Assembly: GCF_002897035.1 (NCBI RefSeq)
Contig: NZ_BAUX01000008.1
Coordinates: 124,001-188,000 of the forward strand
Source: Methylopila sp. Yamaguchi
Lineage (GTDB): Bacteria; Pseudomonadota; Alphaproteobacteria; Rhizobiales; Methylopilaceae
DNA length: 64,000 nt
Direction: 5' to 3'
Shown: piece after piece, positions 1-64,000 of the stretch
Layout: every line of letters begins with the position of its first letter
How positions within the stretch are numbered: position 1 is the stretch's first letter
Translations under genes and position numbers: made by a program
The notes under the pieces: model-generated
Databases searched by the model: none
Told to the model about the DNA's origin: nothing
The model's input: only the letters and a program-made list of their open reading frames with translations

Positions 1-929
1 CGCCGCCGCCCGGCTTCGACGGGCCGGACATCGGCTCCCGCGGCAAGCCCGAGCACGACGTGCTCAAGGGCCTGAAGCTCCCGCACCTCACACCCGCGCC
101 GCGCCCGGGCGCTCAGCCGACGCCCGTGACGCCCACGCTGGAGGACCCGCCGGCGCCGGCCGTCGCGGCGCCCATCATCAAGCAGCCGCTCCACCTCGCG
201 GCGACCTTCGGCGACAAGGGCGCGAAGGTCCCGAACGGCGTGAAGTGGCGGGTGTTCACCGACCAGCCGGACGCGAACGGCGAGCATCTGATGGTCGCGG
301 AGTCCAACGACGCCGCCCCGCGGTTCGATCTCGATCCCGGCGGCTACGTGGTGCACGCGGTCTACGGTCTCGTCAGCACCGCGCGCTACGTCTCGGTCGC
401 TCCTGATCACCCGACCGACACCACGATGTCGCTGCCGGCCGGCGCGATCCGGCTTGCGGCCTTCGTCGGCGACGCCCGCGTGCCGCCGGACCGGGTCGGC
501 TTCACGCTCACCCGCAACGACGCCGGCGTCACGCGCACGGTCGCCGAAAACGTGCGGCCCGGGGCGCTGCTGCGCGTGCCCGCCGGCCAGTACCACGTGG
601 TTTCGGCCTATGGCGACGCCAACGCCATTGTCGAGGTCGACCTCGACGTCGCCGCCGGAAAGCTTGTCGAGGCGCAGGTGCACCACAAGGCCGCGCGGAT
701 GACGCTGCGGCTGGTCCGCGCCGCGGGCGGGGCCGAGGTGAAGAACACGTCCTGGACGGTGCTGACGCCCGGCGGCGACGTCATACGGGAGTCGATCGGC
801 CAGTTGCCCCCGATCGTGCTGTCGGAGGGCGACTACACCGCGATCGCCCGGCACGACGGCAAGATGTTCCAGCAGAACTTCTCGGTGCGCGCAGGCTTCG
901 ACGCGACCGTCGAACTCACGCTGAACTGA
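1..929 (+). CDS. Repeat-containing beta-rich protein, 5' truncated by window edge
   Basis: The reading frame is open from the first bases of the window (frame beginning at base 3) to a TGA at 927-929, so the true start lies upstream; the GTG at 60 is only the first in-window start codon. The visible ~309 residues begin proline-rich. They are followed by three similar segments of about 75 residues, each with a strand-rich pattern and a 'GxY/GQY ... A-Y/R-G' core (GGYVVHAVYG, GQYHVVSAYG, GDYTAIARHDG), ending in VELTLN. This looks like three tandem beta-sandwich modules of the kind found in envelope proteins. No catalytic motif is visible and I do not recognise the family. It converges on the patatin-like gene, with 9 bases between the stop codons. 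Confidence 0.7.
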   Translation, partial: PPPGFDGPDIGSRGKPEHDVLKGLKLPHLTPAPRPGAQPTPVTPTLEDPPAPAVAAPIIKQPLHLAATFGDKGAKVPNGVKWRVFTDQPDANGEHLMVAESNDAAPRFDLDPGGYVVHAVYGLVSTARYVSVAPDHPTDTTMSLPAGAIRLAAFVGDARVPPDRVGFTLTRNDAGVTRTVAENVRPGALLRVPAGQYHVVSAYGDANAIVEVDLDVAAGKLVEAQVHHKAARMTLRLVRAAGGAEVKNTSWTVLTPGGDVIRESIGQLPPIVLSEGDYTAIARHDGKMFQQNFSVRAGFDATVELTLN

Positions 930-938
930 GGCGTCCCT

Positions 939-1946
939 TCAGGCGAAGGCCCGCAGCGCGTCGCGAATGGCGTCGAGCGAGCGTTCCGCGGCTTCCGCGC
1001 CGAGCCGGATCGCCTCCTCCGCCCGGTGGAACTCGAACAAGCCGATGCCGCTCAGCCGCGGACCGATCATGACGTCCGGCGGGTCGCCGGCGAGCCGCGA
1101 CCGTGAGATGCGATCCTGCGTGATGTTGTAGGCCTGAACCATCACCCGCGCGATGCCGGGAGCGTCCGGCGCGCGGTCGGCGGCCGGCGGCGGCGTCCCT
1201 TCCTTCGAGCGATTGCGGCGCAAGCGCAGACGCCGACGCGCCCGCGTCACGCCCGCCGCCACCGCGTCGTCGCCTTCGGTCGCCTCATAGGTCTGGATGA
1301 CGGCCCCATGGGGCGAAATCTCGGACTGCAGCCCGACGGCGACCACGACCCGCCCGCCGAGGGCGCGGGCGGCGGAAACCGGGACGGGATTCACCAGCGC
1401 CCCGTCCATCAGCCAGCGCCCCCCGACTCGCACAGGTTCGAACACGCCGGGCAAGGCGTAGGAGGCCCGCAGCGCCAGCGCGAGATCGCCCCGACCGAGC
1501 CAGACCTCGTGGCCCGTGCCGTATTCGGTCGAGATCGCCACGAAGCGTGCGGCGAGGTCTTCGATCCGGGTTTCGCCGAGCTGGGATTCAAGTTGCGCGC
1601 GGAGCTTGCCGCCGCCGATGAGGCCGGCCCCCGCGAGGCTGACGTCGAGCACGCCGAACATCCGCCGCCGGGTGAGCGAACGCGCCCAGGCCTCGAGATC
1701 GTCCAGCCGGCCCGCGGCCCAGCACCCGCCGACCACGGCGCCGATGGACGTGCCGGCGATAATGTCGGGCCGAATGCCCGCGGCCTCCAACGTGCGCAGA
1801 ACGCCGATGTGCGACCAGCCGCGCGCCGCGCCGCCGCCGAGAGCGAGCGCCAGCGACGGCGGACGCGGCGCGTCGGGCTCGCGGGAGTCAGCCTGCTCCG
1901 TCGCGGCGATCGACGGGTGGCGGCGAAAGGGGAGGCTGGGAAACAC
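939..1946 (-). CDS. Patatin-like phospholipase, RssA family
   Basis: A 335-residue serine hydrolase of the bacterial patatin family (acyl hydrolase with a Ser-Asp dyad). Visible motifs are the oxyanion loop GGGAARG near residues 37-43, the nucleophile elbow GTSIG with Ser67, and the acid DGALVNP with Asp181. The N-terminal 30 residues are polar and proline-rich, with no signal peptide, which suggests a cytosolic or peripheral membrane enzyme. The start is a GTG with GGAG about 10 bases upstream; there is no ATG before the patatin core. Just after the Asp motif lies a basic insert (about residues 235-250) rich in Arg. The family assignment is firm, the substrate unknown. Confidence 0.88.
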   Translation of the reverse strand: MFPSLPFRRHPSIAATEQADSREPDAPRPPSLALALGGGAARGWSHIGVLRTLEAAGIRPDIIAGTSIGAVVGGCWAAGRLDDLEAWARSLTRRRMFGVLDVSLAGAGLIGGGKLRAQLESQLGETRIEDLAARFVAISTEYGTGHEVWLGRGDLALALRASYALPGVFEPVRVGGRWLMDGALVNPVPVSAARALGGRVVVAVGLQSEISPHGAVIQTYEATEGDDAVAAGVTRARRRLRLRRNRSKEGTPPPAADRAPDAPGIARVMVQAYNITQDRISRSRLAGDPPDVMIGPRLSGIGLFEFHRAEEAIRLGAEAAERSLDAIRDALRAFA

Positions 1947-2031
1947 CAGCGGGGCACTCCGTCACGAACGGCCGGACGTCCGCCGGCGGGCGCTCCATAG
2001 GACATCCGTGCGACGACTTCGCGTCGCCCGG

Positions 2032-2496
2032 TCAACCCGCCTTGTACGTCTCCGCCGGGTCGAACAGGCGCGCGTCGTCCACGGGCGTCAACGCGGCGCC
2101 CAGCGCGCCCGGCCCTGTCGGCGCCGCCCGGTAGAAGCACGATTTGCGTCCGGTGTGGCAGGCCGCGCCGGTGCCGGCCACGCGGACGCGGAGCCACAGC
2201 GCGTCCTGGTCGCAGTCTACCCTGAGCTCGACGACCGCCATCTCGTGGCCCGAGGTCTCGCCCTTCCGCCACAACGCCCCGCGCGACCGCGACCAGAAGT
2301 GCGCGACGCCGGTCTCGACCGTCGCCTTAAGCGCCTCGGCGTTCATGTAGGCGAACATCAGCACGCCGCCGGCGTCCGCATCCGTGACGATCGCGGCGAT
2401 CAGCCCGTCGCGGTCAAACTTCGGCGCGAAGGCGAGCCCCTCCTCAACCTCGTGGTGGGAGCCGCGGGCGGCGAAAGCAGCGGGAGCGTCGGTCAC
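2032..2496 (-). CDS. hisI: Phosphoribosyl-AMP cyclohydrolase
   Basis: HisI opens the adenine ring of phosphoribosyl-AMP, the third step of histidine biosynthesis. The 154-residue protein carries the whole monofunctional family core: the FAYMNAEAL segment, the [16 protein letters not shown] active-site stretch, the acidic DCDQD metal site, and the [12 protein letters not shown] cysteine motif. It is a stand-alone HisI without a fused HisE phosphohydrolase domain, as is common in Alphaproteobacteria. The start is a GTG at 2496; the ATG slightly upstream is out of frame. It lies 87 bases downstream of folE on the same strand, and no other his gene is in the window. Confidence 0.95.
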
Positions 2497-2583
2497 GGTC
2501 GAGGGTCCATGCGCCGCTCCGGGCGACGAGCGCCCGGGCGAGATGACGAGACTGTGGATGAGAGCCGCGGCGCGCGGCCGTCG

Positions 2584-3234
2584 TCAGCGTGGGGCGTGAG
2601 CGGCGCGCACCAGCGTGATGAAGCGCACCTGCTCCGCCGGATCGTCGCGGAACACGCCGGTGAACTGCGTCGTCACCGTCGATACGCCCTGCTTCTGGAT
2701 TCCGCGCATCGCCATGCACATGTGCTCGCCCTCGATCATGACGGCCACGCCGCGGGGCTTCAGGTGCTCGTCGATCGCCTCGGTGATCTGAGCCGTCAGG
2801 GCCTCCTGGGTCTGGAGGCGACGGGCGAAGGTGTCGATCACCCGCGCGATTTTCGAAAGGCCCACCACGCCGTTCGACGGGTAATAGGCGACATGGGCCT
2901 TGCCGTAGAACGGCACCATGTGGTGCTCGCAGTGAGAGAAGTACGGGATGTCGCGCAGCACGACCATGTCGTCGTAGCCCTGGACCTCCTCGAAAACGCG
3001 CTCGAGACTGTCAGCCGCCTTCTCGGCGTAGCCTCCGAACAGTTCGGCGTAGGCCTTCACCACGCGCTTCGGGGTGTCGATGAGGCCTTCGCGCGCCGGA
3101 TCGTCGCCGGCCCAAGCGATAAGCGTGCGCACCGCAGCCTCGGCCTCTTCCCGCGTCGGCTTGCGGGTGGTCTGGTGACCTTTGGGGGCGGGGATCGGAA
3201 CGCGGGCAAACGGGTGCTGAACGACAGCGTCCAT
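2584..3234 (-). CDS. folE: GTP cyclohydrolase I
   Basis: Converts GTP to 7,8-dihydroneopterin triphosphate, the first step to folate (and queuosine precursors). The 216-residue protein has the family core: the [13 protein letters not shown] segment, the zinc and substrate site [22 protein letters not shown], and the C-terminal ligand stretch with [12 protein letters not shown] chose the ATG at 3234, which has AGAGGAAG six bases upstream. The open frame runs on to 3342, but that stretch is the structured leader, not protein. Its divergent neighbour is the IscU-like gene. The leader with two abutting hairpins ending at the ribosome binding site suggests translational control (see separate entry). 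Confidence 0.96.
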
Positions 3235-3292
3235 GAGCTTCCTCTTGCCGGGGCCACACGACGGCCCCGCTACGCAGCGCGGAGATGCGTAG
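3235..3292 (-). promoter_or_regulatory. Structured folE leader, candidate THF-II (folE-motif) riboswitch
   Basis: Read on the minus strand, two perfect 7-bp hairpins abut directly. CTACGCA pairs with TGCGTAG across a 9-base loop (3292-3270), and CGGGGCC pairs with GGCCCCG across a 7-base loop (3269-3249). Immediately after comes GCAAGAGGAAGCTC with the folE ribosome binding site, then the ATG. Alphaproteobacterial folE genes are known to carry the THF-II riboswitch in this position. The placement and the folding are seen in the sequence. Identity with the THF-II consensus is inferred, because I cannot run the covariance model. Confidence 0.45.
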
Positions 3293-3437
3293 ACCATAGC
3301 ACGACGAAACGACAGCTTGCTGCCTCTTTCGCCGGCTCGCATGGCGAGCGTCTCCCTGGATCGCTATATAGTCGATCGGCGCTCAGGGACAATCGAGCCA
3401 ATCCGCGCATCCTGGTCGACGTAAGGGCTGGTCAGCC

Positions 3438-3875
3438 ATGTTGGACGACATCTACAACCGCCGCATCCTCGAGCTTGCGGCCGAAATTCCGCGCATCGGC
3501 CGCCTGCCCGCGCCGGACGCGACCGCAACCGCGCACTCCAAGCTCTGCGGTTCGACCGTCACCATCGACCTCGCCTATGACGGCGAACGCGTCACGGACT
3601 TCGCGCACGAAGTGCGCGCCTGCGCGCTCGGCCAGGCCTCGTCCTCGATCATGGCGCGCACCGTCGTCGGCCGCACCGCCCAGGAGCTTCGGGAGGTGCG
3701 CGAGGCCATGCGCCGGATGCTGAAGGAGGGCGCTCCCGCCCCCGAGGGCGTCTGGGAGGATCTCAAGGTTCTCGAGCCCGTCCGCGAGTACAAGGCCCGG
3801 CACGCCTCGACGCTGCTCACCTTCGACGCCGTGGTCGACGCGCTGGACCAGATCGAGTCGAAGCGGGCGGCGTGA
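3438..3875 (+). CDS. IscU/NifU-N-like iron-sulfur scaffold protein, third cysteine missing
   Basis: A 145-residue protein of the IscU/SufU/NifU N-terminal family, which assembles Fe-S clusters on three cysteines. Aligned by eye to IscU, the first ligand is kept in KLCGST and the second in RACALGQASSSI. The third IscU motif (HCS) appears as RHAS, so that cysteine is alanine, and the Asp after the first CG is Ser. It may therefore transfer or sense clusters rather than build them in the classical way, or use another ligand. The ATG at 3438 follows AAGG. It starts a tight rightward run with kptA (4-base gap) and yidD. Confidence 0.85.
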   Translation: MLDDIYNRRILELAAEIPRIGRLPAPDATATAHSKLCGSTVTIDLAYDGERVTDFAHEVRACALGQASSSIMARTVVGRTAQELREVREAMRRMLKEGAPAPEGVWEDLKVLEPVREYKARHASTLLTFDAVVDALDQIESKRAA

Positions 3876-3879
3876 GCGA

Positions 3880-4428
3880 ATGGCGCTCAGTAAACACCAT
3901 GTGGGCGTCAGCAAGTTCGTCAGTCTGGCGCTTCGCCACGATCCCGCAGCGGCGGGGATCACATTGGACCCGCAAGGCTGGGCGTCGCTGGACGCGTTGA
4001 TCGACGGGGCCGGTAAAGCTGGCGTCGGGCTGGACCTTGCGACGCTTGCGGTCATCATTGCGGAGTCGGACAAGGCTCGGTTCGAGGTTTCGAACGATGG
4101 CGCTCGTATCCGCGCGGTGCACGGCCACAGCGTCGACGTCGAGGCCCATGGCGCCTCGGAGACGCCTCCCGACCTCCTGTGGCACGGGACCGCAGAACGC
4201 TTTCTCCCAGCCATTCTGGCCGAAGGGCTGAAGTCGGGCGCGCGGCGCTTTGTGCATCTCTCAGAGACCGCAGAGATGGCGCGCGAGGTCGGCGCCCGAC
4301 ATGGACGACCGGCCGTCCTGACAGTAAACGCCGCCGATATGGCAGCCGAGGGCTTCGCGTTCTATCGGTCGTCCAGCGGCGTCTGGCTCACTCCTGCGGT
4401 CCCTCCACGATTCCTCGCGCAGGCTTGA
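3880..4428 (+). CDS. kptA: RNA 2'-phosphotransferase, KptA/Tpt1 family
   Basis: KptA/Tpt1 moves an internal RNA 2'-phosphate to NAD+, giving ADP-ribose 1'',2''-cyclic phosphate; in eukaryotes it finishes tRNA splicing. The 182-residue protein spans the family: the N-terminal winged-helix part with LALRHDP (Arg19, His20) and GWASLDALI, then the ADP-ribosyltransferase-like part with LWHGT, RRFVHLS, and YRSSSGVWLT near the C-terminus. These give the expected Arg/His catalytic set. The role in bacteria, which lack such introns, is unresolved. Codon use (AGT, AAA, CAC CAT near the start) looks less GC-biased than its neighbours, hinting at acquisition. It lies between the scaffold gene and yidD with gaps of 4 and 5 bases. 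Confidence 0.93.
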   Translation: MALSKHHVGVSKFVSLALRHDPAAAGITLDPQGWASLDALIDGAGKAGVGLDLATLAVIIAESDKARFEVSNDGARIRAVHGHSVDVEAHGASETPPDLLWHGTAERFLPAILAEGLKSGARRFVHLSETAEMAREVGARHGRPAVLTVNAADMAAEGFAFYRSSSGVWLTPAVPPRFLAQA

Positions 4429-4433
4429 GGCAG

Positions 4434-4772
4434 GTGACGCCTCGCCTCTCCCTGCGCTCTCCTCTCGCCTCGGCGCTCCGTCTCCCCATCCTCGCCTATC
4501 GCTACTCGCTGTCGCTGCTGATCGGCCGGCAGTGCCGCTACCTGCCGACCTGCTCCGAATTCGCCGACGAGGCCTTGGCGCGCCACGGGGCCTGGGCCGG
4601 AGGCTGGATGGCGGCGGGGCGGATCTGCCGCTGTCACCCCTGGGGCGGCGACGGCTTCGATCCCGTGCCGCGCGCGTTGCCTTCGGACGCGGCGTGGTCT
4701 AGGCCGTGGCGCTACGCGCGCCGAGCGAAAATCCGCTGCGAGCGCGCGCCCGACGCCGGCGACGCCGCCTGA
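4434..4772 (+). CDS. yidD: Membrane protein insertion efficiency factor YidD
   Basis: A small (112-residue) peripheral inner-membrane protein that helps YidC insert membrane proteins. Its signature is plain: an amphipathic N-terminal helix (LPILAYRYSLS), then CRYLPTCSEFADEAL, and CHPWGGDGFDPVP, with the three conserved cysteines. I chose the GTG at 4434 with GAGG just upstream. The frame is open much further 5' but that stretch overlaps kptA in another frame. The gene is 5 bases after kptA and 68 before thrS. Its arginine-rich tail after DPVP is typical of alphaproteobacterial members. Confidence 0.92.
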   Translation: MTPRLSLRSPLASALRLPILAYRYSLSLLIGRQCRYLPTCSEFADEALARHGAWAGGWMAAGRICRCHPWGGDGFDPVPRALPSDAAWSRPWRYARRAKIRCERAPDAGDAA

Positions 4773-4840
4773 CAGCGGCCGCGGGCGACCTTCCCCACAC
4801 GCTTACCTGCACTCGTAGGCAGAACTGAGCGGAGACCGAC

Positions 4841-6853
4841 ATGCCTCTCGTCACTTTCCCCGACGGCGCCCAGAAATCCTATGACGCCGGCGTCACCGGC
4901 GCCGACATCGCAGGCCAGATCTCGAAGTCGCTGCTGAAGCGCACTGTCGCCATGGCTCTCGACGGCGTGGTCGTGGACCTCGCCGACCCGATCGAGCGCG
5001 ACGCGAAGATCGAGTTCCTGAGCCGCGAGGACCCGCGCGCGCTGGAGCTCATCCGCCACGACTGCGCGCACGTGCTGGCCGAAGCGGTGCAGACGCTGTG
5101 GCCGCAGACGCAGGTGACGATCGGGCCGGTAATCGAGAACGGCTTCTACTACGACTTCGCGCGGGCTGAGCCGTTCTCGACCGAGGACCTCGCCGCGATC
5201 GAGGCCGAGATGCGCAAGATCATCGCGCGCGACCGGCCCTTCACGAAAGAAATTTGGTCGCGCGACCAGGCCAAGGCGTTCTTCCGCGACAAGGGCGAGA
5301 CCTTCAAGGTCGAGCTGGTCGACGCGATCCCCGAGGACCAGTCGCTGAAGATGTACGCCCAGGGCGAGTGGAAGGACCTCTGCCGCGGGCCGCACATGAC
5401 CTCCACGGGCAAGGTGGGCGAGGCCTTCAAGCTGATGAAGGTCGCGGGCGCCTATTGGCGCGGCGACTCGAACAACCCGATGCTCCAGCGCATCTACGGC
5501 ACGGCCTTCCCGGACCGGGCGGCGCTCGACGCCTATCTCCACATGCTGGAGGAGGCGGAGAAGCGCGACCACCGGCGCCTCGGCCGCGAGATGGACCTCT
5601 TCCACTTCCAGGAGGAAGGCCCCGGGACGGTGTTCTGGCACCCCAAGGGCTGGACGCTGTTCCAGGCCCTCATCGACTACTCCCGTCGCCAGCAGAAGGC
5701 GAAGGGCTTCGTCGAGGTCAACACGCCGCAGATCCTCGATCATTCCCTCTGGCAGACCTCCGGCCACTGGGACTGGTACCGGGAGAACATGTTCGTCACG
5801 CAGACCGAGGACGAGCGCGTCTTCGCGATCAAGCCGATGAACTGCCCCGGCCACGTGCAGATCTTCAAGCATGGCCTGAGGAGCTACCGCGAACTGCCGA
5901 TCCGCATGGGCGAATTCGGGATGGTGCACCGCTACGAGCCGTCCGGCGCGCTGCACGGCATGATGCGGGTGCGCGCCTTCACGCAGGACGACAGCCACAC
6001 GTTCTGCACCGACGAGCAGTTCATGGCCGAGACGCTCATGCTCAACGAGCTGATCCTCGACATGTACGCCGACTTCGGCTTCGACAGGATTGTGCTGAAG
6101 CTCTCGACGCGGCCCGAGAAGCGGGTCGGCTCCGACGCGCTCTGGGACCGCGCCGAGCAGGTGATGGGCGACGCGCTCGAGACGATCTCGGAACGCTACG
6201 GCAACCGAGTGACGACCGCGATTAACCCTGGCGAGGGCGCATTTTACGGGCCGAAGTTCGAGTATGTGCTGCGCGACGCCATCGGCCGCGACTGGCAGTG
6301 CGGCACCATCCAGGTCGACTTCAACCTGCCGGAGCGTTTCGGCGCGTTCTTCATCGGCGCGGACGGCGAGAAGCACCATCCCGTGATGATCCACCGCGCG
6401 ATCTTCGGCTCGCTCGAGCGCTTCACGGGCATCCTGATCGAGCACTACGCCGGGCACTTCCCGCTCTGGCTGGCGCCCACGCAGGCGGTGGTCGCGACCA
6501 TCACCTCCGAGGCCGACGCCTACGCCGCGGAGGTCGCGGCGGAGCTGCGCCGCGCCGGCCTGCGGGTCGAGCTCGACCTGCGCAACGAGAAGATCAACTA
6601 CAAGGTCCGCGAGCACTCCCTGACCAAGACGCCGGCGCTCGTCGTCGTGGGCAAGAAGGAGGCGGAGACCCGTTCGGTCTCGATCCGCCGGCTCGGCAGC
6701 CAGGGCCAGACGGGCATGTCGCTCGGCGAGGCCGTCGCCTTGCTCGCCGAGGAGGCGACCCCGCCGGACCTGAAGCGCGCCGGCATGGAGACCGCGTCCG
6801 CGCCTGCGATCGGCAAGCTGCCGGACGCGGCCGGGCAACTGCTCGACCTCTGA
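4841..6853 (+). CDS. thrS: Threonyl-tRNA synthetase
   Basis: A full-length (670-residue) class II synthetase charging tRNA-Thr. In order: N-terminal TGS domain (about 1-63), editing domain with HDCAH (HxxxH) near residue 75 and DLCRGPH carrying the editing cysteine, catalytic core with motif 2 region, and C-terminal anticodon domain from about residue 545. The zinc ligands are visible as MNCPGH, DDSHTFC and [13 protein letters not shown]. Both editing and synthetic sites look intact. The start ATG at 4841 follows GCGGAG. No T-box or threonine-operator-like structure was seen in the 68-base gap upstream. Confidence 0.98.
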
Positions 6854-6896
6854 CGAAACGGCGGGGGCGGCCACCCGTCGATCGAGAGCGGCGCCG

Positions 6897-7958
6897 ATGC
6901 CCGCCTCCGCCCCCCGCCTCTGGGCGCTCCTCCCCAAGCATCGCGGCGACGCGCGCATGGTGGAGGCCGCGGCCGCGGCGAGCGGGCTCGACGTCGTCGT
7001 CAAGCGCCTCGTCTTCAACCCCTCGGGCTGGCTGCTCAACCTGCGCAGCCAGGGCTCTCTGTTCTCGGTGAAGGCGGCCGCTCGCGCGCAGCTGACGCCG
7101 CCCTGGCCCGATGTCGTGCTGACGGCCGGCAAGCGCTCGGTTCCCGTCGCGCTATGGATCCGCGCGGCGTCCGGCGGCCGCACGCGGCTGGCCCATTTCG
7201 GCCGTCCCTCCGCGCCGCTCGGTTGGTTCGACCTCGTGGTGACCACGCCGCAGTACGGGTTGCCGTCTCGCGCCAACGTGCTGGTCCAGCGCTTTCCGCC
7301 GACGGCTCCGCCTGAAGCGTTGCCCCCGGTTCCCCCCGATATCGTCGCCCTACCCCGCCCGCGGCTGATGGCGATCGCCGGCGGCGACGCCGACCCGCAG
7401 CGGCTCGACGCCGACGCCGCCCGCCGGTTCGCGGCGGACGCCATGGCGCGCGCGACGGCGAGCGGCGGCTCCGTGCTCGCGGCCACCTCGCCGCGCACGT
7501 CGCCGGCGGCGGTCGCCGCGCTGAAGGAGACCTTCGCGACCGCGCCGGTCCCGGCGCGCCTTGCGATCTATGGCGAGGGCGCGGACGACTACCGCGCCTT
7601 CCTGGCGGCCGCCGACGCTTTCCTCGTCACCGACGACAGCGCGTCGATGATCGCCGAGGCGGCAATGCGCGGCGCGCCGGTCGCGCTGTTTCCCCTGCCG
7701 CGGCGGCCTGGCCCGACTCTACGCGCCTACGGCGCCGTTGAGGCCGTGGCGCGCCGGACCCGGACCGGAACGCAGGCGCTGAACGCGGCGATCGGTTGGG
7801 GGCTGGTGCGAGGCAACCGCGACATCGACCTCTTCGTGCAAGCGCTGGCGAAAGACGGCCTGCTCGACGGCGGCCCGCGCGCCGCCGAGGTCGCGGCGGC
7901 CGAACTCGCCGAGGTGGGCGCCCAGGTGCGCCGCCTCGCGCACGCCGATCACGCCTGA
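6897..7958 (+). CDS. ELM1/GtrOC1 family protein (DUF1022), GT-B-like
   Basis: A 353-residue member of the family that includes plant mitochondrial fission protein ELM1 and bacterial GtrOC1-type proteins. Recognisable blocks are PKHRGDARMVEAAAAASG near the N-terminus, PWPDVVLTAGKRSVPVALW, the HFGRPSAPLGWFDLVVTTPQYGLP block, and the C-terminal AFLVTDDSASMIAEA nucleotide-sugar-like motif. The fold resembles GT-B glycosyltransferases, and bacterial members are thought to act in envelope glycan metabolism, though no reaction is established. It follows thrS by 43 bases. The next gene on the same strand starts 62 bases later, after a 7-bp hairpin (7990-8007). Confidence 0.85.
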   Translation: MPASAPRLWALLPKHRGDARMVEAAAAASGLDVVVKRLVFNPSGWLLNLRSQGSLFSVKAAARAQLTPPWPDVVLTAGKRSVPVALWIRAASGGRTRLAHFGRPSAPLGWFDLVVTTPQYGLPSRANVLVQRFPPTAPPEALPPVPPDIVALPRPRLMAIAGGDADPQRLDADAARRFAADAMARATASGGSVLAATSPRTSPAAVAALKETFATAPVPARLAIYGEGADDYRAFLAAADAFLVTDDSASMIAEAAMRGAPVALFPLPRRPGPTLRAYGAVEAVARRTRTGTQALNAAIGWGLVRGNRDIDLFVQALAKDGLLDGGPRAAEVAAAELAEVGAQVRRLAHADHA

Positions 7959-7989
7959 TCGTCATCGCAGCGTCAGGGCGGCGTCGCTG

Positions 7990-8007
7990 CCGCGTCATCC
8001 GACGCGG
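7990..8007 (+). other. Short perfect hairpin between ELM1-like gene and ATP-grasp gene
   Basis: CCGCGTC, a 4-base ATCC loop and GACGCGG form a perfect 7-bp stem 14 bases before the ATP-grasp start at 8021. There is no T-run, so it is not a normal intrinsic terminator. It could influence translation of the downstream gene or separate it from the ELM1-like gene. This is only a structural observation. Confidence 0.35.
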
Positions 8008-8020
8008 CTAGCGTCACGCC

Positions 8021-9064
8021 ATGCTGATGACGCCGAATCTCGACCCCCGATGCGCCCGCATCCCCTCGGCGGACAAGGCGCGCCTGCGCCTGATGTTCCT
8101 CGCCAAGCACGCCTGCGGCGACGGCTCGCCCGACGCCGCGGACGGCAATCACGCCGTCTACCATCACGAGCTTCGGACGACGATCGAGGGCCTTGGGATC
8201 GAGGTGGTCGCCGCGAACAGCTTCGAGGCGATCGAGCGGCGGCCGAACGTAGACTTCGTCTTTCCGCTGCTTAACCGCGCCGGCTTCCAGAACAGCGAGA
8301 TGCTGGCCCCGCTGCTGCTGACACGCTGGGGGGCGCCATTTCTCGGCGCGAGCCCGATCCTGCGCGGGCTGGCCGACGACAAGCACCTCTCGAAGGTCGT
8401 GGCTCGCCGCCACGGCGTGCCGACCGCGCGCTGGCTCCCCTGCCGCCGCGGTCGACCGTTGGCCGAGCCGGACTTCCGCGCGGAGCGGCTGGTGGTGAAG
8501 CCGAACGCCTCTTCCGCCTCGTGGGGCGTGACGATCGTCGACAGCTGGACCGAAGCGCGCGCCCACGTGCAGGAGCTGCACGGCCTCGGGCACGACGTGA
8601 TCGTCGAGGAGTGGCTGCCGCTGCTCGACGTCGCCGTGCCGGTGGTCGGCGGGGCCGGCGCCGCGCCGTGGCTGTTGCCTCCCATGGCGCACGCGCCCGA
8701 ACGCGCCGGCGACCTGCGCTCCTACGAGGAGAAGCGCGCGCTCGCCGCCGACGTCCGCCCCGACCCGCTGACGGTGGTCGACGACCCCGACCTTAGCGGA
8801 CGGCTGAACGCCTTCTGCCGCGGGCTGTGCGAGGAGCTCTGGCCCTTCGACTACGGTCGCTTCGAATTCCGCTACGATCCCGGCTCCGGGGCGATCTCCT
8901 TCATGGAGGTCAATCTCTCCTGCAACCTGTGGTCCCAGAAAAGCATCTCGCGCTCCGCCGCGTCGCTGGGGGTGGACCATGCCTCGCTAGTCGAGTCGAT
9001 CCTTGCCCACAGCCTTCGCCGGCAGGGCGTCATCGCCTCCGTCGGCCTGGAGCTTGCGGCGTGA
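8021..9064 (+). CDS. Ddl-like ATP-grasp ligase, substrate unknown
   Basis: A 347-residue ATP-grasp enzyme with the layout of D-alanine-D-alanine ligases. Landmarks: LADDKHLSKVVARRHGVPTAR (central domain entry), RLVVKPNASSASWGVTIVDS (nucleotide loop), DVIVEEWLPLLDVAVPVVGG, SYEEKR, and the metal-binding end YGRFEFRYDP...FMEVNLSCNLWSQKS. ATP-dependent amide or peptide bond formation is expected. The metal loop reads ENLSCN-like rather than the Ddl N-x-x-PGMT form, so it is unlikely to be the cell-wall Ddl; a true ddl lies at 46223-47143. The stop overlaps the next gene's GTG by 4 bases (GTGA), implying coupled translation. Confidence 0.85.
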   Translation: MLMTPNLDPRCARIPSADKARLRLMFLAKHACGDGSPDAADGNHAVYHHELRTTIEGLGIEVVAANSFEAIERRPNVDFVFPLLNRAGFQNSEMLAPLLLTRWGAPFLGASPILRGLADDKHLSKVVARRHGVPTARWLPCRRGRPLAEPDFRAERLVVKPNASSASWGVTIVDSWTEARAHVQELHGLGHDVIVEEWLPLLDVAVPVVGGAGAAPWLLPPMAHAPERAGDLRSYEEKRALAADVRPDPLTVVDDPDLSGRLNAFCRGLCEELWPFDYGRFEFRYDPGSGAISFMEVNLSCNLWSQKSISRSAASLGVDHASLVESILAHSLRRQGVIASVGLELAA

Positions 9065-9885
9065 CCGGCGCTCTCACGGTTCTGGTGCTGGCCGGCGAAC
9101 GCGACGGCCGGCTCGATCCGCTGGCGGAGGCCGCGGGCGTCGCGCTGAAGGCGCTGTCGCCGGTCGCGGGCCGACCCATGGTCGCCCATGTGCTGGACGC
9201 GCTCGCCGCCAGCCACCGGGTGGGCGAGGTGCGGATCTCGATCAACGCCGGCTCTGGGCTCGAGCGCCTGCCGGACGTTCGTTCGCTCGCGGCGTCCGGG
9301 CGTCTCATCGTGTTCAGCTCTCGCCCAAACCTCGTCGACAGCGTGCTGGACGCGTTGCACGGCGCGGCCTTTCCCGTGCTGATCGTCACCGCGGACAGCG
9401 TCCTCATCACGCCGGATCAGATCGCGGAGTTCGACATCGCGGCGCGCCGGAGCGACGCCGAGGTCGCGGTGGCGCTCGCTCGGCGCGAACAGGTGCTCGC
9501 CGCCCATCCCGACGGCCAGCGCAAGTTCTACACGTGCTCCGACGGCGCCTTCTCGAACTGCAACATGTACTGGATGGGCGAAGCCTCTGCGCTGCGGGCG
9601 GCCGAACTGTTTCGCTCCGGCGGCCAGTTCGTGAAGCATCCCATGCGCGTGGTCAGCGCGCTCGGGCTCCGCGGCATCGTCGAGCTCGTCCGGTTCCGCC
9701 TTGGCCTCAGCGCGCTCAACGCGTCGTTCAAGCGGCTTTCGAGACGGTTCGGGCTGAGGATCGTCCCGATCGAACTCAGCGACGGCGCCGCGGCGATCGA
9801 CGTCGATCACCTCCGCAGCCTGAGGGTCACCGAAGAGGTGCTTGCGTGGCGCCACGCCGAACCCCAGCGCCTCGCCGCTGAATAG
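9061..9885 (+). CDS. MobA-like NTP transferase domain protein
   Basis: A 274-residue nucleotidyltransferase of the GT-A/MobA type that would attach a nucleotide to a phosphorylated small molecule. It begins with the signature TVLVLAGERDGRLDPLAE followed by GVALKALSPVAGRPMVAHVL, and the acidic metal motif is TADSVLIT. The C-terminal IDVDHLRSLRVTEEVL resembles the end of MobA/CofC-like proteins. I chose the GTG at 9061, which overlaps the preceding TGA as GTGA; the frame is open upstream, but only as a shadow of the ATP-grasp gene. The next ATP-grasp gene starts 7 bases after its stop. The substrate is unknown. Confidence 0.82.
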   Translation: MTGALTVLVLAGERDGRLDPLAEAAGVALKALSPVAGRPMVAHVLDALAASHRVGEVRISINAGSGLERLPDVRSLAASGRLIVFSSRPNLVDSVLDALHGAAFPVLIVTADSVLITPDQIAEFDIAARRSDAEVAVALARREQVLAAHPDGQRKFYTCSDGAFSNCNMYWMGEASALRAAELFRSGGQFVKHPMRVVSALGLRGIVELVRFRLGLSALNASFKRLSRRFGLRIVPIELSDGAAAIDVDHLRSLRVTEEVLAWRHAEPQRLAAE

Positions 9886-9892
9886 CCGCGCC

Positions 9893-11047
9893 ATGCTGAC
9901 GCTGCGGACGGCCCCTCCCCGACTCTTCGGCTGGACCTCCGCAAGAAGCCGGCCTCCGACGGATCTCGTCGGGCTCTACTTCGACGCCCTGTGGCGCCAC
10001 TGGAGCCCTCAGGACCGTGCGGTCGCGCTGGCGCTGTCAGGCGCCGCCGCCCTTGGCCTCGCCGTGCGGGCGCCCTGCGCCGGCTGGCGCCACGGCTGGG
10101 ACGCCGCGGAACAGGCCCTGATCGCGCGGACCGCCGATCCGGACGCCCATCTCGCCATGGCCGTTCGCAAGGGGGTTCATCGGCTGCTCAATCCCGGCGC
10201 GTATCCGCTCGTTGCGAACCCGCTCAAAAACAAGCGGCTGTTCGCCGGCCGATGCCGCGAGGCCGCATTGCCGACGCCTGAGACCTTCGAAGGCGGACCG
10301 GACGCGCTGCACATGTGGCTCCATGGCCGGGCGGGCGTCATCGCCAAACCGAACTACGCCTCCAAGGGCGCAGGGGTGATCGGCTTCCAACGCCGCTCCG
10401 ACGGCTGGCGCAGCGGCGCCGAGCCCATCGACGAGGGTCGCGTCGTCGCCAACCTTGCGGCTGTTCTGCGGGACGGGGGCCTCGTCCAGGAGGCCTGCGC
10501 CGCCCATCCCGCGCTGCAGCCGCTGTCGCCCGGCGCGCTGCCGACGCTGCGGGTGATGACCGCGGTGAACGAGGCCGGCGAGATCGAGGCCTGCGACCGC
10601 GTCCTGCGGCTGTCGGCGGGCGGACCGCGGCCGGTCGACAACTTCAACGCCGGCAACGTCGTCGCGAGCCTCGACGCAGAGGCGCGCATCGGACGAGGCT
10701 TCCGTCGTGTGGACGGCGCAATCGTCCCCGTGGAGCGCCATCCGGCGACCGGCGTCCCCCTCGTCGGGCACGTCGCGCCGGACATCGCCGCGGCGATCGA
10801 GCTTGCGACCCACGCTCACGAGGCGTTTCGCGACGGCTTCTTCGTGATTGGCTGGGATGTGGGCCTGTCCGACCGGGGCCCGATCATGATCGAAGGCAAC
10901 TGGAATCCCGGCGTCGACGTGCTTCAGCTCGTGTCCGGCCGGGGGCTCGGCGACAGCCGCCTCGGCGCGCTCTACGCGGGCCGCCTTCGCGACCTGCCGG
11001 CCGAGACGTGGCGGCGGGCGCGCCCGATCGAGCGCGACCGCCGCTAG
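9893..11047 (+). CDS. Sugar-transfer-associated ATP-grasp protein
   Basis: A 384-residue protein resembling the sugar-transfer-associated ATP-grasp family (Pfam ATPgrasp_ST), found near polysaccharide and nucleotide-sugar genes. Visible blocks are PLKNKRLFAGRCREAALPTPET, AGVIAKPNYASKGAGVIGF (nucleotide-binding loop), LVQEACAAHPAL, ALPTLRVMTAVNE, FNAGNVVASLD, and the metal end FVIGWDVGLSDRGPIMIEGNWNPGVD. The residues before the ATP-grasp core (about 1-90) are alanine-rich and probably helical. The ATG at 9893 was chosen; the open frame begins at 9842 inside the previous gene. It ends the three-gene unit and converges on a CBS gene. Confidence 0.82.
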   Translation: MLTLRTAPPRLFGWTSARSRPPTDLVGLYFDALWRHWSPQDRAVALALSGAAALGLAVRAPCAGWRHGWDAAEQALIARTADPDAHLAMAVRKGVHRLLNPGAYPLVANPLKNKRLFAGRCREAALPTPETFEGGPDALHMWLHGRAGVIAKPNYASKGAGVIGFQRRSDGWRSGAEPIDEGRVVANLAAVLRDGGLVQEACAAHPALQPLSPGALPTLRVMTAVNEAGEIEACDRVLRLSAGGPRPVDNFNAGNVVASLDAEARIGRGFRRVDGAIVPVERHPATGVPLVGHVAPDIAAAIELATHAHEAFRDGFFVIGWDVGLSDRGPIMIEGNWNPGVDVLQLVSGRGLGDSRLGALYAGRLRDLPAETWRRARPIERDRR

Positions 11048-11065
11048 ATCCCGGCCACCGAAGCT

Positions 11066-11497
11066 TCAGGCGGTCGCGATGTAGTCGCGCATGGCCGACG
11101 CCTCGGCCTCGGCCATCGCCATGCGGTGCTTCACCACGTCGCCGATCGAGACGATGCCGACGAGCCGGCGGCCTTCCACCACGGGAACGTGGCGGAACTT
11201 GCCCTCGGTCATGCGGTCCATGATCTCTTCGATCGTCTCGTCGGCGGTCGCGGTGAAGACCTTCCGGGTCATGTGCATCGAGACGGGATCAGCCAGGACG
11301 TCGGCGCCGCGGGCTGCGAGCGACCGGACGACGTCGCGCTCGGAGATAATGCCCGAGATCCCGCCGTCGGCGCCGGCGATCACCACCGTGCCGATGCGCT
11401 TCTCCGCCAGCAGGGCGACGATTTCGGCCATCGTGCGGTGCGGCGAGGCGGTGAAGACCTCAGGCCCCTTGAACGCCAGAATGCGTGCGACCGTCAT
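11066..11497 (-). CDS. CBS domain pair protein
   Basis: A 143-residue stand-alone Bateman module. Two CBS motifs are visible: about residues 15-65 (EIVALLAEKRIGTVVIAG ... GIISERDVVRSLA) and about 78-130 (TADETIEEIMDRMTEGKFRHVPVVE ... GIVSIGDVVKHRM). Such proteins bind adenine nucleotides and act as energy or redox sensors. Their targets cannot be read from the sequence. The start ATG at 11497 has an excellent AGGAGG five bases upstream, which overrides the longer open frame to 11608. It appears to be a single-gene unit. Confidence 0.92.
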   Translation of the reverse strand: MTVARILAFKGPEVFTASPHRTMAEIVALLAEKRIGTVVIAGADGGISGIISERDVVRSLAARGADVLADPVSMHMTRKVFTATADETIEEIMDRMTEGKFRHVPVVEGRRLVGIVSIGDVVKHRMAMAEAEASAMRDYIATA

Positions 11498-11604
11498 GCG
11501 AGCCTCCTTTTGTGTTTGAGGCCGAGCAAATCCGGCCTCGTTCGCGAGGGGCCGGCGGGAGGCTCGTCGGTCCTTAAGTCGAGGCCGTCCCGCGGCCTGC
11601 TGGC

Positions 11605-12405
11605 TCAATCATGGGGGGCGGGAGGACGCGGAGGCAATGCTACGGAGGCATCAGCCCGGTCACGGAACCGTGCAACTTTCGGATCAAACAGCGGGAACAG
11701 CGCAAGCCCGGTGAGGAATCCTCCGATGTGCGCCTCCCAGGCGATGGACGCGGTTTCTCCGCTGAGCGCCATTCCGCCCAGGCCGAAGGCGATGTTGGTC
11801 CCGAACCACGCCAGAAGAAAGATCAGGACCTGGGGGTTTCGAAGCGCGGTCGCGAGAGGGACCGCAGGCGCCGAGAACGCCGGGCGGCCACGCCGCCGGA
11901 ACGCGCCGAGCGGCCCGCCGGCCTCGAACATGAAACGCATCGCCCCCGCCATCTGGCCCGAAATCGCGGCCGACGCGCCGATCACCGGCTGAGGCTCGTC
12001 GATATGAAGCGCGAGATGCGCCGCCGCGCCGCCGACCGCGCAAAGCGCTGAGAAGACCAGGAACCGCAGCGAACCGAACCGCCAGGCCACGGCGCTGCCG
12101 AAGGCCAGCATGGCGACGCTGTTGACCAGAAGGTGCGTCCAGTCGCCGTGAAGGAAGGCGTAGGTGAGGAACGTCCACACCTTGGCGCCCTCGCCGCCGA
12201 GCATGTCGGGGAGATAGGGCGAGGCCGGATCGTAGCGGGCCGGGATGAAGGCGAAGCGCAGAAGAACCGCGATGTCCGCGTCTTCCGAGAGAAAGACGCG
12301 CCAGAGATGAATCGCCGCGAACAGCGCGATGCTCGCGAGCACGACGGCGGGCGCGTTGAACGCCGGCTCCCCACGATCGACCGGACGGCTTTGGTGCTCT
12401 CTCAC
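11605..12405 (-). CDS. Rhomboid-family intramembrane serine protease
   Basis: A polytopic inner-membrane protein (266 residues from the chosen start) with the rhomboid layout: a first helix (VVLASIALFAAIHLW), loop, FLHGDWTHLLVNSVAML (HxxxH of TM2), VIGASAAISGQMAGA (catalytic Ser motif), and WEAHIGGFLTGL (catalytic His). The serine motif is GASAA instead of the usual GASGA. An internal loop of about 30 residues carries RRRGRP. The GTG at 12405 has GAGGGA six bases upstream; an in-frame ATG at 12429 has no clear ribosome binding site. It is divergent from the PAS_5 gene. Confidence 0.88.
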   Translation of the reverse strand: MREHQSRPVDRGEPAFNAPAVVLASIALFAAIHLWRVFLSEDADIAVLLRFAFIPARYDPASPYLPDMLGGEGAKVWTFLTYAFLHGDWTHLLVNSVAMLAFGSAVAWRFGSLRFLVFSALCAVGGAAAHLALHIDEPQPVIGASAAISGQMAGAMRFMFEAGGPLGAFRRRGRPAFSAPAVPLATALRNPQVLIFLLAWFGTNIAFGLGGMALSGETASIAWEAHIGGFLTGLALFPLFDPKVARFRDRADASVALPPRPPAPHD

Positions 12406-12575
12406 GCCACGTCCCTCAGTACCGCGCATTGCCCGTTCGGTCCGTCGACGCGGCGCAACGTGGCGCGAGGCTGGCACGCGGCCTGCTGCGCCAAGGCTGA
12501 AGCGCCGTCGTCGGCGGGGAAGCGTCCCGCGACGACACATGGGCGCCCCAAAACGAAACGGAAGGTCCGACCTCC

Positions 12576-13193
12576 ATGAAGGCCGCCGCCACCCGCGAGC
12601 TCTTTGCTTACTGGAACCGCCTCCGCGGCGCACGTGCGGCGCCCGAGCGCGCCGACGTGGATCCGGGCCAGATCCGCGGCATCCTCGGCGACGCCTTCAT
12701 TTTGGAGGCGTCTGAAGAGGCGCAGTTCCCGTTCCGACTGGCAGGCTCGCGCCTCTGCGAGGTGTCAGGCCACGAGATGAAGGGCGAACGCTTCCTGGAA
12801 CTCTGGTCGGCGGGCGACCGGGCGACGGTGCTCGGCGCGCTGACTACGATCTCCGACGACGCCGCCGTCGCGGTGCTTGGCGCGACCGGCGCGACGGAGC
12901 TCGGCCGCAAGGTCGACCTCGAGCTCGTTCTCCTGCCTCTTCGCCACCGCGGCCGCACCCATGCGCGCATCCTCGGCGCGCTTGCGCCGGTCGAAACCCC
13001 CTACTGGCTCGGAGCCTGCCCGGTGACGCGGTTCGACCTCGCCTCGCTGCGGATGATCTGGCCGAGCGGACGTCGGCGCGCCATCGGCGAGGCCCCGGCG
13101 CCGCAGTCGCCGCCTCCGACGCCGTCGCCCCACGCCCTCGCCGGGGCGGCCCGCAAGATTGGCCGCTTTCTGGTCTTCGACGGGGGGCGCTGA
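12576..13193 (+). CDS. PAS_5 (DUF1457) domain protein
   Basis: A 205-residue protein with one N-terminal PAS-like domain of the alphaproteobacterial PAS_5 family: a helix LFAYWNRLRGARAAPERADVDP, then FRLAGSRLCEVSGHEMKGERFLELW and LLPLRHRGRTHARILGALAP. Related proteins (for example in Caulobacter and Rhizobiales) take part in signalling and cell-cycle control, but no output domain is fused here. The C-terminal 40 residues are proline-rich and low-complexity. The PilZ gene follows on the same strand after a 108-base spacer, so they may be co-transcribed. Confidence 0.85.
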   Translation: MKAAATRELFAYWNRLRGARAAPERADVDPGQIRGILGDAFILEASEEAQFPFRLAGSRLCEVSGHEMKGERFLELWSAGDRATVLGALTTISDDAAVAVLGATGATELGRKVDLELVLLPLRHRGRTHARILGALAPVETPYWLGACPVTRFDLASLRMIWPSGRRRAIGEAPAPQSPPPTPSPHALAGAARKIGRFLVFDGGR

Positions 13194-13301
13194 GCCGTGT
13201 TCGAGGCGCGCGGGTTACGTGGCGTTAACACCGTTCGTTTAGGTTTAAGACACGCGTCGCGCCATCCGACGCGTTTCACGCTTTCGGGGACGGACGCCTT
13301 G

Positions 13302-13898
13302 ATGTTCGCGATGAAAAAGCCGCTCTCGGACGAGCAACGTCGTCATCAGCGGGTCAAGGTCGCGCTTCTCGGCCGCTACATGCTGACGTCTCGCCGCGAG
13401 TATCCCTGCCAGACCCTCGACATGTCTCCGGGTGGTCTGGCGCTGGTGGCTCCCGTCCCGGCGCAGGCCGGCGAACGCGTCATCGTCTATCTCGACCACA
13501 TCGGCCGGGTTGAAGGCGTGATGGTGCGCCCGATCGCCAACGGCTTCGCCATGACCGTGACGGCGACGATCCGCAAACGCGACAAGCTCGCCGCACAGCT
13601 GACATGGCTCGCGAACCGCAACATCCTCGGGCTTCCGGAAGACCGGCGCCACGAGCGGGTGATCCCGCGCAACCCGCGCGCGGTCCTTCAGACCGAGGAC
13701 GGCGCCTCGCACGATTGCCGCATCATCGACGTGTCGCTTTCCGGGGCCGCGATCCAGATCGGGCTCGATCTCCCGATCGGGACGCCCGTCATGCTCGGCC
13801 GGACCTCGGCCCGCGTCGTCCGCCACCTTGAGAACGGATTGGCCGTCGAGTTCAGCCGTCCGCAAAACCTCGAGGCGCTGGCGGAACAATTCGGCTGA
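13302..13898 (+). CDS. Tandem PilZ domain c-di-GMP receptor
   Basis: A 198-residue protein with two PilZ domains. The first has R13xxxR17 followed by LDMSPGG (D40xSxxG45). The second has R115xxxR119 followed by IDVSLSG (D143xSxxG148). Both therefore keep the c-di-GMP-binding arginines and DxSxxG box. It has no enzymatic domain, so it is likely an adaptor that changes partner activity with c-di-GMP. The ATG at 13302 was preferred over the far-upstream frame start at 13197, which falls in an AT-richer leader; ATG 13311 is an alternative. A strong intrinsic terminator follows 22 bases after the stop. Confidence 0.92.
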   Translation: MFAMKKPLSDEQRRHQRVKVALLGRYMLTSRREYPCQTLDMSPGGLALVAPVPAQAGERVIVYLDHIGRVEGVMVRPIANGFAMTVTATIRKRDKLAAQLTWLANRNILGLPEDRRHERVIPRNPRAVLQTEDGASHDCRIIDVSLSGAAIQIGLDLPIGTPVMLGRTSARVVRHLENGLAVEFSRPQNLEALAEQFG

Positions 13899-13920
13899 CC
13901 TCGCCGCAAATCGCCTGAAC

Positions 13921-13950
13921 AAAAAGCCGCCCTTCGGGGCGGCTTTTTTT
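13921..13950 (+). terminator. Intrinsic terminator after the PilZ gene
   Basis: AAGCCGCCC, a TTCG loop and GGGCGGCTT form a GC-rich stem followed by a run of eight T (ggcttttttt). This is a textbook Rho-independent terminator ending the PilZ unit on the plus strand. Confidence 0.93.
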
Positions 13951-14259
13951 TGCGCCCTCTGGCGGCTGCGCCGGCCTCTCCGCGTCGACGACGCGCGGCC
14001 TCTTCGCCGCATGGTGAAGACTTTGTAAATCACCCCCCTCGAAAAGCCGGCGCCGTTAAGGTTTGGCTGACCAAGTCGTTCGTTCATTCTCTAAAGGCGG
14101 ACGCAGTTGGTAAACGAAATACCCACTGCATCTCTGAACAATTCGTATTCAACTTCTTTCTGAATTCCAAATCATCTCGCTAAAACTCCACGTCTTGATT
14201 TAGACGGACCGCAAAAGGAATGTGAGACGTTGCTTCCCGGGACAGGACGGGAGACGACA
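13951..14259 (+). other. AT-richer leader/promoter region before the BTLCP gene
   Basis: No gene is visible. From about 14020 to 14225 the sequence is clearly less GC-rich than its surroundings, with many TTC/AAT/AAA runs (for example CAATTCGTATTCAACTTCTTTC). It leads into the transglutaminase-like gene and probably holds its promoter and a long 5' untranslated region. I could not fix a single -35/-10 pair. Confidence 0.5.
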
Positions 14260-14895
14260 ATGTTTACTGAGATCAAGAAGAAGGCGGTTTATATCTTGTT
14301 TGGACTTGTTGCCGCTGGATTTACCATCGATCCGGTCGAAGCGCAGACCGTCAAGGTCGCGGCGTCGAGCTCGATGCAGGTGATCGGCGGCGCCAAGGCG
14401 CCGATGGGCTGGACGCAGTTTTGCGCCGACACTCCGGTCGAGTGCGACGTCACGCCGATGCGCGCGGCCAAGGCCAAGCTGACGACGGCGAAGCTCGCCG
14501 AACTCGACAAGCTCAACCGCAAGGTGAACGCGCAGGTCACTCCCGTCACCGATCAGGAGCTCTACGGCCTCGAGGAGTTCTGGACCTACCCGACCGACAA
14601 CAAGGGCGACTGCGAAGACTACGTCCTGCTGAAGCGCAAGCTGCTGATGGAGGCCGGCTGGCCTCGGCAGGCGCTTCTCATCACCGTGGTGCGCGACCTG
14701 AAGGGCGACGGCCACGCCGTGCTGACCGTTTCGACCGACCGCGGCGACTACGCCCTCGACAACCAGGCGGACGACGTCAAGCCGTGGTTCGAGACCGGCT
14801 ACACCTTCGTGAAGCGCCAGTCCCAGACCGATCCCAACCAGTGGGTCCTGCTTGGCGACGGCGTGAACCCGGTCGGCGTCGCCGCCGCCCCGTAA
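14260..14895 (+). CDS. BTLCP family transglutaminase-like cysteine peptidase, exported
   Basis: A 211-residue bacterial transglutaminase-like cysteine proteinase (DUF920, related to LapG). An N-terminal signal peptide (basic MFTEIKKKA, hydrophobic core, cleavage near VEAQT) sends it to the periplasm. The catalytic triad is visible: Cys118 in KGDCEDYVLLK, His152 in GHAVLTV and Asp167 in ALDNQ. In LapG systems this protease cuts surface adhesins under c-di-GMP control. No LapD or adhesin gene lies in the window, but a double PilZ receptor is next door. The ATG at 14260 follows GGACGGGAG. A strong terminator follows. Confidence 0.92.
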   Translation: MFTEIKKKAVYILFGLVAAGFTIDPVEAQTVKVAASSSMQVIGGAKAPMGWTQFCADTPVECDVTPMRAAKAKLTTAKLAELDKLNRKVNAQVTPVTDQELYGLEEFWTYPTDNKGDCEDYVLLKRKLLMEAGWPRQALLITVVRDLKGDGHAVLTVSTDRGDYALDNQADDVKPWFETGYTFVKRQSQTDPNQWVLLGDGVNPVGVAAAP

Positions 14896-14969
14896 GACCC
14901 CGAGATCCAGAGACCGCGCGGCCGGCCGCCTGTCCCCACCCCTCCCGTCCAGGCCGGACGCGCGTCAGA

Positions 14970-15004
14970 GGCCGGTTCTCCGAAAGGAGAACCGGCCTTT
15001 TCCT
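14970..15004 (+). terminator. Intrinsic terminator after the BTLCP gene
   Basis: GGCCGGTTCTCC, a GAAA tetraloop and GGAGAACCGGCC make a perfect 12-bp stem, followed by TTTTCCTTCT. It closes the BTLCP transcription unit just before phoD. Confidence 0.92.
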
Positions 15005-15076
15005 TCTCAGGCCCGTCACAAGGCGGTCAGCCAGCCCGGCTATGGAAGTCTTCAATTTCCAGCGGGGCTCCCAGAC

Positions 15077-16876
15077 ATGACGTGCAACAACGACGAAGCC
15101 GATCGGCGAAGCGGCGCGGGCGGGCTCACGCGCCGTGAGGCGCTCCTCATGACGCTTGCGGCCGGCGTCACGGCGATCTCCATCACGCTCGCGGTCGAGG
15201 GCGCCGAGGCGGCGACCGCGCCCTTCCTGCATGGCGTCGCCAGCGGGGACCCGTTGAGCGACCGCGTCATTATCTGGACGCGCGTCACCAAGCCGGGCGC
15301 CACCGCCGACATCGCCGTCAACTGGATCGTGGCGGAAGACGAGGCCTTCACCCGCGTCGTGCGGTCGGGCAAAGCCGTCGCAAGGGTCGGCCGCGATCAC
15401 ACGGTGAAAGTCGACGTCACGCAGCTCTCGCCGGGCGTCGTTTATTACTACCGCTTCGAGGCCGAGCGCGCGCTGTCTCCGGTCGGTCGTACGAAGACCC
15501 TGCCCGTCGGCAAAGTCGATCGACTGATGCTGGCGGTGTTCTCCTGCTCGAACTACGAACTTGGGTTCTTCAACGTCTACAAGGAGGCGGCGAAGCGGAG
15601 AGACCTCGACGCCGTTCTGCATCTCGGCGACTACATCTACGAGTACGGCCCAGGGACCGGAGGTTACACCACGCCCGCGACCGGCCTCGGACTGGCGCCC
15701 AAGCCGCGCGACGCCGATCTCCAGCCGCGCGAAGAGATCATCCGGCTCGACCAGTACCGTGCGCGCCATGCGCTCTACAAGACTGATCCGCACCTGCAGA
15801 AGCTCCACGCGCTGGCGCCCTTCATCAACATCTGGGACGACCACGAGGTGGCGAACGACGCGTGGACCGGGGGCGCGGAAAATCACAACGCGGGCGAAGG
15901 TTCGTGGAGCGTCCGCAAGCAGCACGGCGTTCGCGCGTTCTATGAGTGGCTGCCAATCCGAGAGCCCGCGGACCGGGAGCGCGTCGATCCGGCGACCGGC
16001 AATCCCGACGCGCTCTACCGCACCTTCGACTTCGGCGACCTCGCCCGCCTCGTGATGATCGACACCCGCGAGGCCGCCCGCGACCAACAGCTTTCAAGCG
16101 CCGCGCTGGTCGCCGCTTATGTCGGCGCGCCGCCGGACGGCCCGTTCCCGAAAGACGTGCGCGAGGACGGCAAGCGCCGCACCCTGATGGGAGACGCGCA
16201 GGCGGCGTGGTTCGGCGAACAGATCGTCACGTCGACGCAAGCGTGGCAGCTGATCGGCAATCAGGTCCTGATGTTCTACCAGAACGCCCCTGATATCGCT
16301 GGATCTCCGGTGCTCAGCCCGGCGCAGAAGACGAGCTACAACGCCCTTCTCGACCAGCTTCTCGGCGCCGGCCAAAGCGAGCAGATCGCTCAGCTCGGCG
16401 CGGCGGGCCTGCCAACGCCGCTCGCCGCCGACGCCTGGACCGGCTATCCCACGGCCCGCGTCAAGATGCTGAAGACCCTCGCCAAAGCGAAGAGCCCGAT
16501 CGTGCTGACGGGGGACTCCCACAACGCCTGGACGGCCAACCTCGTCCTGCCTTCCGGGACAGGCTCCAGGCCCGTCGCGCCGGAGTTCGGCGGCACGTCC
16601 GTGAGTTCGCCGGGTATGGAGCAGTATCTGCTCGGCGTGCCGCCGACGGCGACCGCGGCGCTTCAGGTCGACAGCAGCGCCCGGAAATCGCCCGTCGACA
16701 AGCTGATCTACACGGAGCAAAGCCGCCGTGGTTTCATGCTGGTCGACGTTCGTCCGACATACGCCGACGTCGTCCATGTCTTCGTGTCGAACGTCTTCGG
16801 GCCGGATTACACGGTCGAGAACAAGCGCTTTCGCGTCCCGCTCGGATCGCGGCAGGCGATCCCTCTGTCCTCCTGA
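15077..16876 (+). CDS. phoD: PhoD-like alkaline phosphatase, Tat-exported
   Basis: A 599-residue phosphodiesterase/phosphatase of the PhoD family (Ca/Fe metalloenzyme releasing phosphate outside the cytoplasm). The N-terminus carries a twin-arginine signal (LTRREALLMTLAAG, cleavage near VEGAEA). Then come the Ig-like N-domain (HGVASGDPLSDRVIIWTRV) and the catalytic domain with FSCSNYELGFF, HLGDYIYEYG, NIWDDHEVANDAW and, near residue 475, VLTGDSHNAW, all metal-ligand motifs. It stands alone between a terminator upstream and the convergent nusB operon. No Pho box was recognised. Confidence 0.93.
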   Translation: MTCNNDEADRRSGAGGLTRREALLMTLAAGVTAISITLAVEGAEAATAPFLHGVASGDPLSDRVIIWTRVTKPGATADIAVNWIVAEDEAFTRVVRSGKAVARVGRDHTVKVDVTQLSPGVVYYYRFEAERALSPVGRTKTLPVGKVDRLMLAVFSCSNYELGFFNVYKEAAKRRDLDAVLHLGDYIYEYGPGTGGYTTPATGLGLAPKPRDADLQPREEIIRLDQYRARHALYKTDPHLQKLHALAPFINIWDDHEVANDAWTGGAENHNAGEGSWSVRKQHGVRAFYEWLPIREPADRERVDPATGNPDALYRTFDFGDLARLVMIDTREAARDQQLSSAALVAAYVGAPPDGPFPKDVREDGKRRTLMGDAQAAWFGEQIVTSTQAWQLIGNQVLMFYQNAPDIAGSPVLSPAQKTSYNALLDQLLGAGQSEQIAQLGAAGLPTPLAADAWTGYPTARVKMLKTLAKAKSPIVLTGDSHNAWTANLVLPSGTGSRPVAPEFGGTSVSSPGMEQYLLGVPPTATAALQVDSSARKSPVDKLIYTEQSRRGFMLVDVRPTYADVVHVFVSNVFGPDYTVENKRFRVPLGSRQAIPLSS

Positions 16877-16905
16877 GCGGAGGCGCACGCAGCGCGGGGC
16901 CTCCC

Positions 16906-16924
16906 GCGCCGCCGGCGCTTTTTC
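16906..16924 (+). terminator. Probable intrinsic terminator after phoD
   Basis: GCGCC, a GCC loop and GGCGC are followed by five T, 30 bases past the phoD stop. The stem is short and the T-run overlaps the nusB stop region, so it may also mark the convergent junction. Confidence 0.55.
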
Positions 16925-17386
16925 TCAGCCCTTCGCGAGATCTTCGGCGCGGACGTTGCGGGCGATGGCGTCGAGCACGGCGTTGACCATGCCGGCCTCG
17001 TCCCGGTCGAAGAAGGCGTGGGCGATGTCCACGTACTCGCTGATCACCACCTTGACGGGGACGTCCCTGCGCTTGCCGAGCTCGAAGGCCCCGGCGCGCA
17101 GGATCGCCCGCATGATCGCCTCGACGCGCTTCAGCGGCCAGCCGGCCTGCAGCGTCTGGTCGATCAGCGGGTCGAGCGCGCGCTGCTGCTTGAGCACGCC
17201 GCCGACGAGGTCGCGGAAGAACGCGGCCTCGGCGGGCTTGTACTCCTCGCCGTCGACCACCTTGCCAATCCAGTGGGATTCGAACTCAGCGAGCGTGTCC
17301 GGCAGCGGCGTGCCGGCGATGTCCATCTGATAGAGCGCCTGGACGGCTGCAAGCCGCGCCGCGGAGCGCTGTTCGCCCTTGGCCAT
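16925..17386 (-). CDS. nusB: Transcription antitermination factor NusB
   Basis: A 153-residue NusB, which with NusE (S10) binds boxA RNA for rRNA antitermination. The all-helical family pattern is seen in RSAARLAAVQALYQMD at the N-terminus, FFRDLVGGVL, LKRVEAIMRAILRAGAFEL and VVISEYVDIAHAFF. It is the last gene of the glyA-nrdR-ribD-ribE-ribH-nusB operon, one base after ribH. This is the standard alphaproteobacterial arrangement. Confidence 0.96.
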   Translation of the reverse strand: MAKGEQRSAARLAAVQALYQMDIAGTPLPDTLAEFESHWIGKVVDGEEYKPAEAAFFRDLVGGVLKQQRALDPLIDQTLQAGWPLKRVEAIMRAILRAGAFELGKRRDVPVKVVISEYVDIAHAFFDRDEAGMVNAVLDAIARNVRAEDLAKG

Positions 17387-17387
17387 G

Positions 17388-17873
17388 TCAGACGCACCCC
17401 GCCCAGCGCTTCAGGCGAAGCACGGCGAGCGCCGCGGCGGCGGCGTCGCCGCCCTTGTTCATCTCCGCCACGCGGGCGCGGGCAAGCGCCTGCGCCTCGT
17501 TCTCGACCGTCAGGATGCCGTTGCCGAGCGGAAGCTTGCGACTGACCGACAGGTCCATCAGGGCGCGCGCGCTCTGCTCCGTGACGATCTCGTAGTGCGT
17601 GGTCTCGCCGCGGATGACGCAACCGAGCGCGACCACCGCGTCGTAGGGCTGGTGCCGGGCCGCGGCGGCGTCGGCCAGGATCGCGATGGTCGGCGGAATT
17701 TCGAGCGCCCCGGGCACGCTGACGACGTCGAAGGCCGCGCCAGCGGCCTCGAGGCCTGCGGTCGCGCCTTTCAGCAGTTCGTCGGCGATGGCGTCGTAGA
17801 AGCGCGCTTCGACGACGAGCACGCGGGCGGGCGTCTTCTCGACGCCGCCGACGCGGCGTTGCGGTTCGGCCAT
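17388..17873 (-). CDS. ribH: 6,7-dimethyl-8-ribityllumazine synthase
   Basis: A 161-residue lumazine synthase, the penultimate enzyme of riboflavin synthesis, joining the ribitylamino-pyrimidine and the 3,4-dihydroxybutanone phosphate. Visible motifs are [46 protein letters not shown] (with the catalytic His) and [14 protein letters not shown]. The first 15 residues are a variable extension. Gaps to ribE (36 bases) and nusB (1 base) mark it as part of the operon. Confidence 0.97.
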
Positions 17874-17909
17874 GGGGTGACGAATGCCTTCAAGATCAAG
17901 CGGAACGGC

Positions 17910-18524
17910 TCAGTAGCCGAGGCTGCGCGCCTCGGCAAGCCGCCCGGCGTAGCGCGCCATCATGTCCACTTCGAGGTTGACGCGGTCGCCGACCTGGCGG
18001 TCGGCCCAGGTCGTCGCCCCGAGGGTGTGCGGGATGAGATGCACGGAGAACAGCTCGCGGTCCACCTGGTTGACGGTCAGCGAAATCCCGTCGAGGCAGA
18101 CCGAGCCCTTCACAGCGATGAACTTCGCGAACTCGATGGGCGCGGCGAGCACGAACCGTGAGGTGTCGGGGCCGTCGTCGCGCTCGACGATCTCCGCCGC
18201 GCCGTCGACATGGCCAAGCACAAGGTGTCCGCCGAGCTCGTCGCCGATCTTCAGGGCGCGTTCCAGATTCAGCCGCCGTCCGACGCCCCACTCCCCAACC
18301 GTGGTGAGACGCTGGGTTTCCGGCCCGGCCTCGACCGCGAAGGCCGCGCCGAGGCCTTCGGGCTCGACGGAGACGACGGTGAGGCAGACGCCGTCGCAGG
18401 CGATCGAGGCGCCGAGGTCGATCGAGCGCGGATCATAGCGCGACGCGATCATGAAGCTCGTGATCTCGTCGCCGTCGTCGCGGGCGACGACTTCGCCGAT
18501 GTCGGAGATGATGCCGGTGAACAT
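17910..18524 (-). CDS. ribE: Riboflavin synthase, alpha chain
   Basis: A 204-residue riboflavin synthase that dismutates two lumazines to riboflavin. It shows the family's internal duplication: first barrel MFTGIISDIGEV...CDGVCLTVV, second barrel LVLGHVDGAAEIVE...CLDGISLTVNQV. The N-terminal MFTGI is diagnostic, which fixes the start at 18524. Gene order and strand match ribD upstream (28-base gap) and ribH downstream. Some genomes call this gene ribC. Confidence 0.96.
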   Translation of the reverse strand: MFTGIISDIGEVVARDDGDEITSFMIASRYDPRSIDLGASIACDGVCLTVVSVEPEGLGAAFAVEAGPETQRLTTVGEWGVGRRLNLERALKIGDELGGHLVLGHVDGAAEIVERDDGPDTSRFVLAAPIEFAKFIAVKGSVCLDGISLTVNQVDRELFSVHLIPHTLGATTWADRQVGDRVNLEVDMMARYAGRLAEARSLGY

Positions 18525-18552
18525 TGCGATGCCTCAGGATGACGGCGCGGGC

Positions 18553-19701
18553 TTAGGCGCGCTCGAAAAACGTCCAGCAGTCCTCGCCGACGCTTTCGCG
18601 GCCGATCTCGGCGAAGCGCGCCGCCTCGGTCAACGCGCCGAGCGGTCGGCCCTCGAGCGCCCCAATCGCGTCGGATCCCAGCGTCGCGGGCCCCCGCGCC
18701 ACCACAGCTTCGTCGACGAGATCGGCGTCCAGCAAGCCGGCGGCGATCGTCGGGCCGCCCTCAACCATCAGCCGGGTGACCCCGCGCAGCGCGAGCAGCT
18801 TCAGGGCGCGTGGCAGCGAAAGCCGTCCGTCGGGCCCCCGCTCGACCCGCATGACGTCGCAGCCCGCCGCACGCAGCGCGAGCTCGGCCTCGACGGGCGC
18901 GTCGACGGCCGCCACCACCCACGTCGGAACCTCGTGACACGTCGCGACCAGGCGGGAGGTCAGCGGCAGGCGCAGGTTGGAGTCGAGCACCACGCGGCAC
19001 GGAGAGCGGTCCGCCATACCCGGCAGCCGGCAGGTCAGGGCGGGGTCGTCGGCGAGCGCGGTGCCGATTCCAATGAGGATGGCGTCCGCCTCGGCGCGCA
19101 TCATGTGGACCCGGCCGCGCGACGCCTCGCCGGTGATGGCAACGGGCCTGCGGCCCGCCAGAGCGACTTTGTCATCGGCCGAAACCGCGAGCTTCAGCGT
19201 GACATGCGGCCGCCCCAAAGTGACGCGGCGGACGTGGCCGGCCGCAATCCTCAACGCCACCCGCCCGCAGCCGCCGATCGCGACGGCGACGCCCGCGGCG
19301 CGCAGGCGATCGACGCCGCGGCCGTCGACGCGGGGGTCGGGATCGCGCAGGGCGGCGACCACGCGCGCCACCCCCGCCGCGACCAGCGCGTCGACGCAGG
19401 GCGGCGTGCGGCCGTGGTGGCTGCAGGGCTCGAGCGTGACGTAGAGCGTCGCTCCCGCCGCGGCCTCGCCCGCCTGGGCCAGAGCCATGGTCTCGGCGTG
19501 GGGGCGCCCCCCCGGCTGCGTCCAGCCGCGGCCGACGACGTAGCCCGCGGGCGACACCAGCACTGCGCCCACAGACGGATTGGGCGCCGTGCGGCCCAGG
19601 CCGCGCCGCGCCAGCGCCAACGCGACCGCCATCCAGCGCGCGTCGCTTTCCGCGCAGCCGTCCGGGCCGTCAAGGCGGGGAAGCGCCAGCGCGTCCATCA
19701 T
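18553..19701 (-). CDS. ribD: Bifunctional pyrimidine deaminase/reductase RibD
   Basis: A 382-residue two-domain enzyme carrying out the second and third steps of riboflavin synthesis. The deaminase domain (about 20-150) has the zinc motif [11 protein letters not shown] and [13 protein letters not shown]. The reductase domain (about 170-375) has [37 protein letters not shown] and [15 protein letters not shown] for NADPH and substrate. The ATG overlaps the nrdR stop by 4 bases (ATGA), so the two are translationally coupled. Confidence 0.96.
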
Positions 19702-20183
19702 CGCGGCCCGTCCGCGGCGGCGGACGCGGCCTCATCGCCGGCGAGCTCGTCGAGAAGGGTCTCGAAGTCCTTGGCTTCCCGGAAATTCTTGTAGACCGAC
19801 GCAAAGCGCACATAGGCGACGTCGTCGACGGTCTTCAGCCCTTCCATCACGAAGCGGCCGATGGTCTCGGTGGTGACCTCGGTCTCGCCGCTCGCCTCGA
19901 GCTGGCGCACGATCGCGGAGACCATCTGCTCGATGCGTTCCGGATCGACCGGGCGCTTTCGCAGGGCGACGGCGAGAGACCTGTGCAGCTTGTCTCGGTC
20001 GAACGGGACACGGCGGCCCGAGCGCTTCGCCACCACGAGCTCGCGCAGTTGCACGCGTTCGAAGGTGGTAAAGCGCTGGCCGCAGACGCCGCACACCCGT
20101 CGGCGACGGATCGCGGCGTCATCTTCGGTCGGACGGGAGTCCTTGACCTGCGTGTCAGGCGCGCCGCAGTGCGGACAACGCAT
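19698..20183 (-). CDS. nrdR: Transcriptional repressor NrdR
   Basis: A 161-residue zinc-ribbon/ATP-cone repressor of ribonucleotide reductase genes. The N-terminus [17 protein letters not shown] and [15 protein letters not shown] gives the four zinc cysteines. Residues from about 49 to 139 ([17 protein letters not shown] ... [15 protein letters not shown]) are the ATP-cone that senses ATP and dATP. The alanine-rich C-terminus after DELAGDE is extended. It lies 22 bases after glyA and overlaps ribD, as in most Rhizobiales. No nrd gene or NrdR box was noticed in the window. Confidence 0.97.
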
Positions 20184-20205
20184 TCAGTACTCCCGCGGTT
20201 GCTCC

Positions 20206-21513
20206 TCAGTCCGCGTAGATGGGGAAGCGCTCCACCAGGTTCGAGACCTGCTGGCGAACCTTCGCCTCAACCGCGCTGTCCTCTTCCGTGTTGTTCTGCG
20301 AAAGCACGTCGAGGACCGTCGCGATCATGTCGCCGATTTCCTGGAACTCCGCAACGCCGAAGCCGCGGGTGGTGCCGGCCGGCGTGCCGAGGCGGATGCC
20401 GGAGGTGACCATCGGCTTCGCCGGATCGAACGGAATGCCGTTCTTGTTGCAGGTGATGTGGGCGCGGCCGAGCGCGATCTCGGAGACCTTGCCCGTGAGG
20501 TTCTTCGGACGCAGGTCGACGAGCATCAGGTGCGTGTCGGTGCCGCCGGAGACGATGTCGAAGCCGTGGCCCTTCAGGTTCTCGGCGAGCGCCTTCGCGT
20601 TGGCGATGACGTTCTGGGCGTAGATCTTGAAGTCCGGCTTCAGCGCCTCGCCGAAGGCCACCGCCTTCGCCGCGATCACGTGCATCAGCGGGCCGCCCTG
20701 AAGGCCGGGGAACACCGCCGAGTTGAACTTCTTAGCGAGATCCTCGTCGTTGGTGAGGATCATGCCGCCGCGCGGGCCGCGCAGCGTCTTGTGGGTCGTG
20801 GTGGTCGCGACGTGGCAGTGATCCAGCGGGTTCGGGTGCTGGCCGCCGGCGACGAGGCCCGCGAAGTGGGCCATGTCGACCATGAACTTGGCGCCGACCG
20901 CGTCCGCGATCTTGCGGAAGGCCGCAAAGTCGATCTGACGCGGATAGGCCGAGCCGCCCGCGATGATGACCTTCGGCTTGTGCTGCTCGGCGAGAGCCGC
21001 GACCTCTTCCATGTCGATGAGGTGCGTGTCGGGCTTCACGTGGTAGTTGACCGCGTTGAACCACTTGCCCGAGAGCGCGGCCTTGGCGCCGTGGGTCAGA
21101 TGGCCGCCGGCGGCGAGGTCGAGGCCGAGGAAGGTGTCGCCCGGCTGCATGAGCGCGAAGAACACCGCCGTGTTCGCCTGCGCGCCGGAGTGGGGCTGCA
21201 CGTTCGCGAACTGGCAGTTGAAGAGCTTCTTGGCGCGGTCGATCGCCAGCTGCTCGGCGACGTCGACGAACTGGCAACCGCCGTAGTAGCGGCGGCCGGG
21301 ATAGCCTTCGGCGTACTTGTTGGTGAGGACGGAGCCCTGGGCTTCGAGCACCGCCTTGGAGACGATGTTCTCCGAGGCGATCAGCTCGATCTCGTCGCGC
21401 TGGCGTCCGAGCTCCGACTTGACCGAGTCGAACAGCTCGGGATCGACCTCGGCGAGCGACGCCTGGAAGAAGCGGCTTTCGGCCGCGCGGGCCTGGACGT
21501 CGGTGACGGACAT
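20206..21513 (-). CDS. glyA: Serine hydroxymethyltransferase
   Basis: A 435-residue PLP enzyme that interconverts serine and glycine with tetrahydrofolate, feeding one-carbon units. Motifs include [42 protein letters not shown], and the PLP lysine in [15 protein letters not shown]. The ATG at 21513 has GGAGGA eight bases upstream, so the frame extension to 21582 is not coding. It begins the glyA-nrdR-rib-nusB operon; the promoter should lie in the 405-base gap upstream. Confidence 0.97.
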
Positions 21514-21918
21514 AGACGGCTCCTCCTCGGAATGGGGCGAGCGTCCGCCGGCGCGCCGAACGCGAACCGTCGCGGACATCAACCCAGCTAAACCCGTGCG
21601 TGCGACGCGCGGGCGGCTGCGTGTTCTCGACCAACGGCTACCACATGTCGGAAAGCCCAGCCAAGCCGCGCGAGCCGGTCCCGCGACTTGGTCGCATCAG
21701 ACTTTCGAAGGGCTGGCATGCCAGATACCTGCCGGATTCGTGCGGCCTTTCAGCGTTTCAGCGGGGTCGCCTTCAGCGCTTCTGAGCCGCTATATCCGGC
21801 TCAGCGCGGGCTTGGAGCCGAGCGTCAGGGACGCGTCATGGGGCGGGACAAAGCTCTTAACGCGATCGCCCTGCTGGGGCAGGCGAAACGTCGCCTCCTC
21901 AGCGGCGACCCGACCGCC
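21514..21918 (-). other. 405-base upstream region of glyA
   Basis: No convincing gene is found on either strand; a 61-codon open frame on the plus strand has neither ribosome binding site nor family likeness. The one clear structure is a perfect 8-bp hairpin CTGAGCCG/CGGCTCAG around a CTATATC loop at 21782-21804. It has no T-run and lies 115 bases past the small upstream gene. The region should contain the glyA promoter, but I could not pick a box pair with confidence. Confidence 0.4.
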
Positions 21919-22146
21919 CTACTCCGCCGCCAGCCGCAGCCGGAGCTTCCGCACGGCGATCAGCTTGAGGTGCTCCTGGCTGGCGTTGGTGGGGCCGACG
22001 ACGACCACCTCGACCCCGGTCGCACCGTCGATCGCCGCGCAGCGGACGAAGCCGCCGCGGGTGACGAACTCGAACAGCACCTCTCCCGACGCGCCGACGG
22101 CCGGCGCGCCGCCCTTCAGAGGCGTGCGCGGCCGGCCGTCGGTCAT
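21919..22146 (-). CDS. Small conserved protein resembling DUF6898
   Basis: A 75-residue protein with a compact beta-alpha pattern: EVLFEFVTRGGFVRCAAID, ATGVEVVVVGPTNASQEHLKLIAVRKLRLRLA. The 'AIDxxTGVEVVxxGP' core with a terminal Leu/Arg helix resembles a small family of Rhizobiales (DUF6898 as far as I recall); its function is unknown. The ATG has AAAGGA seven bases upstream, which supports it as a real gene. It follows the L,D-transpeptidase by 25 bases on the same strand and may share its transcript. Confidence 0.7.
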   Translation of the reverse strand: MTDGRPRTPLKGGAPAVGASGEVLFEFVTRGGFVRCAAIDGATGVEVVVVGPTNASQEHLKLIAVRKLRLRLAAE

Positions 22147-22171
22147 TGTCGCGGGTCCTTTCGCGCGGCGC

Positions 22172-23437
22172 TCAGCGCGCCATCGCGAGTTCGCCGGTGC
22201 CGTCCATGCCGTAGATGTCCTCGCGGAACTGCACGGTGCCGTCCTGCGCGCCCCAGCCCGAGATGTACCGCCAGTAAACCGGCACGTAGGGGGTCAGGTT
22301 GATGTCGATGCGCTCGCCCGACTTGATGGCGGCGTCGATCGCGCGACGGTCCCAGCCGGCCTGGTTCTTCGCCAGCCAGCCGACCAGCTCCTTGACGTTC
22401 TGAATGCGCACGCAGCCCGAGGAGTGGAAACGGGCGTTCTCGCCGAACAGGTTCTTCGACGGCGTGTCGTGCATGTAGACGCCGTCCTTGTTCGGCATGT
22501 TGATGCGGACCACGCCCATCGAATTGTCGTCGCCCGGATCCTGGCGATACATGTACTGCGTCGCCTCCATCGTGTTCCAGTTGATCTGGTCGGGCTGCGT
22601 CTCCACCCCCTGCTGGGAGTAGATGCGGATGCGCTTCTTCGTCAGGTACTGCGGATCCTTCTGCATCATCGGAATGAGGTCCTTCCGGATGATGGAGGCG
22701 GGCACGGTCCAGTAGGGATTGAAGTTCACCTGCTGGATCTTGGCGTCGAGCACCGGCGAGGCGCGGTCGGCCTTGCCGACGACCGCCGTGTAGCGCGCCG
22801 CGACCTGACCGTCTTCGACCGCCTCGATCTCGGCCGCCGGGATGTTGCAGAGCACGTAGCGCGCGCCGATGTTCCCGCCCGCCATGGTGCGGATGCGCAC
22901 CACATTGGTCTCGAGCTGGCGCAGCCGGGTCTCGGCCGGGATGTTGAGCGACTGCATGGTGTCGTCGCCGACGACGCCGACGGGGATCAGGCCGTGGCGG
23001 GCCTGGAAGCGCTTCACCGCGCCCTCGACGTAGCTGTCGAACACCGGCGACATGCCGAGGTTGGGATCGAGATCGTTCGTGGCGGCGAGCCGCTGACGGA
23101 GCGCGACAACCCGTTCGCCGCGCGATCCGAGCTTCAGGCGTTCGCCAGCCGGCACGCGGGTCCACCCGCCGCGAGAGACGATGCTCGTGTAGTCCTGGAT
23201 AGCCAGTTCCGTCTGCTGAACGGTCGCCGGGGAGAGCAGCGGGGTGCGCGACCCGGACGTGCGGGTGACGCGCGCCGAGGCGTCGAACCTGTCCTTCCAT
23301 TCGGCCTGACTGTCGAAGGAGAGCGACATCTCCTGCGCCGAAGCCGCCGTCGCGACTGCGCCCGCCGCGGCGCCGAGGCCGAGCCTGAGGGCGTCACGGC
23401 GCGAGACGCCGCCAAACATCGAGGACCGTTCCGTCAC
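22172..23437 (-). CDS. ldtP: L,D-transpeptidase, LdtP-like
   Basis: A 421-residue peptidoglycan enzyme that makes 3-3 crosslinks or links proteins to peptidoglycan. It has a Tat-type signal (VSRRDALRLG, then Ala-rich core, cleavage near ASAQE), a peptidoglycan-binding domain (about 100-165: LKLGSRGERVVALRQRL ... VKRFQARHGLIPVGVVG) and a YkuD catalytic domain with MHDTP (His323) and FHSSGCVRI (His338, Cys342). The GTG start at 23437 follows GGAG; ATG 23419 is an alternative. The regulator LdtR lies just upstream on the same strand, as in Liberibacter and Sinorhizobium, where LdtR controls ldtP. Confidence 0.9.
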   Translation of the reverse strand: MTERSSMFGGVSRRDALRLGLGAAAGAVATAASAQEMSLSFDSQAEWKDRFDASARVTRTSGSRTPLLSPATVQQTELAIQDYTSIVSRGGWTRVPAGERLKLGSRGERVVALRQRLAATNDLDPNLGMSPVFDSYVEGAVKRFQARHGLIPVGVVGDDTMQSLNIPAETRLRQLETNVVRIRTMAGGNIGARYVLCNIPAAEIEAVEDGQVAARYTAVVGKADRASPVLDAKIQQVNFNPYWTVPASIIRKDLIPMMQKDPQYLTKKRIRIYSQQGVETQPDQINWNTMEATQYMYRQDPGDDNSMGVVRINMPNKDGVYMHDTPSKNLFGENARFHSSGCVRIQNVKELVGWLAKNQAGWDRRAIDAAIKSGERIDINLTPYVPVYWRYISGWGAQDGTVQFREDIYGMDGTGELAMAR

Positions 23438-23788
23438 GACCGATAGCTCCCCACCGAGGACTTGCGGCGCGGGCGGATGATCGCCCCGGCGCCGACACGC
23501 AGAGTGCGCGGGTCTTGGTTAACGAACCCCGACCGACCCATCCTGCAACGAGTGGAGACCACGTGCGCATCGGGCCGAAGCGATCGTCCTGAGGTCGCTT
23601 CGGAGCCCGGAGCCCGCGCCTCCGTTTCGCTTGATCAGCCACCGGTTTGAGGCGGAACGATGTCGGGGGCGAGCGTCTGGAGCGCGCTCAACCCGACGTG
23701 ATGCGTCGAGGACGCAGTCCGCAACGCGAAACGGCCGCCGGAGGAGTTCCGGCGGCCGTTCGCAGCCTAACAGCGGAGGAAAAATGGA
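23438..23788 (-). other. Intergenic region between ldtR and ldtP
   Basis: This 351-base gap holds the hairpin that ends ldtR and then the upstream region of ldtP. On the minus strand it contains a TTAACC block (around 23520) reminiscent of a CtrA half-site. No gene is visible. An LdtR operator would be expected here, but I cannot identify one without a known consensus. Confidence 0.4.
23729..23761 (-). terminator. Strong hairpin after ldtR, probable terminator
   Basis: AACGGCCGCCGGA pairs perfectly with TCCGGCGGCCGTT around a five-base loop, 28 bases past the ldtR stop. On the minus strand it is followed by TTTCGCG, a weak T-tract. Confidence 0.65.
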
Positions 23789-24301
23789 TCAGAGACGGAA
23801 ACGGATCTGATCGGTCCAGAAGCGTTCGAGCCGGCCGAGCGCGACGTTGAGCGTCTTGAAGTCGTCGGCGTTGACGCCGCCCACCTGCTCGATGGTGCGA
23901 ATGTGTTTCGAGTAGAGCTCTTCCACGATGTTGTGAATCTCCTGGCCCTGGGGGGTCAGGCTGATGCGCACCGAGCGCCGGTCCATGCGCGAGCGCTGGT
24001 GGTGCAGGAAGCCCATCTCGACGAGCTTCTTCAGATTGTAGGAGACGTTCGAGCCGAGATAGTAGCCCCGGGTGCGGAGCTCGCCGGCGGTCAGCTCGGC
24101 GTCGCCGATGTTGTAGAGCAGCAGCGCCTGGACGCTGTTGATGTCCGAACGCCCGCGGCGATCGAACTCGTCCTTGATGACGTCCAGCAGGCGGCGGTGC
24201 AGCCGCTCCACCAGGGTGAGAGCTTCGAGGTAGAGCGGGCGGACTTCGACCTGACCCTGATCGGTGGCCGGCTTCTCCGTGCTGCGCGCGAGGTTCTTCA
24301 T
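23789..24301 (-). CDS. ldtR: MarR-family regulator LdtR
   Basis: A 170-residue winged-helix regulator. Visible are the dimer helices (PLYLEALTLVERLHRRLLDVIKDEF), the recognition region (ELRTRGYYLGSNVSYNLKKLVEMG) and the wing (HHQRSRMDRRSVRISLTPQG). The SNVSYNLKKLVEMGF segment is characteristic of LdtR of Rhizobiales, a regulator of L,D-transpeptidase and stress tolerance that is inhibited by small molecules such as benzbromarone in Liberibacter. Its partner gene ldtP is directly downstream. The upstream region (24302-24500) is unusually AT-rich and should carry the promoter and probably an operator. Confidence 0.92.
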   Translation of the reverse strand: MKNLARSTEKPATDQGQVEVRPLYLEALTLVERLHRRLLDVIKDEFDRRGRSDINSVQALLLYNIGDAELTAGELRTRGYYLGSNVSYNLKKLVEMGFLHHQRSRMDRRSVRISLTPQGQEIHNIVEELYSKHIRTIEQVGGVNADDFKTLNVALGRLERFWTDQIRFRL

Positions 24302-24659
24302 GGTGAGGCCTTCCCGTAGTCTTGACTGCTCAAGGCGTCGTCCTGTCCCGCGCCTCGTTGATCTGGAAGATAGGTCCGGGAAGTGAAAATGCGTTTAAAT
24401 GGCTTGCTGAAATTTCTCTTTATTTCTTAGACTGAACAAACGGTTGCGCAGCTGAGTCAACGAGACGTTACGCACTCGGACGTCTATTGAGATTCATTTG
24501 TCCTGTCGAAATCTGAAGACGAGCATTATCGATGCTGCGCACGCCATAGTGGCGGACGAACGATTTTCCCGCTGTGCTCTCATCGGCTATCGCTTGCAGG
24601 CTGATCCGGGAGAGGGCCGTCCCGGCACGACGATCCGAGACCGGCTCAGGACATCACCC
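24302..24659 (-). other. AT-rich divergent region between ldtR and the nucleotidyltransferase gene
   Basis: From about 24370 to 24520 the sequence is much richer in A and T than the neighbourhood (GCGTTTAAATGGC, AATTTCTCTTTATTTCTTAG). It lies between two divergent genes and so probably contains both promoters. An open frame from 24498 runs into the nucleotidyltransferase, but I consider the first 54 codons untranslated because the family core starts later and a ribosome binding site sits before 24660. Confidence 0.45.
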
Positions 24660-25512
24660 GTGCCGCTCACAATGTCGCTGCCCTCGTCGATGGACCCGGC
24701 AACGGTGGATCTCGTACAGGGCCGCCTCGCCTCGATCCGCGAGACAGAAGGGGTCGCCATTCCTCTCGCGATCGAGAGCGGAAGCCGCGCGTGGGGCTTT
24801 CCTTCTCCCGACAGCGACTACGACTGCCGCTTTGTCTTCGTCCGTCCAGTCGAACACTACCTGTCGCCCTGGCCCCGGCGCGACGTGATAGAGACGCCGA
24901 TCGAAGGCGACCTCGACGTCAACGGCTGGGACCTCGGAAAGGCGATCCGGCTGCTGATGAAGGGCAACGCCGTCATCATCGAGTGGCTGACGTCTCCGAT
25001 CGCCTATGGCGTGGATGAGGTCTTTAGACGCTCTTTCCTGAACCTTGCAGAGCAGGTGGCGGAGCGGAACCTCGTCGCCCGCCACTATCTTCATCTTGGC
25101 TTCGCCCAACGGAACCGCCGTCTCGCCGGACGAGTCTCCATCCCGCTGAAAGCCATTTTCTACACAGTCCGCCCCGCGGCGGCTTTGCGCTGGCTTCGTC
25201 AGCGACCCGGCGAAGCGGTCGCGCCGATGAACTTCCAGACCTTGATCGAAGAGTGCGCTCCGCCTCCGGACGTCGTGCGCGTTCTTGATGATCTCCTAGC
25301 GCGGAAGGCCCAGACCCGCGAACTCGGCGAAGCTCCGCTGCCGGAGCCGATCGCGCGCTTCATCGACGACGAGTTCCGCGCAGGCGAGGAAGCGTTTCCG
25401 AAGCGACCGCCCCGTGCGGGAGCGCAGGAGCAGGAGCAAGCCGAGGCATTCTTTCGCGCAATGGTCGAGCACGTCTGGTCTTCCAGCGGCGCAACACCGC
25501 AGGCGGAACGCC

Positions 25513-25538
<26 letters not shown>
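24660..25538 (+). CDS. Stand-alone nucleotidyltransferase, pol-beta superfamily (COG3541-like)
   Basis: A 292-residue protein with the nucleotidyltransferase signature IESGSRAWGFPSPDSDYDCRFVFV: the G-S helix followed by the DSDYD metal motif. After it come PWPRRDVIETP, DVNGWDLGKAIRLLMKGNAVIIEWL and the YFRPAAALRWL-type helical segment, matching the YcgL-like COG3541 predicted nucleotidyltransferases. Relatives occur near RNA-repair genes, but the substrate is unknown. I chose GTG 24660 because AGGA lies 8 bases upstream; ATG 24672 is the alternative. Its 3' end overlaps the convergent membrane-protein gene by 26 bases. Codon use looks slightly less GC-rich than neighbours. Confidence 0.85.
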
Positions 25539-27302
<1,764 letters not shown>

Positions 27303-27337
27303 CGATCCCGGCGCGGCTTAGCCGTACGATCTTCTCC

Positions 27338-27374
27338 CGACAGCGTCGAACGCTTTGCGTTCGGCGCTGTCGGC
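27338..27374 (+). other. Long hairpin downstream of hemB
   Basis: CCGACAGCGTCGAACG and CGTTCGGCGCTGTCGG pair over 16 bp with one G-T wobble around a CTTTG loop, 36 bases past hemB. There is no T-run, so it may be a processed 3' end or Rho-associated structure rather than a standard intrinsic terminator. Confidence 0.5.
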
Positions 27375-27471
27375 GTCTTGCGCACACGGCTGGCCGCGCA
27401 TCTCGAGCCGGCGCTGAGCCGCCCCCGCGACGCCAAACCTGTTCCAGGCGAAGCCCTGGGCGCGGCTCATC

Positions 27472-27511
27472 AACGAAAGGCCCTCCCCGCGGCCGGAGCC
27501 GCGGAGAGGGC
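27472..27511 (-). terminator. Intrinsic terminator after phoX
   Basis: On the minus strand GCCCTCTCCGCGGC pairs with GCCGCGGGGAGGGC (14 bp, one wobble) around TCCG, then CTTTCGTT. It lies 22 bases past the phoX stop. Confidence 0.78.
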
Positions 27512-27532
27512 TGAACGCGTAGCGGCGTGGCG

Positions 27533-29548
27533 TCAGACGCCGATCTCGCCGCCGTCCTTGCGCCGCACGGCGACCACCGCGGGGCGCGGAAGCCCGTTGC
27601 CAAGGGGCCACCTGCTGATGGAGTTCGGGACGCCGCCGTCCTCGCCGGGATGCTGAACCGCGCAGAACACGGTGCGCTCGTCGGTCGCGAACTCCGGCCC
27701 GCAGATCTCGCAGCCCTTCGGGCCGCTGAGGAACTGCCGGAGATAGCCGCGCTCGGCGCCCGCGGTCGGGACCACGTGCATGGCGTCGTTCGGATTGCCG
27801 ATGTCGGCGTTGCCGGGTTGCCCGTCGGTGGTGATCCAGAGGTTGCCGCGGTTGTCGAAGGCGATGTTGTCCGGCGACGCGATCTTTCCGAGCTTGCTGG
27901 CGTCGGCGTAGCCCGCGAAGAACGTCGCGCTCGCGGCGAGCCCCGGGGTGAGTTCGGCCTCGTCCGTCTTCAGGTCGATCTCGGGATTGCCGCAGAGCAG
28001 GAAGACCTCCCAGCGGAAATCCGTCGCGCCATGGTCCCCGTGGCTTTCGGTCAGCTCGATGATGTGGCCGCCGAAGTTCGGCACGCGCGGGTTCGCCAAG
28101 GCCGAGCCCGCGTCGGCGACGACCGAGGTGCGCCGGCTGTTGTTGGTCATCGTCAGGTAGACGCGACCGTTGACCGGGTTCGGCTGGCAGTCCTCGGGGC
28201 GATCCATCGCGGTGGCGCCGACGAGGTCGGCCGCGAGCCGGGTCTTGATCAGCAGTTCGCCCTGATCGGCGAACTTGCCCTTCAGCTTCGGGTGGTCGAG
28301 CGTCAGCGGGATCCACACGCCCTTGTTGTTGTCGCGGAACTTCGCGACGTAGAGAACGCCCTCGTCCAGCAGATCGAAGTTCGCTCGCCGGTTGTTCGGG
28401 TCGTACTTTCCGGCCGACACGAACTTGTAGACGTAGTCGAACTGCTGGTCGTCGCCGGTGTAGACGACGACGCGGCCGTCGGCGGCGAGCGAGGTCGTCG
28501 CCGCCTCATGCTTGGCGCGGCCGAGGGCGGTGCGCTTGCGGGGACGGAAGTCGGGGTCGTAGGGGTCGATCTCGACCACCCAGCCGAAGCGGAACGGCTC
28601 GTTCGGCTCCTTGGTTAGGTCGTAGCGGTCGTAGAACGCCTCCCATTTGCGGCTCGTGGCGCCGGCGCTCACCCCGTAGCGCGCATGGGCGGCCTTAATG
28701 TCGGCGTCCGCGACCTGATCGTTGTTCGCGAAGTACTGGTTGAAGTTCTCCTCGCAGGTCAGCCAGGTGCCCCACGGCGTTTTGCCGCCCGAGCAGTTGT
28801 TCAGCATCCCGAGCACCTTGGTGCCGGTGGGATCCTCGGAGGTCTTCATCAGCGGATGGCCCGACGCAGGGCCCGAGATGCGCATCAGCGTGTCGCCGGT
28901 GATGCGGCGGTTGTACTGGGTGCTCTGCACCACGTTCCAGATCGAGCCGGTGCGCTTGATCTCGACGACCGAGCCGCCATGGGCCGCGATCTCGACGTCC
29001 GCGAGACGCTTGTTCGCGCCGGGGACGTAGTTGGGGAACATGTCGACGCCGGTCGTGTACTCATGGTTCACGCACAGCAGCGCGCGGTCGTCGCTGTCGA
29101 GCGGGAAGTAGCCGACGAAGTCGCAGTTGAAGCCGAACTGGACGCGCTGGGACTCGGCCGTCTGCCGGTTCTGCTCGAACGCCGGGCCGCCGGGGAACAG
29201 CGCGTCGCCCCACTTGATCAGGACGCGATGCTCGTAGCCCTCCGGCACGATGATCTCGTCCGCCGTCGACGGCGCGATCGGCGTGAACGTCAGCCGGCGG
29301 GGCGCGGCTTCGGCCTCGCTCGGCGCGAAGGTCGCCGTCGTGGTCATCAGCACCGGAACCGTAGCCGCAGCTCCGATCAGGAACGAGCGCCGCTCGATGT
29401 TGCGCGCGAGCACGGACTGGAACGGCTCGTTCAGCGGAAGCTCGCCGGCTTCGGCGTGGAGGCCCGGGCGGTCGATGCCGATCGCTTCTTCGTCCAGCAT
29501 CTCGGGCGTGTCGGCGGCGCCGTGGCCGGCCGTGTCGTCGATGGTCAT
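27533..29548 (-). CDS. phoX: PhoX family alkaline phosphatase, Tat-exported
   Basis: A 671-residue calcium/iron-dependent phosphatase of the PhoX (DUF839) family, acting in the periplasm. A twin-arginine-like signal lies about 55 residues in (NIERRSFLIGAAATVP, cleavage near SEAEAAP), which is usual for PhoX. The beta-propeller follows with CVNHEYTTGVDMFPNY, GTWLTCEENFNQYF, GWVVEIDPYDP, VVYTGDDQQFDYVYKF, the PEDCQPNP segment and FDNRGNLWITTDGQPG, all family hallmarks. I chose ATG 29548; the frame extends to 29686, but that part is not family-like. It is divergent from the ABC-F gene. Confidence 0.94.
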   Translation of the reverse strand: MTIDDTAGHGAADTPEMLDEEAIGIDRPGLHAEAGELPLNEPFQSVLARNIERRSFLIGAAATVPVLMTTTATFAPSEAEAAPRRLTFTPIAPSTADEIIVPEGYEHRVLIKWGDALFPGGPAFEQNRQTAESQRVQFGFNCDFVGYFPLDSDDRALLCVNHEYTTGVDMFPNYVPGANKRLADVEIAAHGGSVVEIKRTGSIWNVVQSTQYNRRITGDTLMRISGPASGHPLMKTSEDPTGTKVLGMLNNCSGGKTPWGTWLTCEENFNQYFANNDQVADADIKAAHARYGVSAGATSRKWEAFYDRYDLTKEPNEPFRFGWVVEIDPYDPDFRPRKRTALGRAKHEAATTSLAADGRVVVYTGDDQQFDYVYKFVSAGKYDPNNRRANFDLLDEGVLYVAKFRDNNKGVWIPLTLDHPKLKGKFADQGELLIKTRLAADLVGATAMDRPEDCQPNPVNGRVYLTMTNNSRRTSVVADAGSALANPRVPNFGGHIIELTESHGDHGATDFRWEVFLLCGNPEIDLKTDEAELTPGLAASATFFAGYADASKLGKIASPDNIAFDNRGNLWITTDGQPGNADIGNPNDAMHVVPTAGAERGYLRQFLSGPKGCEICGPEFATDERTVFCAVQHPGEDGGVPNSISRWPLGNGLPRPAVVAVRRKDGGEIGV

Positions 29549-29697
29549 GCGAGGTCCCCGTGGGCAGATTGGAAGGCCTCTAACTGCGTCGGCGCCCATG
29601 TCAGTGGTTTGACGGATTTCCGACAACGGCACGACGGGGCCGCCGCGACGCGGGAGCCCGTGGACAACTTCCTTCGCAGGCGCCAAAAGCAGCGGTC

Positions 29698-31559
<1,862 letters not shown>

Positions 31560-31563
<4 letters not shown>

Positions 31564-32771
31564 CGACGCGGCCGCTTATCCTCAAGCATCTCTCCACGCC
31601 GCGGCCGGCGACGGCCGCGGCGCTTTTGTGTCTCGCGCCGATCGGCGCCTGGATCTTCGCAGTCCTGGACGGGGGCTTCGGCGACCGAAGCTGGGCGGTC
31701 GTCGCCGGCGCGATCTTCGGCGTCGCCCTGCAGCGAGGCGAACTCTCGCTCGTTCGGGCATGGCGCGACCTGATGTCGTTAAGGGACGCCGGGCAGTTGC
31801 TCGGTTTCCTCGCGGCGCTGGCGGTCGCGGCCGCGCTGACGCTCGGCGCGCTGGCGCTCACGGGCGGCGGCCGGCCCGCGAACGCCCGCATCGGCCCGGT
31901 CGACTGGCTGCTGCCGGTGGCGGCTTTCGTCTTCGGCGTCGGCTCCGTGGTCGCCCGCGGCGGCGTGATGGTCCATCTGCGGCGCCTCAGCGAAGGCTCG
32001 CTCGTCGCCATCCCGGCGCTGGCGGCCGTCTTCCTCGGCTTCGTGGTCGCGATCGTCCACTGGCCCTGGACCTGGGCGACCGCCATCGCCGAGGCGCCGG
32101 CGCCGTGGTTGCCGAGCTGGCTCGGGCCGGCCGGAACGCTCGCCCTCCAACTCGCGGCGCTCGCGGGCTGCGCGGCCCTGCTTTGGCGCTATCGCCCGCC
32201 AGCGTCGAAGGACGGGCCAGGGCTCGTCCACCGGGTGTTCATCCAACCCTGGCCCGCGACCGCCGCAGGCGCGCTGCTCGGATGTTTGGTGGCGGCGAGC
32301 TACGCCGCCGGAGAGCCGCTCGGCCTGATCGCGGAGTGCGCGACGATCGCGCGTTGGCTCGCCACCATGATCGGCCTCGTCCCACAGACGCTGCCGGGGC
32401 TCGACGCCGGCGTCGCCGGCCTGAAGGCGCCCCTGCTGCAGGGCTTTGCGCTCACCGAACATGTCCTGATCCTGATCGGCTTCGTACTCGGCGCCTTCGC
32501 CTGCGCGGTGGCCTCGGGCCGCTTCACGATCGAAGGCTTCACGCGACGGGACGCCGTCGAGATGGTGCTCGGCGGGGTCATGATCGGCTGGGGAGCCATG
32601 ACGGCGCTGGGGGCGGTGACAGGCGAGGCGATCGCAGGCGTCGCGGTCGGCGCGCTCTCGGGCTGGATCTTTCTCCTGTTCGCGTCCCTCGGCATCATCG
32701 TCGCGCTGAAGCTCGACCCACGATCGTCCGTCACCGCTCCCGCCCCACCGCCGCCGGAACCCGCCTCGTGA
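31560..32771 (+). CDS. YeeE/YedE-like membrane transporter lacking the usual cysteines
   Basis: A 403-residue polytopic inner-membrane protein with about ten hydrophobic helices in two related halves, as in YeeE/YedE sulfur-compound importers (TsuA type). The family normally has cysteines in a FCF-type motif and in a GCxxG motif. Here these places read QRGELSLVRAWRDLM and GGVMIGWGAMTALGAVTGEA, with no cysteine. It could be a divergent permease or have lost thiosulfate transport. The GTG at 31560 overlaps the ABC-F stop (GTGA), and its own stop overlaps the next GTG. No rhodanese or TusA-like gene is adjacent. Confidence 0.75.
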
Positions 32772-33475
32772 TCCGCGCCGTCGTCTTCGCAGCGTTCGCC
32801 GCCTTGGCGTCGCCGGCTCTGGCGCTCGACGAGCCGCCCGCGGCGCCGATCCCCACGCTCGCCGCCACAGGCTCCGCGCTCGAGGCCTTCGCGCCGCCGG
32901 GCTGGCGGGTCGAGACCAAGGCGGAGGGCGATCTCGACGGCGACGGCCGCCCCGACGCGGCGTTCGTCCTGCGCGCGACCGATCCGCGGAACGTGCTGAA
33001 GAACGAGGGCCTCGGGTCGCCGCAACTCGACACGAACCCCCGCATCCTTGCCGTCGCTCTCCGCCGGCCAGCCGGCTATGCGCTCGTGACGCAGAACGCG
33101 ACGCTTATCCCCCGCCACGTCGATCCCGTCATGGACGATCCCTTCGGCGACCGGGAGCTGTCGATCGAACGGCGCGCTGTAAAGGTCGGCCTTGCGGTCT
33201 TCATGAGCGCGGGCGGCTGGGACATGTCCCGCATCGCCTTCACCCTTCGACTCGACGGGGAGGAGCTGCGCCTGATCGGCTACGACCGATCGACGGTGGC
33301 GCGGAACACCGGCGCGATGCAGACGCTGAGCGTCAACTACCTCGCCGGCCGGATGAGCCGGGGGAAGGGCTCGATCGAGAGCGACGCGATGAAGACCGTG
33401 TGGAGCAAGGCCGCCCGACGGGGGCCGACGATCACGCAGATCGGCGATGGGCTGGAGTTCGATCCCGGCCGGTAG
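32768..33475 (+). CDS. Exported protein of unknown function with DGDG motif
   Basis: A 235-residue protein with a cleavable signal peptide (VIRAVVFAAFAALASPALALDE). The mature part carries EGDLDGDGRPDAAFVLR, a calcium-binding-like DxDxDG loop as in FG-GAP/VCBS-type repeats, followed by DTNPRILAVALRR and DPFGDRELSIERRAVKVGLAVFMSAGGWDM. Many bacterial proteins with this order are periplasmic and uncharacterised. The GTG at 32768 overlaps the membrane-protein stop (GTGA), so it is translationally coupled to it. It converges on the S10 peptidase with 2 bases between. Confidence 0.75.
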   Translation: MIRAVVFAAFAALASPALALDEPPAAPIPTLAATGSALEAFAPPGWRVETKAEGDLDGDGRPDAAFVLRATDPRNVLKNEGLGSPQLDTNPRILAVALRRPAGYALVTQNATLIPRHVDPVMDDPFGDRELSIERRAVKVGLAVFMSAGGWDMSRIAFTLRLDGEELRLIGYDRSTVARNTGAMQTLSVNYLAGRMSRGKGSIESDAMKTVWSKAARRGPTITQIGDGLEFDPGR

Positions 33476-33477
33476 GA

Positions 33478-34956
33478 CTACTCCGCCCCGTACAGCGCCT
33501 TGGCGTCCTTCAGCAGCGCCGCGCGGGAGCCGTCCCGCGTGTAGAACATGTGCCCGCCGGGATAGACCGTGAGCTTCACGCGCTCGGGATCGCCGAACGC
33601 CGGCAGCTGATCCAGCACGATCCTGGATTCCATGTAAGGCGTGACGAGATCCGTCGTCCCGTGCGCCACCAGCACCTTGAGCTTGGGATCGAGCGCCAGC
33701 GCCTCGCGCAGCGCGCTGGTCGATTCCGGCAGCGACTGGCCCGAGCCCCACTTCCAGCCTCTGTTGACGTCGGAGGCGAGCAGTTCGTAGCGGCGGTCGA
33801 CCCGGAAGCCGAGGTCGCGGGCGTAGAAGTCGACCGCGGCGCGGGTGAGCGGCGCGAGCGCGCCGTCGAGCACCGGGTCTTCCCACCGCGCGCGAGCGGA
33901 GGACGGGAAGGGATCGAACGCCGTGACATTGGCGTCGTAGAGCGAGCCGACCTTGCCTTCGTCCCGGCGCAACTCGCGGGCGAAGGTCTGGATATCGACG
34001 CGCCCGCCGAGACGCTTCACGAAGGCGCGGTCAAGCCCGGTGAGCTCCGCGACGCGCGCGGACAGGCGGTCGACGGCCTCGGCGTCGCGCGGACCCTTCA
34101 TCAGGTCGGCGAGAAACGCGCCGGTCGCGTAGGCCTCGACGTCGGCAAGGTCCGCACGTTCGACAAGCCCCTTGCGCGCGCGGGCGCTCGCGGCGAGCGA
34201 CGGCAGCGCCGAAACCCACGGCACCGGCGACGACCCCTCGCCGTCGCGGATCGCGAAGTCCAGCACCGGCGAGATCGCGATCAGACCGCGCACGCCGACG
34301 CCGTCGCGCGCCTGCAGCTGCCGGGCGATGCGGGGCACACGAAAGCCGCCGTAGCTCTCGCCCACGAGATAGACCGGCGACATCAGGCGGTTGCGGAGGG
34401 CGAGATGCTTGGCGACGACCCGCGACAGCGTGTCGACGTCGCTCTCGACGCCCCAAAAATCCTTGGGATCGTTGTTCCCCACCGCCCGGCTGTAGCCGGT
34501 GCCCACGGGATCCACGAACACGAGGTCGGTGAAGCCGAGCCAAGTCTCGGCGTTGTCGATGAGGTGCGGCAGATCGGAGGGCGTCGTCCCTTCGGTGCCG
34601 AAGGGCATGCGCTTCGGCCCGATGGCGCCGAAGTTGAGAAAGGCGGAGGCCGCGCCCGGGCCGCCGTTGAAGGCGTAGGTGATGGGCCTCGTTTTCGCGT
34701 CGGTCCGGTCGAGCAGGTAGGAGGTCACGACGACCTCTGCGACCTTTTCGCCCTTCGGATCGTAGAGCGGCACCGCCTCGACGCGCGCGTTGTAGGCGAG
34801 CGTCGCGTCCGCCGTCACGGCGGTTTCCCGCTGCGTCGCCTCCGCCGGCAGGGCCACTGGATTCGGCGCCTTCTCCTGCGCGCCGGCGGGAGCGAGGGAG
34901 CCGATCAGGAGCGCGGCGGCGAGGAAGGTGGTGCGGCGGGTCATGGGCGCTGACAT
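33478..34956 (-). CDS. S10 family serine carboxypeptidase-like peptidase
   Basis: A 492-residue exported peptidase of the S10 alpha/beta-hydrolase family. It has an N-terminal signal (TRRTTFLAAALLIGSLAPAGAQ), the oxyanion motif FNGGPGA (residues 96-102), the nucleophile VGESYGG (Ser201), the acid in VAHGTTDLVTPY and the His in YPGGHMFY near the C-terminus. Bacterial S10 peptidases probably trim peptides in the periplasm at acidic pH. ATG 34944 is an alternative start. It follows azlD on the same strand, at the tail of the lpxC-bamD-recN-ligA-azlCD run. Confidence 0.92.
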   Translation of the reverse strand: MSAPMTRRTTFLAAALLIGSLAPAGAQEKAPNPVALPAEATQRETAVTADATLAYNARVEAVPLYDPKGEKVAEVVVTSYLLDRTDAKTRPITYAFNGGPGAASAFLNFGAIGPKRMPFGTEGTTPSDLPHLIDNAETWLGFTDLVFVDPVGTGYSRAVGNNDPKDFWGVESDVDTLSRVVAKHLALRNRLMSPVYLVGESYGGFRVPRIARQLQARDGVGVRGLIAISPVLDFAIRDGEGSSPVPWVSALPSLAASARARKGLVERADLADVEAYATGAFLADLMKGPRDAEAVDRLSARVAELTGLDRAFVKRLGGRVDIQTFARELRRDEGKVGSLYDANVTAFDPFPSSARARWEDPVLDGALAPLTRAAVDFYARDLGFRVDRRYELLASDVNRGWKWGSGQSLPESTSALREALALDPKLKVLVAHGTTDLVTPYMESRIVLDQLPAFGDPERVKLTVYPGGHMFYTRDGSRAALLKDAKALYGAE

Positions 34957-34990
34957 GGGGCGCAGGGCCTCGGAGGGAAGTTCACATTTC

Positions 34991-35289
34991 CTAGAGTCCG
35001 AACGCCCGCAGCGCGACGACCGTCACCACGCCGACCGCGATGACGCCGAGCAGCGGCAGCCGCGTCGCGGCCACGGCGGCGGCGAGCGCCGCGATGGTTT
35101 CCGCCCCGCCGGTCGCGAGCGCGGATGGGGCGATCAGCGCGACCAGAACCGCCGGCGGCACCGCGTTGAACGCCGCCTGCGCCCGGGGGCTGAGCTTGAG
35201 GCGTCCGCCGAGCAGCACGCCCGAGATCCGGGTCGCGTAGGTGATCGACGCCATCACCAGGATGGCGAGCAGGGTCCAGGGATCCACGC

Positions 35290-35293
<4 letters not shown>
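34991..35293 (-). CDS. azlD: AzlD family branched-chain amino acid transport subunit
   Basis: A 100-residue membrane protein with three to four helices, starting MSVDPWTLLAILVMASITYATRISG and containing RAQAAFNAVPPAVLVALIAP, the AzlD signature. It pairs with AzlC to form an amino acid exporter. The ATG at 35293 overlaps the azlC stop by 4 bases (ATGA). The longer open frame to 35695 is a shadow of azlC. Confidence 0.92.
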
Positions 35294-39802
<4,509 letters not shown>

Positions 39803-39833
39803 GGGCCCTCCCGCGCGGGCGCGGCGGCCCGCG

Positions 39834-40703
39834 TCAGCCCACGACGCCCCGGAACGCGCGGCTGATCCAGGAGCCGGAGTTCTCCTGCGGCTTCAGCCCG
39901 CCGTTCGTCACCAGCGCGTAGCTCTTCTGGTACCACTCGCTGTCCGGGAAGTTGTGGCCGAGGATCGCCGCCGCCGTCTGCGCCTCGCCGGTGATGCCGA
40001 GCGACATATAGGCCTCGGTGAGGCGGAACAGCGCCTCCTCGATGTGGCGCGTCTGCTGGTACTGGCTGACGACGACGCGGAAGCGGTTGATCGCGCCGGT
40101 GTAGTCGCGCCGGGCGAGATAGAAGCGCCCGATCTGCATTTCCTTGCCGGCGAGCTGGTCGCGGGCGATCAGGATGCGCTTCTTCGATTCCGTTGCGTAC
40201 TCGCTGTCCGGCCAGCGGCGCACGACCTCGTCGAAGGTCGCCAGCGCCTTGCGCGTGCGCTCCTGGTCACGGCTGACGTCAGGCACTTCGTTGTAATAGG
40301 ACATCGCCACGAGGTACTGCGCGTAAGCTGCGTCCGGGCTCGTCGGGTGCAGCTGGACGTAGCGCGTGCCGCTGGTGATGGCCTCGGAATAGTTGCCCGA
40401 GCGGTAGTTCGCGAAGGTGGTCATCAGGATCGCCTTGCGGCCCCAGTCGGTATAGGGGTGCTGGCGGTCGACCTCGGCGAACTTCTTCTTCGCGGCGTCG
40501 TAGGAGCCGGCGTTCAGATTGGCCAGGCCCTCGTTGTAGAGCTTGTCCGCCGGCTCATCGGGCGCGAGCGTCTCCTTGTCCGACGAGAAGTAGGAGCAGC
40601 CCCCCAGCGGCAGCGCGGCGGCCGCGGCGAGCGAAAGCACCAGAGCGAATCGAAAGCCCCGACGGCCTGCGGACGGAGTGGCGGAAGACGTACGCATGAC
40701 CAT
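39834..40703 (-). CDS. bamD: Outer membrane assembly lipoprotein BamD
   Basis: A 289-residue lipoprotein of the BAM complex that inserts outer-membrane beta-barrels. It has a signal with lipobox LPLGGC (Cys36), then TPR-like helices: KLYNEGLANLNAGSYDAAKKKFAEVDRQHPY, ILMTTFANYRSGNYSEAITSGTRYVQLHP, YYNEVPDVSRDQERTRKALATFDEVVRRWPDS. I chose ATG 40703 with GAGG six bases upstream over ATG 40697; the frame continues to 41540 only as a shadow of lpxC. It lies 170 bases after lpxC. Confidence 0.96.
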   Translation of the reverse strand: MVMRTSSATPSAGRRGFRFALVLSLAAAAALPLGGCSYFSSDKETLAPDEPADKLYNEGLANLNAGSYDAAKKKFAEVDRQHPYTDWGRKAILMTTFANYRSGNYSEAITSGTRYVQLHPTSPDAAYAQYLVAMSYYNEVPDVSRDQERTRKALATFDEVVRRWPDSEYATESKKRILIARDQLAGKEMQIGRFYLARRDYTGAINRFRVVVSQYQQTRHIEEALFRLTEAYMSLGITGEAQTAAAILGHNFPDSEWYQKSYALVTNGGLKPQENSGSWISRAFRGVVG

Positions 40704-40873
40704 CGCGAGCCTCGTGAACGCTGAATTCGACGGTGGTTCCCCGATGACCGGACGCCGGAGCGTCGCGGCCGGCGCCGCGTGGTGAACGCGACTCCGCCGC
40801 CGTCTATAGCCGAAAGGGATCGGGCGCGCCAACGTGCAAGCGGCCGGCGTGCGTTTCCGCCGCCGGCGCGCCG

Positions 40874-41827
40874 TCAGTCGACCCGCGGGCCGAAGGCCGG
40901 AACGGCGCTGGCGAGCGGGGCGGCGGCGTGCCGCGGCTCGCGCTGCTCCCGGCGAACAGGCGCCTCGTCGACGATGGCGTAGGCGGCGGGATCCGCCAGC
41001 AGAGCGCCGAGCACGGCGCCGTTCAGCTTGTGGCCGCCGCAGAACGAGGCGAACCGCCCGACGAGCGGCAGGCCGGACAGCGCCAGGTCGCCCACGGCGT
41101 CGAGCGCCTTGTGCCGCACGAACTCGTCCGCGAAGCGCAGGCCCTCGGGGTTCAGCACCCGGTCGTCGCCCAGCACGACGGTGTTCTCCATTGAGGAGCC
41201 CCGGGCGAAGCCGGCCGCCCACAGCCGCTCCACGTCCTTCAGGAAGCCGAAGGTGCGCGCGGCCGCGATCTCCTCGCGGAAGACCTGCGGCGTGAGCTCG
41301 AAGCGGATCTGCTGGCGGCCGATCAGGTCGGACGCGAAATCGATGGTGACGTCCATGTGGAAGCCGGACGGCGCGGGGGCGAGCTCGGCGTAGCCGCGGC
41401 CCTGCTCGACGCGGACCGGCTTCAGGATCTTGAGCATCCGGCGCGGCGCGGAGAGCTTGCGCAAGCCGACCGCCTCGATCGCCTGCACGAAGGGGCGCGA
41501 CGAGCCGTCCACGATCGCGACCTCGGGGCCGTCGAGGCACACGCGGGCGTTGTCGACGCCAAGCGCGCGCAGGGCCGCCATCAGGTGCTCGATGGTCGAG
41601 ACGCTCGCGCCGTCGGCGTCGCCGAGCACGGTCTGGAGCTCCGTCGCCTTCAGCAGATCATGCCGGGCGGGAATCTCATGCTCGTCGCCGTCCACGGTCG
41701 TCCGGACGAAGACGATGCCCATCCCCGCGTCGCCGGGCTCCAGCGTCATGACGACCGGCGCGCCCGAATGGACGCCGACGCCGTCGACGACGGCCGTACC
41801 TGCAAGCGTGGTCTGGTGCGCAAACAT
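40874..41827 (-). CDS. lpxC: UDP-3-O-acyl-N-acetylglucosamine deacetylase
   Basis: A 317-residue zinc deacetylase, the committed step of lipid A synthesis. Motifs: HQTTLAGTAVVDGVGVHSG, the zinc ligand in STIEHLMAALRALG, VAIVDGSSRPFVQAIE, DEFVRHKALDAVGDLALSG and FCGGHKLNGAVLGALL. The C-terminus (about 35 residues) is Ala/Arg-rich and variable. It lies between ftsZ and bamD. Terminator hairpins behind ftsZ suggest lpxC has its own promoter in the 280-base gap. Confidence 0.97.
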   Translation of the reverse strand: MFAHQTTLAGTAVVDGVGVHSGAPVVMTLEPGDAGMGIVFVRTTVDGDEHEIPARHDLLKATELQTVLGDADGASVSTIEHLMAALRALGVDNARVCLDGPEVAIVDGSSRPFVQAIEAVGLRKLSAPRRMLKILKPVRVEQGRGYAELAPAPSGFHMDVTIDFASDLIGRQQIRFELTPQVFREEIAAARTFGFLKDVERLWAAGFARGSSMENTVVLGDDRVLNPEGLRFADEFVRHKALDAVGDLALSGLPLVGRFASFCGGHKLNGAVLGALLADPAAYAIVDEAPVRREQREPRHAAAPLASAVPAFGPRVD

Positions 41828-42012
41828 CGAACTCGAACCTCGAAATCCCGACGGCTCGCTCCGGAGCCTGTCGTATCGGCGCGTTCGTCACGCGCGAACG
41901 ACCGGAAACCTGTCCGGCCTTCTTGATGCGCTGCAACCTAAGTCGACGACAGGGGGATCCAAAATCAAGGTTCTTTACGCTTTGTAACAGGCGTATGCTT
42001 CTGAAGACGTTA

Positions 42013-42077
42013 ACAAAAATGCCTGCTCGGGCAGGCTCAAAAGCGGACGGCCCGGACCGTGAGGTCCGAGCCGTCGA
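42013..42077 (-). terminator. Tandem hairpins ending the dcw transcript after ftsZ
   Basis: On the minus strand, past the ftsZ stop, two stems follow each other. GACGGCtCGGACC/GGTCCGGGCCGTC lies around TCAC (42077-42046). GCCTGC/GCAGGC lies around CCGA (42036-42021) and is followed directly by ATTTTTGTTA. The second is a good intrinsic terminator and separates ftsZ from lpxC. Confidence 0.8.
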
Positions 42078-42107
42078 GTCGCGTGTCGAGCCCGGCAGGA
42101 CCCGGCG

Positions 42108-43796
42108 TCAGTTCGCCTGGCGGCGGAGGAACGCCGGGATCTCGAGCTGGTCGTCCTCGAGGCCGCGGGGGTGCTGCTGCGCGGGCGCGCGGCCCTGGGC
42201 GTCGAGCCCGCCCTGCGCCGGGCGGTAGGCTGGAGCCTGCGGCCGCCGCTGGTCCGGCTGGACCGGAGCGGGACGCTGCGCCTGCACTGGCTGCACGGGC
42301 GCGGGGTGATGCGCCTGCGCGTCATCTTCCTCGTGGTGACGGCCGAGGCCGTTGGCGAGGCGCTGCAGCAGGGTCATGCGCTTGCGGTCCGGAGCGGGCT
42401 CGGGAGCCTGCTCGCGGCTGGCGCGGATCTGCGCCTGGGCCGGCAGCGGGAGGTCCTCGATCCGCGGCATGCGGGGCGCGCGGGCGGCGCGCTCGGCCTG
42501 CGGCGGGATGAAGGCGTGCTCGTGATGGTCGTCCTCATAGGCCGCGGGAGCGGCGTGCTGGGGCTCGGCCAGCGGAGCCTTCGGCGCGGCGGGACGGATG
42601 GTGACGTCCTCGATCGCGGCGATCGCCTGCTGCTCGTAATGCGCCTCGTAAGCCGGCTCATGCTGTTCGGGAGCCGGCGCCGGGGCCGCGGGCTGGACCG
42701 GCTGGGTCGGCGCGCGGAAGGTCGGAAGCGTCTGCGGTTCGGGCGAACGGGTCGCCGGAGCCGGCTGCTTAAAACGGTTGGTGAGCTCCGCGATGCGCTG
42801 CTCGGCGGGGCTGGTCTGGCCCGCCTCCATGATGTGGTCGATGCCGGTGGCGACGACCGACACGCGGATGATGCCTTCCAGGCTCTCGTCGAAGGTCGCG
42901 CCGAGGATGATGTTGGCTTCCGAGTCCACCTCCTCGCGGATGCGGGTGGCCGCCTCGTCGACTTCGTACAGCGTCAGGTCGTTGCCGCCGGTGATCGAGA
43001 TCAGCAGGCCGCGGGCGCCCTTCATCGAGACGTCGTCGAGCAGCGGGTTGGCGATGGCCGCTTCCGCCGCCTGAACCGCGCGCTTGTCGCCCGAGGCCTC
43101 GCCCGTGCCCATCATCGCCTTGCCCATCTCGCGCATAATCGCGCGGACGTCGGCGAAGTCGAGGTTGATCAGGCCTTCCTTGACCATCAGGTCGGTGATG
43201 CAGGCGACGCCCGAGTAGAGCACCTGGTCCGCCATGGCGAAGGCGTCGGCGAAGGTGGTCCGCTCGTTCGCGACCCGGAACAGGTTCTGGTTCGGGATGA
43301 CGATGAGGGTGTCGACCGCCTTCTGCAGCTCCTCGATGCCGGCTTCCGCCGTCTTCATCCGGCGCTGGCCTTCGAAGTGGAACGGCTTGGTCACGACGCC
43401 GACGGTCAGGATGCCGGCCTCGCGGGCCGCGCGGGCCACGACCGGAGCGGAGCCCGTGCCGGTGCCGCCGCCCATGCCGGCGGTGATGAACGCCATGTGC
43501 GCGCCTGACAGGTGGTCGCGGATCTCGTCGATCACCTCCTCGGCGGCCGCCCGGCCCACCTCAGGCTGGGAGCCGGCGCCGAGACCCTCGGTGACCTGCA
43601 CGCCCATCTGGATGATGCGCTCGGCCTTCGACAGGGTCAGCGCCTGCGCGTCGGTGTTCGCGACCACGAAGTCGACGCCCACGAGGCCGGCTTCGATCAT
43701 GTTGTTCACGGCGTTGCCGCCGGCGCCGCCGACGCCGAACACGGTGATCCGCGGCTTCAGTTCCCGGATGTCCGGCATCTTCAGGTTGATCGTCAT
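42108..43796 (-). CDS. ftsZ: Cell division GTPase FtsZ
   Basis: A 562-residue tubulin homologue that forms the division ring. The core (about 1-320) has [18 protein letters not shown], the tubulin signature [11 protein letters not shown] and the T7 synergy-loop segment [21 protein letters not shown] very long (about 220 residues) Pro/Ala/Gln-rich linker follows, as in Rhizobiales. It ends in the conserved tail [15 protein letters not shown] that binds FtsA and other partners. GAGG lies seven bases before the ATG. The gene is preceded by a 106-base gap after ftsA and followed by two terminator hairpins. Confidence 0.98.
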
Positions 43797-43902
43797 CGCA
43801 TGCCTCGTAGGTTGTCGCGCCGTCCCGGCGTTTGCCTGTCTTCACGTTCGGCGTTCGGGGGGCGCGCTCGCCCCATCTGCCCGTCGGTCGCCGATCCGAC
43901 GG

Positions 43903-45228
43903 TCAGAAGCTCTCCTTCAGCCACCGCCCAACGCGGTGGATGTAAGTGTCTTTTGGCGCCGACCCGCCGCGGCGCATCCGCCGCGGATCGACGTGTTCCA
44001 GACCCGCAACTTGCGGGAAAACCAGAAGTCCGACCGGGCCTGCGAAGGCCGGCCCCTTGGCCGCCTCGGGCAGTCCGCGGGCGCCCAGCGGGCGGCCGAT
44101 GCGGACGGGCCGGTCGAGAATGCGCCGCGCCAGATCGGGCAGGCCCGTCAGCTGGCACGCGCCGCCGGTAAGCACGACGCGGCGCGCCTCCGCCGCGTAG
44201 CCCGAGGCCTTGAGGCGGTCGCGGACCAGCTCGAGGATCTCCTCCACCCGCGGCTTGACAATCTTCACGATCATCGACTTCGGCAGGTAGCTCGCGCCGT
44301 CGATCTCGTTCTCGCCGACCGGGGTGACCGCGATCTGCTCGCGCTCGTCGGCGAGCGCCGGAAACACGCTGGCGTGCAGCGTCTTCAGCCGCTCCGCCTC
44401 GTCGAGGCTCGTCGAGAGCCCGCGGGCGAGGTCGAGGGTGACGTGGTGCCCGCCGAGCGCGACGGCGTCCGAATGCACGAACTGCCCGCCCTTGAACACG
44501 GCGACCGAGGTCGTGCCGCCGCCCATGTCGACCAAGGTGACGCCCATCTCGGCCTCGTCGTCGACGAGCGCCGCGAGGCCGGACGCGTAGGGAGCCGCGA
44601 CGATCGTCTCGACGTTCAGGTGGCAGCGCTCGACGCACAGCATCAGGTTGCGCAGAGGCGCGCCCTCCGCCGTGACGATGTGCATGTCGACGCCGAGATG
44701 CTGGCCCACCATGCCGCGCGGATCGCGCACGCCGCGGGTCGCGTCCAGGCCGAAGCCCGTCGGGATTGAATGCACCACGGCCCGGTTCGGGCGGACCGAA
44801 TGGGCGCAGCCCGCCTGCAGCACGCGGCGGATGTCGCGATCCTCCACCGGGTGGCCGGCGATCGGCACTTCGGCGTGGAAGGTCTCGGAGGCGAGCCGGC
44901 CGGCGGAGACCGACACGATCACGCTCTCGATCTGGACGCCCGCCATGCGCTCGGCGGCGTCGACCGCGAGCCGGATCGCCTGCTCGGCGGCCTCCATGTC
45001 GACGATCTGACCGGCCTTGACGCCGCGCGAGCGCTGATGGCCCACCCCGATCAGCTCGACGAGATGGGAGCGGTCGGGGAGCGCGTCGCCGGCTTCGACC
45101 GGCTTCAGCCGCGCCACGAGGCACGCGATCTTGGAAGTGCCGACGTCGAGGACGGAGACCACCACTGCGCGACGCTGCGGCAGCGGCTTCATCTTCGGGA
45201 CAACGCCGTAGGGGAACGCCTGACTCAT
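43903..45228 (-). CDS. ftsA: Cell division protein FtsA
   Basis: A 441-residue actin-like ATPase that anchors FtsZ to the membrane. The phosphate and adenosine motifs are VSVLDVGTSKIACLVARL, VTLVDMGGGTTSVAVF and VVLTGGACQLTGLPDLARRIL. The C-terminal WLKESF-type amphipathic end (RVGRWLKESF) is the membrane-targeting sequence. Its ATG overlaps the ftsQ TGA (ATGA). Order ddl-ftsQ-ftsA-ftsZ is standard. Confidence 0.98.
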   Translation of the reverse strand: MSQAFPYGVVPKMKPLPQRRAVVVSVLDVGTSKIACLVARLKPVEAGDALPDRSHLVELIGVGHQRSRGVKAGQIVDMEAAEQAIRLAVDAAERMAGVQIESVIVSVSAGRLASETFHAEVPIAGHPVEDRDIRRVLQAGCAHSVRPNRAVVHSIPTGFGLDATRGVRDPRGMVGQHLGVDMHIVTAEGAPLRNLMLCVERCHLNVETIVAAPYASGLAALVDDEAEMGVTLVDMGGGTTSVAVFKGGQFVHSDAVALGGHHVTLDLARGLSTSLDEAERLKTLHASVFPALADEREQIAVTPVGENEIDGASYLPKSMIVKIVKPRVEEILELVRDRLKASGYAAEARRVVLTGGACQLTGLPDLARRILDRPVRIGRPLGARGLPEAAKGPAFAGPVGLLVFPQVAGLEHVDPRRMRRGGSAPKDTYIHRVGRWLKESF

Positions 45229-46256
45229 GTCGCTCCGGCCTTCTTACGCGCCTTCTCGGCGGCCTTCTCAGCCTCGGCCAGCTTTTCCGCCGCCTCGGGC
45301 GTCACCCGCACCACGGTGCGGATCGGCGATCGGAGGTCGACGATCGCAATGTCCTTGGAGAACAGATTGCGGGCGGCCTGAAGCGACTCGAGTCGGGCCA
45401 GCGCCTCGCGGAAACCCGTCTCCGGCAGCTTCACCTCGACGCCGGACCGAAGCTTGAGGTTCCAGCGCCGCTCGGCCACGAGCACGGCCGCGTAGGTCTC
45501 GGTCTTGATCTTCGGCGCGCCGTCCAGCGCTTCGAGCAGCGGCCGCGCGCGAAGGTTCGCGGAGGGGCCGACGACGAGCGGCAGATGGGCGAAGCGGGAA
45601 TCCCGGAATTCGTCGATCGGGGTGCCGTCCTCGGCGAGGATCTGCACCTTGCCGTCGTGCTGCCACAGCGCGAACGGCTTGCGCTCCACGAGATGCACGG
45701 TGACCCGGTCGGGATAGAGCTTGCGGACGGTCGCGTCCTGCACCAGCGGGTTCGCCATCAGCCGGTCGCGGGCCGCGCCGACGTCCAGGAACGGAAGCGC
45801 GGTGTTCTCGCCGATCCCGAGGGCGAGCAGGACTTCGTCGTCGGTGAGCGCGCTCTGGCCTTCGGTCGCGACGGCGATCACGCGGAAACCAGCGGCGTTG
45901 GCGACGGTGACGTGAAGGTTCTCGATTTCGGCGCGGACCGCGGGCCAATGGCCGCCGTCGATCATGCCCGTCACGCCGGTCGCGCCGAAGAAGACCGCGG
46001 TGAGCGCCACGCCGAGGCGACGCCGACGGGCGAGGCGTTCGAGGCGAAAGCGCACCGTTGTCAGACGGCTCGCGCCGATCACCTCGTCGACGTCGTCGAG
46101 GTCCGGCCGCGGCTGGCGCGCGTTCTCGCTCGCCGACCGCATGTTCGGGCCCGTCTTGAACACCCGGGTCCGGGGTGCGGCCGCTTCGCGACCGCCGCCG
46201 ACCGGCGCCCTGCGGCGTCCGTCTAGCGTTCCAAGGAGGCGTCCTCCACTAGCCAT
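45225..46256 (-). CDS. ftsQ: Cell division protein FtsQ
   Basis: A 343-residue bitopic division protein linking early and late divisome parts. After a basic cytosolic tail of about 80 residues there is one membrane helix (LGVALTAVFFGATGVTGMI), then the POTRA domain (FRVIAVATEGQSALTDDEVLLALG) and the FtsQ beta domain (YPDRVTVHLVERKPFALWQHDGKVQILAEDG). The ATG at 46256 overlaps the end of ddl by 34 bases; ATG 46142 is a shorter alternative. The C-terminus is a Lys/Ala/Glu-rich helix. Confidence 0.94.
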   Translation of the reverse strand: MASGGRLLGTLDGRRRAPVGGGREAAAPRTRVFKTGPNMRSASENARQPRPDLDDVDEVIGASRLTTVRFRLERLARRRRLGVALTAVFFGATGVTGMIDGGHWPAVRAEIENLHVTVANAAGFRVIAVATEGQSALTDDEVLLALGIGENTALPFLDVGAARDRLMANPLVQDATVRKLYPDRVTVHLVERKPFALWQHDGKVQILAEDGTPIDEFRDSRFAHLPLVVGPSANLRARPLLEALDGAPKIKTETYAAVLVAERRWNLKLRSGVEVKLPETGFREALARLESLQAARNLFSKDIAIVDLRSPIRTVVRVTPEAAEKLAEAEKAAEKARKKAGAT

Positions 46257-47143
46257 CGAACAAGCTCACCAAACCCTATGCCGGCATAAGCGGCGAGTTC
46301 CGGCACGAGCGACGTCTCCGTCATGCCGGGCTGCGTGTTCACTTCGAGGCAGACGAGCTCTCCCGTGCCGCCTTCGCGGTCGTCGAAACGGAAATCGGCC
46401 CGGCTTACTCCGCGGCACCCGAGAGCGTGGTGCGCCGCGAGAGCCAGTTTTCGGACCTCTTGGTAAACAAAGGGTGAAATTTTTGCCGGGAGGACGTGCA
46501 CCGAGCCGCCCTTGGCGTACTTGGCGTCGAAGTCGTACCAGGCGTCGCCGGGCACGATTTCGATCACCTCGAGCGCCTCGCCATTCAGCACGGCGCAGGT
46601 AAGCTCTTTTCCCGCAACGAAATTTTCCGCAAGCAGCAGCTCGCCGTGCGCCCAGTCCCCGCGGGTGAGCTCCTGCGGCGGATGGGCGTGGTCTTCGTTA
46701 ACGATTAGGACGCCGACCGACGATCCGCCGTCGACAGGCTTGAGGACGTAAGGAGGCGTTAAGACGTGCGACGCGGCGGCTTCTGACCGTGTGACGACTT
46801 TGCCACGCGGGACGGAAACCCCCGCAGCCGCCATCACGGTCTTCGCGCGCTCCTTGTGCATGGCGAGCGACGAGGCCAGCACGCCGGAGTGCGTGTAGGG
46901 GATTCCCATGATCTCCAGCAGGCCCTGCACCGTGCCATCTTCGCCGAAGCGGCCGTGCAGCGCGTTAAAGCAGACGTCCGGCTTTACCTTCGCCAGGACC
47001 TCGGCGAGATCGCGGCCGACATCGATCGGCGTGACGCGGTAGCCCTCGCCTTCCAGGGCTTTGGCGCAGGCCGCGCCCGACCAGAGCGACACCTGCCGCT
47101 CCGAGGACCAGCCCCCCATCAGGACGGCGACGTGTTTGGACAT
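46223..47143 (-). CDS. ddl: D-alanine-D-alanine ligase
   Basis: A 306-residue ATP-grasp ligase making the D-Ala-D-Ala of the cell wall. Motifs: HVAVLMGGWSSERQVSLWSG, FNALHGRFGEDGTVQGLLE, YTHSGVLASSLAMHKERAK, YVLKPVDGGSSVGVLIV, CRGVSRADFRFDD and LEVNTQPGMTETSLVPE (metal and oxyanion site). This is the cell-wall Ddl, in contrast to the Ddl-like enzyme at 8021. ATG 47143 was chosen; the frame to 47362 is open but not coding. Confidence 0.97.
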   Translation of the reverse strand: MSKHVAVLMGGWSSERQVSLWSGAACAKALEGEGYRVTPIDVGRDLAEVLAKVKPDVCFNALHGRFGEDGTVQGLLEIMGIPYTHSGVLASSLAMHKERAKTVMAAAGVSVPRGKVVTRSEAAASHVLTPPYVLKPVDGGSSVGVLIVNEDHAHPPQELTRGDWAHGELLLAENFVAGKELTCAVLNGEALEVIEIVPGDAWYDFDAKYAKGGSVHVLPAKISPFVYQEVRKLALAAHHALGCRGVSRADFRFDDREGGTGELVCLEVNTQPGMTETSLVPELAAYAGIGFGELVRWLVEDASLER

Positions 47144-47348
47144 GGTGTTTCCCCGAAGGCGGTCGTCATGCTGGACGGCCGACGGCCGATCCGATTTGTG
47201 AGCAGAATGAAGCGCGTCATGGCCCGGCTCGACCGGACCATTCCTCTCGGACGTCGAGCGTCTCGTCGGCGGCGGGCCCCCCGGCCAAGCGTAACGACGA
47301 CGCGCTTTAGGAGCGGAGGGACGCGCTCGACGGACGTGCCGGCCGTCC
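47144..47348. repeat. REP-like palindrome in the ddl-murB gap
   Basis: The 205-base gap contains GTCATGGCCCGGCTCGACC followed by GGACCATTC. ATGGCCCGG and CCGGACCAT (47219-47241) form a 9-bp stem with one mismatch around CTCGA. Short palindromes of this GTCATGGCCxGGC...GGCCATCC type are scattered widely in Rhizobiales genomes. No gene is visible in the gap. Confidence 0.55.
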
Positions 47349-48266
47349 TTACGCCGCCACACCGATCCGCTTGATCTCCCACTCGAGCTCGACGCCCGAG
47401 GTCTCCTTCACGCGCCGGCGGATCTCCTCGCCCAGGGCCTCGATGTCGGCTCCAGTGGCGCCGCCGGCGTTGATCAGGAAGTTGCAGTGCATCTCGGACA
47501 CCTGCGCGCCGCCGACCGCGAAGCCGCGCAGGCCCGCCTGATCGATCAGCTTCCACGCGGAATGGCCGGGCGGATTCTTGAACGTCGAGCCGCCGGTGCG
47601 GCTGCGGATCGGCTGGTTCCTCTCGCGGTGCTCGGCGACCGCGTCCATCTCGGCGCGGATCGCGTCCCGGTCCTGCAGCTCGCCCTCGAGCAGCGCGCCG
47701 GTGAAGATCACGTCGTCGGGCGCGTCGGAATGGCGGTAGCGGTAGCCCATCTCGGCCTTGGAAAAGGTCCGCTTCGCCCCGCTCCGGTCGACGCCGTAGA
47801 CCTCGACCACGCGGTCCGCCGTCTCCGTCCCATGGGCGCCGGCGTTCATGCGGAGCGCGCCGCCGATCGCGCCGGGAATGCCGAAGTAGAAGGCGAAACC
47901 GCCGATCCCCGCCTCCTGCGCCGCGATCGCGACGCGCTTGTCGGCCGCCGCGGCGCCCACGCGCAGTCGCCCCTCGCCCACGGCCTCGATGGCCGCGAAG
48001 GGCTTCCCGAGCCGCACGGACACGCCGGGAAGACCGCCGTCGCGGACCAGGAGGTTCGAGCCCAGCCCGATCGGCGTCAGCGGCGCGTCGGCGGGAAGGT
48101 TCGCAAGGAAATAGGCGAGGTCGTCCTCGTCGGCCGGCGTGAACAGCGCCTCGGCCGGGCCGCCGACCCGGAACCAGACGAGGTCCGCCAGCGGCTGGCC
48201 GGCGAGCAGCCGCCCGCGCAAGGCCGGCATGACGGCGGCGAGGCGTTCGACGAGCGGGGCCGTCAT
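47349..48266 (-). CDS. murB: UDP-N-acetylenolpyruvoylglucosamine reductase
   Basis: A 305-residue FAD enzyme that reduces the enolpyruvyl group to give UDP-MurNAc. Motifs: [29 protein letters not shown] (FAD), [49 protein letters not shown] (catalytic Ser) and [18 protein letters not shown]. The ATG at 48266 overlaps the murC stop (ATGA). Confidence 0.97.
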
Positions 48267-49675
48267 GCGCCGGCCTTCAGCGCCGCGAGCTCCTCTGGCA
48301 GGGCCGCGGCCCAATAGGTCGATGTGCCGGCGCCGAGCAGCACGACGTAGTCGCCGGGCTTCGCCACGCTCGCCACGACGCCCGCAAGCGCCTGCGGGCC
48401 TTCGAGCGGGATGACGTGGCGATGACCGCGGGCGCGCAGGCCCGCCACCAGGTCGTCGCGCGACGCGCCCTCAATCGGCTGCTCGCCGGCGGCGTAGACG
48501 TCCGCCACGATCACGGTGTCGGCGTCGTTGAAGCAGCTCGAGAAGCCGTCGAACAGGGCGTGCAGGCGGGAGTAGCGGTGCGGCTGGACCACGGCGATCA
48601 CGCGACCTTCCGTCGACGCCCGCGCCGCCTTAAGCACCGCGGAGATTTCCACAGGGTGATGGCCGTAGTCGTCGAAGATGGCGACGCCGTTCCACTCGCC
48701 GGTGCGGGTGAAGCGCCGCTTCACGCCGCCGAACTTGGCGAGCCCGGCGCGGATCTGGTCCGCGGCCACGCCGAGCTCGTGCGCGACGGCGATCGCCGCG
48801 GTCGCGTTCAGCGCGTTGTGGCGGCCGGCCATGGGCAGCACGAGGTCGTCGATCCGGGTCTCGGAGCCCGTCTTGCGATCTCGGATGGCGACGCGGAACC
48901 GGGCCTGGCCGCCCTTCAGGTCGACGTCCAGCAACCGCACGTCCGCCTGCGGATTCTCGCCGTAGGTCACGACCCGGCGGTCCTCGATGGTGCCCACCAT
49001 GTCCTGCACGGTCGGGTGGTCAAGGCACATCACGGCGAAGCCGTAGAACGGCACGTTCTCGACGAAGGAGCGGAACGCCGCCTTCACCGCGTCGAAGGTG
49101 CCGAAGTGGTCGAGGTGCTCGGGGTCGATGTTGGTGACGACCGCGACGTCGGTCGGCAGCTTCAGGAAGGTGCCGTCGCTCTCGTCGGCCTCCACCACCA
49201 TCCAGTCGCCGTCGCCCATGCGGGCGTTGGTGCCGTAGGCGTTGATGATGCCGCCGTTGATCACCGTCGGGTCCATCGCGCCGGCGTCGAGCAGCGTGGC
49301 GACGAGCGACGTCGTCGTGGTCTTGCCGTGGGTGCCGGCGATCGCGACGCAGGTCTTCAGCCGCATCAACTCGGCCAGCATCTCCGCGCGCCGCACCACC
49401 GGCAGGCGCTTCTCGCGCGCGGCGTTAAGCTCGGGGTTGCCGCGCTTGATGGCGGAGGACACCACCACGACCTCGGCGTCGCCGAGGTTCTCCGCGGCGT
49501 GCCCGATGGTGACGGCGATGCCCTTGTCGCGCAGGCGCTTGACGTTGGCGCTCTCGGCCGCGTCGGAGCCCTGGACCTTGTAGCCGTGGTTGGCCAGCAC
49601 CTCGGCGATGCCGGACATGCCGATGCCGCCGATGCCGACGAAGTGGACGGGGCCGATGTCGCGGGGAAGTTTCAT
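48263..49675 (-). CDS. murC: UDP-N-acetylmuramate-L-alanine ligase
   Basis: A 470-residue Mur ligase adding L-Ala to UDP-MurNAc. Motifs: [37 protein letters not shown] (P-loop), [46 protein letters not shown], and [15 protein letters not shown]. All ligase motifs are intact. It lies 18 bases after murG and overlaps murB. Confidence 0.98.
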
Positions 49676-49693
49676 GGGAGAGGCTAAAACCTG

Positions 49694-50821
49694 TCAGGAC
49701 GTGAGCGAGGCGGGCGCTGGCGCGTGGACGCCGGCGGCGGCCAATACCACATCCGCGAGCCGAGCGGCGGCGTCCGGTTTGCCGACGCGCCGCGCCGCGG
49801 CCGCCGAGGCCGAAAGCGCCGCGCCGTCGGCGAGGCGCAGGGAGAGGTCGTCGGACAGCGCCTCAGGGGTGAGACGCGCCTGCGGCCAGACCACCGCGCC
49901 GCCGGAAAGCGCCAGCGCGTTGGCGTTGGCGAGCTGGTCGTTGTCGAGGGCGTGCGGCAGCGGCACGAGGATCGAGGGCCGGCCGATCACGGCGAGCTCC
50001 GCGACCGTCGAGGCCCCCGCGCGCGCGATCACGAAATGCGCGAGCGCCATGCGCGCGGGCATGTCGTCAAAGAAGCTCGTCAGATTGGCCTCGATGCCGG
50101 CCGCGGCGTAGGCGGCGCGCGCCGCTTCGAGATCTTCGGGCCGCGCCTGCTGCGTCACGCGCAGCCGGGCCTTGAGTTCGCCCGGCAGCAGAGCGAGCGC
50201 GGCCGGAACCACCTCGGACATCACCCGCGCGCCCTGGCTGCCGCCGAACACCAGCAGGCGGATCGGCCGATCGCCCTCCGGCGCCTCGTAGGCGACGCCG
50301 CTGGCAGAGATCACCTGGGGCCGCACGGGGTTGCCCACATGGACGGTGGCGGCGCCGGAGGGCGCGCCGGCCACGTCGGGAAAGCCGGTCGCGATGGTGG
50401 TCGCGAACCGCGCCAGCATCCGGTTGGCGCGCCCCATCACCGCGTTCTGCTCATGCAGCACGACCGGCACGCCGGCGACACGCCCCGCGACCAGGGGCGG
50501 AAACGAGGGATAGCCGCCGAAGCCGACCACCGCCGCGGGCCTCACGCGGCGCATGAGCCCGACGCCCTTCCCCACCCCGCGCGCGAGCGTCAGCCCGAGT
50601 TTGGCGTAGGCGAGCGCGCCCGAGCCCCGCAGCGTGTCGGCCGGGAGGGCGTGCACCGCGCGGGCCGGGAACTTGGAGGCGTAGGCCAGCGCCCGCTCAT
50701 CGGTGACGAGCTCCACGGCCACATCGCGGCGGCCGAGCTCGACCGCCAGCGCTTCCGCCGGGAAGAGGTGGCCGCCGGTTCCGCCGGCCGCCAGCAGGAT
50801 GGGTCGCGGCCCGGCGGTCAT
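49694..50821 (-). CDS. murG: UDP-GlcNAc transferase MurG (lipid II synthesis)
   Basis: A 375-residue peripheral-membrane GT-B glycosyltransferase that converts lipid I to lipid II. Motifs: ILLAAGGTGGHLFPAEALA, VVGFGGYPSFPPLVAG, VVLHEQNAVMGRANR, LLVFGGSQGARVMSE, FVIARAGASTVAELAVIGRPSILVPLPHALDNDQLANA. The Ala-rich C-terminus is variable. Its ATG overlaps the ftsW stop (ATGA). Confidence 0.98.
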   Translation of the reverse strand: MTAGPRPILLAAGGTGGHLFPAEALAVELGRRDVAVELVTDERALAYASKFPARAVHALPADTLRGSGALAYAKLGLTLARGVGKGVGLMRRVRPAAVVGFGGYPSFPPLVAGRVAGVPVVLHEQNAVMGRANRMLARFATTIATGFPDVAGAPSGAATVHVGNPVRPQVISASGVAYEAPEGDRPIRLLVFGGSQGARVMSEVVPAALALLPGELKARLRVTQQARPEDLEAARAAYAAAGIEANLTSFFDDMPARMALAHFVIARAGASTVAELAVIGRPSILVPLPHALDNDQLANANALALSGGAVVWPQARLTPEALSDDLSLRLADGAALSASAAAARRVGKPDAAARLADVVLAAAGVHAPAPASLTS

Positions 50822-51993
50822 GCGCGCGCCGCGACCGGCGTCGCGCCCTGGGCGCGGGCGTGCCGCGCGATCTCGGAGGCGAGGGCGTCGGTGCGCGGCC
50901 GGCGGCGCGTCAGCGCGAGCAGCATGCCGACGCCGAGCGCCAGCGCAAACAGCGACGAGCCGCCGTAGGAGATGAACGGCAGCGTCATGCCCTTCGCCGG
51001 CATAAGGTGCAGGTTCACCGCCATGTTGATCGCGGCTTGGAGGCCGAACAGCATGGTGAGGCCTGCGATGGCGAGGCGCGTGAAGCCGTCCTGCTCGCGG
51101 CGTGCGTGCTGCAGCCCGCGCATGACGATGAAGCAGTAGATCGACACGATCGCGATGCAGAAGAGGATGCCGAACTCCTCGGCCGTCACGGCGGCGATAA
51201 AGTCGGTGTGCCCGTCCGGAATGATGCGCTTGACGGTGCCCTCGCCGGGGCCCTTGCCGAACCAGCCGGCGGAGGCGAAGGCCTCGGTCGCCTTGTCGAT
51301 CTGGAAGGTGTCGCCGGTCTCGGGGTTCATGAAGCGGTCGATGCGGCGCGCCACGTGCGGCAGCAGCTCATAAGCCGCGACCAGTCCGACGACGCCGACG
51401 CCGCCGAGGCCGACGACCCAGATCCACGGCAGGCCCGCGAGGAAGAACAGCGCGCCCCAGACCGCGGTCGAAAGCACGGTCTGGCCGAGGTCGGGCTGCA
51501 GCACCAGCAGGCCGACGACCGATCCCAGCAGCGCGATGGCGAGGAGATGGCCGGGCATGTCGCGCCGCTCGGAGCCCTCGGCGAACAGCCAGGCCGAGAG
51601 CACGACGAAGGCAGGTTTAACGAACTCCGACGGCTGCACCGCGAGCCCGCCGAAGTTGATCCAGCGCCGGGCGCCCTTGATCTCCATGCCGATGAAGAGG
51701 GTCGCCGCAAGCATCAACATGCCGAAGGCGAACACGACCCAGGCGAGCCGCCGCACCTGCCGGGGGCTGAGAAACGACACCCCGACCATGATCAGCAGCG
51801 CCGGCGGCAGGAACATCACCTGCCGGTTCACGAAATGGAACATGTCGACGCCGATGCGCTCGGCCACCGGCGGCGAGGCCGCGAGCGACAGCACGACGCC
51901 GAGCACCATGAGCGCGCCGACGGCGAACAGCAGCGCCCTGTCGACCGTCCACCACCATTCGCCGAAGACGGTGCGTTCCGCGCGGGAGATCAT
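50818..51993 (-). CDS. ftsW: Peptidoglycan glycosyltransferase FtsW
   Basis: A 391-residue SEDS-family polymerase that works with FtsI at the septum, with about ten membrane helices. Family blocks: GARRWINFGGLAVQPSEFVKPAFVVL, LLVLQPDLGQTVLSTAVWG, GDTFQIDKATEAFASAGWFGKGPGEG, DFIAAVTAEEFGILF, and LMPAKGMTLPFISYGGSSLFALALGVGMLLAL. All conserved catalytic-loop residues appear present. A 292-base gap separates it from murD. Confidence 0.97.
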   Translation of the reverse strand: MISRAERTVFGEWWWTVDRALLFAVGALMVLGVVLSLAASPPVAERIGVDMFHFVNRQVMFLPPALLIMVGVSFLSPRQVRRLAWVVFAFGMLMLAATLFIGMEIKGARRWINFGGLAVQPSEFVKPAFVVLSAWLFAEGSERRDMPGHLLAIALLGSVVGLLVLQPDLGQTVLSTAVWGALFFLAGLPWIWVVGLGGVGVVGLVAAYELLPHVARRIDRFMNPETGDTFQIDKATEAFASAGWFGKGPGEGTVKRIIPDGHTDFIAAVTAEEFGILFCIAIVSIYCFIVMRGLQHARREQDGFTRLAIAGLTMLFGLQAAINMAVNLHLMPAKGMTLPFISYGGSSLFALALGVGMLLALTRRRPRTDALASEIARHARAQGATPVAARA

Positions 51994-52285
51994 GACGGCA
52001 GGCTCCGGGAGGCGAGACGGATGGCGGGCAAAGTCGACCTATGAACACCGATTAGGGATGACAAAACGTAAACGTCGGGTTTTCGCGTTTGCCAAACGAA
52101 TGTCGGTCTTAGAGCGGGATCCCCCCGCGCTGGAGGCGTGAGGGGAGAGCCCCGGCGCAAGACGCGACCGGGTGAGCTTTTGGGTTTTGGGCGCAACGGG
52201 GACGGAGGTTCATCCGGCGCATCCCGACGGGGCTTCGCCCGTCCACCCTCCCTTGCGCCAGTTCCAGCGGAGCCTGCGCCTTCAA
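51994..52285 (-). other. Non-coding gap between murD and ftsW
   Basis: Nothing coding is visible. On the minus strand after murD a GACGGG/CCCGTC hairpin (52226-52243) lies without a T-run. Nearer ftsW an AT-richer stretch follows (GTTTACGTTTTGTCATCCCTAATCGG), which may hold an internal promoter for ftsW-murG-murC. Confidence 0.4.
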
Positions 52286-53605
52286 TCAGGCCTTCGCGCG
52301 CCCAAGCCCCAGCACCGCCGCGCGGAACGCGTCGCCGCGCTTTTCGAAGTTCGGGAACTGATCGAACGACGCGCAGGCCGGCGAGAACAGCACGACGGGC
52401 TCCGCCTGGTCGGAAGCTTCGGCGTCGGCCGCAGCGGCCTCGACGGCGCGCTCGAGGGTGCCGAGCTCAACCAGCGGCACGTCGTGGGCGCGCAGGGTCC
52501 TCGCAAAGGCGGGCGAGGCCTCGCCGATGAGGTAGGCCTTCGTCACCTTCGGAAACAGCGGAGCCAACGCGTCGATGCCGCCGGTCTTCGGCTTGCCGCC
52601 CAGGATCCAGAACACCTTCGGGAACGACGCCAGAGCCTTTTCCGCACTGTCGGCGTTGGTCGCCTTCGAATCGTTGATGAAGGTCGCGCGGCCGGGACCG
52701 GCCACCTCCTCCATGCGATGGGCGAGGCCAGGGAAGGTCGCGAGGCCGGCGTGGGCGACGTCGTCGGCGACGCCGAGCGCCCGCACCGCGGCCAGCGCGG
52801 CGTTGGCGTTCTGCGCGTTGTGCGCGCCGCGCAGCGCGCGGGCGCCCGACAGGTCGATCGGGTCGGTCTCGGAGACGACGACGACGCTGCGGCCAGCGCC
52901 CTTCAGCCGCTCCGCCATCGCCGCAGAGATCGCGTCGTCGCGGGCGATCACGGCGACGCCGGCGCCTGCGACCAGCCTCTCCTTGATGGCGGCGTAGTTC
53001 TCCATCGTCCCGTGCCGCTCGAGGTGGTCCTCGGACAGGTTCAGCATCACGCCGACGCTGGGGTCGAGGCTCGGCGCGAGGTCGATCTGGTAGGACGAGC
53101 ACTCGACCACGTGGACGCGGGTGGCGGACGGCGGCTCGAGATCGAGGATCGCGACCCCGATGTTGCCGCCCATCTGCGCGTCGAGCCCGGCGTGGCGGAC
53201 GAGATGGGCGATCAGCGCCGTGGTGGTCGATTTGCCGTTGGTGCCGGTTATGGCGACGAAGGGCGCGTCCGGCGCGATCGTGCGGCGTTCGCGGCAGAAG
53301 ATCTCGATGTCGCCAATGATCTCGACGCCGGCGGTCTTCGCCTTCCCCACCGTCCAGTGCGGCGTCGGATGGGTCAGCGGCACGCCCGGGGCCAGCACGA
53401 GGCTATCAAATTGGGCGAAGTCCATGGCGCGCAGGTCGCCGGTCGGCAGCCCTTCCGCCGCCGCCGTCGCCACCCCCTCGGCGCTGTCGTCGAAGGCGAC
53501 GACCTCGGCCCCACCGGCGACAAGGCTGCGGACGGTGGCGCGGCCCGACCCGCCAAGCCCGAACACCGCGACGCGCTTGCCCTTGAACGCGGTCGCCGGC
53601 GTCAC
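52286..53605 (-). CDS. murD: UDP-N-acetylmuramoyl-L-alanine-D-glutamate ligase
   Basis: A 439-residue Mur ligase adding D-Glu. Motifs: [108 protein letters not shown] and [26 protein letters not shown]. The start is a GTG at 53605. A 241-base gap with an inverted repeat precedes it, which is unusual in an otherwise tight cluster. Confidence 0.97.
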
Positions 53606-53668
53606 GACGGCCGGCCTCCCCGCTGGGCCAGATTGATCCAGAGGAAGGTGGAGCGCGCGTCCGACGAA

Positions 53669-53778
53669 GCGCGTGCTTCGAGACTCGCCGCCACGCGGCG
53701 CTTCTCAGCATGAGGACGGTACGGCAAGCCCTCCTCATGCTGAGGAGCCGTCCAGACGACGGCGTCTCGAAGCGCGCG
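53669..53778. repeat. Inverted-repeat element between mraY and murD
   Basis: The outer arms are AGCGCGTGCTTCGAGAC (53669) and GTCTCGAAGCGCGC (53764-53777). The inner arms are CTTCTCAGCATGAGGA and CTCCTCATGCTGAGGAG (53701-53757). Together they form an imperfect palindrome of about 110 bases. Elements with this CCTCATGCTGAGG/GTCTCGAAG design are dispersed in Alphaproteobacteria (RIME-like). It does not interrupt a gene. Confidence 0.75.
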
Positions 53779-53846
53779 GTCGGCCTCCGCCACGCCCGCC
53801 TTCGCGGACTGAGCCGCCGGTTTCCGCAGATCGTCCCGCATCGCGC

Positions 53847-54929
53847 TCACCGCAGCTTGAGGGTGGCGAGGCCGACCAGCGCCAGCACGACGGCGACGAT
53901 CCAGAAGCGCACCACCACCTGCGGCTCCGACCAGCCGAGCTGCTCGAAGTGGTGATGGATCGGCGCCATGCGGAACACCCGCTTGCCCGTGAGCTTGAAC
54001 GAGGCGACCTGGACGATCACCGAGACCGCCTCGAGCACGAACAGGCCGCCGATGATGGCGAGCACGATCTCGTGCTTGGTGGCCACCGCGACCGCGCCCA
54101 GCATGCCGCCCATGGCGAGCGAGCCGGTGTCGCCCATGAAGATCTGCGCGGGCGGGGCGTTGAACCATAGGAAGCCGAGGCCCGCGCCCAGCACCGCGCC
54201 GCAGACCACCGCCAGTTCGCCGGTGCCGAGCGTGAAGTGGATCTGCAGGTAGTCCGCGAACACGGCGTTTCCGGAGAGATAGGCGATGAAGCCGAAGCTC
54301 GCGGCCGCGATCATGACGGGCACGATGGCGAGGCCGTCGAGGCCGTCGGTGAGGTTTACGGCGTTGCCCGCGCCGACGATCACCACCGCGCCGAACAGCA
54401 GGAAGAACCAGCCGAGATCGAGCAGGAAGTTCTTCAGGAAGGGAAACGCGAGCGAGGTGGAGAAGCCCGGCTGGCCGACGCGGGTGATGGCGTAGACCGC
54501 TATCCCCGCGATCGCGAACTCGATCGCGAGGCGCATCTTGCCGGAGTAGCCGGCGTGGGTCTGCTTCGTGACCTTTAGATAGTCGTCGTAGAAGCCGATC
54601 GCGCCGAAGCCGATGGTCACGAACAGCACGATCCAGACGTAGGGGTTGGCGAGGTTCGCCCACAGCAGCGTGGTGGCGACGAGGCCCGACAGGATCATCA
54701 GCCCGCCCATGGTCGGCGTGCCGCGCTTCGCGAGGTGCGTCTGGGGGCCGTCCGAGCGGATCGGCTGGCCCTTGCCCTGCTTGATGCGGAGCTGGCCGAT
54801 GATCCAGGGGCCGAACAGGAACACGAACAGCGCCGCCGTCATGATCGCGCCGCCGGTGCGGAAGGTGATGTAGCGAAACAGGTTCAGTCCCGGGAAGGCC
54901 CAGGACAGGTCGGCGAGGAAATACAGCAT
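53847..54929 (-). CDS. mraY: Phospho-MurNAc-pentapeptide translocase
   Basis: A 360-residue integral membrane enzyme that makes lipid I. Hallmarks: [46 protein letters not shown] (catalytic Asp pair), [35 protein letters not shown], and the C-terminal [24 protein letters not shown]. About ten membrane helices. One base separates it from murF. Confidence 0.98.
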
Positions 54930-54930
54930 C

Positions 54931-56385
54931 TCAGAGCGATCCCGCCGCGAAGGTCTCGTCGGCGGGCGCGAAGCGGTCCCTGAGCGCCGCCACCAACGGC
55001 CCCATCCTGGAGCCGTTCGATCCCTTGATCATCACCACGTCCTTTCCTCGCAGCCGCTCGAAGAGCTTCGGTTCGAGCTCCGCCGCGGTCGCGGCCCATC
55101 CGCCGCGCCGGGCGGGCGGCAGCGCGTCGTTCAGCGCCTTCATAAGCGGTCCGGCCGTGAACACGAGATCGATCTTCGCTGTCGCGGCCGCTTCGGCCAC
55201 CTTGGCGTGGAGCTCCTCCGACTGAGGACCGAGCTCCAGCATGTCGCCGAGCACGGCGATCCGCCGGCCCCCGGACTGCACCGGTGTCTGGCCGAGCAGC
55301 GCGAGCGCGGCGCGCATCGAGGCGGGGTTCGCGTTGTAGCTCTCGTCGATGACGGTGAGCACGCCGCCGGGGGCGTTCAGCGCCAGCCGCTTGCCGCGGC
55401 CGGCCGGCGGCGCGAAACGGGCGAGCGCGAGCGCGGCGAGCGCGAGGTCGGCGCCGGCGAGCTTGGCGCACAGCAGCACCGCGAGCGCGTTCTGCACCAC
55501 GTGACGGCCGGGCGCGCCGATCTTGAAGGTGACGCCCTCGCCCAGCACCGTCGCCGCGACGCAAGAGCCCTGCTCTTTCATGGCAATGCGGTCGAGCCGG
55601 GCGTCGGACGACACGTGCTCGCCGAAGGTCCAGACCGCGGCGCCGGCCGCAGTCGCCGCCGCCTTCAGGCGCTCGTAATGGGGGTTGTCGCGGTTGATCA
55701 CGGCGTGCCCGCCGTTGGCGAAGCCTTCGAACACCTCGGCCTTGGCGTCCGCGATCGCCTCCACGTTGGGAAAGGCCGCGAGGTGCACCGGCTCGACGTT
55801 GGTGATGGCCGCCACGTGCGGGCGAACCATCTTCACCAGCGGCCGGATCTCGTCGGGATGGTTCATGCCGATCTCGAACACGCCGTAGGCGGCGGAGCGC
55901 GGCAGGCGGGCGAGCGTTAGCGGCACGCCCCAGTGGTTGTTGTGGGACGCAGCCGATGCATGGGTCGGGCCGTCCTCGGCCAGCACGAGGCGCAGCGCCT
56001 CCTTGGTCGAGGTCTTGCCGACCGAGCCCGTCACCGCGACGATCCGCGCCTTCGAACGCGCGCGGGCCGCGATCCCAGTCGCGACCAGGGCGGCGAGCAC
56101 GTCCTTCACCACCAGGAGCGGGCCGGCGTCCTTCAACTCCGCCGCATGGGCCTCGTCGATGACGGCGAGCGCCGCTCCGCGGGCGAGCGCGTCCGCGACG
56201 AACCTGTGGCCGTCGTGCACGTCGCCCTTGATGGCGAAGAACACGTCGCCGCGGGTTACGGTGCGGCTGTCGATCGACACCCCGGTCGCGGGTTCGTCCG
56301 CGCGGCCGACGACGCGCCCCGCGGTCGCGAGCGCAAGCTCCGGCGTGGTCCACAACGGCTCTGCGAACATGCTCGACGTCGTCAT
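54931..56385 (-). CDS. murF: UDP-MurNAc-tripeptide D-alanyl-D-alanine ligase
   Basis: A 484-residue Mur ligase that adds the D-Ala-D-Ala made by Ddl. Motifs: [89 protein letters not shown] and [21 protein letters not shown]. Start ATG overlaps the murE stop by 4 bases. Confidence 0.98.
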
Positions 56386-57830
56386 GCGGCGGTTCCCTTC
56401 CGCTTGAGGGCGTCCCGGACGACGTCGTGGTCCGAGAACGGCAGCGTCCGATCTCCCACGATCTGGCCCGTTTCGTGACCTTTGCCGGCGACGACGAGAA
56501 CATCGCCGGACTGTAGCTCGGACACCGCGGTCTCGATTGCGGTCTTGCGGTCGCCGATTTCGCGGGCGCCCGGCGCGGCGGCGAGGATCGCGGCGCGGAT
56601 GGTCGCGGGGTCTTCGCTGCGCGGGTTGTCGTCGGTGACGATGACCACGTCGGCCGCTGCGGTCGCGGCCTCCCCCATCAGCGGACGCTTGCCCGGGTCG
56701 CGGTCGCCGCCGGCGCCGAACACCACGACGAGGCGTCCCCTGGCGAACGGACGTAACGCTGCAAGCGCGGACGCGACCGCGTCCGGCTTGTGGGCGTAAT
56801 CGATGAAGACCGCTGCGCCGTCGCGCTCGCCGACGAACTCGAGCCGCCCCGGCACGCCCTCGAGCCGCTCCAGCGCGTCGAGCGCGACCTCGGGCGCGAC
56901 CCCCGTCGCGATGGCGAGGCCTGCGGCGGTGAGGGCGTTCTGAGCCTGGAACGCGCCCGCGAGCGGAAGCCGCACGTCGCGCGCGCCGCCGGCCCCCTCG
57001 ACGCTGAGGATCTGATCCAGCCCGTCGGTCTTAACGCCTGTTAGCCTTAACGTTTCACCCCTCGCGCCGACGGTGAGGAGGCGCTGTCCGCGCTGCCGCG
57101 CGGCGTCCGCGAAGGCCGCTCCGTCCGGCGCGTCGGCCCAGACCACCGCGGTCCCCTCTTCGGGGAGCAACTCACGGAACAGCCGCAGCTTCGCGTCGCG
57201 ATAGTGCTCGACCGAGGGATGGTAGTCCATGTGGTCGCGTGAGAGATTGGTGAAGCCGGCGGCGTTAAGGTTAACGCCGTGCAGTCTTTTCTGATCGAGG
57301 CCATGGGACGAGGCCTCCATCGCGAGGTGGCTGACGCCCTCGCCCGCGAGTTCGTCCAGCGTCCGGTGCAGCGAGACCGGATCCGGGGTCGTCAGCGAAC
57401 CGTAGGTCCCGCCAGAAGGTCCCGTAACCCCAAGCGTGCCGAGGCTCGCGGCCTTGAGCCCCGCGTGGCTCCAGATCTGCCTGAGGAAGGTGACCACCGA
57501 GCTCTTGCCGCTGGTCCCGGTCACCGCCGCGATCGTCGCCGGCTGACGCGGGTAGAGCCGCGCCGCAGCCTTCGCCAGCGCGAGCCGCGCGTCGTCGACC
57601 TGCACCACAGGCACCGGCGCCTCGAGCGCCTGTTCGGAAAGGATCGCCGCCGCGCCCTTCTCCAGCGCCTGGGCGACGAAACGGGCGCCGTCGGTCTTGG
57701 CGCCGGCCAGCGCCGCGAACACCGCTCCGGGCGTCACGGCCCGGCTGTCGGCGGTCAGTCCCGTAACGGGCGTGGCGGCGGCCGCGTCGTCGAAGCCGAC
57801 GCCTGGAAACAGCGCTCCGAGCGTCGTCAC
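56382..57830 (-). CDS. murE: UDP-MurNAc-L-Ala-D-Glu:meso-diaminopimelate ligase
   Basis: A 482-residue Mur ligase. Motifs: GLTADSRAVTPGAVFAALAG, TIAAVTGTSGKSSVVTFLRQIW, MEASSHGLDQKRLHGVNL, FTNLSRDHMDYHPSVEHY, VFIDYAHKPDAVASAL and DDNPRSEDPATIRAAIL. DNPR is the sequence typical of meso-diaminopimelate specificity. Start overlaps the ftsI stop (ATGA). Confidence 0.98.
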   Translation of the reverse strand: MTTLGALFPGVGFDDAAAATPVTGLTADSRAVTPGAVFAALAGAKTDGARFVAQALEKGAAAILSEQALEAPVPVVQVDDARLALAKAAARLYPRQPATIAAVTGTSGKSSVVTFLRQIWSHAGLKAASLGTLGVTGPSGGTYGSLTTPDPVSLHRTLDELAGEGVSHLAMEASSHGLDQKRLHGVNLNAAGFTNLSRDHMDYHPSVEHYRDAKLRLFRELLPEEGTAVVWADAPDGAAFADAARQRGQRLLTVGARGETLRLTGVKTDGLDQILSVEGAGGARDVRLPLAGAFQAQNALTAAGLAIATGVAPEVALDALERLEGVPGRLEFVGERDGAAVFIDYAHKPDAVASALAALRPFARGRLVVVFGAGGDRDPGKRPLMGEAATAAADVVIVTDDNPRSEDPATIRAAILAAAPGAREIGDRKTAIETAVSELQSGDVLVVAGKGHETGQIVGDRTLPFSDHDVVRDALKRKGTAA

Positions 57831-59656
57831 CGCACCGCGCCCACGGTCGCGCCGATCGAGGCCAGCAGGTCCTGCGCCGGCGGCGCGTCGTAGATCGGCT
57901 CGACGCCCAGCAGCGGCGCGATGCGCTCCACCATTTTTCCGCCCACCGGCACCACGTTCCAGCCGGAGGTGGCGAAGCCGTGCGTCTCGGGCAGCGCCTG
58001 CGGTTCGTCGAGCACGACGAGCATCATGTACTTCGGCTTGTCCATCGGGAACACGGCGGTGAAGGCCGTCAGGTTCTTGTTCTTCGCATAGCGGCCGCCG
58101 ACCACCTTCTCGGCGGTGCCGGTCTTGCCGCCGACGCGGTAGCCCGGGATATCGGCCTTCTTGGCCGAGCCCTTCTCCGCGTTCAAGCGCATGAGGTAGC
58201 GCATGGCCACGCTGGTCGAGGGCTTGAGCACCTGCACCGAGGCTGAGCGCGCCTCCGCGGCGGTGCGCTGCATGAAGGTCGGCGTCATCAGGTAGCCGCC
58301 GTTCACCAGCGCGCTTACCGCCATCACTGACTGGATCGGAGCGATCGCGAGGCCGTGGCCGAAGGAGATCGTGATGGTGTTCAGTTCGCCCCAGCGCGGC
58401 GGCAGGATCGGCCGCGCGCTCTCCGGCAGCTCGGTCTGCAGACGGTTGAGCTGGCGCATCTTGGCGAGGAAGGCCTTGTGGGCGTCGACGCCCATGCCGA
58501 GCGCGATCCGCGCAGTGCCGATGTTCGAGGAGTGAACGAAGACTTCCGGGATCGTCAGGACGCGGTTCGTGGGATGGAAGTCATGGATGCGGAAGCGTCC
58601 GTACTGAAGCGGGGCGCGCGCGTCCATCCGGCTCTGCAGGTTGAACTTGCCGCTGTCGAGGCCCATCGCGATGGTGAGGGCCTTCATGGTCGAGCCCATC
58701 TCGAACACGCCGACGTTGACGCGGTTGATGCGGTCCGGCTTCAGGGCGTCGACAGGGTTGTTGGGATCGTAGTCCGGCAAGGACACCAGGCTGAGGATCT
58801 CGCCGGTCTCGACGTCGGCGATGGCCGCGGAGCCTGCGATCGCCTTGAACTTCTTCATGCCGGCCGCGAGCTCGTCCCGCACCGCGTGCTGGACCTTGAG
58901 GTCGAGCGCGAGATGGATCGGCTCCATACGGTTGCCGTCCGCGGCGATCGCCGCGGCCTTCGCCGTCATGCCGCTGGTGTCGAGGTATTTCTCGATGCCG
59001 GCGATGCCCTTGTTGTCCACGTCCGCGAAGCCGAGGATGTGGGCGACGATGTCGCCGTTCGGGTAGATGCGCTTGTTTTCCTGGATGAAGCCGACGCCGG
59101 GGATGCCGAGGCGGAACACCGCCACCTGCTCGCGCGGCGTCACCTCGCGCTTCAGCCAGACGAAGCCCTTCTTCGTCGACAGCCGGGCGCGCAGTTCGTC
59201 GCGGTTCAGCTCCGGCAGGGCGCCGGAGAGCAGTTCCACCGCTTCGTCGACGTCGATGATGTTCTTCGGCTCGGCGTAGAGCGACGAGACCTTGATGTCG
59301 GTCGCCAGCACCTGGCCGTTACGGTCGACGATGTCGGGGCGAGACACCGCCGCCACCTGCTGGCTCGCCTTCGCGACCGCGCCGACGTCCGGCGCGACCG
59401 CGTACTGCACCAAGCGGCCAACGATCGTCAGATAGACGATCCCGAAGGCGAGCATCGCGATACGGAGCCGCCCGTTGGTGAGGCCGAGGCCTTCGCCGCG
59501 GCCGACCAGCAGGAAGAAGAGCTTCTTCAGCAGGCGGAACAGGCCGCGGAGCCCGAAGGCGGTCCAGCGGCCCGAGGTCACGGCGGCGCGGCCGACGGCG
59601 CGGGCCGAGGCGCCGCCCCCGCGTGCGGCGGCGCTCAGGAAGGCGTCGCGGTTCAT
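57827..59656 (-). CDS. ftsI: Septal penicillin-binding protein FtsI (PBP3)
   Basis: A 609-residue class B PBP, the division transpeptidase. It has a basic N-terminus, one membrane helix (about 66-85, [18 protein letters not shown]), a pedestal domain ([15 protein letters not shown]) and the transpeptidase domain with S322TMK325, S376SN378 and K511TG. No PASTA domains. The ATG at 59656 overlaps the ftsL stop; the frame extension to 60211 is a shadow of ftsL. Confidence 0.97.
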
Positions 59657-60195
59657 CGCAGAAGACCCGGGTTCTGACGCAGGAAGTCGGTGATGTTGAG
59701 CGGCTGGCCGACCTTGGGCGTCGCGGGCTTCTGCGGCGCCGGGCGGTTGACGGGCGCCTTCAGCTGCGAGGTCGGCTTGACCGCGATCGTGGTCTTCTTC
59801 GCCGGCGCGGCCGCAGCCTTCTTGGCTTCGCCCGAGGCGTCGGTCGCGAGGCTCGCGTCGGCGCCCATGAGGCCGAGCGCCTCCAGCTTGTGCCCGATCT
59901 CGTCGACCGGCGCCGGCCGGTCCGGCAAGGACGCCACGGTGATGGTCTGGCCCTGCCGCAGCGGCTTCAGCTCGAGATGACGCTCGGCGAAGGCCTGGAC
60001 GCGGTCGGGCCGGGCGAGGAAGGACCATTCGGCCTTCAGCACCGCGATCGTGTCCTTCTCCTGCGCGATCTGGCGCTTGAGCTTTGTGACGTGCTCGGAG
60101 TGCATCGTGGCGTCGTATTTGATGCGGTAGACGGTGACCGCCGCGCCGACGAGCGCCAGCACCGCGACCACGTTGAGCAGGCGGGCGATCTTCAC
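59653..60195 (-). CDS. ftsL: Cell division protein FtsL, alphaproteobacterial type
   Basis: A 180-residue bitopic protein, longer than the enterobacterial FtsL. It has one N-terminal helix ([20 protein letters not shown]) and a leucine-zipper-like periplasmic coil ([46 protein letters not shown]), the diagnostic block of alphaproteobacterial FtsL. A long Lys/Pro/Ala-rich tail ends in [14 protein letters not shown]. Overlaps both neighbours by 4 bases. Confidence 0.92.
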
Positions 60196-61232
60196 GAGCC
60201 GGCTCCTTCAAGTCCGCCGAGCGGCAGACGCGGCACGCCGAAGGCGAAGGCGTCGCCGCCGCGCGCGGGGGCGTCCGTGCGGACGGCGGCGCGCAGCCGC
60301 GCGGACCGCGCGCGAGGATTGACCTCGACCTCCTCGTCGGAGGGCTTCACGACCCCGCGCGACAGGGCCTGAAACGTGGCGGGCGGCACGCTGGCGGCCG
60401 GCATGTGGCGCGAGCCGCCGGGAACGGTGCGCGTGCGGTCGGCGAGGAAGGTCTTGACGATGCGGTCCTCGAGCGAGTGGAACGCCACGACGACCAGCCG
60501 GCCGCCGGGGTTCAGCCGGCTCTCGGCCGCGAACAGCGCCCGGCCGAGTTCGCCGAGTTCGTCGTTCACCGCGATGCGCAGCGCCTGGAAGGTGCGGGTG
60601 GCGGCGTGGATGCCGTCGTAGGATTTGCCCAGCACGCCCTCGACGACGTCGGCGAGACGCAGCGTCGTCGTGATCGGCTCCGTCTCGCGCGCGGCGCAGA
60701 TGCCGCGGGCGACGGCGCCGGCCCGGCGCTCCTCGCCGAGCGTCCGCAGCACGGCGGCGAGCTCCTTGTCGTCGAGGTCGGCCACGAGGTCCGCCGCGCT
60801 CGGGCCCTCGCCGCCCATGCGCATGTCGAGCGGGCCGTCGTTGCGGAAGGAGAAGCCGCGCGCGGCCTGGTCCAGCTGCATCGAGGAGACGCCGACGTCG
60901 AGCACGACGCCGTCGATCCCGTCGAGACCCAGCTGGTCCAGCACGTGCGAGAGGTTGGAGAAGCGGTCCTCGACCAGCGTCAGCCGGCCCTTGAACTCGG
61001 AGACCATGGCGTAACCGGCTGCGATCGCCGTCGGATCGCGATCGGTCGAGATCACGCGGCAGTCGGCCGCCTCGAGGATCGCGCGGGTGTAGCCGCCGGC
61101 GCCGAAGGTGCCGTCGAGATAGGTTTCGCCGTCCTTAGGAGCGAGCGAGGCCAGCACCTCGGGCAGCATCACGGGAAGGTGCGGACGGGCGTCCGCCGGG
61201 TCGCGCTCGGGGCGGCGTTCGCGGCGGGCCAT
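60192..61232 (-). CDS. rsmH: 16S rRNA (cytosine-1402-N4)-methyltransferase
   Basis: A 346-residue SAM-dependent methyltransferase (formerly MraW). Motifs: [31 protein letters not shown] (SAM site), [57 protein letters not shown] and [17 protein letters not shown]. The ATG at 61232 shares one base with the mraZ stop (TGATG). The open frame beyond it is a shadow of mraZ. Confidence 0.97.
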
Positions 61233-61702
61233 CACGACGCCGGCTCCAGCGGAGGGGTCGGCGCGCCGAGCCGGCGTTTCAATCCGCGCACCGTCTCTCG
61301 GGCGCTTGAAAGATGCGCCTGGAAGCTCTCCGGCTCCCAGATCTGAAACTTCCGCCCCTGCCCCACGAAGGTCACCTGATCCTTGATCCCGGCGTAGGTC
61401 TTGAGGCTCTCGGTGAGGATGACGCGCCCCTCCCCGTCCGCCTTCAGCACCTCGCTCGTGCCCAGCAGCGCCGTCGCCAAGCTGTCCCGCTCGTCGGAAT
61501 AGAGCGACAGCGTCTCCAGCAGGGAGTCGATGTCCGCAAGCAGCGCATTGCCGCCCGCGTCGAGCGCCGCGAGGTCCAGGGAGGGATGCACGTAGAGCCC
61601 TTCGAAGCCGTCGCGCGCCAGCACCGCCCGGAACGGCGCGGGGATCGAGACCCTGCCCTTCGCATCCAGGCGATTGGTGAAATTGGACACGAAGCGGTCC
61701 AT
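61232..61702 (-). CDS. mraZ: Transcriptional regulator MraZ
   Basis: A 156-residue AbrB-like regulator of the dcw cluster. It holds two DXXXR-type half-repeats: [15 protein letters not shown] near the N-terminus and [15 protein letters not shown] near residue 90. [17 protein letters not shown] is the usual alphaproteobacterial N-terminus, so I chose ATG 61702 (GGGGGG just upstream) over 61714 and 61786. MraZ is known to bind TGGG repeats with a 10-bp period; such repeats lie 155-185 bases upstream. Confidence 0.96.
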
Positions 61703-62172
61703 AGCCCCCCACATCGCCGCGGAAGGCGGCGCCCCGACCGCCCTCGCCCGAGAACACGGGCGAAAGGCGCACGTTTCCAGCCGCACGCGCAGCGCGGAAC
61801 GCTACGACGCCGAACGCTGAGGATCCCCCGAGAGAACCTGCAGCCTGCCGCTTCGACGGGATGATTTGGGATATCATGGGGCCGTATGGGCGTCAACGAA
61901 ACGGGGTTCGCGGCCCCGCTCGACGCGGCCCAGGACGCATCACCTGACAAGGGCCGCGTCGCGCCGGTACGCGACGCCGTCAGTAGAACTTCCTTAGGGT
62001 TAAGAACCCGTTGCGGAGCGTCGTTCCACGGCCGCTATCGGTCGTTCTGATCAGACGAAAATCTGAGAAGGCGAGCGACGGACGCGCCCCGCCGGCCGGC
62101 CCAGGGCTCCGCGGGCGCGAATCGCCGCGCTGGGGCGGCCAAAACGCTTGAAGTGCGGAAGGCGGAAGCGTC
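61703..62172 (-). other. Promoter region of the dcw cluster
   Basis: 470 bases without a gene between mraZ and the 3' end of rnpB. It contains the TGGG boxes described separately, an AAGAACCC/GGGTT dyad at 61996-62010 with a TTAACCC block (CtrA-like half site on the minus strand), and a moderately AT-rich part near 62040. The dcw promoter should lie here. Confidence 0.6.
61857..61890 (+). promoter_or_regulatory. MraZ operator candidate: TGGG boxes at 10-bp period
   Basis: TGGG occurs at 61867-61870, 61877-61880 and 61887-61890, exactly 10 bases apart, with a degenerate CGGG at 61857-61860 in the same register. MraZ of E. coli binds TGGGN repeats spaced by five bases, which gives this 10-bp period. 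The boxes lie upstream of mraZ but read on the opposite strand to mraZ. Confidence 0.75.
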
Positions 62173-62577
<405 letters not shown>

Positions 62578-62585
62578 ACGCCGCC

Positions 62586-62614
62586 CTTGTGGGCGGCGAC
62601 GTCGCCGGGGTCAA
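62586..62614 (-). promoter_or_regulatory. Candidate rnpB promoter
   Basis: On the minus strand TTGACC (62614-62609) is followed after 17 bases by CACAAG (62591-62586), and the RNA would start about 8 bases later, at the 5' end of rnpB. The -35 is good and the -10 poor. Confidence 0.4.
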
Positions 62615-62637
62615 GCCAAGGCCCGAGACGGGAGCGC

Positions 62638-63633
62638 TCAGGACCGCGGCTGAGGAGCCGAGGCGTCCGCCGTCCGGCGGCCCGAGGCCGGGACGCCCTC
62701 GGCCATGAAGCGCTTCACCTTGGCGCAGTAGACCGCGCCGGCGCGGGTGACGCCGCGGACGCCGTGGCCGCCCTGGTACTTCGACACGGCCGCGCAGGTG
62801 TTGCCGCCGGACTTGGCGACCGCGCCCGCGAGGTACTTCATGCCGTAGGTCAGGTTGGCGCGGGGCTCGTAGAGCGCCTGCCGGCTGCCGCGGAAGCCCA
62901 TGCCCCGGGCGGTCTGGTAGCTCAGCTGCATCAGGCCGATGTAGCCGCCCCGTCCGGTCGCGTTCGGGCGATAGCGCGACTCGACCTTCACGACCGCGTG
63001 GGCGAGCGCCGGGCTGACCCCCTGGGCGCGCGCCATGGCGGTGACCATCGAGGGGATGGAGCCGGTCGGCAGGTTCGCGGCCGAGGCCTCGGCGCCGGGC
63101 TTCGGCGCGTCGGGAAGCTCGACGTCGCGCTGGAGAGCGACGGTGTCGCTCTTGGCGGCGAGCGCCGCCGCGCGGCGCGCCTCGCGGGACTTCGCGGCCT
63201 CTCGAGACCTGGAGACCCGTCCGACGTTGGCGGCCTGACGCATCTTCGCGGCTTCGCGGGCTCGCGCCTGCCGGACGGCCTTGCGGGAGGTCGTTCGGGT
63301 CCTCTCCGCGCTAGGCGCCGCGGCGGCGGCCTGGGTCGGAACCGGCGCCGCGACGCGTGCGGGAACGCCGCCGCCCTTCGAGGGGGACCCCGCGGAGCGG
63401 GCCGAGGTGAAGGCGGCCGCGCCGGCCGTCACGAGCGGCTGAGACGCTTTCGCGGGAACGTTCGCGTTAACTGAACGTTCAGATGTCGACTTGGTCGAGG
63501 AAGTGGAATTTCGGACGTCTGCAGATTTTGTGGATTGGCTTGCCCCCCGGGCAAGTCGTTCAGAAACCGGCGCAGCGTTGGCCGAGGCGACGGTCGCCGC
63601 AAGAATGGCGGCGACGAGCGTCGTCTTACGCAT
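62638..63633 (-). CDS. Exported lytic transglycosylase, SLT domain
   Basis: A 331-residue peptidoglycan hydrolase. Signal peptide MRKTTLVAAILAATVASANA is followed by a long low-complexity Ser/Ala/Arg/Lys region (about 25-190) and then the SLT domain (about 195-310): VKVESRYRPNATGRGGYIGLMQL with the catalytic Glu, RGMGFRG, EPRANLTYGMKYLAG and SKYQGGHG. GGGGAG precedes the ATG. It lies directly upstream of rnpB on the same strand and downstream of an amidase gene, also cell-wall related. Confidence 0.92.
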   Translation of the reverse strand: MRKTTLVAAILAATVASANAAPVSERLARGASQSTKSADVRNSTSSTKSTSERSVNANVPAKASQPLVTAGAAAFTSARSAGSPSKGGGVPARVAAPVPTQAAAAAPSAERTRTTSRKAVRQARAREAAKMRQAANVGRVSRSREAAKSREARRAAALAAKSDTVALQRDVELPDAPKPGAEASAANLPTGSIPSMVTAMARAQGVSPALAHAVVKVESRYRPNATGRGGYIGLMQLSYQTARGMGFRGSRQALYEPRANLTYGMKYLAGAVAKSGGNTCAAVSKYQGGHGVRGVTRAGAVYCAKVKRFMAEGVPASGRRTADASAPQPRS

Positions 63634-63752
63634 ATGCTTACTCCCCTATGCGGTTCGCATGGGGGAACCTAAAGCCGTGCGAAGATGACCTCGGCTCGAC
63701 CAGAGCGCGTTCGCTTCTTGACGGTGATGTGACGAGACTGAGGCGCCGAGGC

Positions 63753-64000
63753 TCAGCGCGCTGGGAGTCGCCGCAACAGGTTGCGGAGCGTCCGTGACGT
63801 CGAGTAATCCGCGATCCCGTCGACCCGCGCCGGCCGGAAATGACGCTGGAAGGCCCGCACGACCGCCAGCATAGTCTCCCCGTAGAAGCCGTCGATCTCG
63901 AGCCCGTAGCCGTAGAGACTGAGCAGCGTCTGGAGCTGTTCGACCGGCTCGCCCTCGTCGCCGGGTCCGAGCGCCGTGGTGTTTTCGATGGGCGTGGGCG
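63753..64000 (-). CDS. Peptidoglycan amidase C-terminus, 5' truncated by window edge
   Basis: A minus-strand frame runs from the window edge to a TGA at 63755-63753, giving 82 residues. They match the C-terminal peptidoglycan-binding domain of AmiD-like N-acetylmuramoyl-L-alanine amidases: LGPGDEGEPVEQLQTLLSLYGYGLE, DGFYGETMLAVVRAFQRHF and RPARVDGIADYSTSRTLRNLLRRL. The amidase catalytic part would lie beyond the window. The 119-base gap to the SLT gene has no visible feature. Confidence 0.85.
   Translation of the reverse strand, partial: PTPIENTTALGPGDEGEPVEQLQTLLSLYGYGLEIDGFYGETMLAVVRAFQRHFRPARVDGIADYSTSRTLRNLLRRLPAR

Follow-up and report, generated by a model that had tools for sequence, protein, structure and literature searches.

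What do two ATP-grasp ligases, a nucleotidyltransferase, and a glycosyltransferase make when their genes lie side by side? Such a cassette is found in the window analyzed here (the whole 64,000-nucleotide stretch of the Methylopila sp. Yamaguchi genome), and among the matches listed from the open-licence PMC literature, no title or start of an abstract describes it. The evidence presented below suggests that the cassette probably builds an undescribed cell-surface decoration. We tentatively propose that it constitutes one biosynthetic unit that makes a modified headgroup for a glycolipid of the envelope, with a sphingolipid as the likeliest case.

Gene organization and active sites

The coordinates of all four genes (Table 1) were confirmed as exact from the sequence. 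The same is true of the arrangement given in the original prediction, in which a 4-base overlap (GTGA) between genes 1 and 2 is followed by a 7-base gap before gene 3. Within the window, reading by eye identifies the neighbors of the cassette as one threonyl-tRNA-synthetase-like and one CBS-domain-like gene.

Table 1. Positions of the cassette genes and related features, numbered from the first letter of the window.
Feature	Position	Strand	Description
ELM1 / KdoT-type GT-B glycosyltransferase gene	6897..7958	+	353 aa; Pfam Mito_fiss_Elm1; lineage-specific companion
Stretch deleted in relative G007	6918..10948	.	bounded by CTC triplets (6918-6920, 10946-10948); its loss takes out all four genes
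Gene 1, ATP-grasp ligase 1, Ddl-like, altered substrate pocket	8021..9064	+	ATG 8021, TGA 9064; 347 aa
GTGA, overlap of gene 1 stop with gene 2 start	9061..9064	+	from sequence
Gene 2, GT-A nucleotidyltransferase, sister clade of CC_1153 type	9061..9885	+	GTG 9061, TAG 9885; 274 aa
Gene 3, ATP-grasp ligase 2, ATPgrasp_ST family, RimK-like fold	9893..11047	+	ATG 9893, TAG 11047; 384 aa

The product of gene 1 matches Pfam Dala_Dala_lig_C (31.9 bits, cut-off 24) and shares with Ddl the ATP-grasp fold and the catalytic R, E/D, E, and N; R280, E282, E296, and N298 are invariant in 19/19 aligned rows. It differs from Ddl in its scores on TIGR01205 (55 bits, cut-off 245.65) and PRK01372 (53.1 bits, cut-off 243), and in reading CNLWSQK at the position of PGMTxxS, the Ddl substrate loop, which is present in the aligned 3r23 chain. 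The Ddl Ser position is occupied by K307, again invariant in 19/19. The bona fide Ddl of the genome lies within the same window (46223-47362; 394.6 bits, cut-off 243) and is 24% identical to gene 1 over 234 columns. Because a full Ddl is present and gene 1 scores far under the Ddl cut-offs, a housekeeping Ddl function is rejected for gene 1.

Gene 2 encodes a MobA-like protein of Pfam NTP_transf_3 (40.5 bits, cut-off 27), the active-site residues of which are invariant in 25/25 aligned rows. R14, K30, and D112 are found in 33/33 cassette rows and in 20/20 rows from sphingolipid clusters, and D247/D249 in 33/33 cassette rows. The best structure match to its AlphaFold model (pLDDT 89.7) is the hypothetical protein 2dpw (Z 25.1, 228 residues, rmsd 2.1), followed by GlmU, IspD, and CMP-Kdo synthetases; such searches with a predicted model do not reveal the substrate. 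CofC is not among the 50 structure matches listed, which is uninformative either way.

Gene 3 is assigned to Pfam ATPgrasp_ST (PF14397; 106.8 bits, cut-off 31.4, residues 109-353). Residues K152, D322, E334, and N336, to which we ascribe metal and ATP roles, are invariant in 21/21 aligned rows. The closest solved folds to its structure model (pLDDT 85.9) are RimK, LysX, and ArgX, with RimK (5zct_A) superposing at Z 16.0 over 229 residues and an rmsd of 4.3. Identity is nevertheless only 17%, and gene 3 scores 29.8 bits on the RimK-related NCBIfam model TIGR02291 (cut-off 314.2).

All three proteins thus keep the motifs expected for activity, as had been anticipated. Comparison of the window with M. 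capsulata and M. turkensis yields dN/dS values of 0.10-0.36 for the four genes, which, as judged from these alignments, are under purifying selection. Taken together, the invariant active-site residues and the low dN/dS indicate conservation far beyond chance.

Distribution of the cassette and its glycosyltransferase companions

Searches via gene 1 identified 35 named loci, six in the window's genus and 29 outside it. The full trio of genes 1-3 is present in 27/35, with the genes overlapping or nearly so, and genes 1 and 2 are separated by -4 to +11 bases in the other intact loci. These data support the trio as a conserved unit. Of 398 genomes sampled from the phylum without selection, 10 carry gene 1; weak relatives in G539 (33%) and G535 (28%), genomes without a ceramide-type gene, were excluded from these carriers. 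Genes 1 and 2 are neighbors in seven of the 10 carriers (on opposite strands in one of the seven) and the full trio occurs in three, gene 3 being a neighbor in four, matched elsewhere in two, and without a match in four. The scenario contrary to a cassette, in which the genes are rarely neighbors, clearly fails among the 35 loci found via gene 1, whereas in the unselected sample adjacency is the rule for genes 1 and 2 alone, gene 3 being more loosely tied. The nucleotidyltransferase adjoins gene 1 in G583, and no cassette-clade nucleotidyltransferase was found in the sampled carrier G660. In the MAG contig L177, genes 1 and 2 share one open frame that reaches the contig end, a possible fusion.

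A survey of gene order and co-occurrence across Hyphomicrobiales had been suggested. Close relatives of gene 1 were found in only one genus of this order (8/397 genomes sampled), in which the cassette is conserved, but the order proved too narrow a frame, as 26/35 named loci belong to Sphingomonadales as named in their records. Five further Hyphomicrobiales carry gene 1 relatives at 30-32%; the 19-kb stretches around these contain no cassette partners and no clear sphingolipid genes, only two weak stray matches.

None of the genes is degraded in the window, contrary to the possibility of a paralogue lacking its catalytic residues, and in one relative, G008, whose genome is 88% complete, genes 2 and 3 are frameshifted, which likely reflects assembly error. 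G008 was counted among the trio holders, and its alignment row includes a few residues preceding the start codon. In the close relative G007, a single 4.03-kb deletion (4,028 bp missing) removed all four genes; between flanks that are 91-96% identical, ELM1 is reduced to 24 nt from its 5' end (where the start codon is no longer ATG) and gene 3 to ~100 nt from its end. This joint loss speaks for the four genes as one unit.

Phage and plasmid carriage were both rejected: no viral contig matching the search patterns encodes a gene 1 relative, the 16 plasmid records matching the nucleotidyltransferase are all <60% identical, and the four neighborhoods opened are sphingolipid-type clusters, not the cassette. 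An anti-phage defense system was likewise rejected, with PADLOC returning 0 families for 4/4 proteins at E 0.1.

The gene upstream of the trio, proposed earlier as a fourth member, encodes an ELM1 protein (Mito_fiss_Elm1; 136.3 bits, cut-off 27) and adjoins the trio in 8/8 cassette genomes of the window's genus, on the same strand in six and divergent in two. For the 29 named loci outside the genus, a search of up to 10 kb a side gave no ELM1 match; a GT4 gene overlaps gene 3 in 19/20 other trios having downstream sequence. A GT-B glycosyltransferase is therefore a regular companion as proposed, but its family differs between lineages. In the unselected sample, a GT4 relative occurs in only one (G625) of the eight carriers outside the genus.

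Kinship with sphingolipid genes and proposed function

In a phylogenetic tree, the nucleotidyltransferases of the cassette and those of sphingolipid clusters (CC_1153 type) form two clean sister clades (split 100/99), such that gene 2 falls outside the CC_1153-type clade as its sister; gene 2 (sequence P0003) matches the CC_1153 type at 41% over 262 columns. The ELM1 proteins tell a related story. All cassette ELM1 (8/8) carry an SPRT motif, at residue 198 in the window, and they form a single clade (97/98) with one type of sphingolipid-region ELM1, present in six genomes and also SPRT; the other type reads SRRT in the one copy checked. In 12/13 genomes of the genus, an ELM1 gene and the sphingolipid nucleotidyltransferase gene are 12.7-21.2 kb apart, and one ELM1 of the window's own genome adjoins flippase and fatty acyl-AMP ligase genes.

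A ceramide-synthase-type gene is present in 10/10 sampled carriers vs 33/388 other genomes. Six of seven out-of-genus nucleotidyltransferase loci (L045-L051) contain several sphingolipid-cluster genes, and the seventh (L049) the ceramide-synthase-type gene only. Carriers are concentrated in a small number of families where sphingolipid genes are common, and the co-occurrence of ceramide genes and cassette is thus confounded by ancestry; in one such family (f56), 18 genomes have the ceramide-type gene and five of these have gene 1.

In our best reading, the headgroup would be nucleotide-activated and amide-modified and the lipid probably a sphingolipid; we infer the chemistry, the order of steps, and the lipid target. 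First, gene 2 would link a nucleotide to its substrate, either a small phosphorylated acid or a sugar phosphate, with release of pyrophosphate. Because the sister clade of gene 2 sits in the ceramide-phosphoglycerate-type cluster, the leading candidate acid is phosphoglycerate-like and the leading candidate nucleotide is CTP. Both ATP-grasps would then convert a carboxylate to its acyl phosphate for attachment to an amine. Of the two, the RimK-like enzyme (gene 3) probably adds an amino acid, and the Ddl-like enzyme (gene 1) appears to have a rebuilt acceptor pocket. The product of ATP-grasp enzymes is not always an amide. Lastly, the GT-B glycosyltransferase, which is of the ELM1/KdoT type here and belongs to GT4 in sphingomonads, may transfer a sugar during headgroup assembly. 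Four of the 10 sampled carriers lack gene 3, and the named loci outside the genus showed no ELM1; therefore, the chemistry is not identical everywhere.

Alternatively, the cassette could decorate a capsular polysaccharide or exopolysaccharide, with gene 2 making a nucleotide sugar, the ATP-grasps adding amino acids to a uronic acid, and the glycosyltransferase building the repeat unit. The GT4 overlap with gene 3 is consistent with this unlikely alternative, as is the polysaccharide flippase gene that follows gene 3 in Sphingomonas oleivorans. Seven Sphingobium loci have a ManC-type gene downstream (tested with Pfam in L159 only) and five have a gene that looks by eye like a GDP-mannose dehydratase, which also fits a polysaccharide, as does the Pfam name of the gene 3 family, 'sugar-transfer associated'. 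However, clustering of the 35 loci yielded no polymerase or export gene common to both lineages, the neighbors in the window are of another kind, and two cassette proteins, the nucleotidyltransferase and ELM1, are kin to sphingolipid-cluster proteins.

The same kinship, along with the glycosyltransferase companions in named loci of both lineages and the absence from the 35 loci of a transporter or regulator common to both, argues against a soluble product unrelated to lipids, such as a peptide-like metabolite or a cofactor tail made in the manner of F420 (CofC/CofD/CofE). In F420 synthesis, nucleotidyl activation of a phospho-acid is followed by amino-acid ligation onto its carboxylate, and the ligase CofE is not an ATP-grasp enzyme. 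The proposed cassette chemistry follows the same logic by analogy, not kinship, but differs in that its ligases are ATP-grasps. This arrangement of nucleotidyltransferase and ligases speaks for a soluble product, as do the ability of CofC to activate 3-phospho-D-glycerate, reported in PMC8764529, the scarcity of GT4 relatives in the unselected sample, and the closer tie there of gene 1 to gene 2 (nearby in 7/10) than to gene 3 (4/10); on balance we regard it as rather improbable.

Least probable is modification of the lipopolysaccharide core, with ELM1 as a Kdo-type transferase using a CMP-sugar from gene 2 and the ATP-grasps adding amino acids: the match of the gene 2 model to CMP-Kdo synthetases and the presence of LpxC in the window's genus (7/7) are set against the lack of ELM1 in the 29 out-of-genus named loci and the absence of LpxC in 19/20 carriers tested outside the genus. 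Because of this absence, lipid A, and with it lipopolysaccharide, is unlikely as a general target; since the window's genus has LpxC, a lipopolysaccharide target is possible there.

The envelope role of the original prediction is favored, and a sphingolipid headgroup is the form of it that we prefer. Counted against a sphingolipid are the location of the cassette, never inside a sphingolipid cluster in any locus read, the confounding by ancestry, LpxC in the genus, the ManC-type and flippase neighbors, the distant gene 1 relatives of other Hyphomicrobiales with their surroundings free of clear sphingolipid genes, and G660 with its lack of a cassette-clade nucleotidyltransferase. A more specific and more doubtful proposal is a new sphingolipid class, common to LpxC-less sphingomonads and methylotrophic Methylopila, whose headgroup would bear at least one amide-linked amino acid introduced via a nucleotide-activated phospho-acid by the nucleotidyltransferase and two ATP-grasps, the glycosyltransferase finishing it. 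It would have arisen from the ceramide-phosphoglycerate toolkit through divergence of the nucleotidyltransferase, with ELM1 being shared in the Methylopila group. The headgroup chemistry of bacterial sphingolipids is only now being worked out, and here a sister of the CC_1153-type protein is encoded by an operon conserved among the cultured genera Sphingobium, Erythrobacter, and Methylopila. If an amino-acid-bearing sphingolipid does exist, it would extend the known headgroup classes and give ATP-grasp ligases a part in making sphingolipids.

Comparison with characterized envelope pathways

KdoT of Acinetobacter baumannii is labeled ELM1-like in PMC12856342, and its functionally needed second arginine in SxRT is retained in the cassette ELM1. 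The cassette protein differs in having SPRT for the SRRT of KdoT, the first Arg being replaced, and in lying outside any lipooligosaccharide locus.

A close parallel is found in Caulobacter crescentus, whose ceramide (di)phosphoglycerate pathway (CpgA-D, CC_1153, LptF2/G2) is presented in PMC11324152 and PMC12275187; in this organism, an anionic sphingolipid helps cells to survive when lipopolysaccharide is absent (PMC12275187). By gene order, its CTP:phosphoglycerate cytidylyltransferase CpgD is the counterpart of the 'phosphocholine cytidylyltransferase' type, unlike gene 2. A Roseomonas gene of this type at the same cluster position, used as a stand-in, matches gene 2 over 69 columns only (E 8e-5); there is thus no full-length relation to the CpgD-position gene. 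Residues R16, K26, and D112 of CpgD, as given in PMC12275187 and PMC13228409, resemble R14, K30, and D112 of gene 2 when positions are compared by number. The Caulobacter pathway differs further in that PMC11324152 makes no mention of 'ATP-grasp' in its main text, and in that the cassette sits elsewhere in the genome, with the nucleotidyltransferases of cassette and cluster in separate clades. The likeness resides in CC_1153, identified here by gene order against PMC11324152 rather than by Caulobacter sequence and described in the available part of that paper without a proven reaction: nucleotidyltransferases of its type are the sister clade of gene 2, and the ceramide-phosphoglycerate-type clusters of the window's own genus hold an ELM1 close to that of the cassette.

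Gene structure and active sites

The predicted cassette of a Ddl-like ATP-grasp (gene 1), a nucleotidyltransferase (gene 2), and an ATPgrasp_ST protein (gene 3) was confirmed in the sequence for its coordinates, overlap, and spacing; the GTG start of gene 2 at 9061 and the ATG start of gene 3 at 9893 are in frame with mechanically listed ORFs beginning at 8827 and 9842, respectively. Family searches assigned gene 2 to NTP_transf_3, gene 3 to ATPgrasp_ST, the upstream glycosyltransferase gene (ELM1) to Mito_fiss_Elm1 and, weakly, gene 1 to the Ddl-like ATP-grasps; all four proteins stayed below the cut-offs of the NCBIfam models listed.

The claim that all three genes keep the motifs for activity is borne out by conserved active-site residues in every aligned row. 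Gene 1 retains four catalytic residues of Ddl, the Arg (Arg280), the acidic pair (Glu282 and Glu296), and the Asn (Asn298), invariant in 19/19 rows, whereas the stretch aligned with the Ddl substrate loop, PGMTxxS, reads CNLWSQK and contains an invariant lysine. Residues Arg14, Lys30, Asp112, Asp247, and Asp249 of gene 2 are present in 33/33 cassette-clade and 20/20 sphingolipid-clade rows, and Lys152, Asp322, Glu334, and Asn336 of gene 3 in 21/21. The predicted models of gene 2 (pLDDT 89.7) and gene 3 (pLDDT 85.9) are good; the former best matches 2dpw (TTHA0179, uncharacterised; Z 25.1, 228 residues, rmsd 2.1), followed by GlmU and IspD, and the latter RimK (5zct_A; Z 16.0, 229 residues, rmsd 4.3). 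Across the four genes, dN/dS is 0.10–0.36 when the window is compared with two named Methylopila.

Coordinates of the features discussed (G, sampled genome, with G000 the window's own; L, opened locus)
Sequence	Coordinates	Strand	Feature
Window	6897-7958	+	ELM1
Window	8021-9064	+	Gene 1
Window	9061-9885	+	Gene 2
Window	9893-11047	+	Gene 3
Window	40874-41827	-	LpxC, 324 bits, beside cell-division cluster
G000:C6	104401-105219		LpxC, 229 bits
G000:C21	4302-5444		ELM1-family gene
G000:C21	6900-7967		ELM1-family gene, different from the preceding
G000:C9	63041-64165		Second ceramide-synthase-type copy
G005:C1	1330835-1331956		Second ceramide-synthase-type copy
L147 (G685)	8607-9467		Cassette-clade nucleotidyltransferase
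L147 (G685)	10776-11606		Cassette-clade nucleotidyltransferase; one internal TAG reported
L177	6080-7723		Genes 1 and 2 in one reading frame, up to contig end
L033	3471-4061		DUF2141 gene
L036	2636-3037		DUF2141 gene
L141	16483-17007		DUF2141-like ORF

Distribution, core, and companions

Among 13 genomes assigned to the window's genus, its own included, the trio is present in 8, and ELM1 adjoins it in all 8 (same strand in 6, divergent in 2). Named carriers are Methylopila capsulata, M. turkensis, Chenggangzhangella methanolivorans, Chelatococcus sambhunathii, Hansschlegelia zhihuaiae, and one Methylopila MAG. A thrS-like gene (named by eye) precedes the four-gene unit in the window, G010, and G005; the unit lies elsewhere in the other five carriers, and ELM1 accompanies the trio in both settings. 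The remaining five genomes have only the second nucleotidyltransferase, placed in the sphingolipid clade by the tree; sphingolipid clusters were opened in three of them. One genome, G007, has the flanks (91–96% identical to those of the window) but lacks exactly the 4,028 bp bounded by two CTC triplets; 24 nt survive from ELM1 and about 100 nt from gene 3. A single loss event removed all four genes, rather than their being ancestrally absent.

A contig scan with eight gene 1 orthologues as queries yielded 35 loci, 6 from the window's genus and 29 others. The original frame of Hyphomicrobiales proved too narrow, as 26 of the 35 are titled Sphingomonadales (Sphingobium, Sphingomonas, Erythrobacter, Sphingosinicella, and MAGs); the other three out-of-genus loci are MAGs without such a name. 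Gene 2 follows gene 1 in 34/35 loci (L179 lacks it; L152 is frameshifted; in L177 it is truncated by the contig end and shares one open frame with gene 1) and the trio is present in 27/35. In six loci (L165, L170, L178, L179, L180, and L182) no gene 3 was detected adjoining the rest of the cassette, and in L156 and L177 the contig ends before its position. The single frame in L177, a Sphingomonadales MAG, may reflect loss of a stop codon or fusion of the ligase to the nucleotidyltransferase.

Because gene 1 orthologues were the queries in that scan, the fair count comes from an unselected sample of 398 genomes of the phylum. Ten carry gene 1 (at least 45% identity; two matches at 28–33% were left out), two from the window's genus and eight from four other families of the class. 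The expected co-occurrence held for genes 1 and 2, which are neighbors in 7/10 (G000, G005, G510, G583, G625, G685, and G745), but the complete trio is adjacent in only 3/10, with order 3-1-2 in G625. In G510, about 1.6 kb containing one ORF without a Pfam match separates genes 1 and 2; in G685, two cassette-clade nucleotidyltransferases flank gene 1 on the opposite strand. G709 and G705 have a cassette-clade nucleotidyltransferase away from gene 1, and in G660 only a sphingolipid-side copy was found. Gene 3 adjoins in 4/10 (G000, G005, G625, and G709), has a 31–36% match elsewhere in two, and was not found in four. These adjacency counts identify genes 1 and 2 as the core; gene 3 usually accompanies them in the window's genus and in Sphingobium but is not universal.

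A sugar-transferring fourth member had also been proposed, and it is supported by two unrelated glycosyltransferases accompanying the same trio. In 19 of 20 out-of-genus trios with downstream sequence, a GT4-type gene (Pfam-tested on three of the 19) has its start at the gene 3 stop or a few bases ahead of it; in the remaining trio, from Sphingomonas oleivorans, a polysaccharide flippase occupies this position. A GT4 relative lies divergently beside the trio in G625, and none was found in the stretches read from the other seven out-of-genus phylum-sample carriers. The window and six named genus loci gave no match to the GT4 gene and have ELM1 on the opposite side of the trio. The ELM1-like KdoT is a demonstrated CMP-Kdo transferase with a predicted GT-B fold (PMC12856342).

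Kinship with sphingolipid clusters

Outside the cassette, gene 2 has its closest relatives in clusters of the sphingolipid type, some on plasmids of Roseomonas, Pseudomonas, and Diaphorobacter (4/16 records opened) and others in seven loci opened from other families of the order (L045–L051). Six of the seven carry genes of the PCYT, LptF/G, and CDP-alcohol-transferase types and, if the sequence extends far enough, of the ceramide-synthase and ceramide-kinase types as well; L049 has a ceramide-synthase-type gene and a weak ABC match only. Six weaker matches (E 7e-5 to 7e-4) were read only within their own short loci. A tree of 65 nucleotidyltransferases splits the cassette clade from the sphingolipid-cluster clade (100/99). 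By gene order as given in the Caulobacter papers, not by Caulobacter sequence, the sphingolipid-cluster enzyme is CC_1153, flanked by CC_1152 (CpgD) and CC_1154 (ceramide synthase); ceramide diphosphoglycerate requires CC_1153, whose reaction the authors leave open (PMC11324152, PMC12275187, PMC13228409).

One clade (97/98), its internal order not settled, unites the cassette ELM1 (8 rows) with the sphingolipid-region ELM1 from six genomes of the genus; SPRT occurs in both groups, and SRRT in the single copy checked of the second sphingolipid-region type. An ELM1 lies 12.7–21.2 kb from the sphingolipid nucleotidyltransferase in 12/13 genus genomes and, in the window's own genome, adjoins a flippase-type gene. 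ELM1 may be an overlooked component of bacterial sphingolipid synthesis.

Several further observations concern these regions. The two ELM1-family genes on G000:C21 are near flippase-type and fatty acyl-AMP ligase genes, and an ELM1/GtrOC1 gene lies within a sphingolipid-type cluster on a Pseudomonas sp. JS425 plasmid. Plasmids NZ_CP073662.1, NZ_CP065408.1, and NZ_CP061095.1 bear large sphingolipid-type synthesis/transport clusters, and one is typed conjugative. The DUF2141 genes of L033 and L036 are inside Roseomonas sphingolipid-type clusters; in L141, genes 1 and 2 have a similar ORF ∼5 kb away.

Within the phylum sample, a ceramide-synthase-type gene is present in 10/10 gene 1 carriers vs 33/388 others (Fisher p about 8e-11, ancestry ignored). 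Since the test ignores ancestry and the carriers are confined to few families rich in this gene, the window's genus, among the few bearers of the sphingolipid cluster in its order, provides the more independent evidence. G000 and G005 have a second, diverged copy of the ceramide-synthase-type gene (35–37% identity to the query) on a different contig from the sphingolipid cluster.

LpxC was absent from 19 of 20 out-of-genus carriers tested (the eight sampled in the phylum plus the genomes of 12 named loci picked by hand from the 29; completeness, stated for eight, is 100% in each), G625 alone having it; lipid A is therefore unlikely as the cassette's target in most of these. Within the genus, LpxC is present in 7/7 genomes tested, with two genes in G000, G005, and G010 and one in four other relatives.

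A proposed chemistry and a working analogy

At the level of sequence, the unit is shown to be conserved, its active sites intact, and its kinship with sphingolipid-cluster proteins established. Knowledge of the families indicates that gene 2 likely makes a nucleotide-linked compound, and that genes 1 and 3 likely form acyl phosphates that they couple to a nucleophile, usually an amine. Gene 2 would activate a phospho-acid (phosphoglycerate, for example), the ATP-grasps would use an amino acid as the amine, and the product would be a sphingolipid headgroup completed by the glycosyltransferase.

The cassette is a real, conserved operon, wider than its order, with a sphingolipid lead; the original prediction stands as to the operon, and the lead was not visible to it. 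Our search of the open-licence PMC literature found no description of this operon. A working analogy is the F420 route, in which CofC activates a phospho-acid, and in 3PG-F420 this can be 3-phospho-D-glycerate (PMC8764529). The cassette combines known enzyme types in a new way, with a plausible place in an open research field, without being categorically new as a kind of system.
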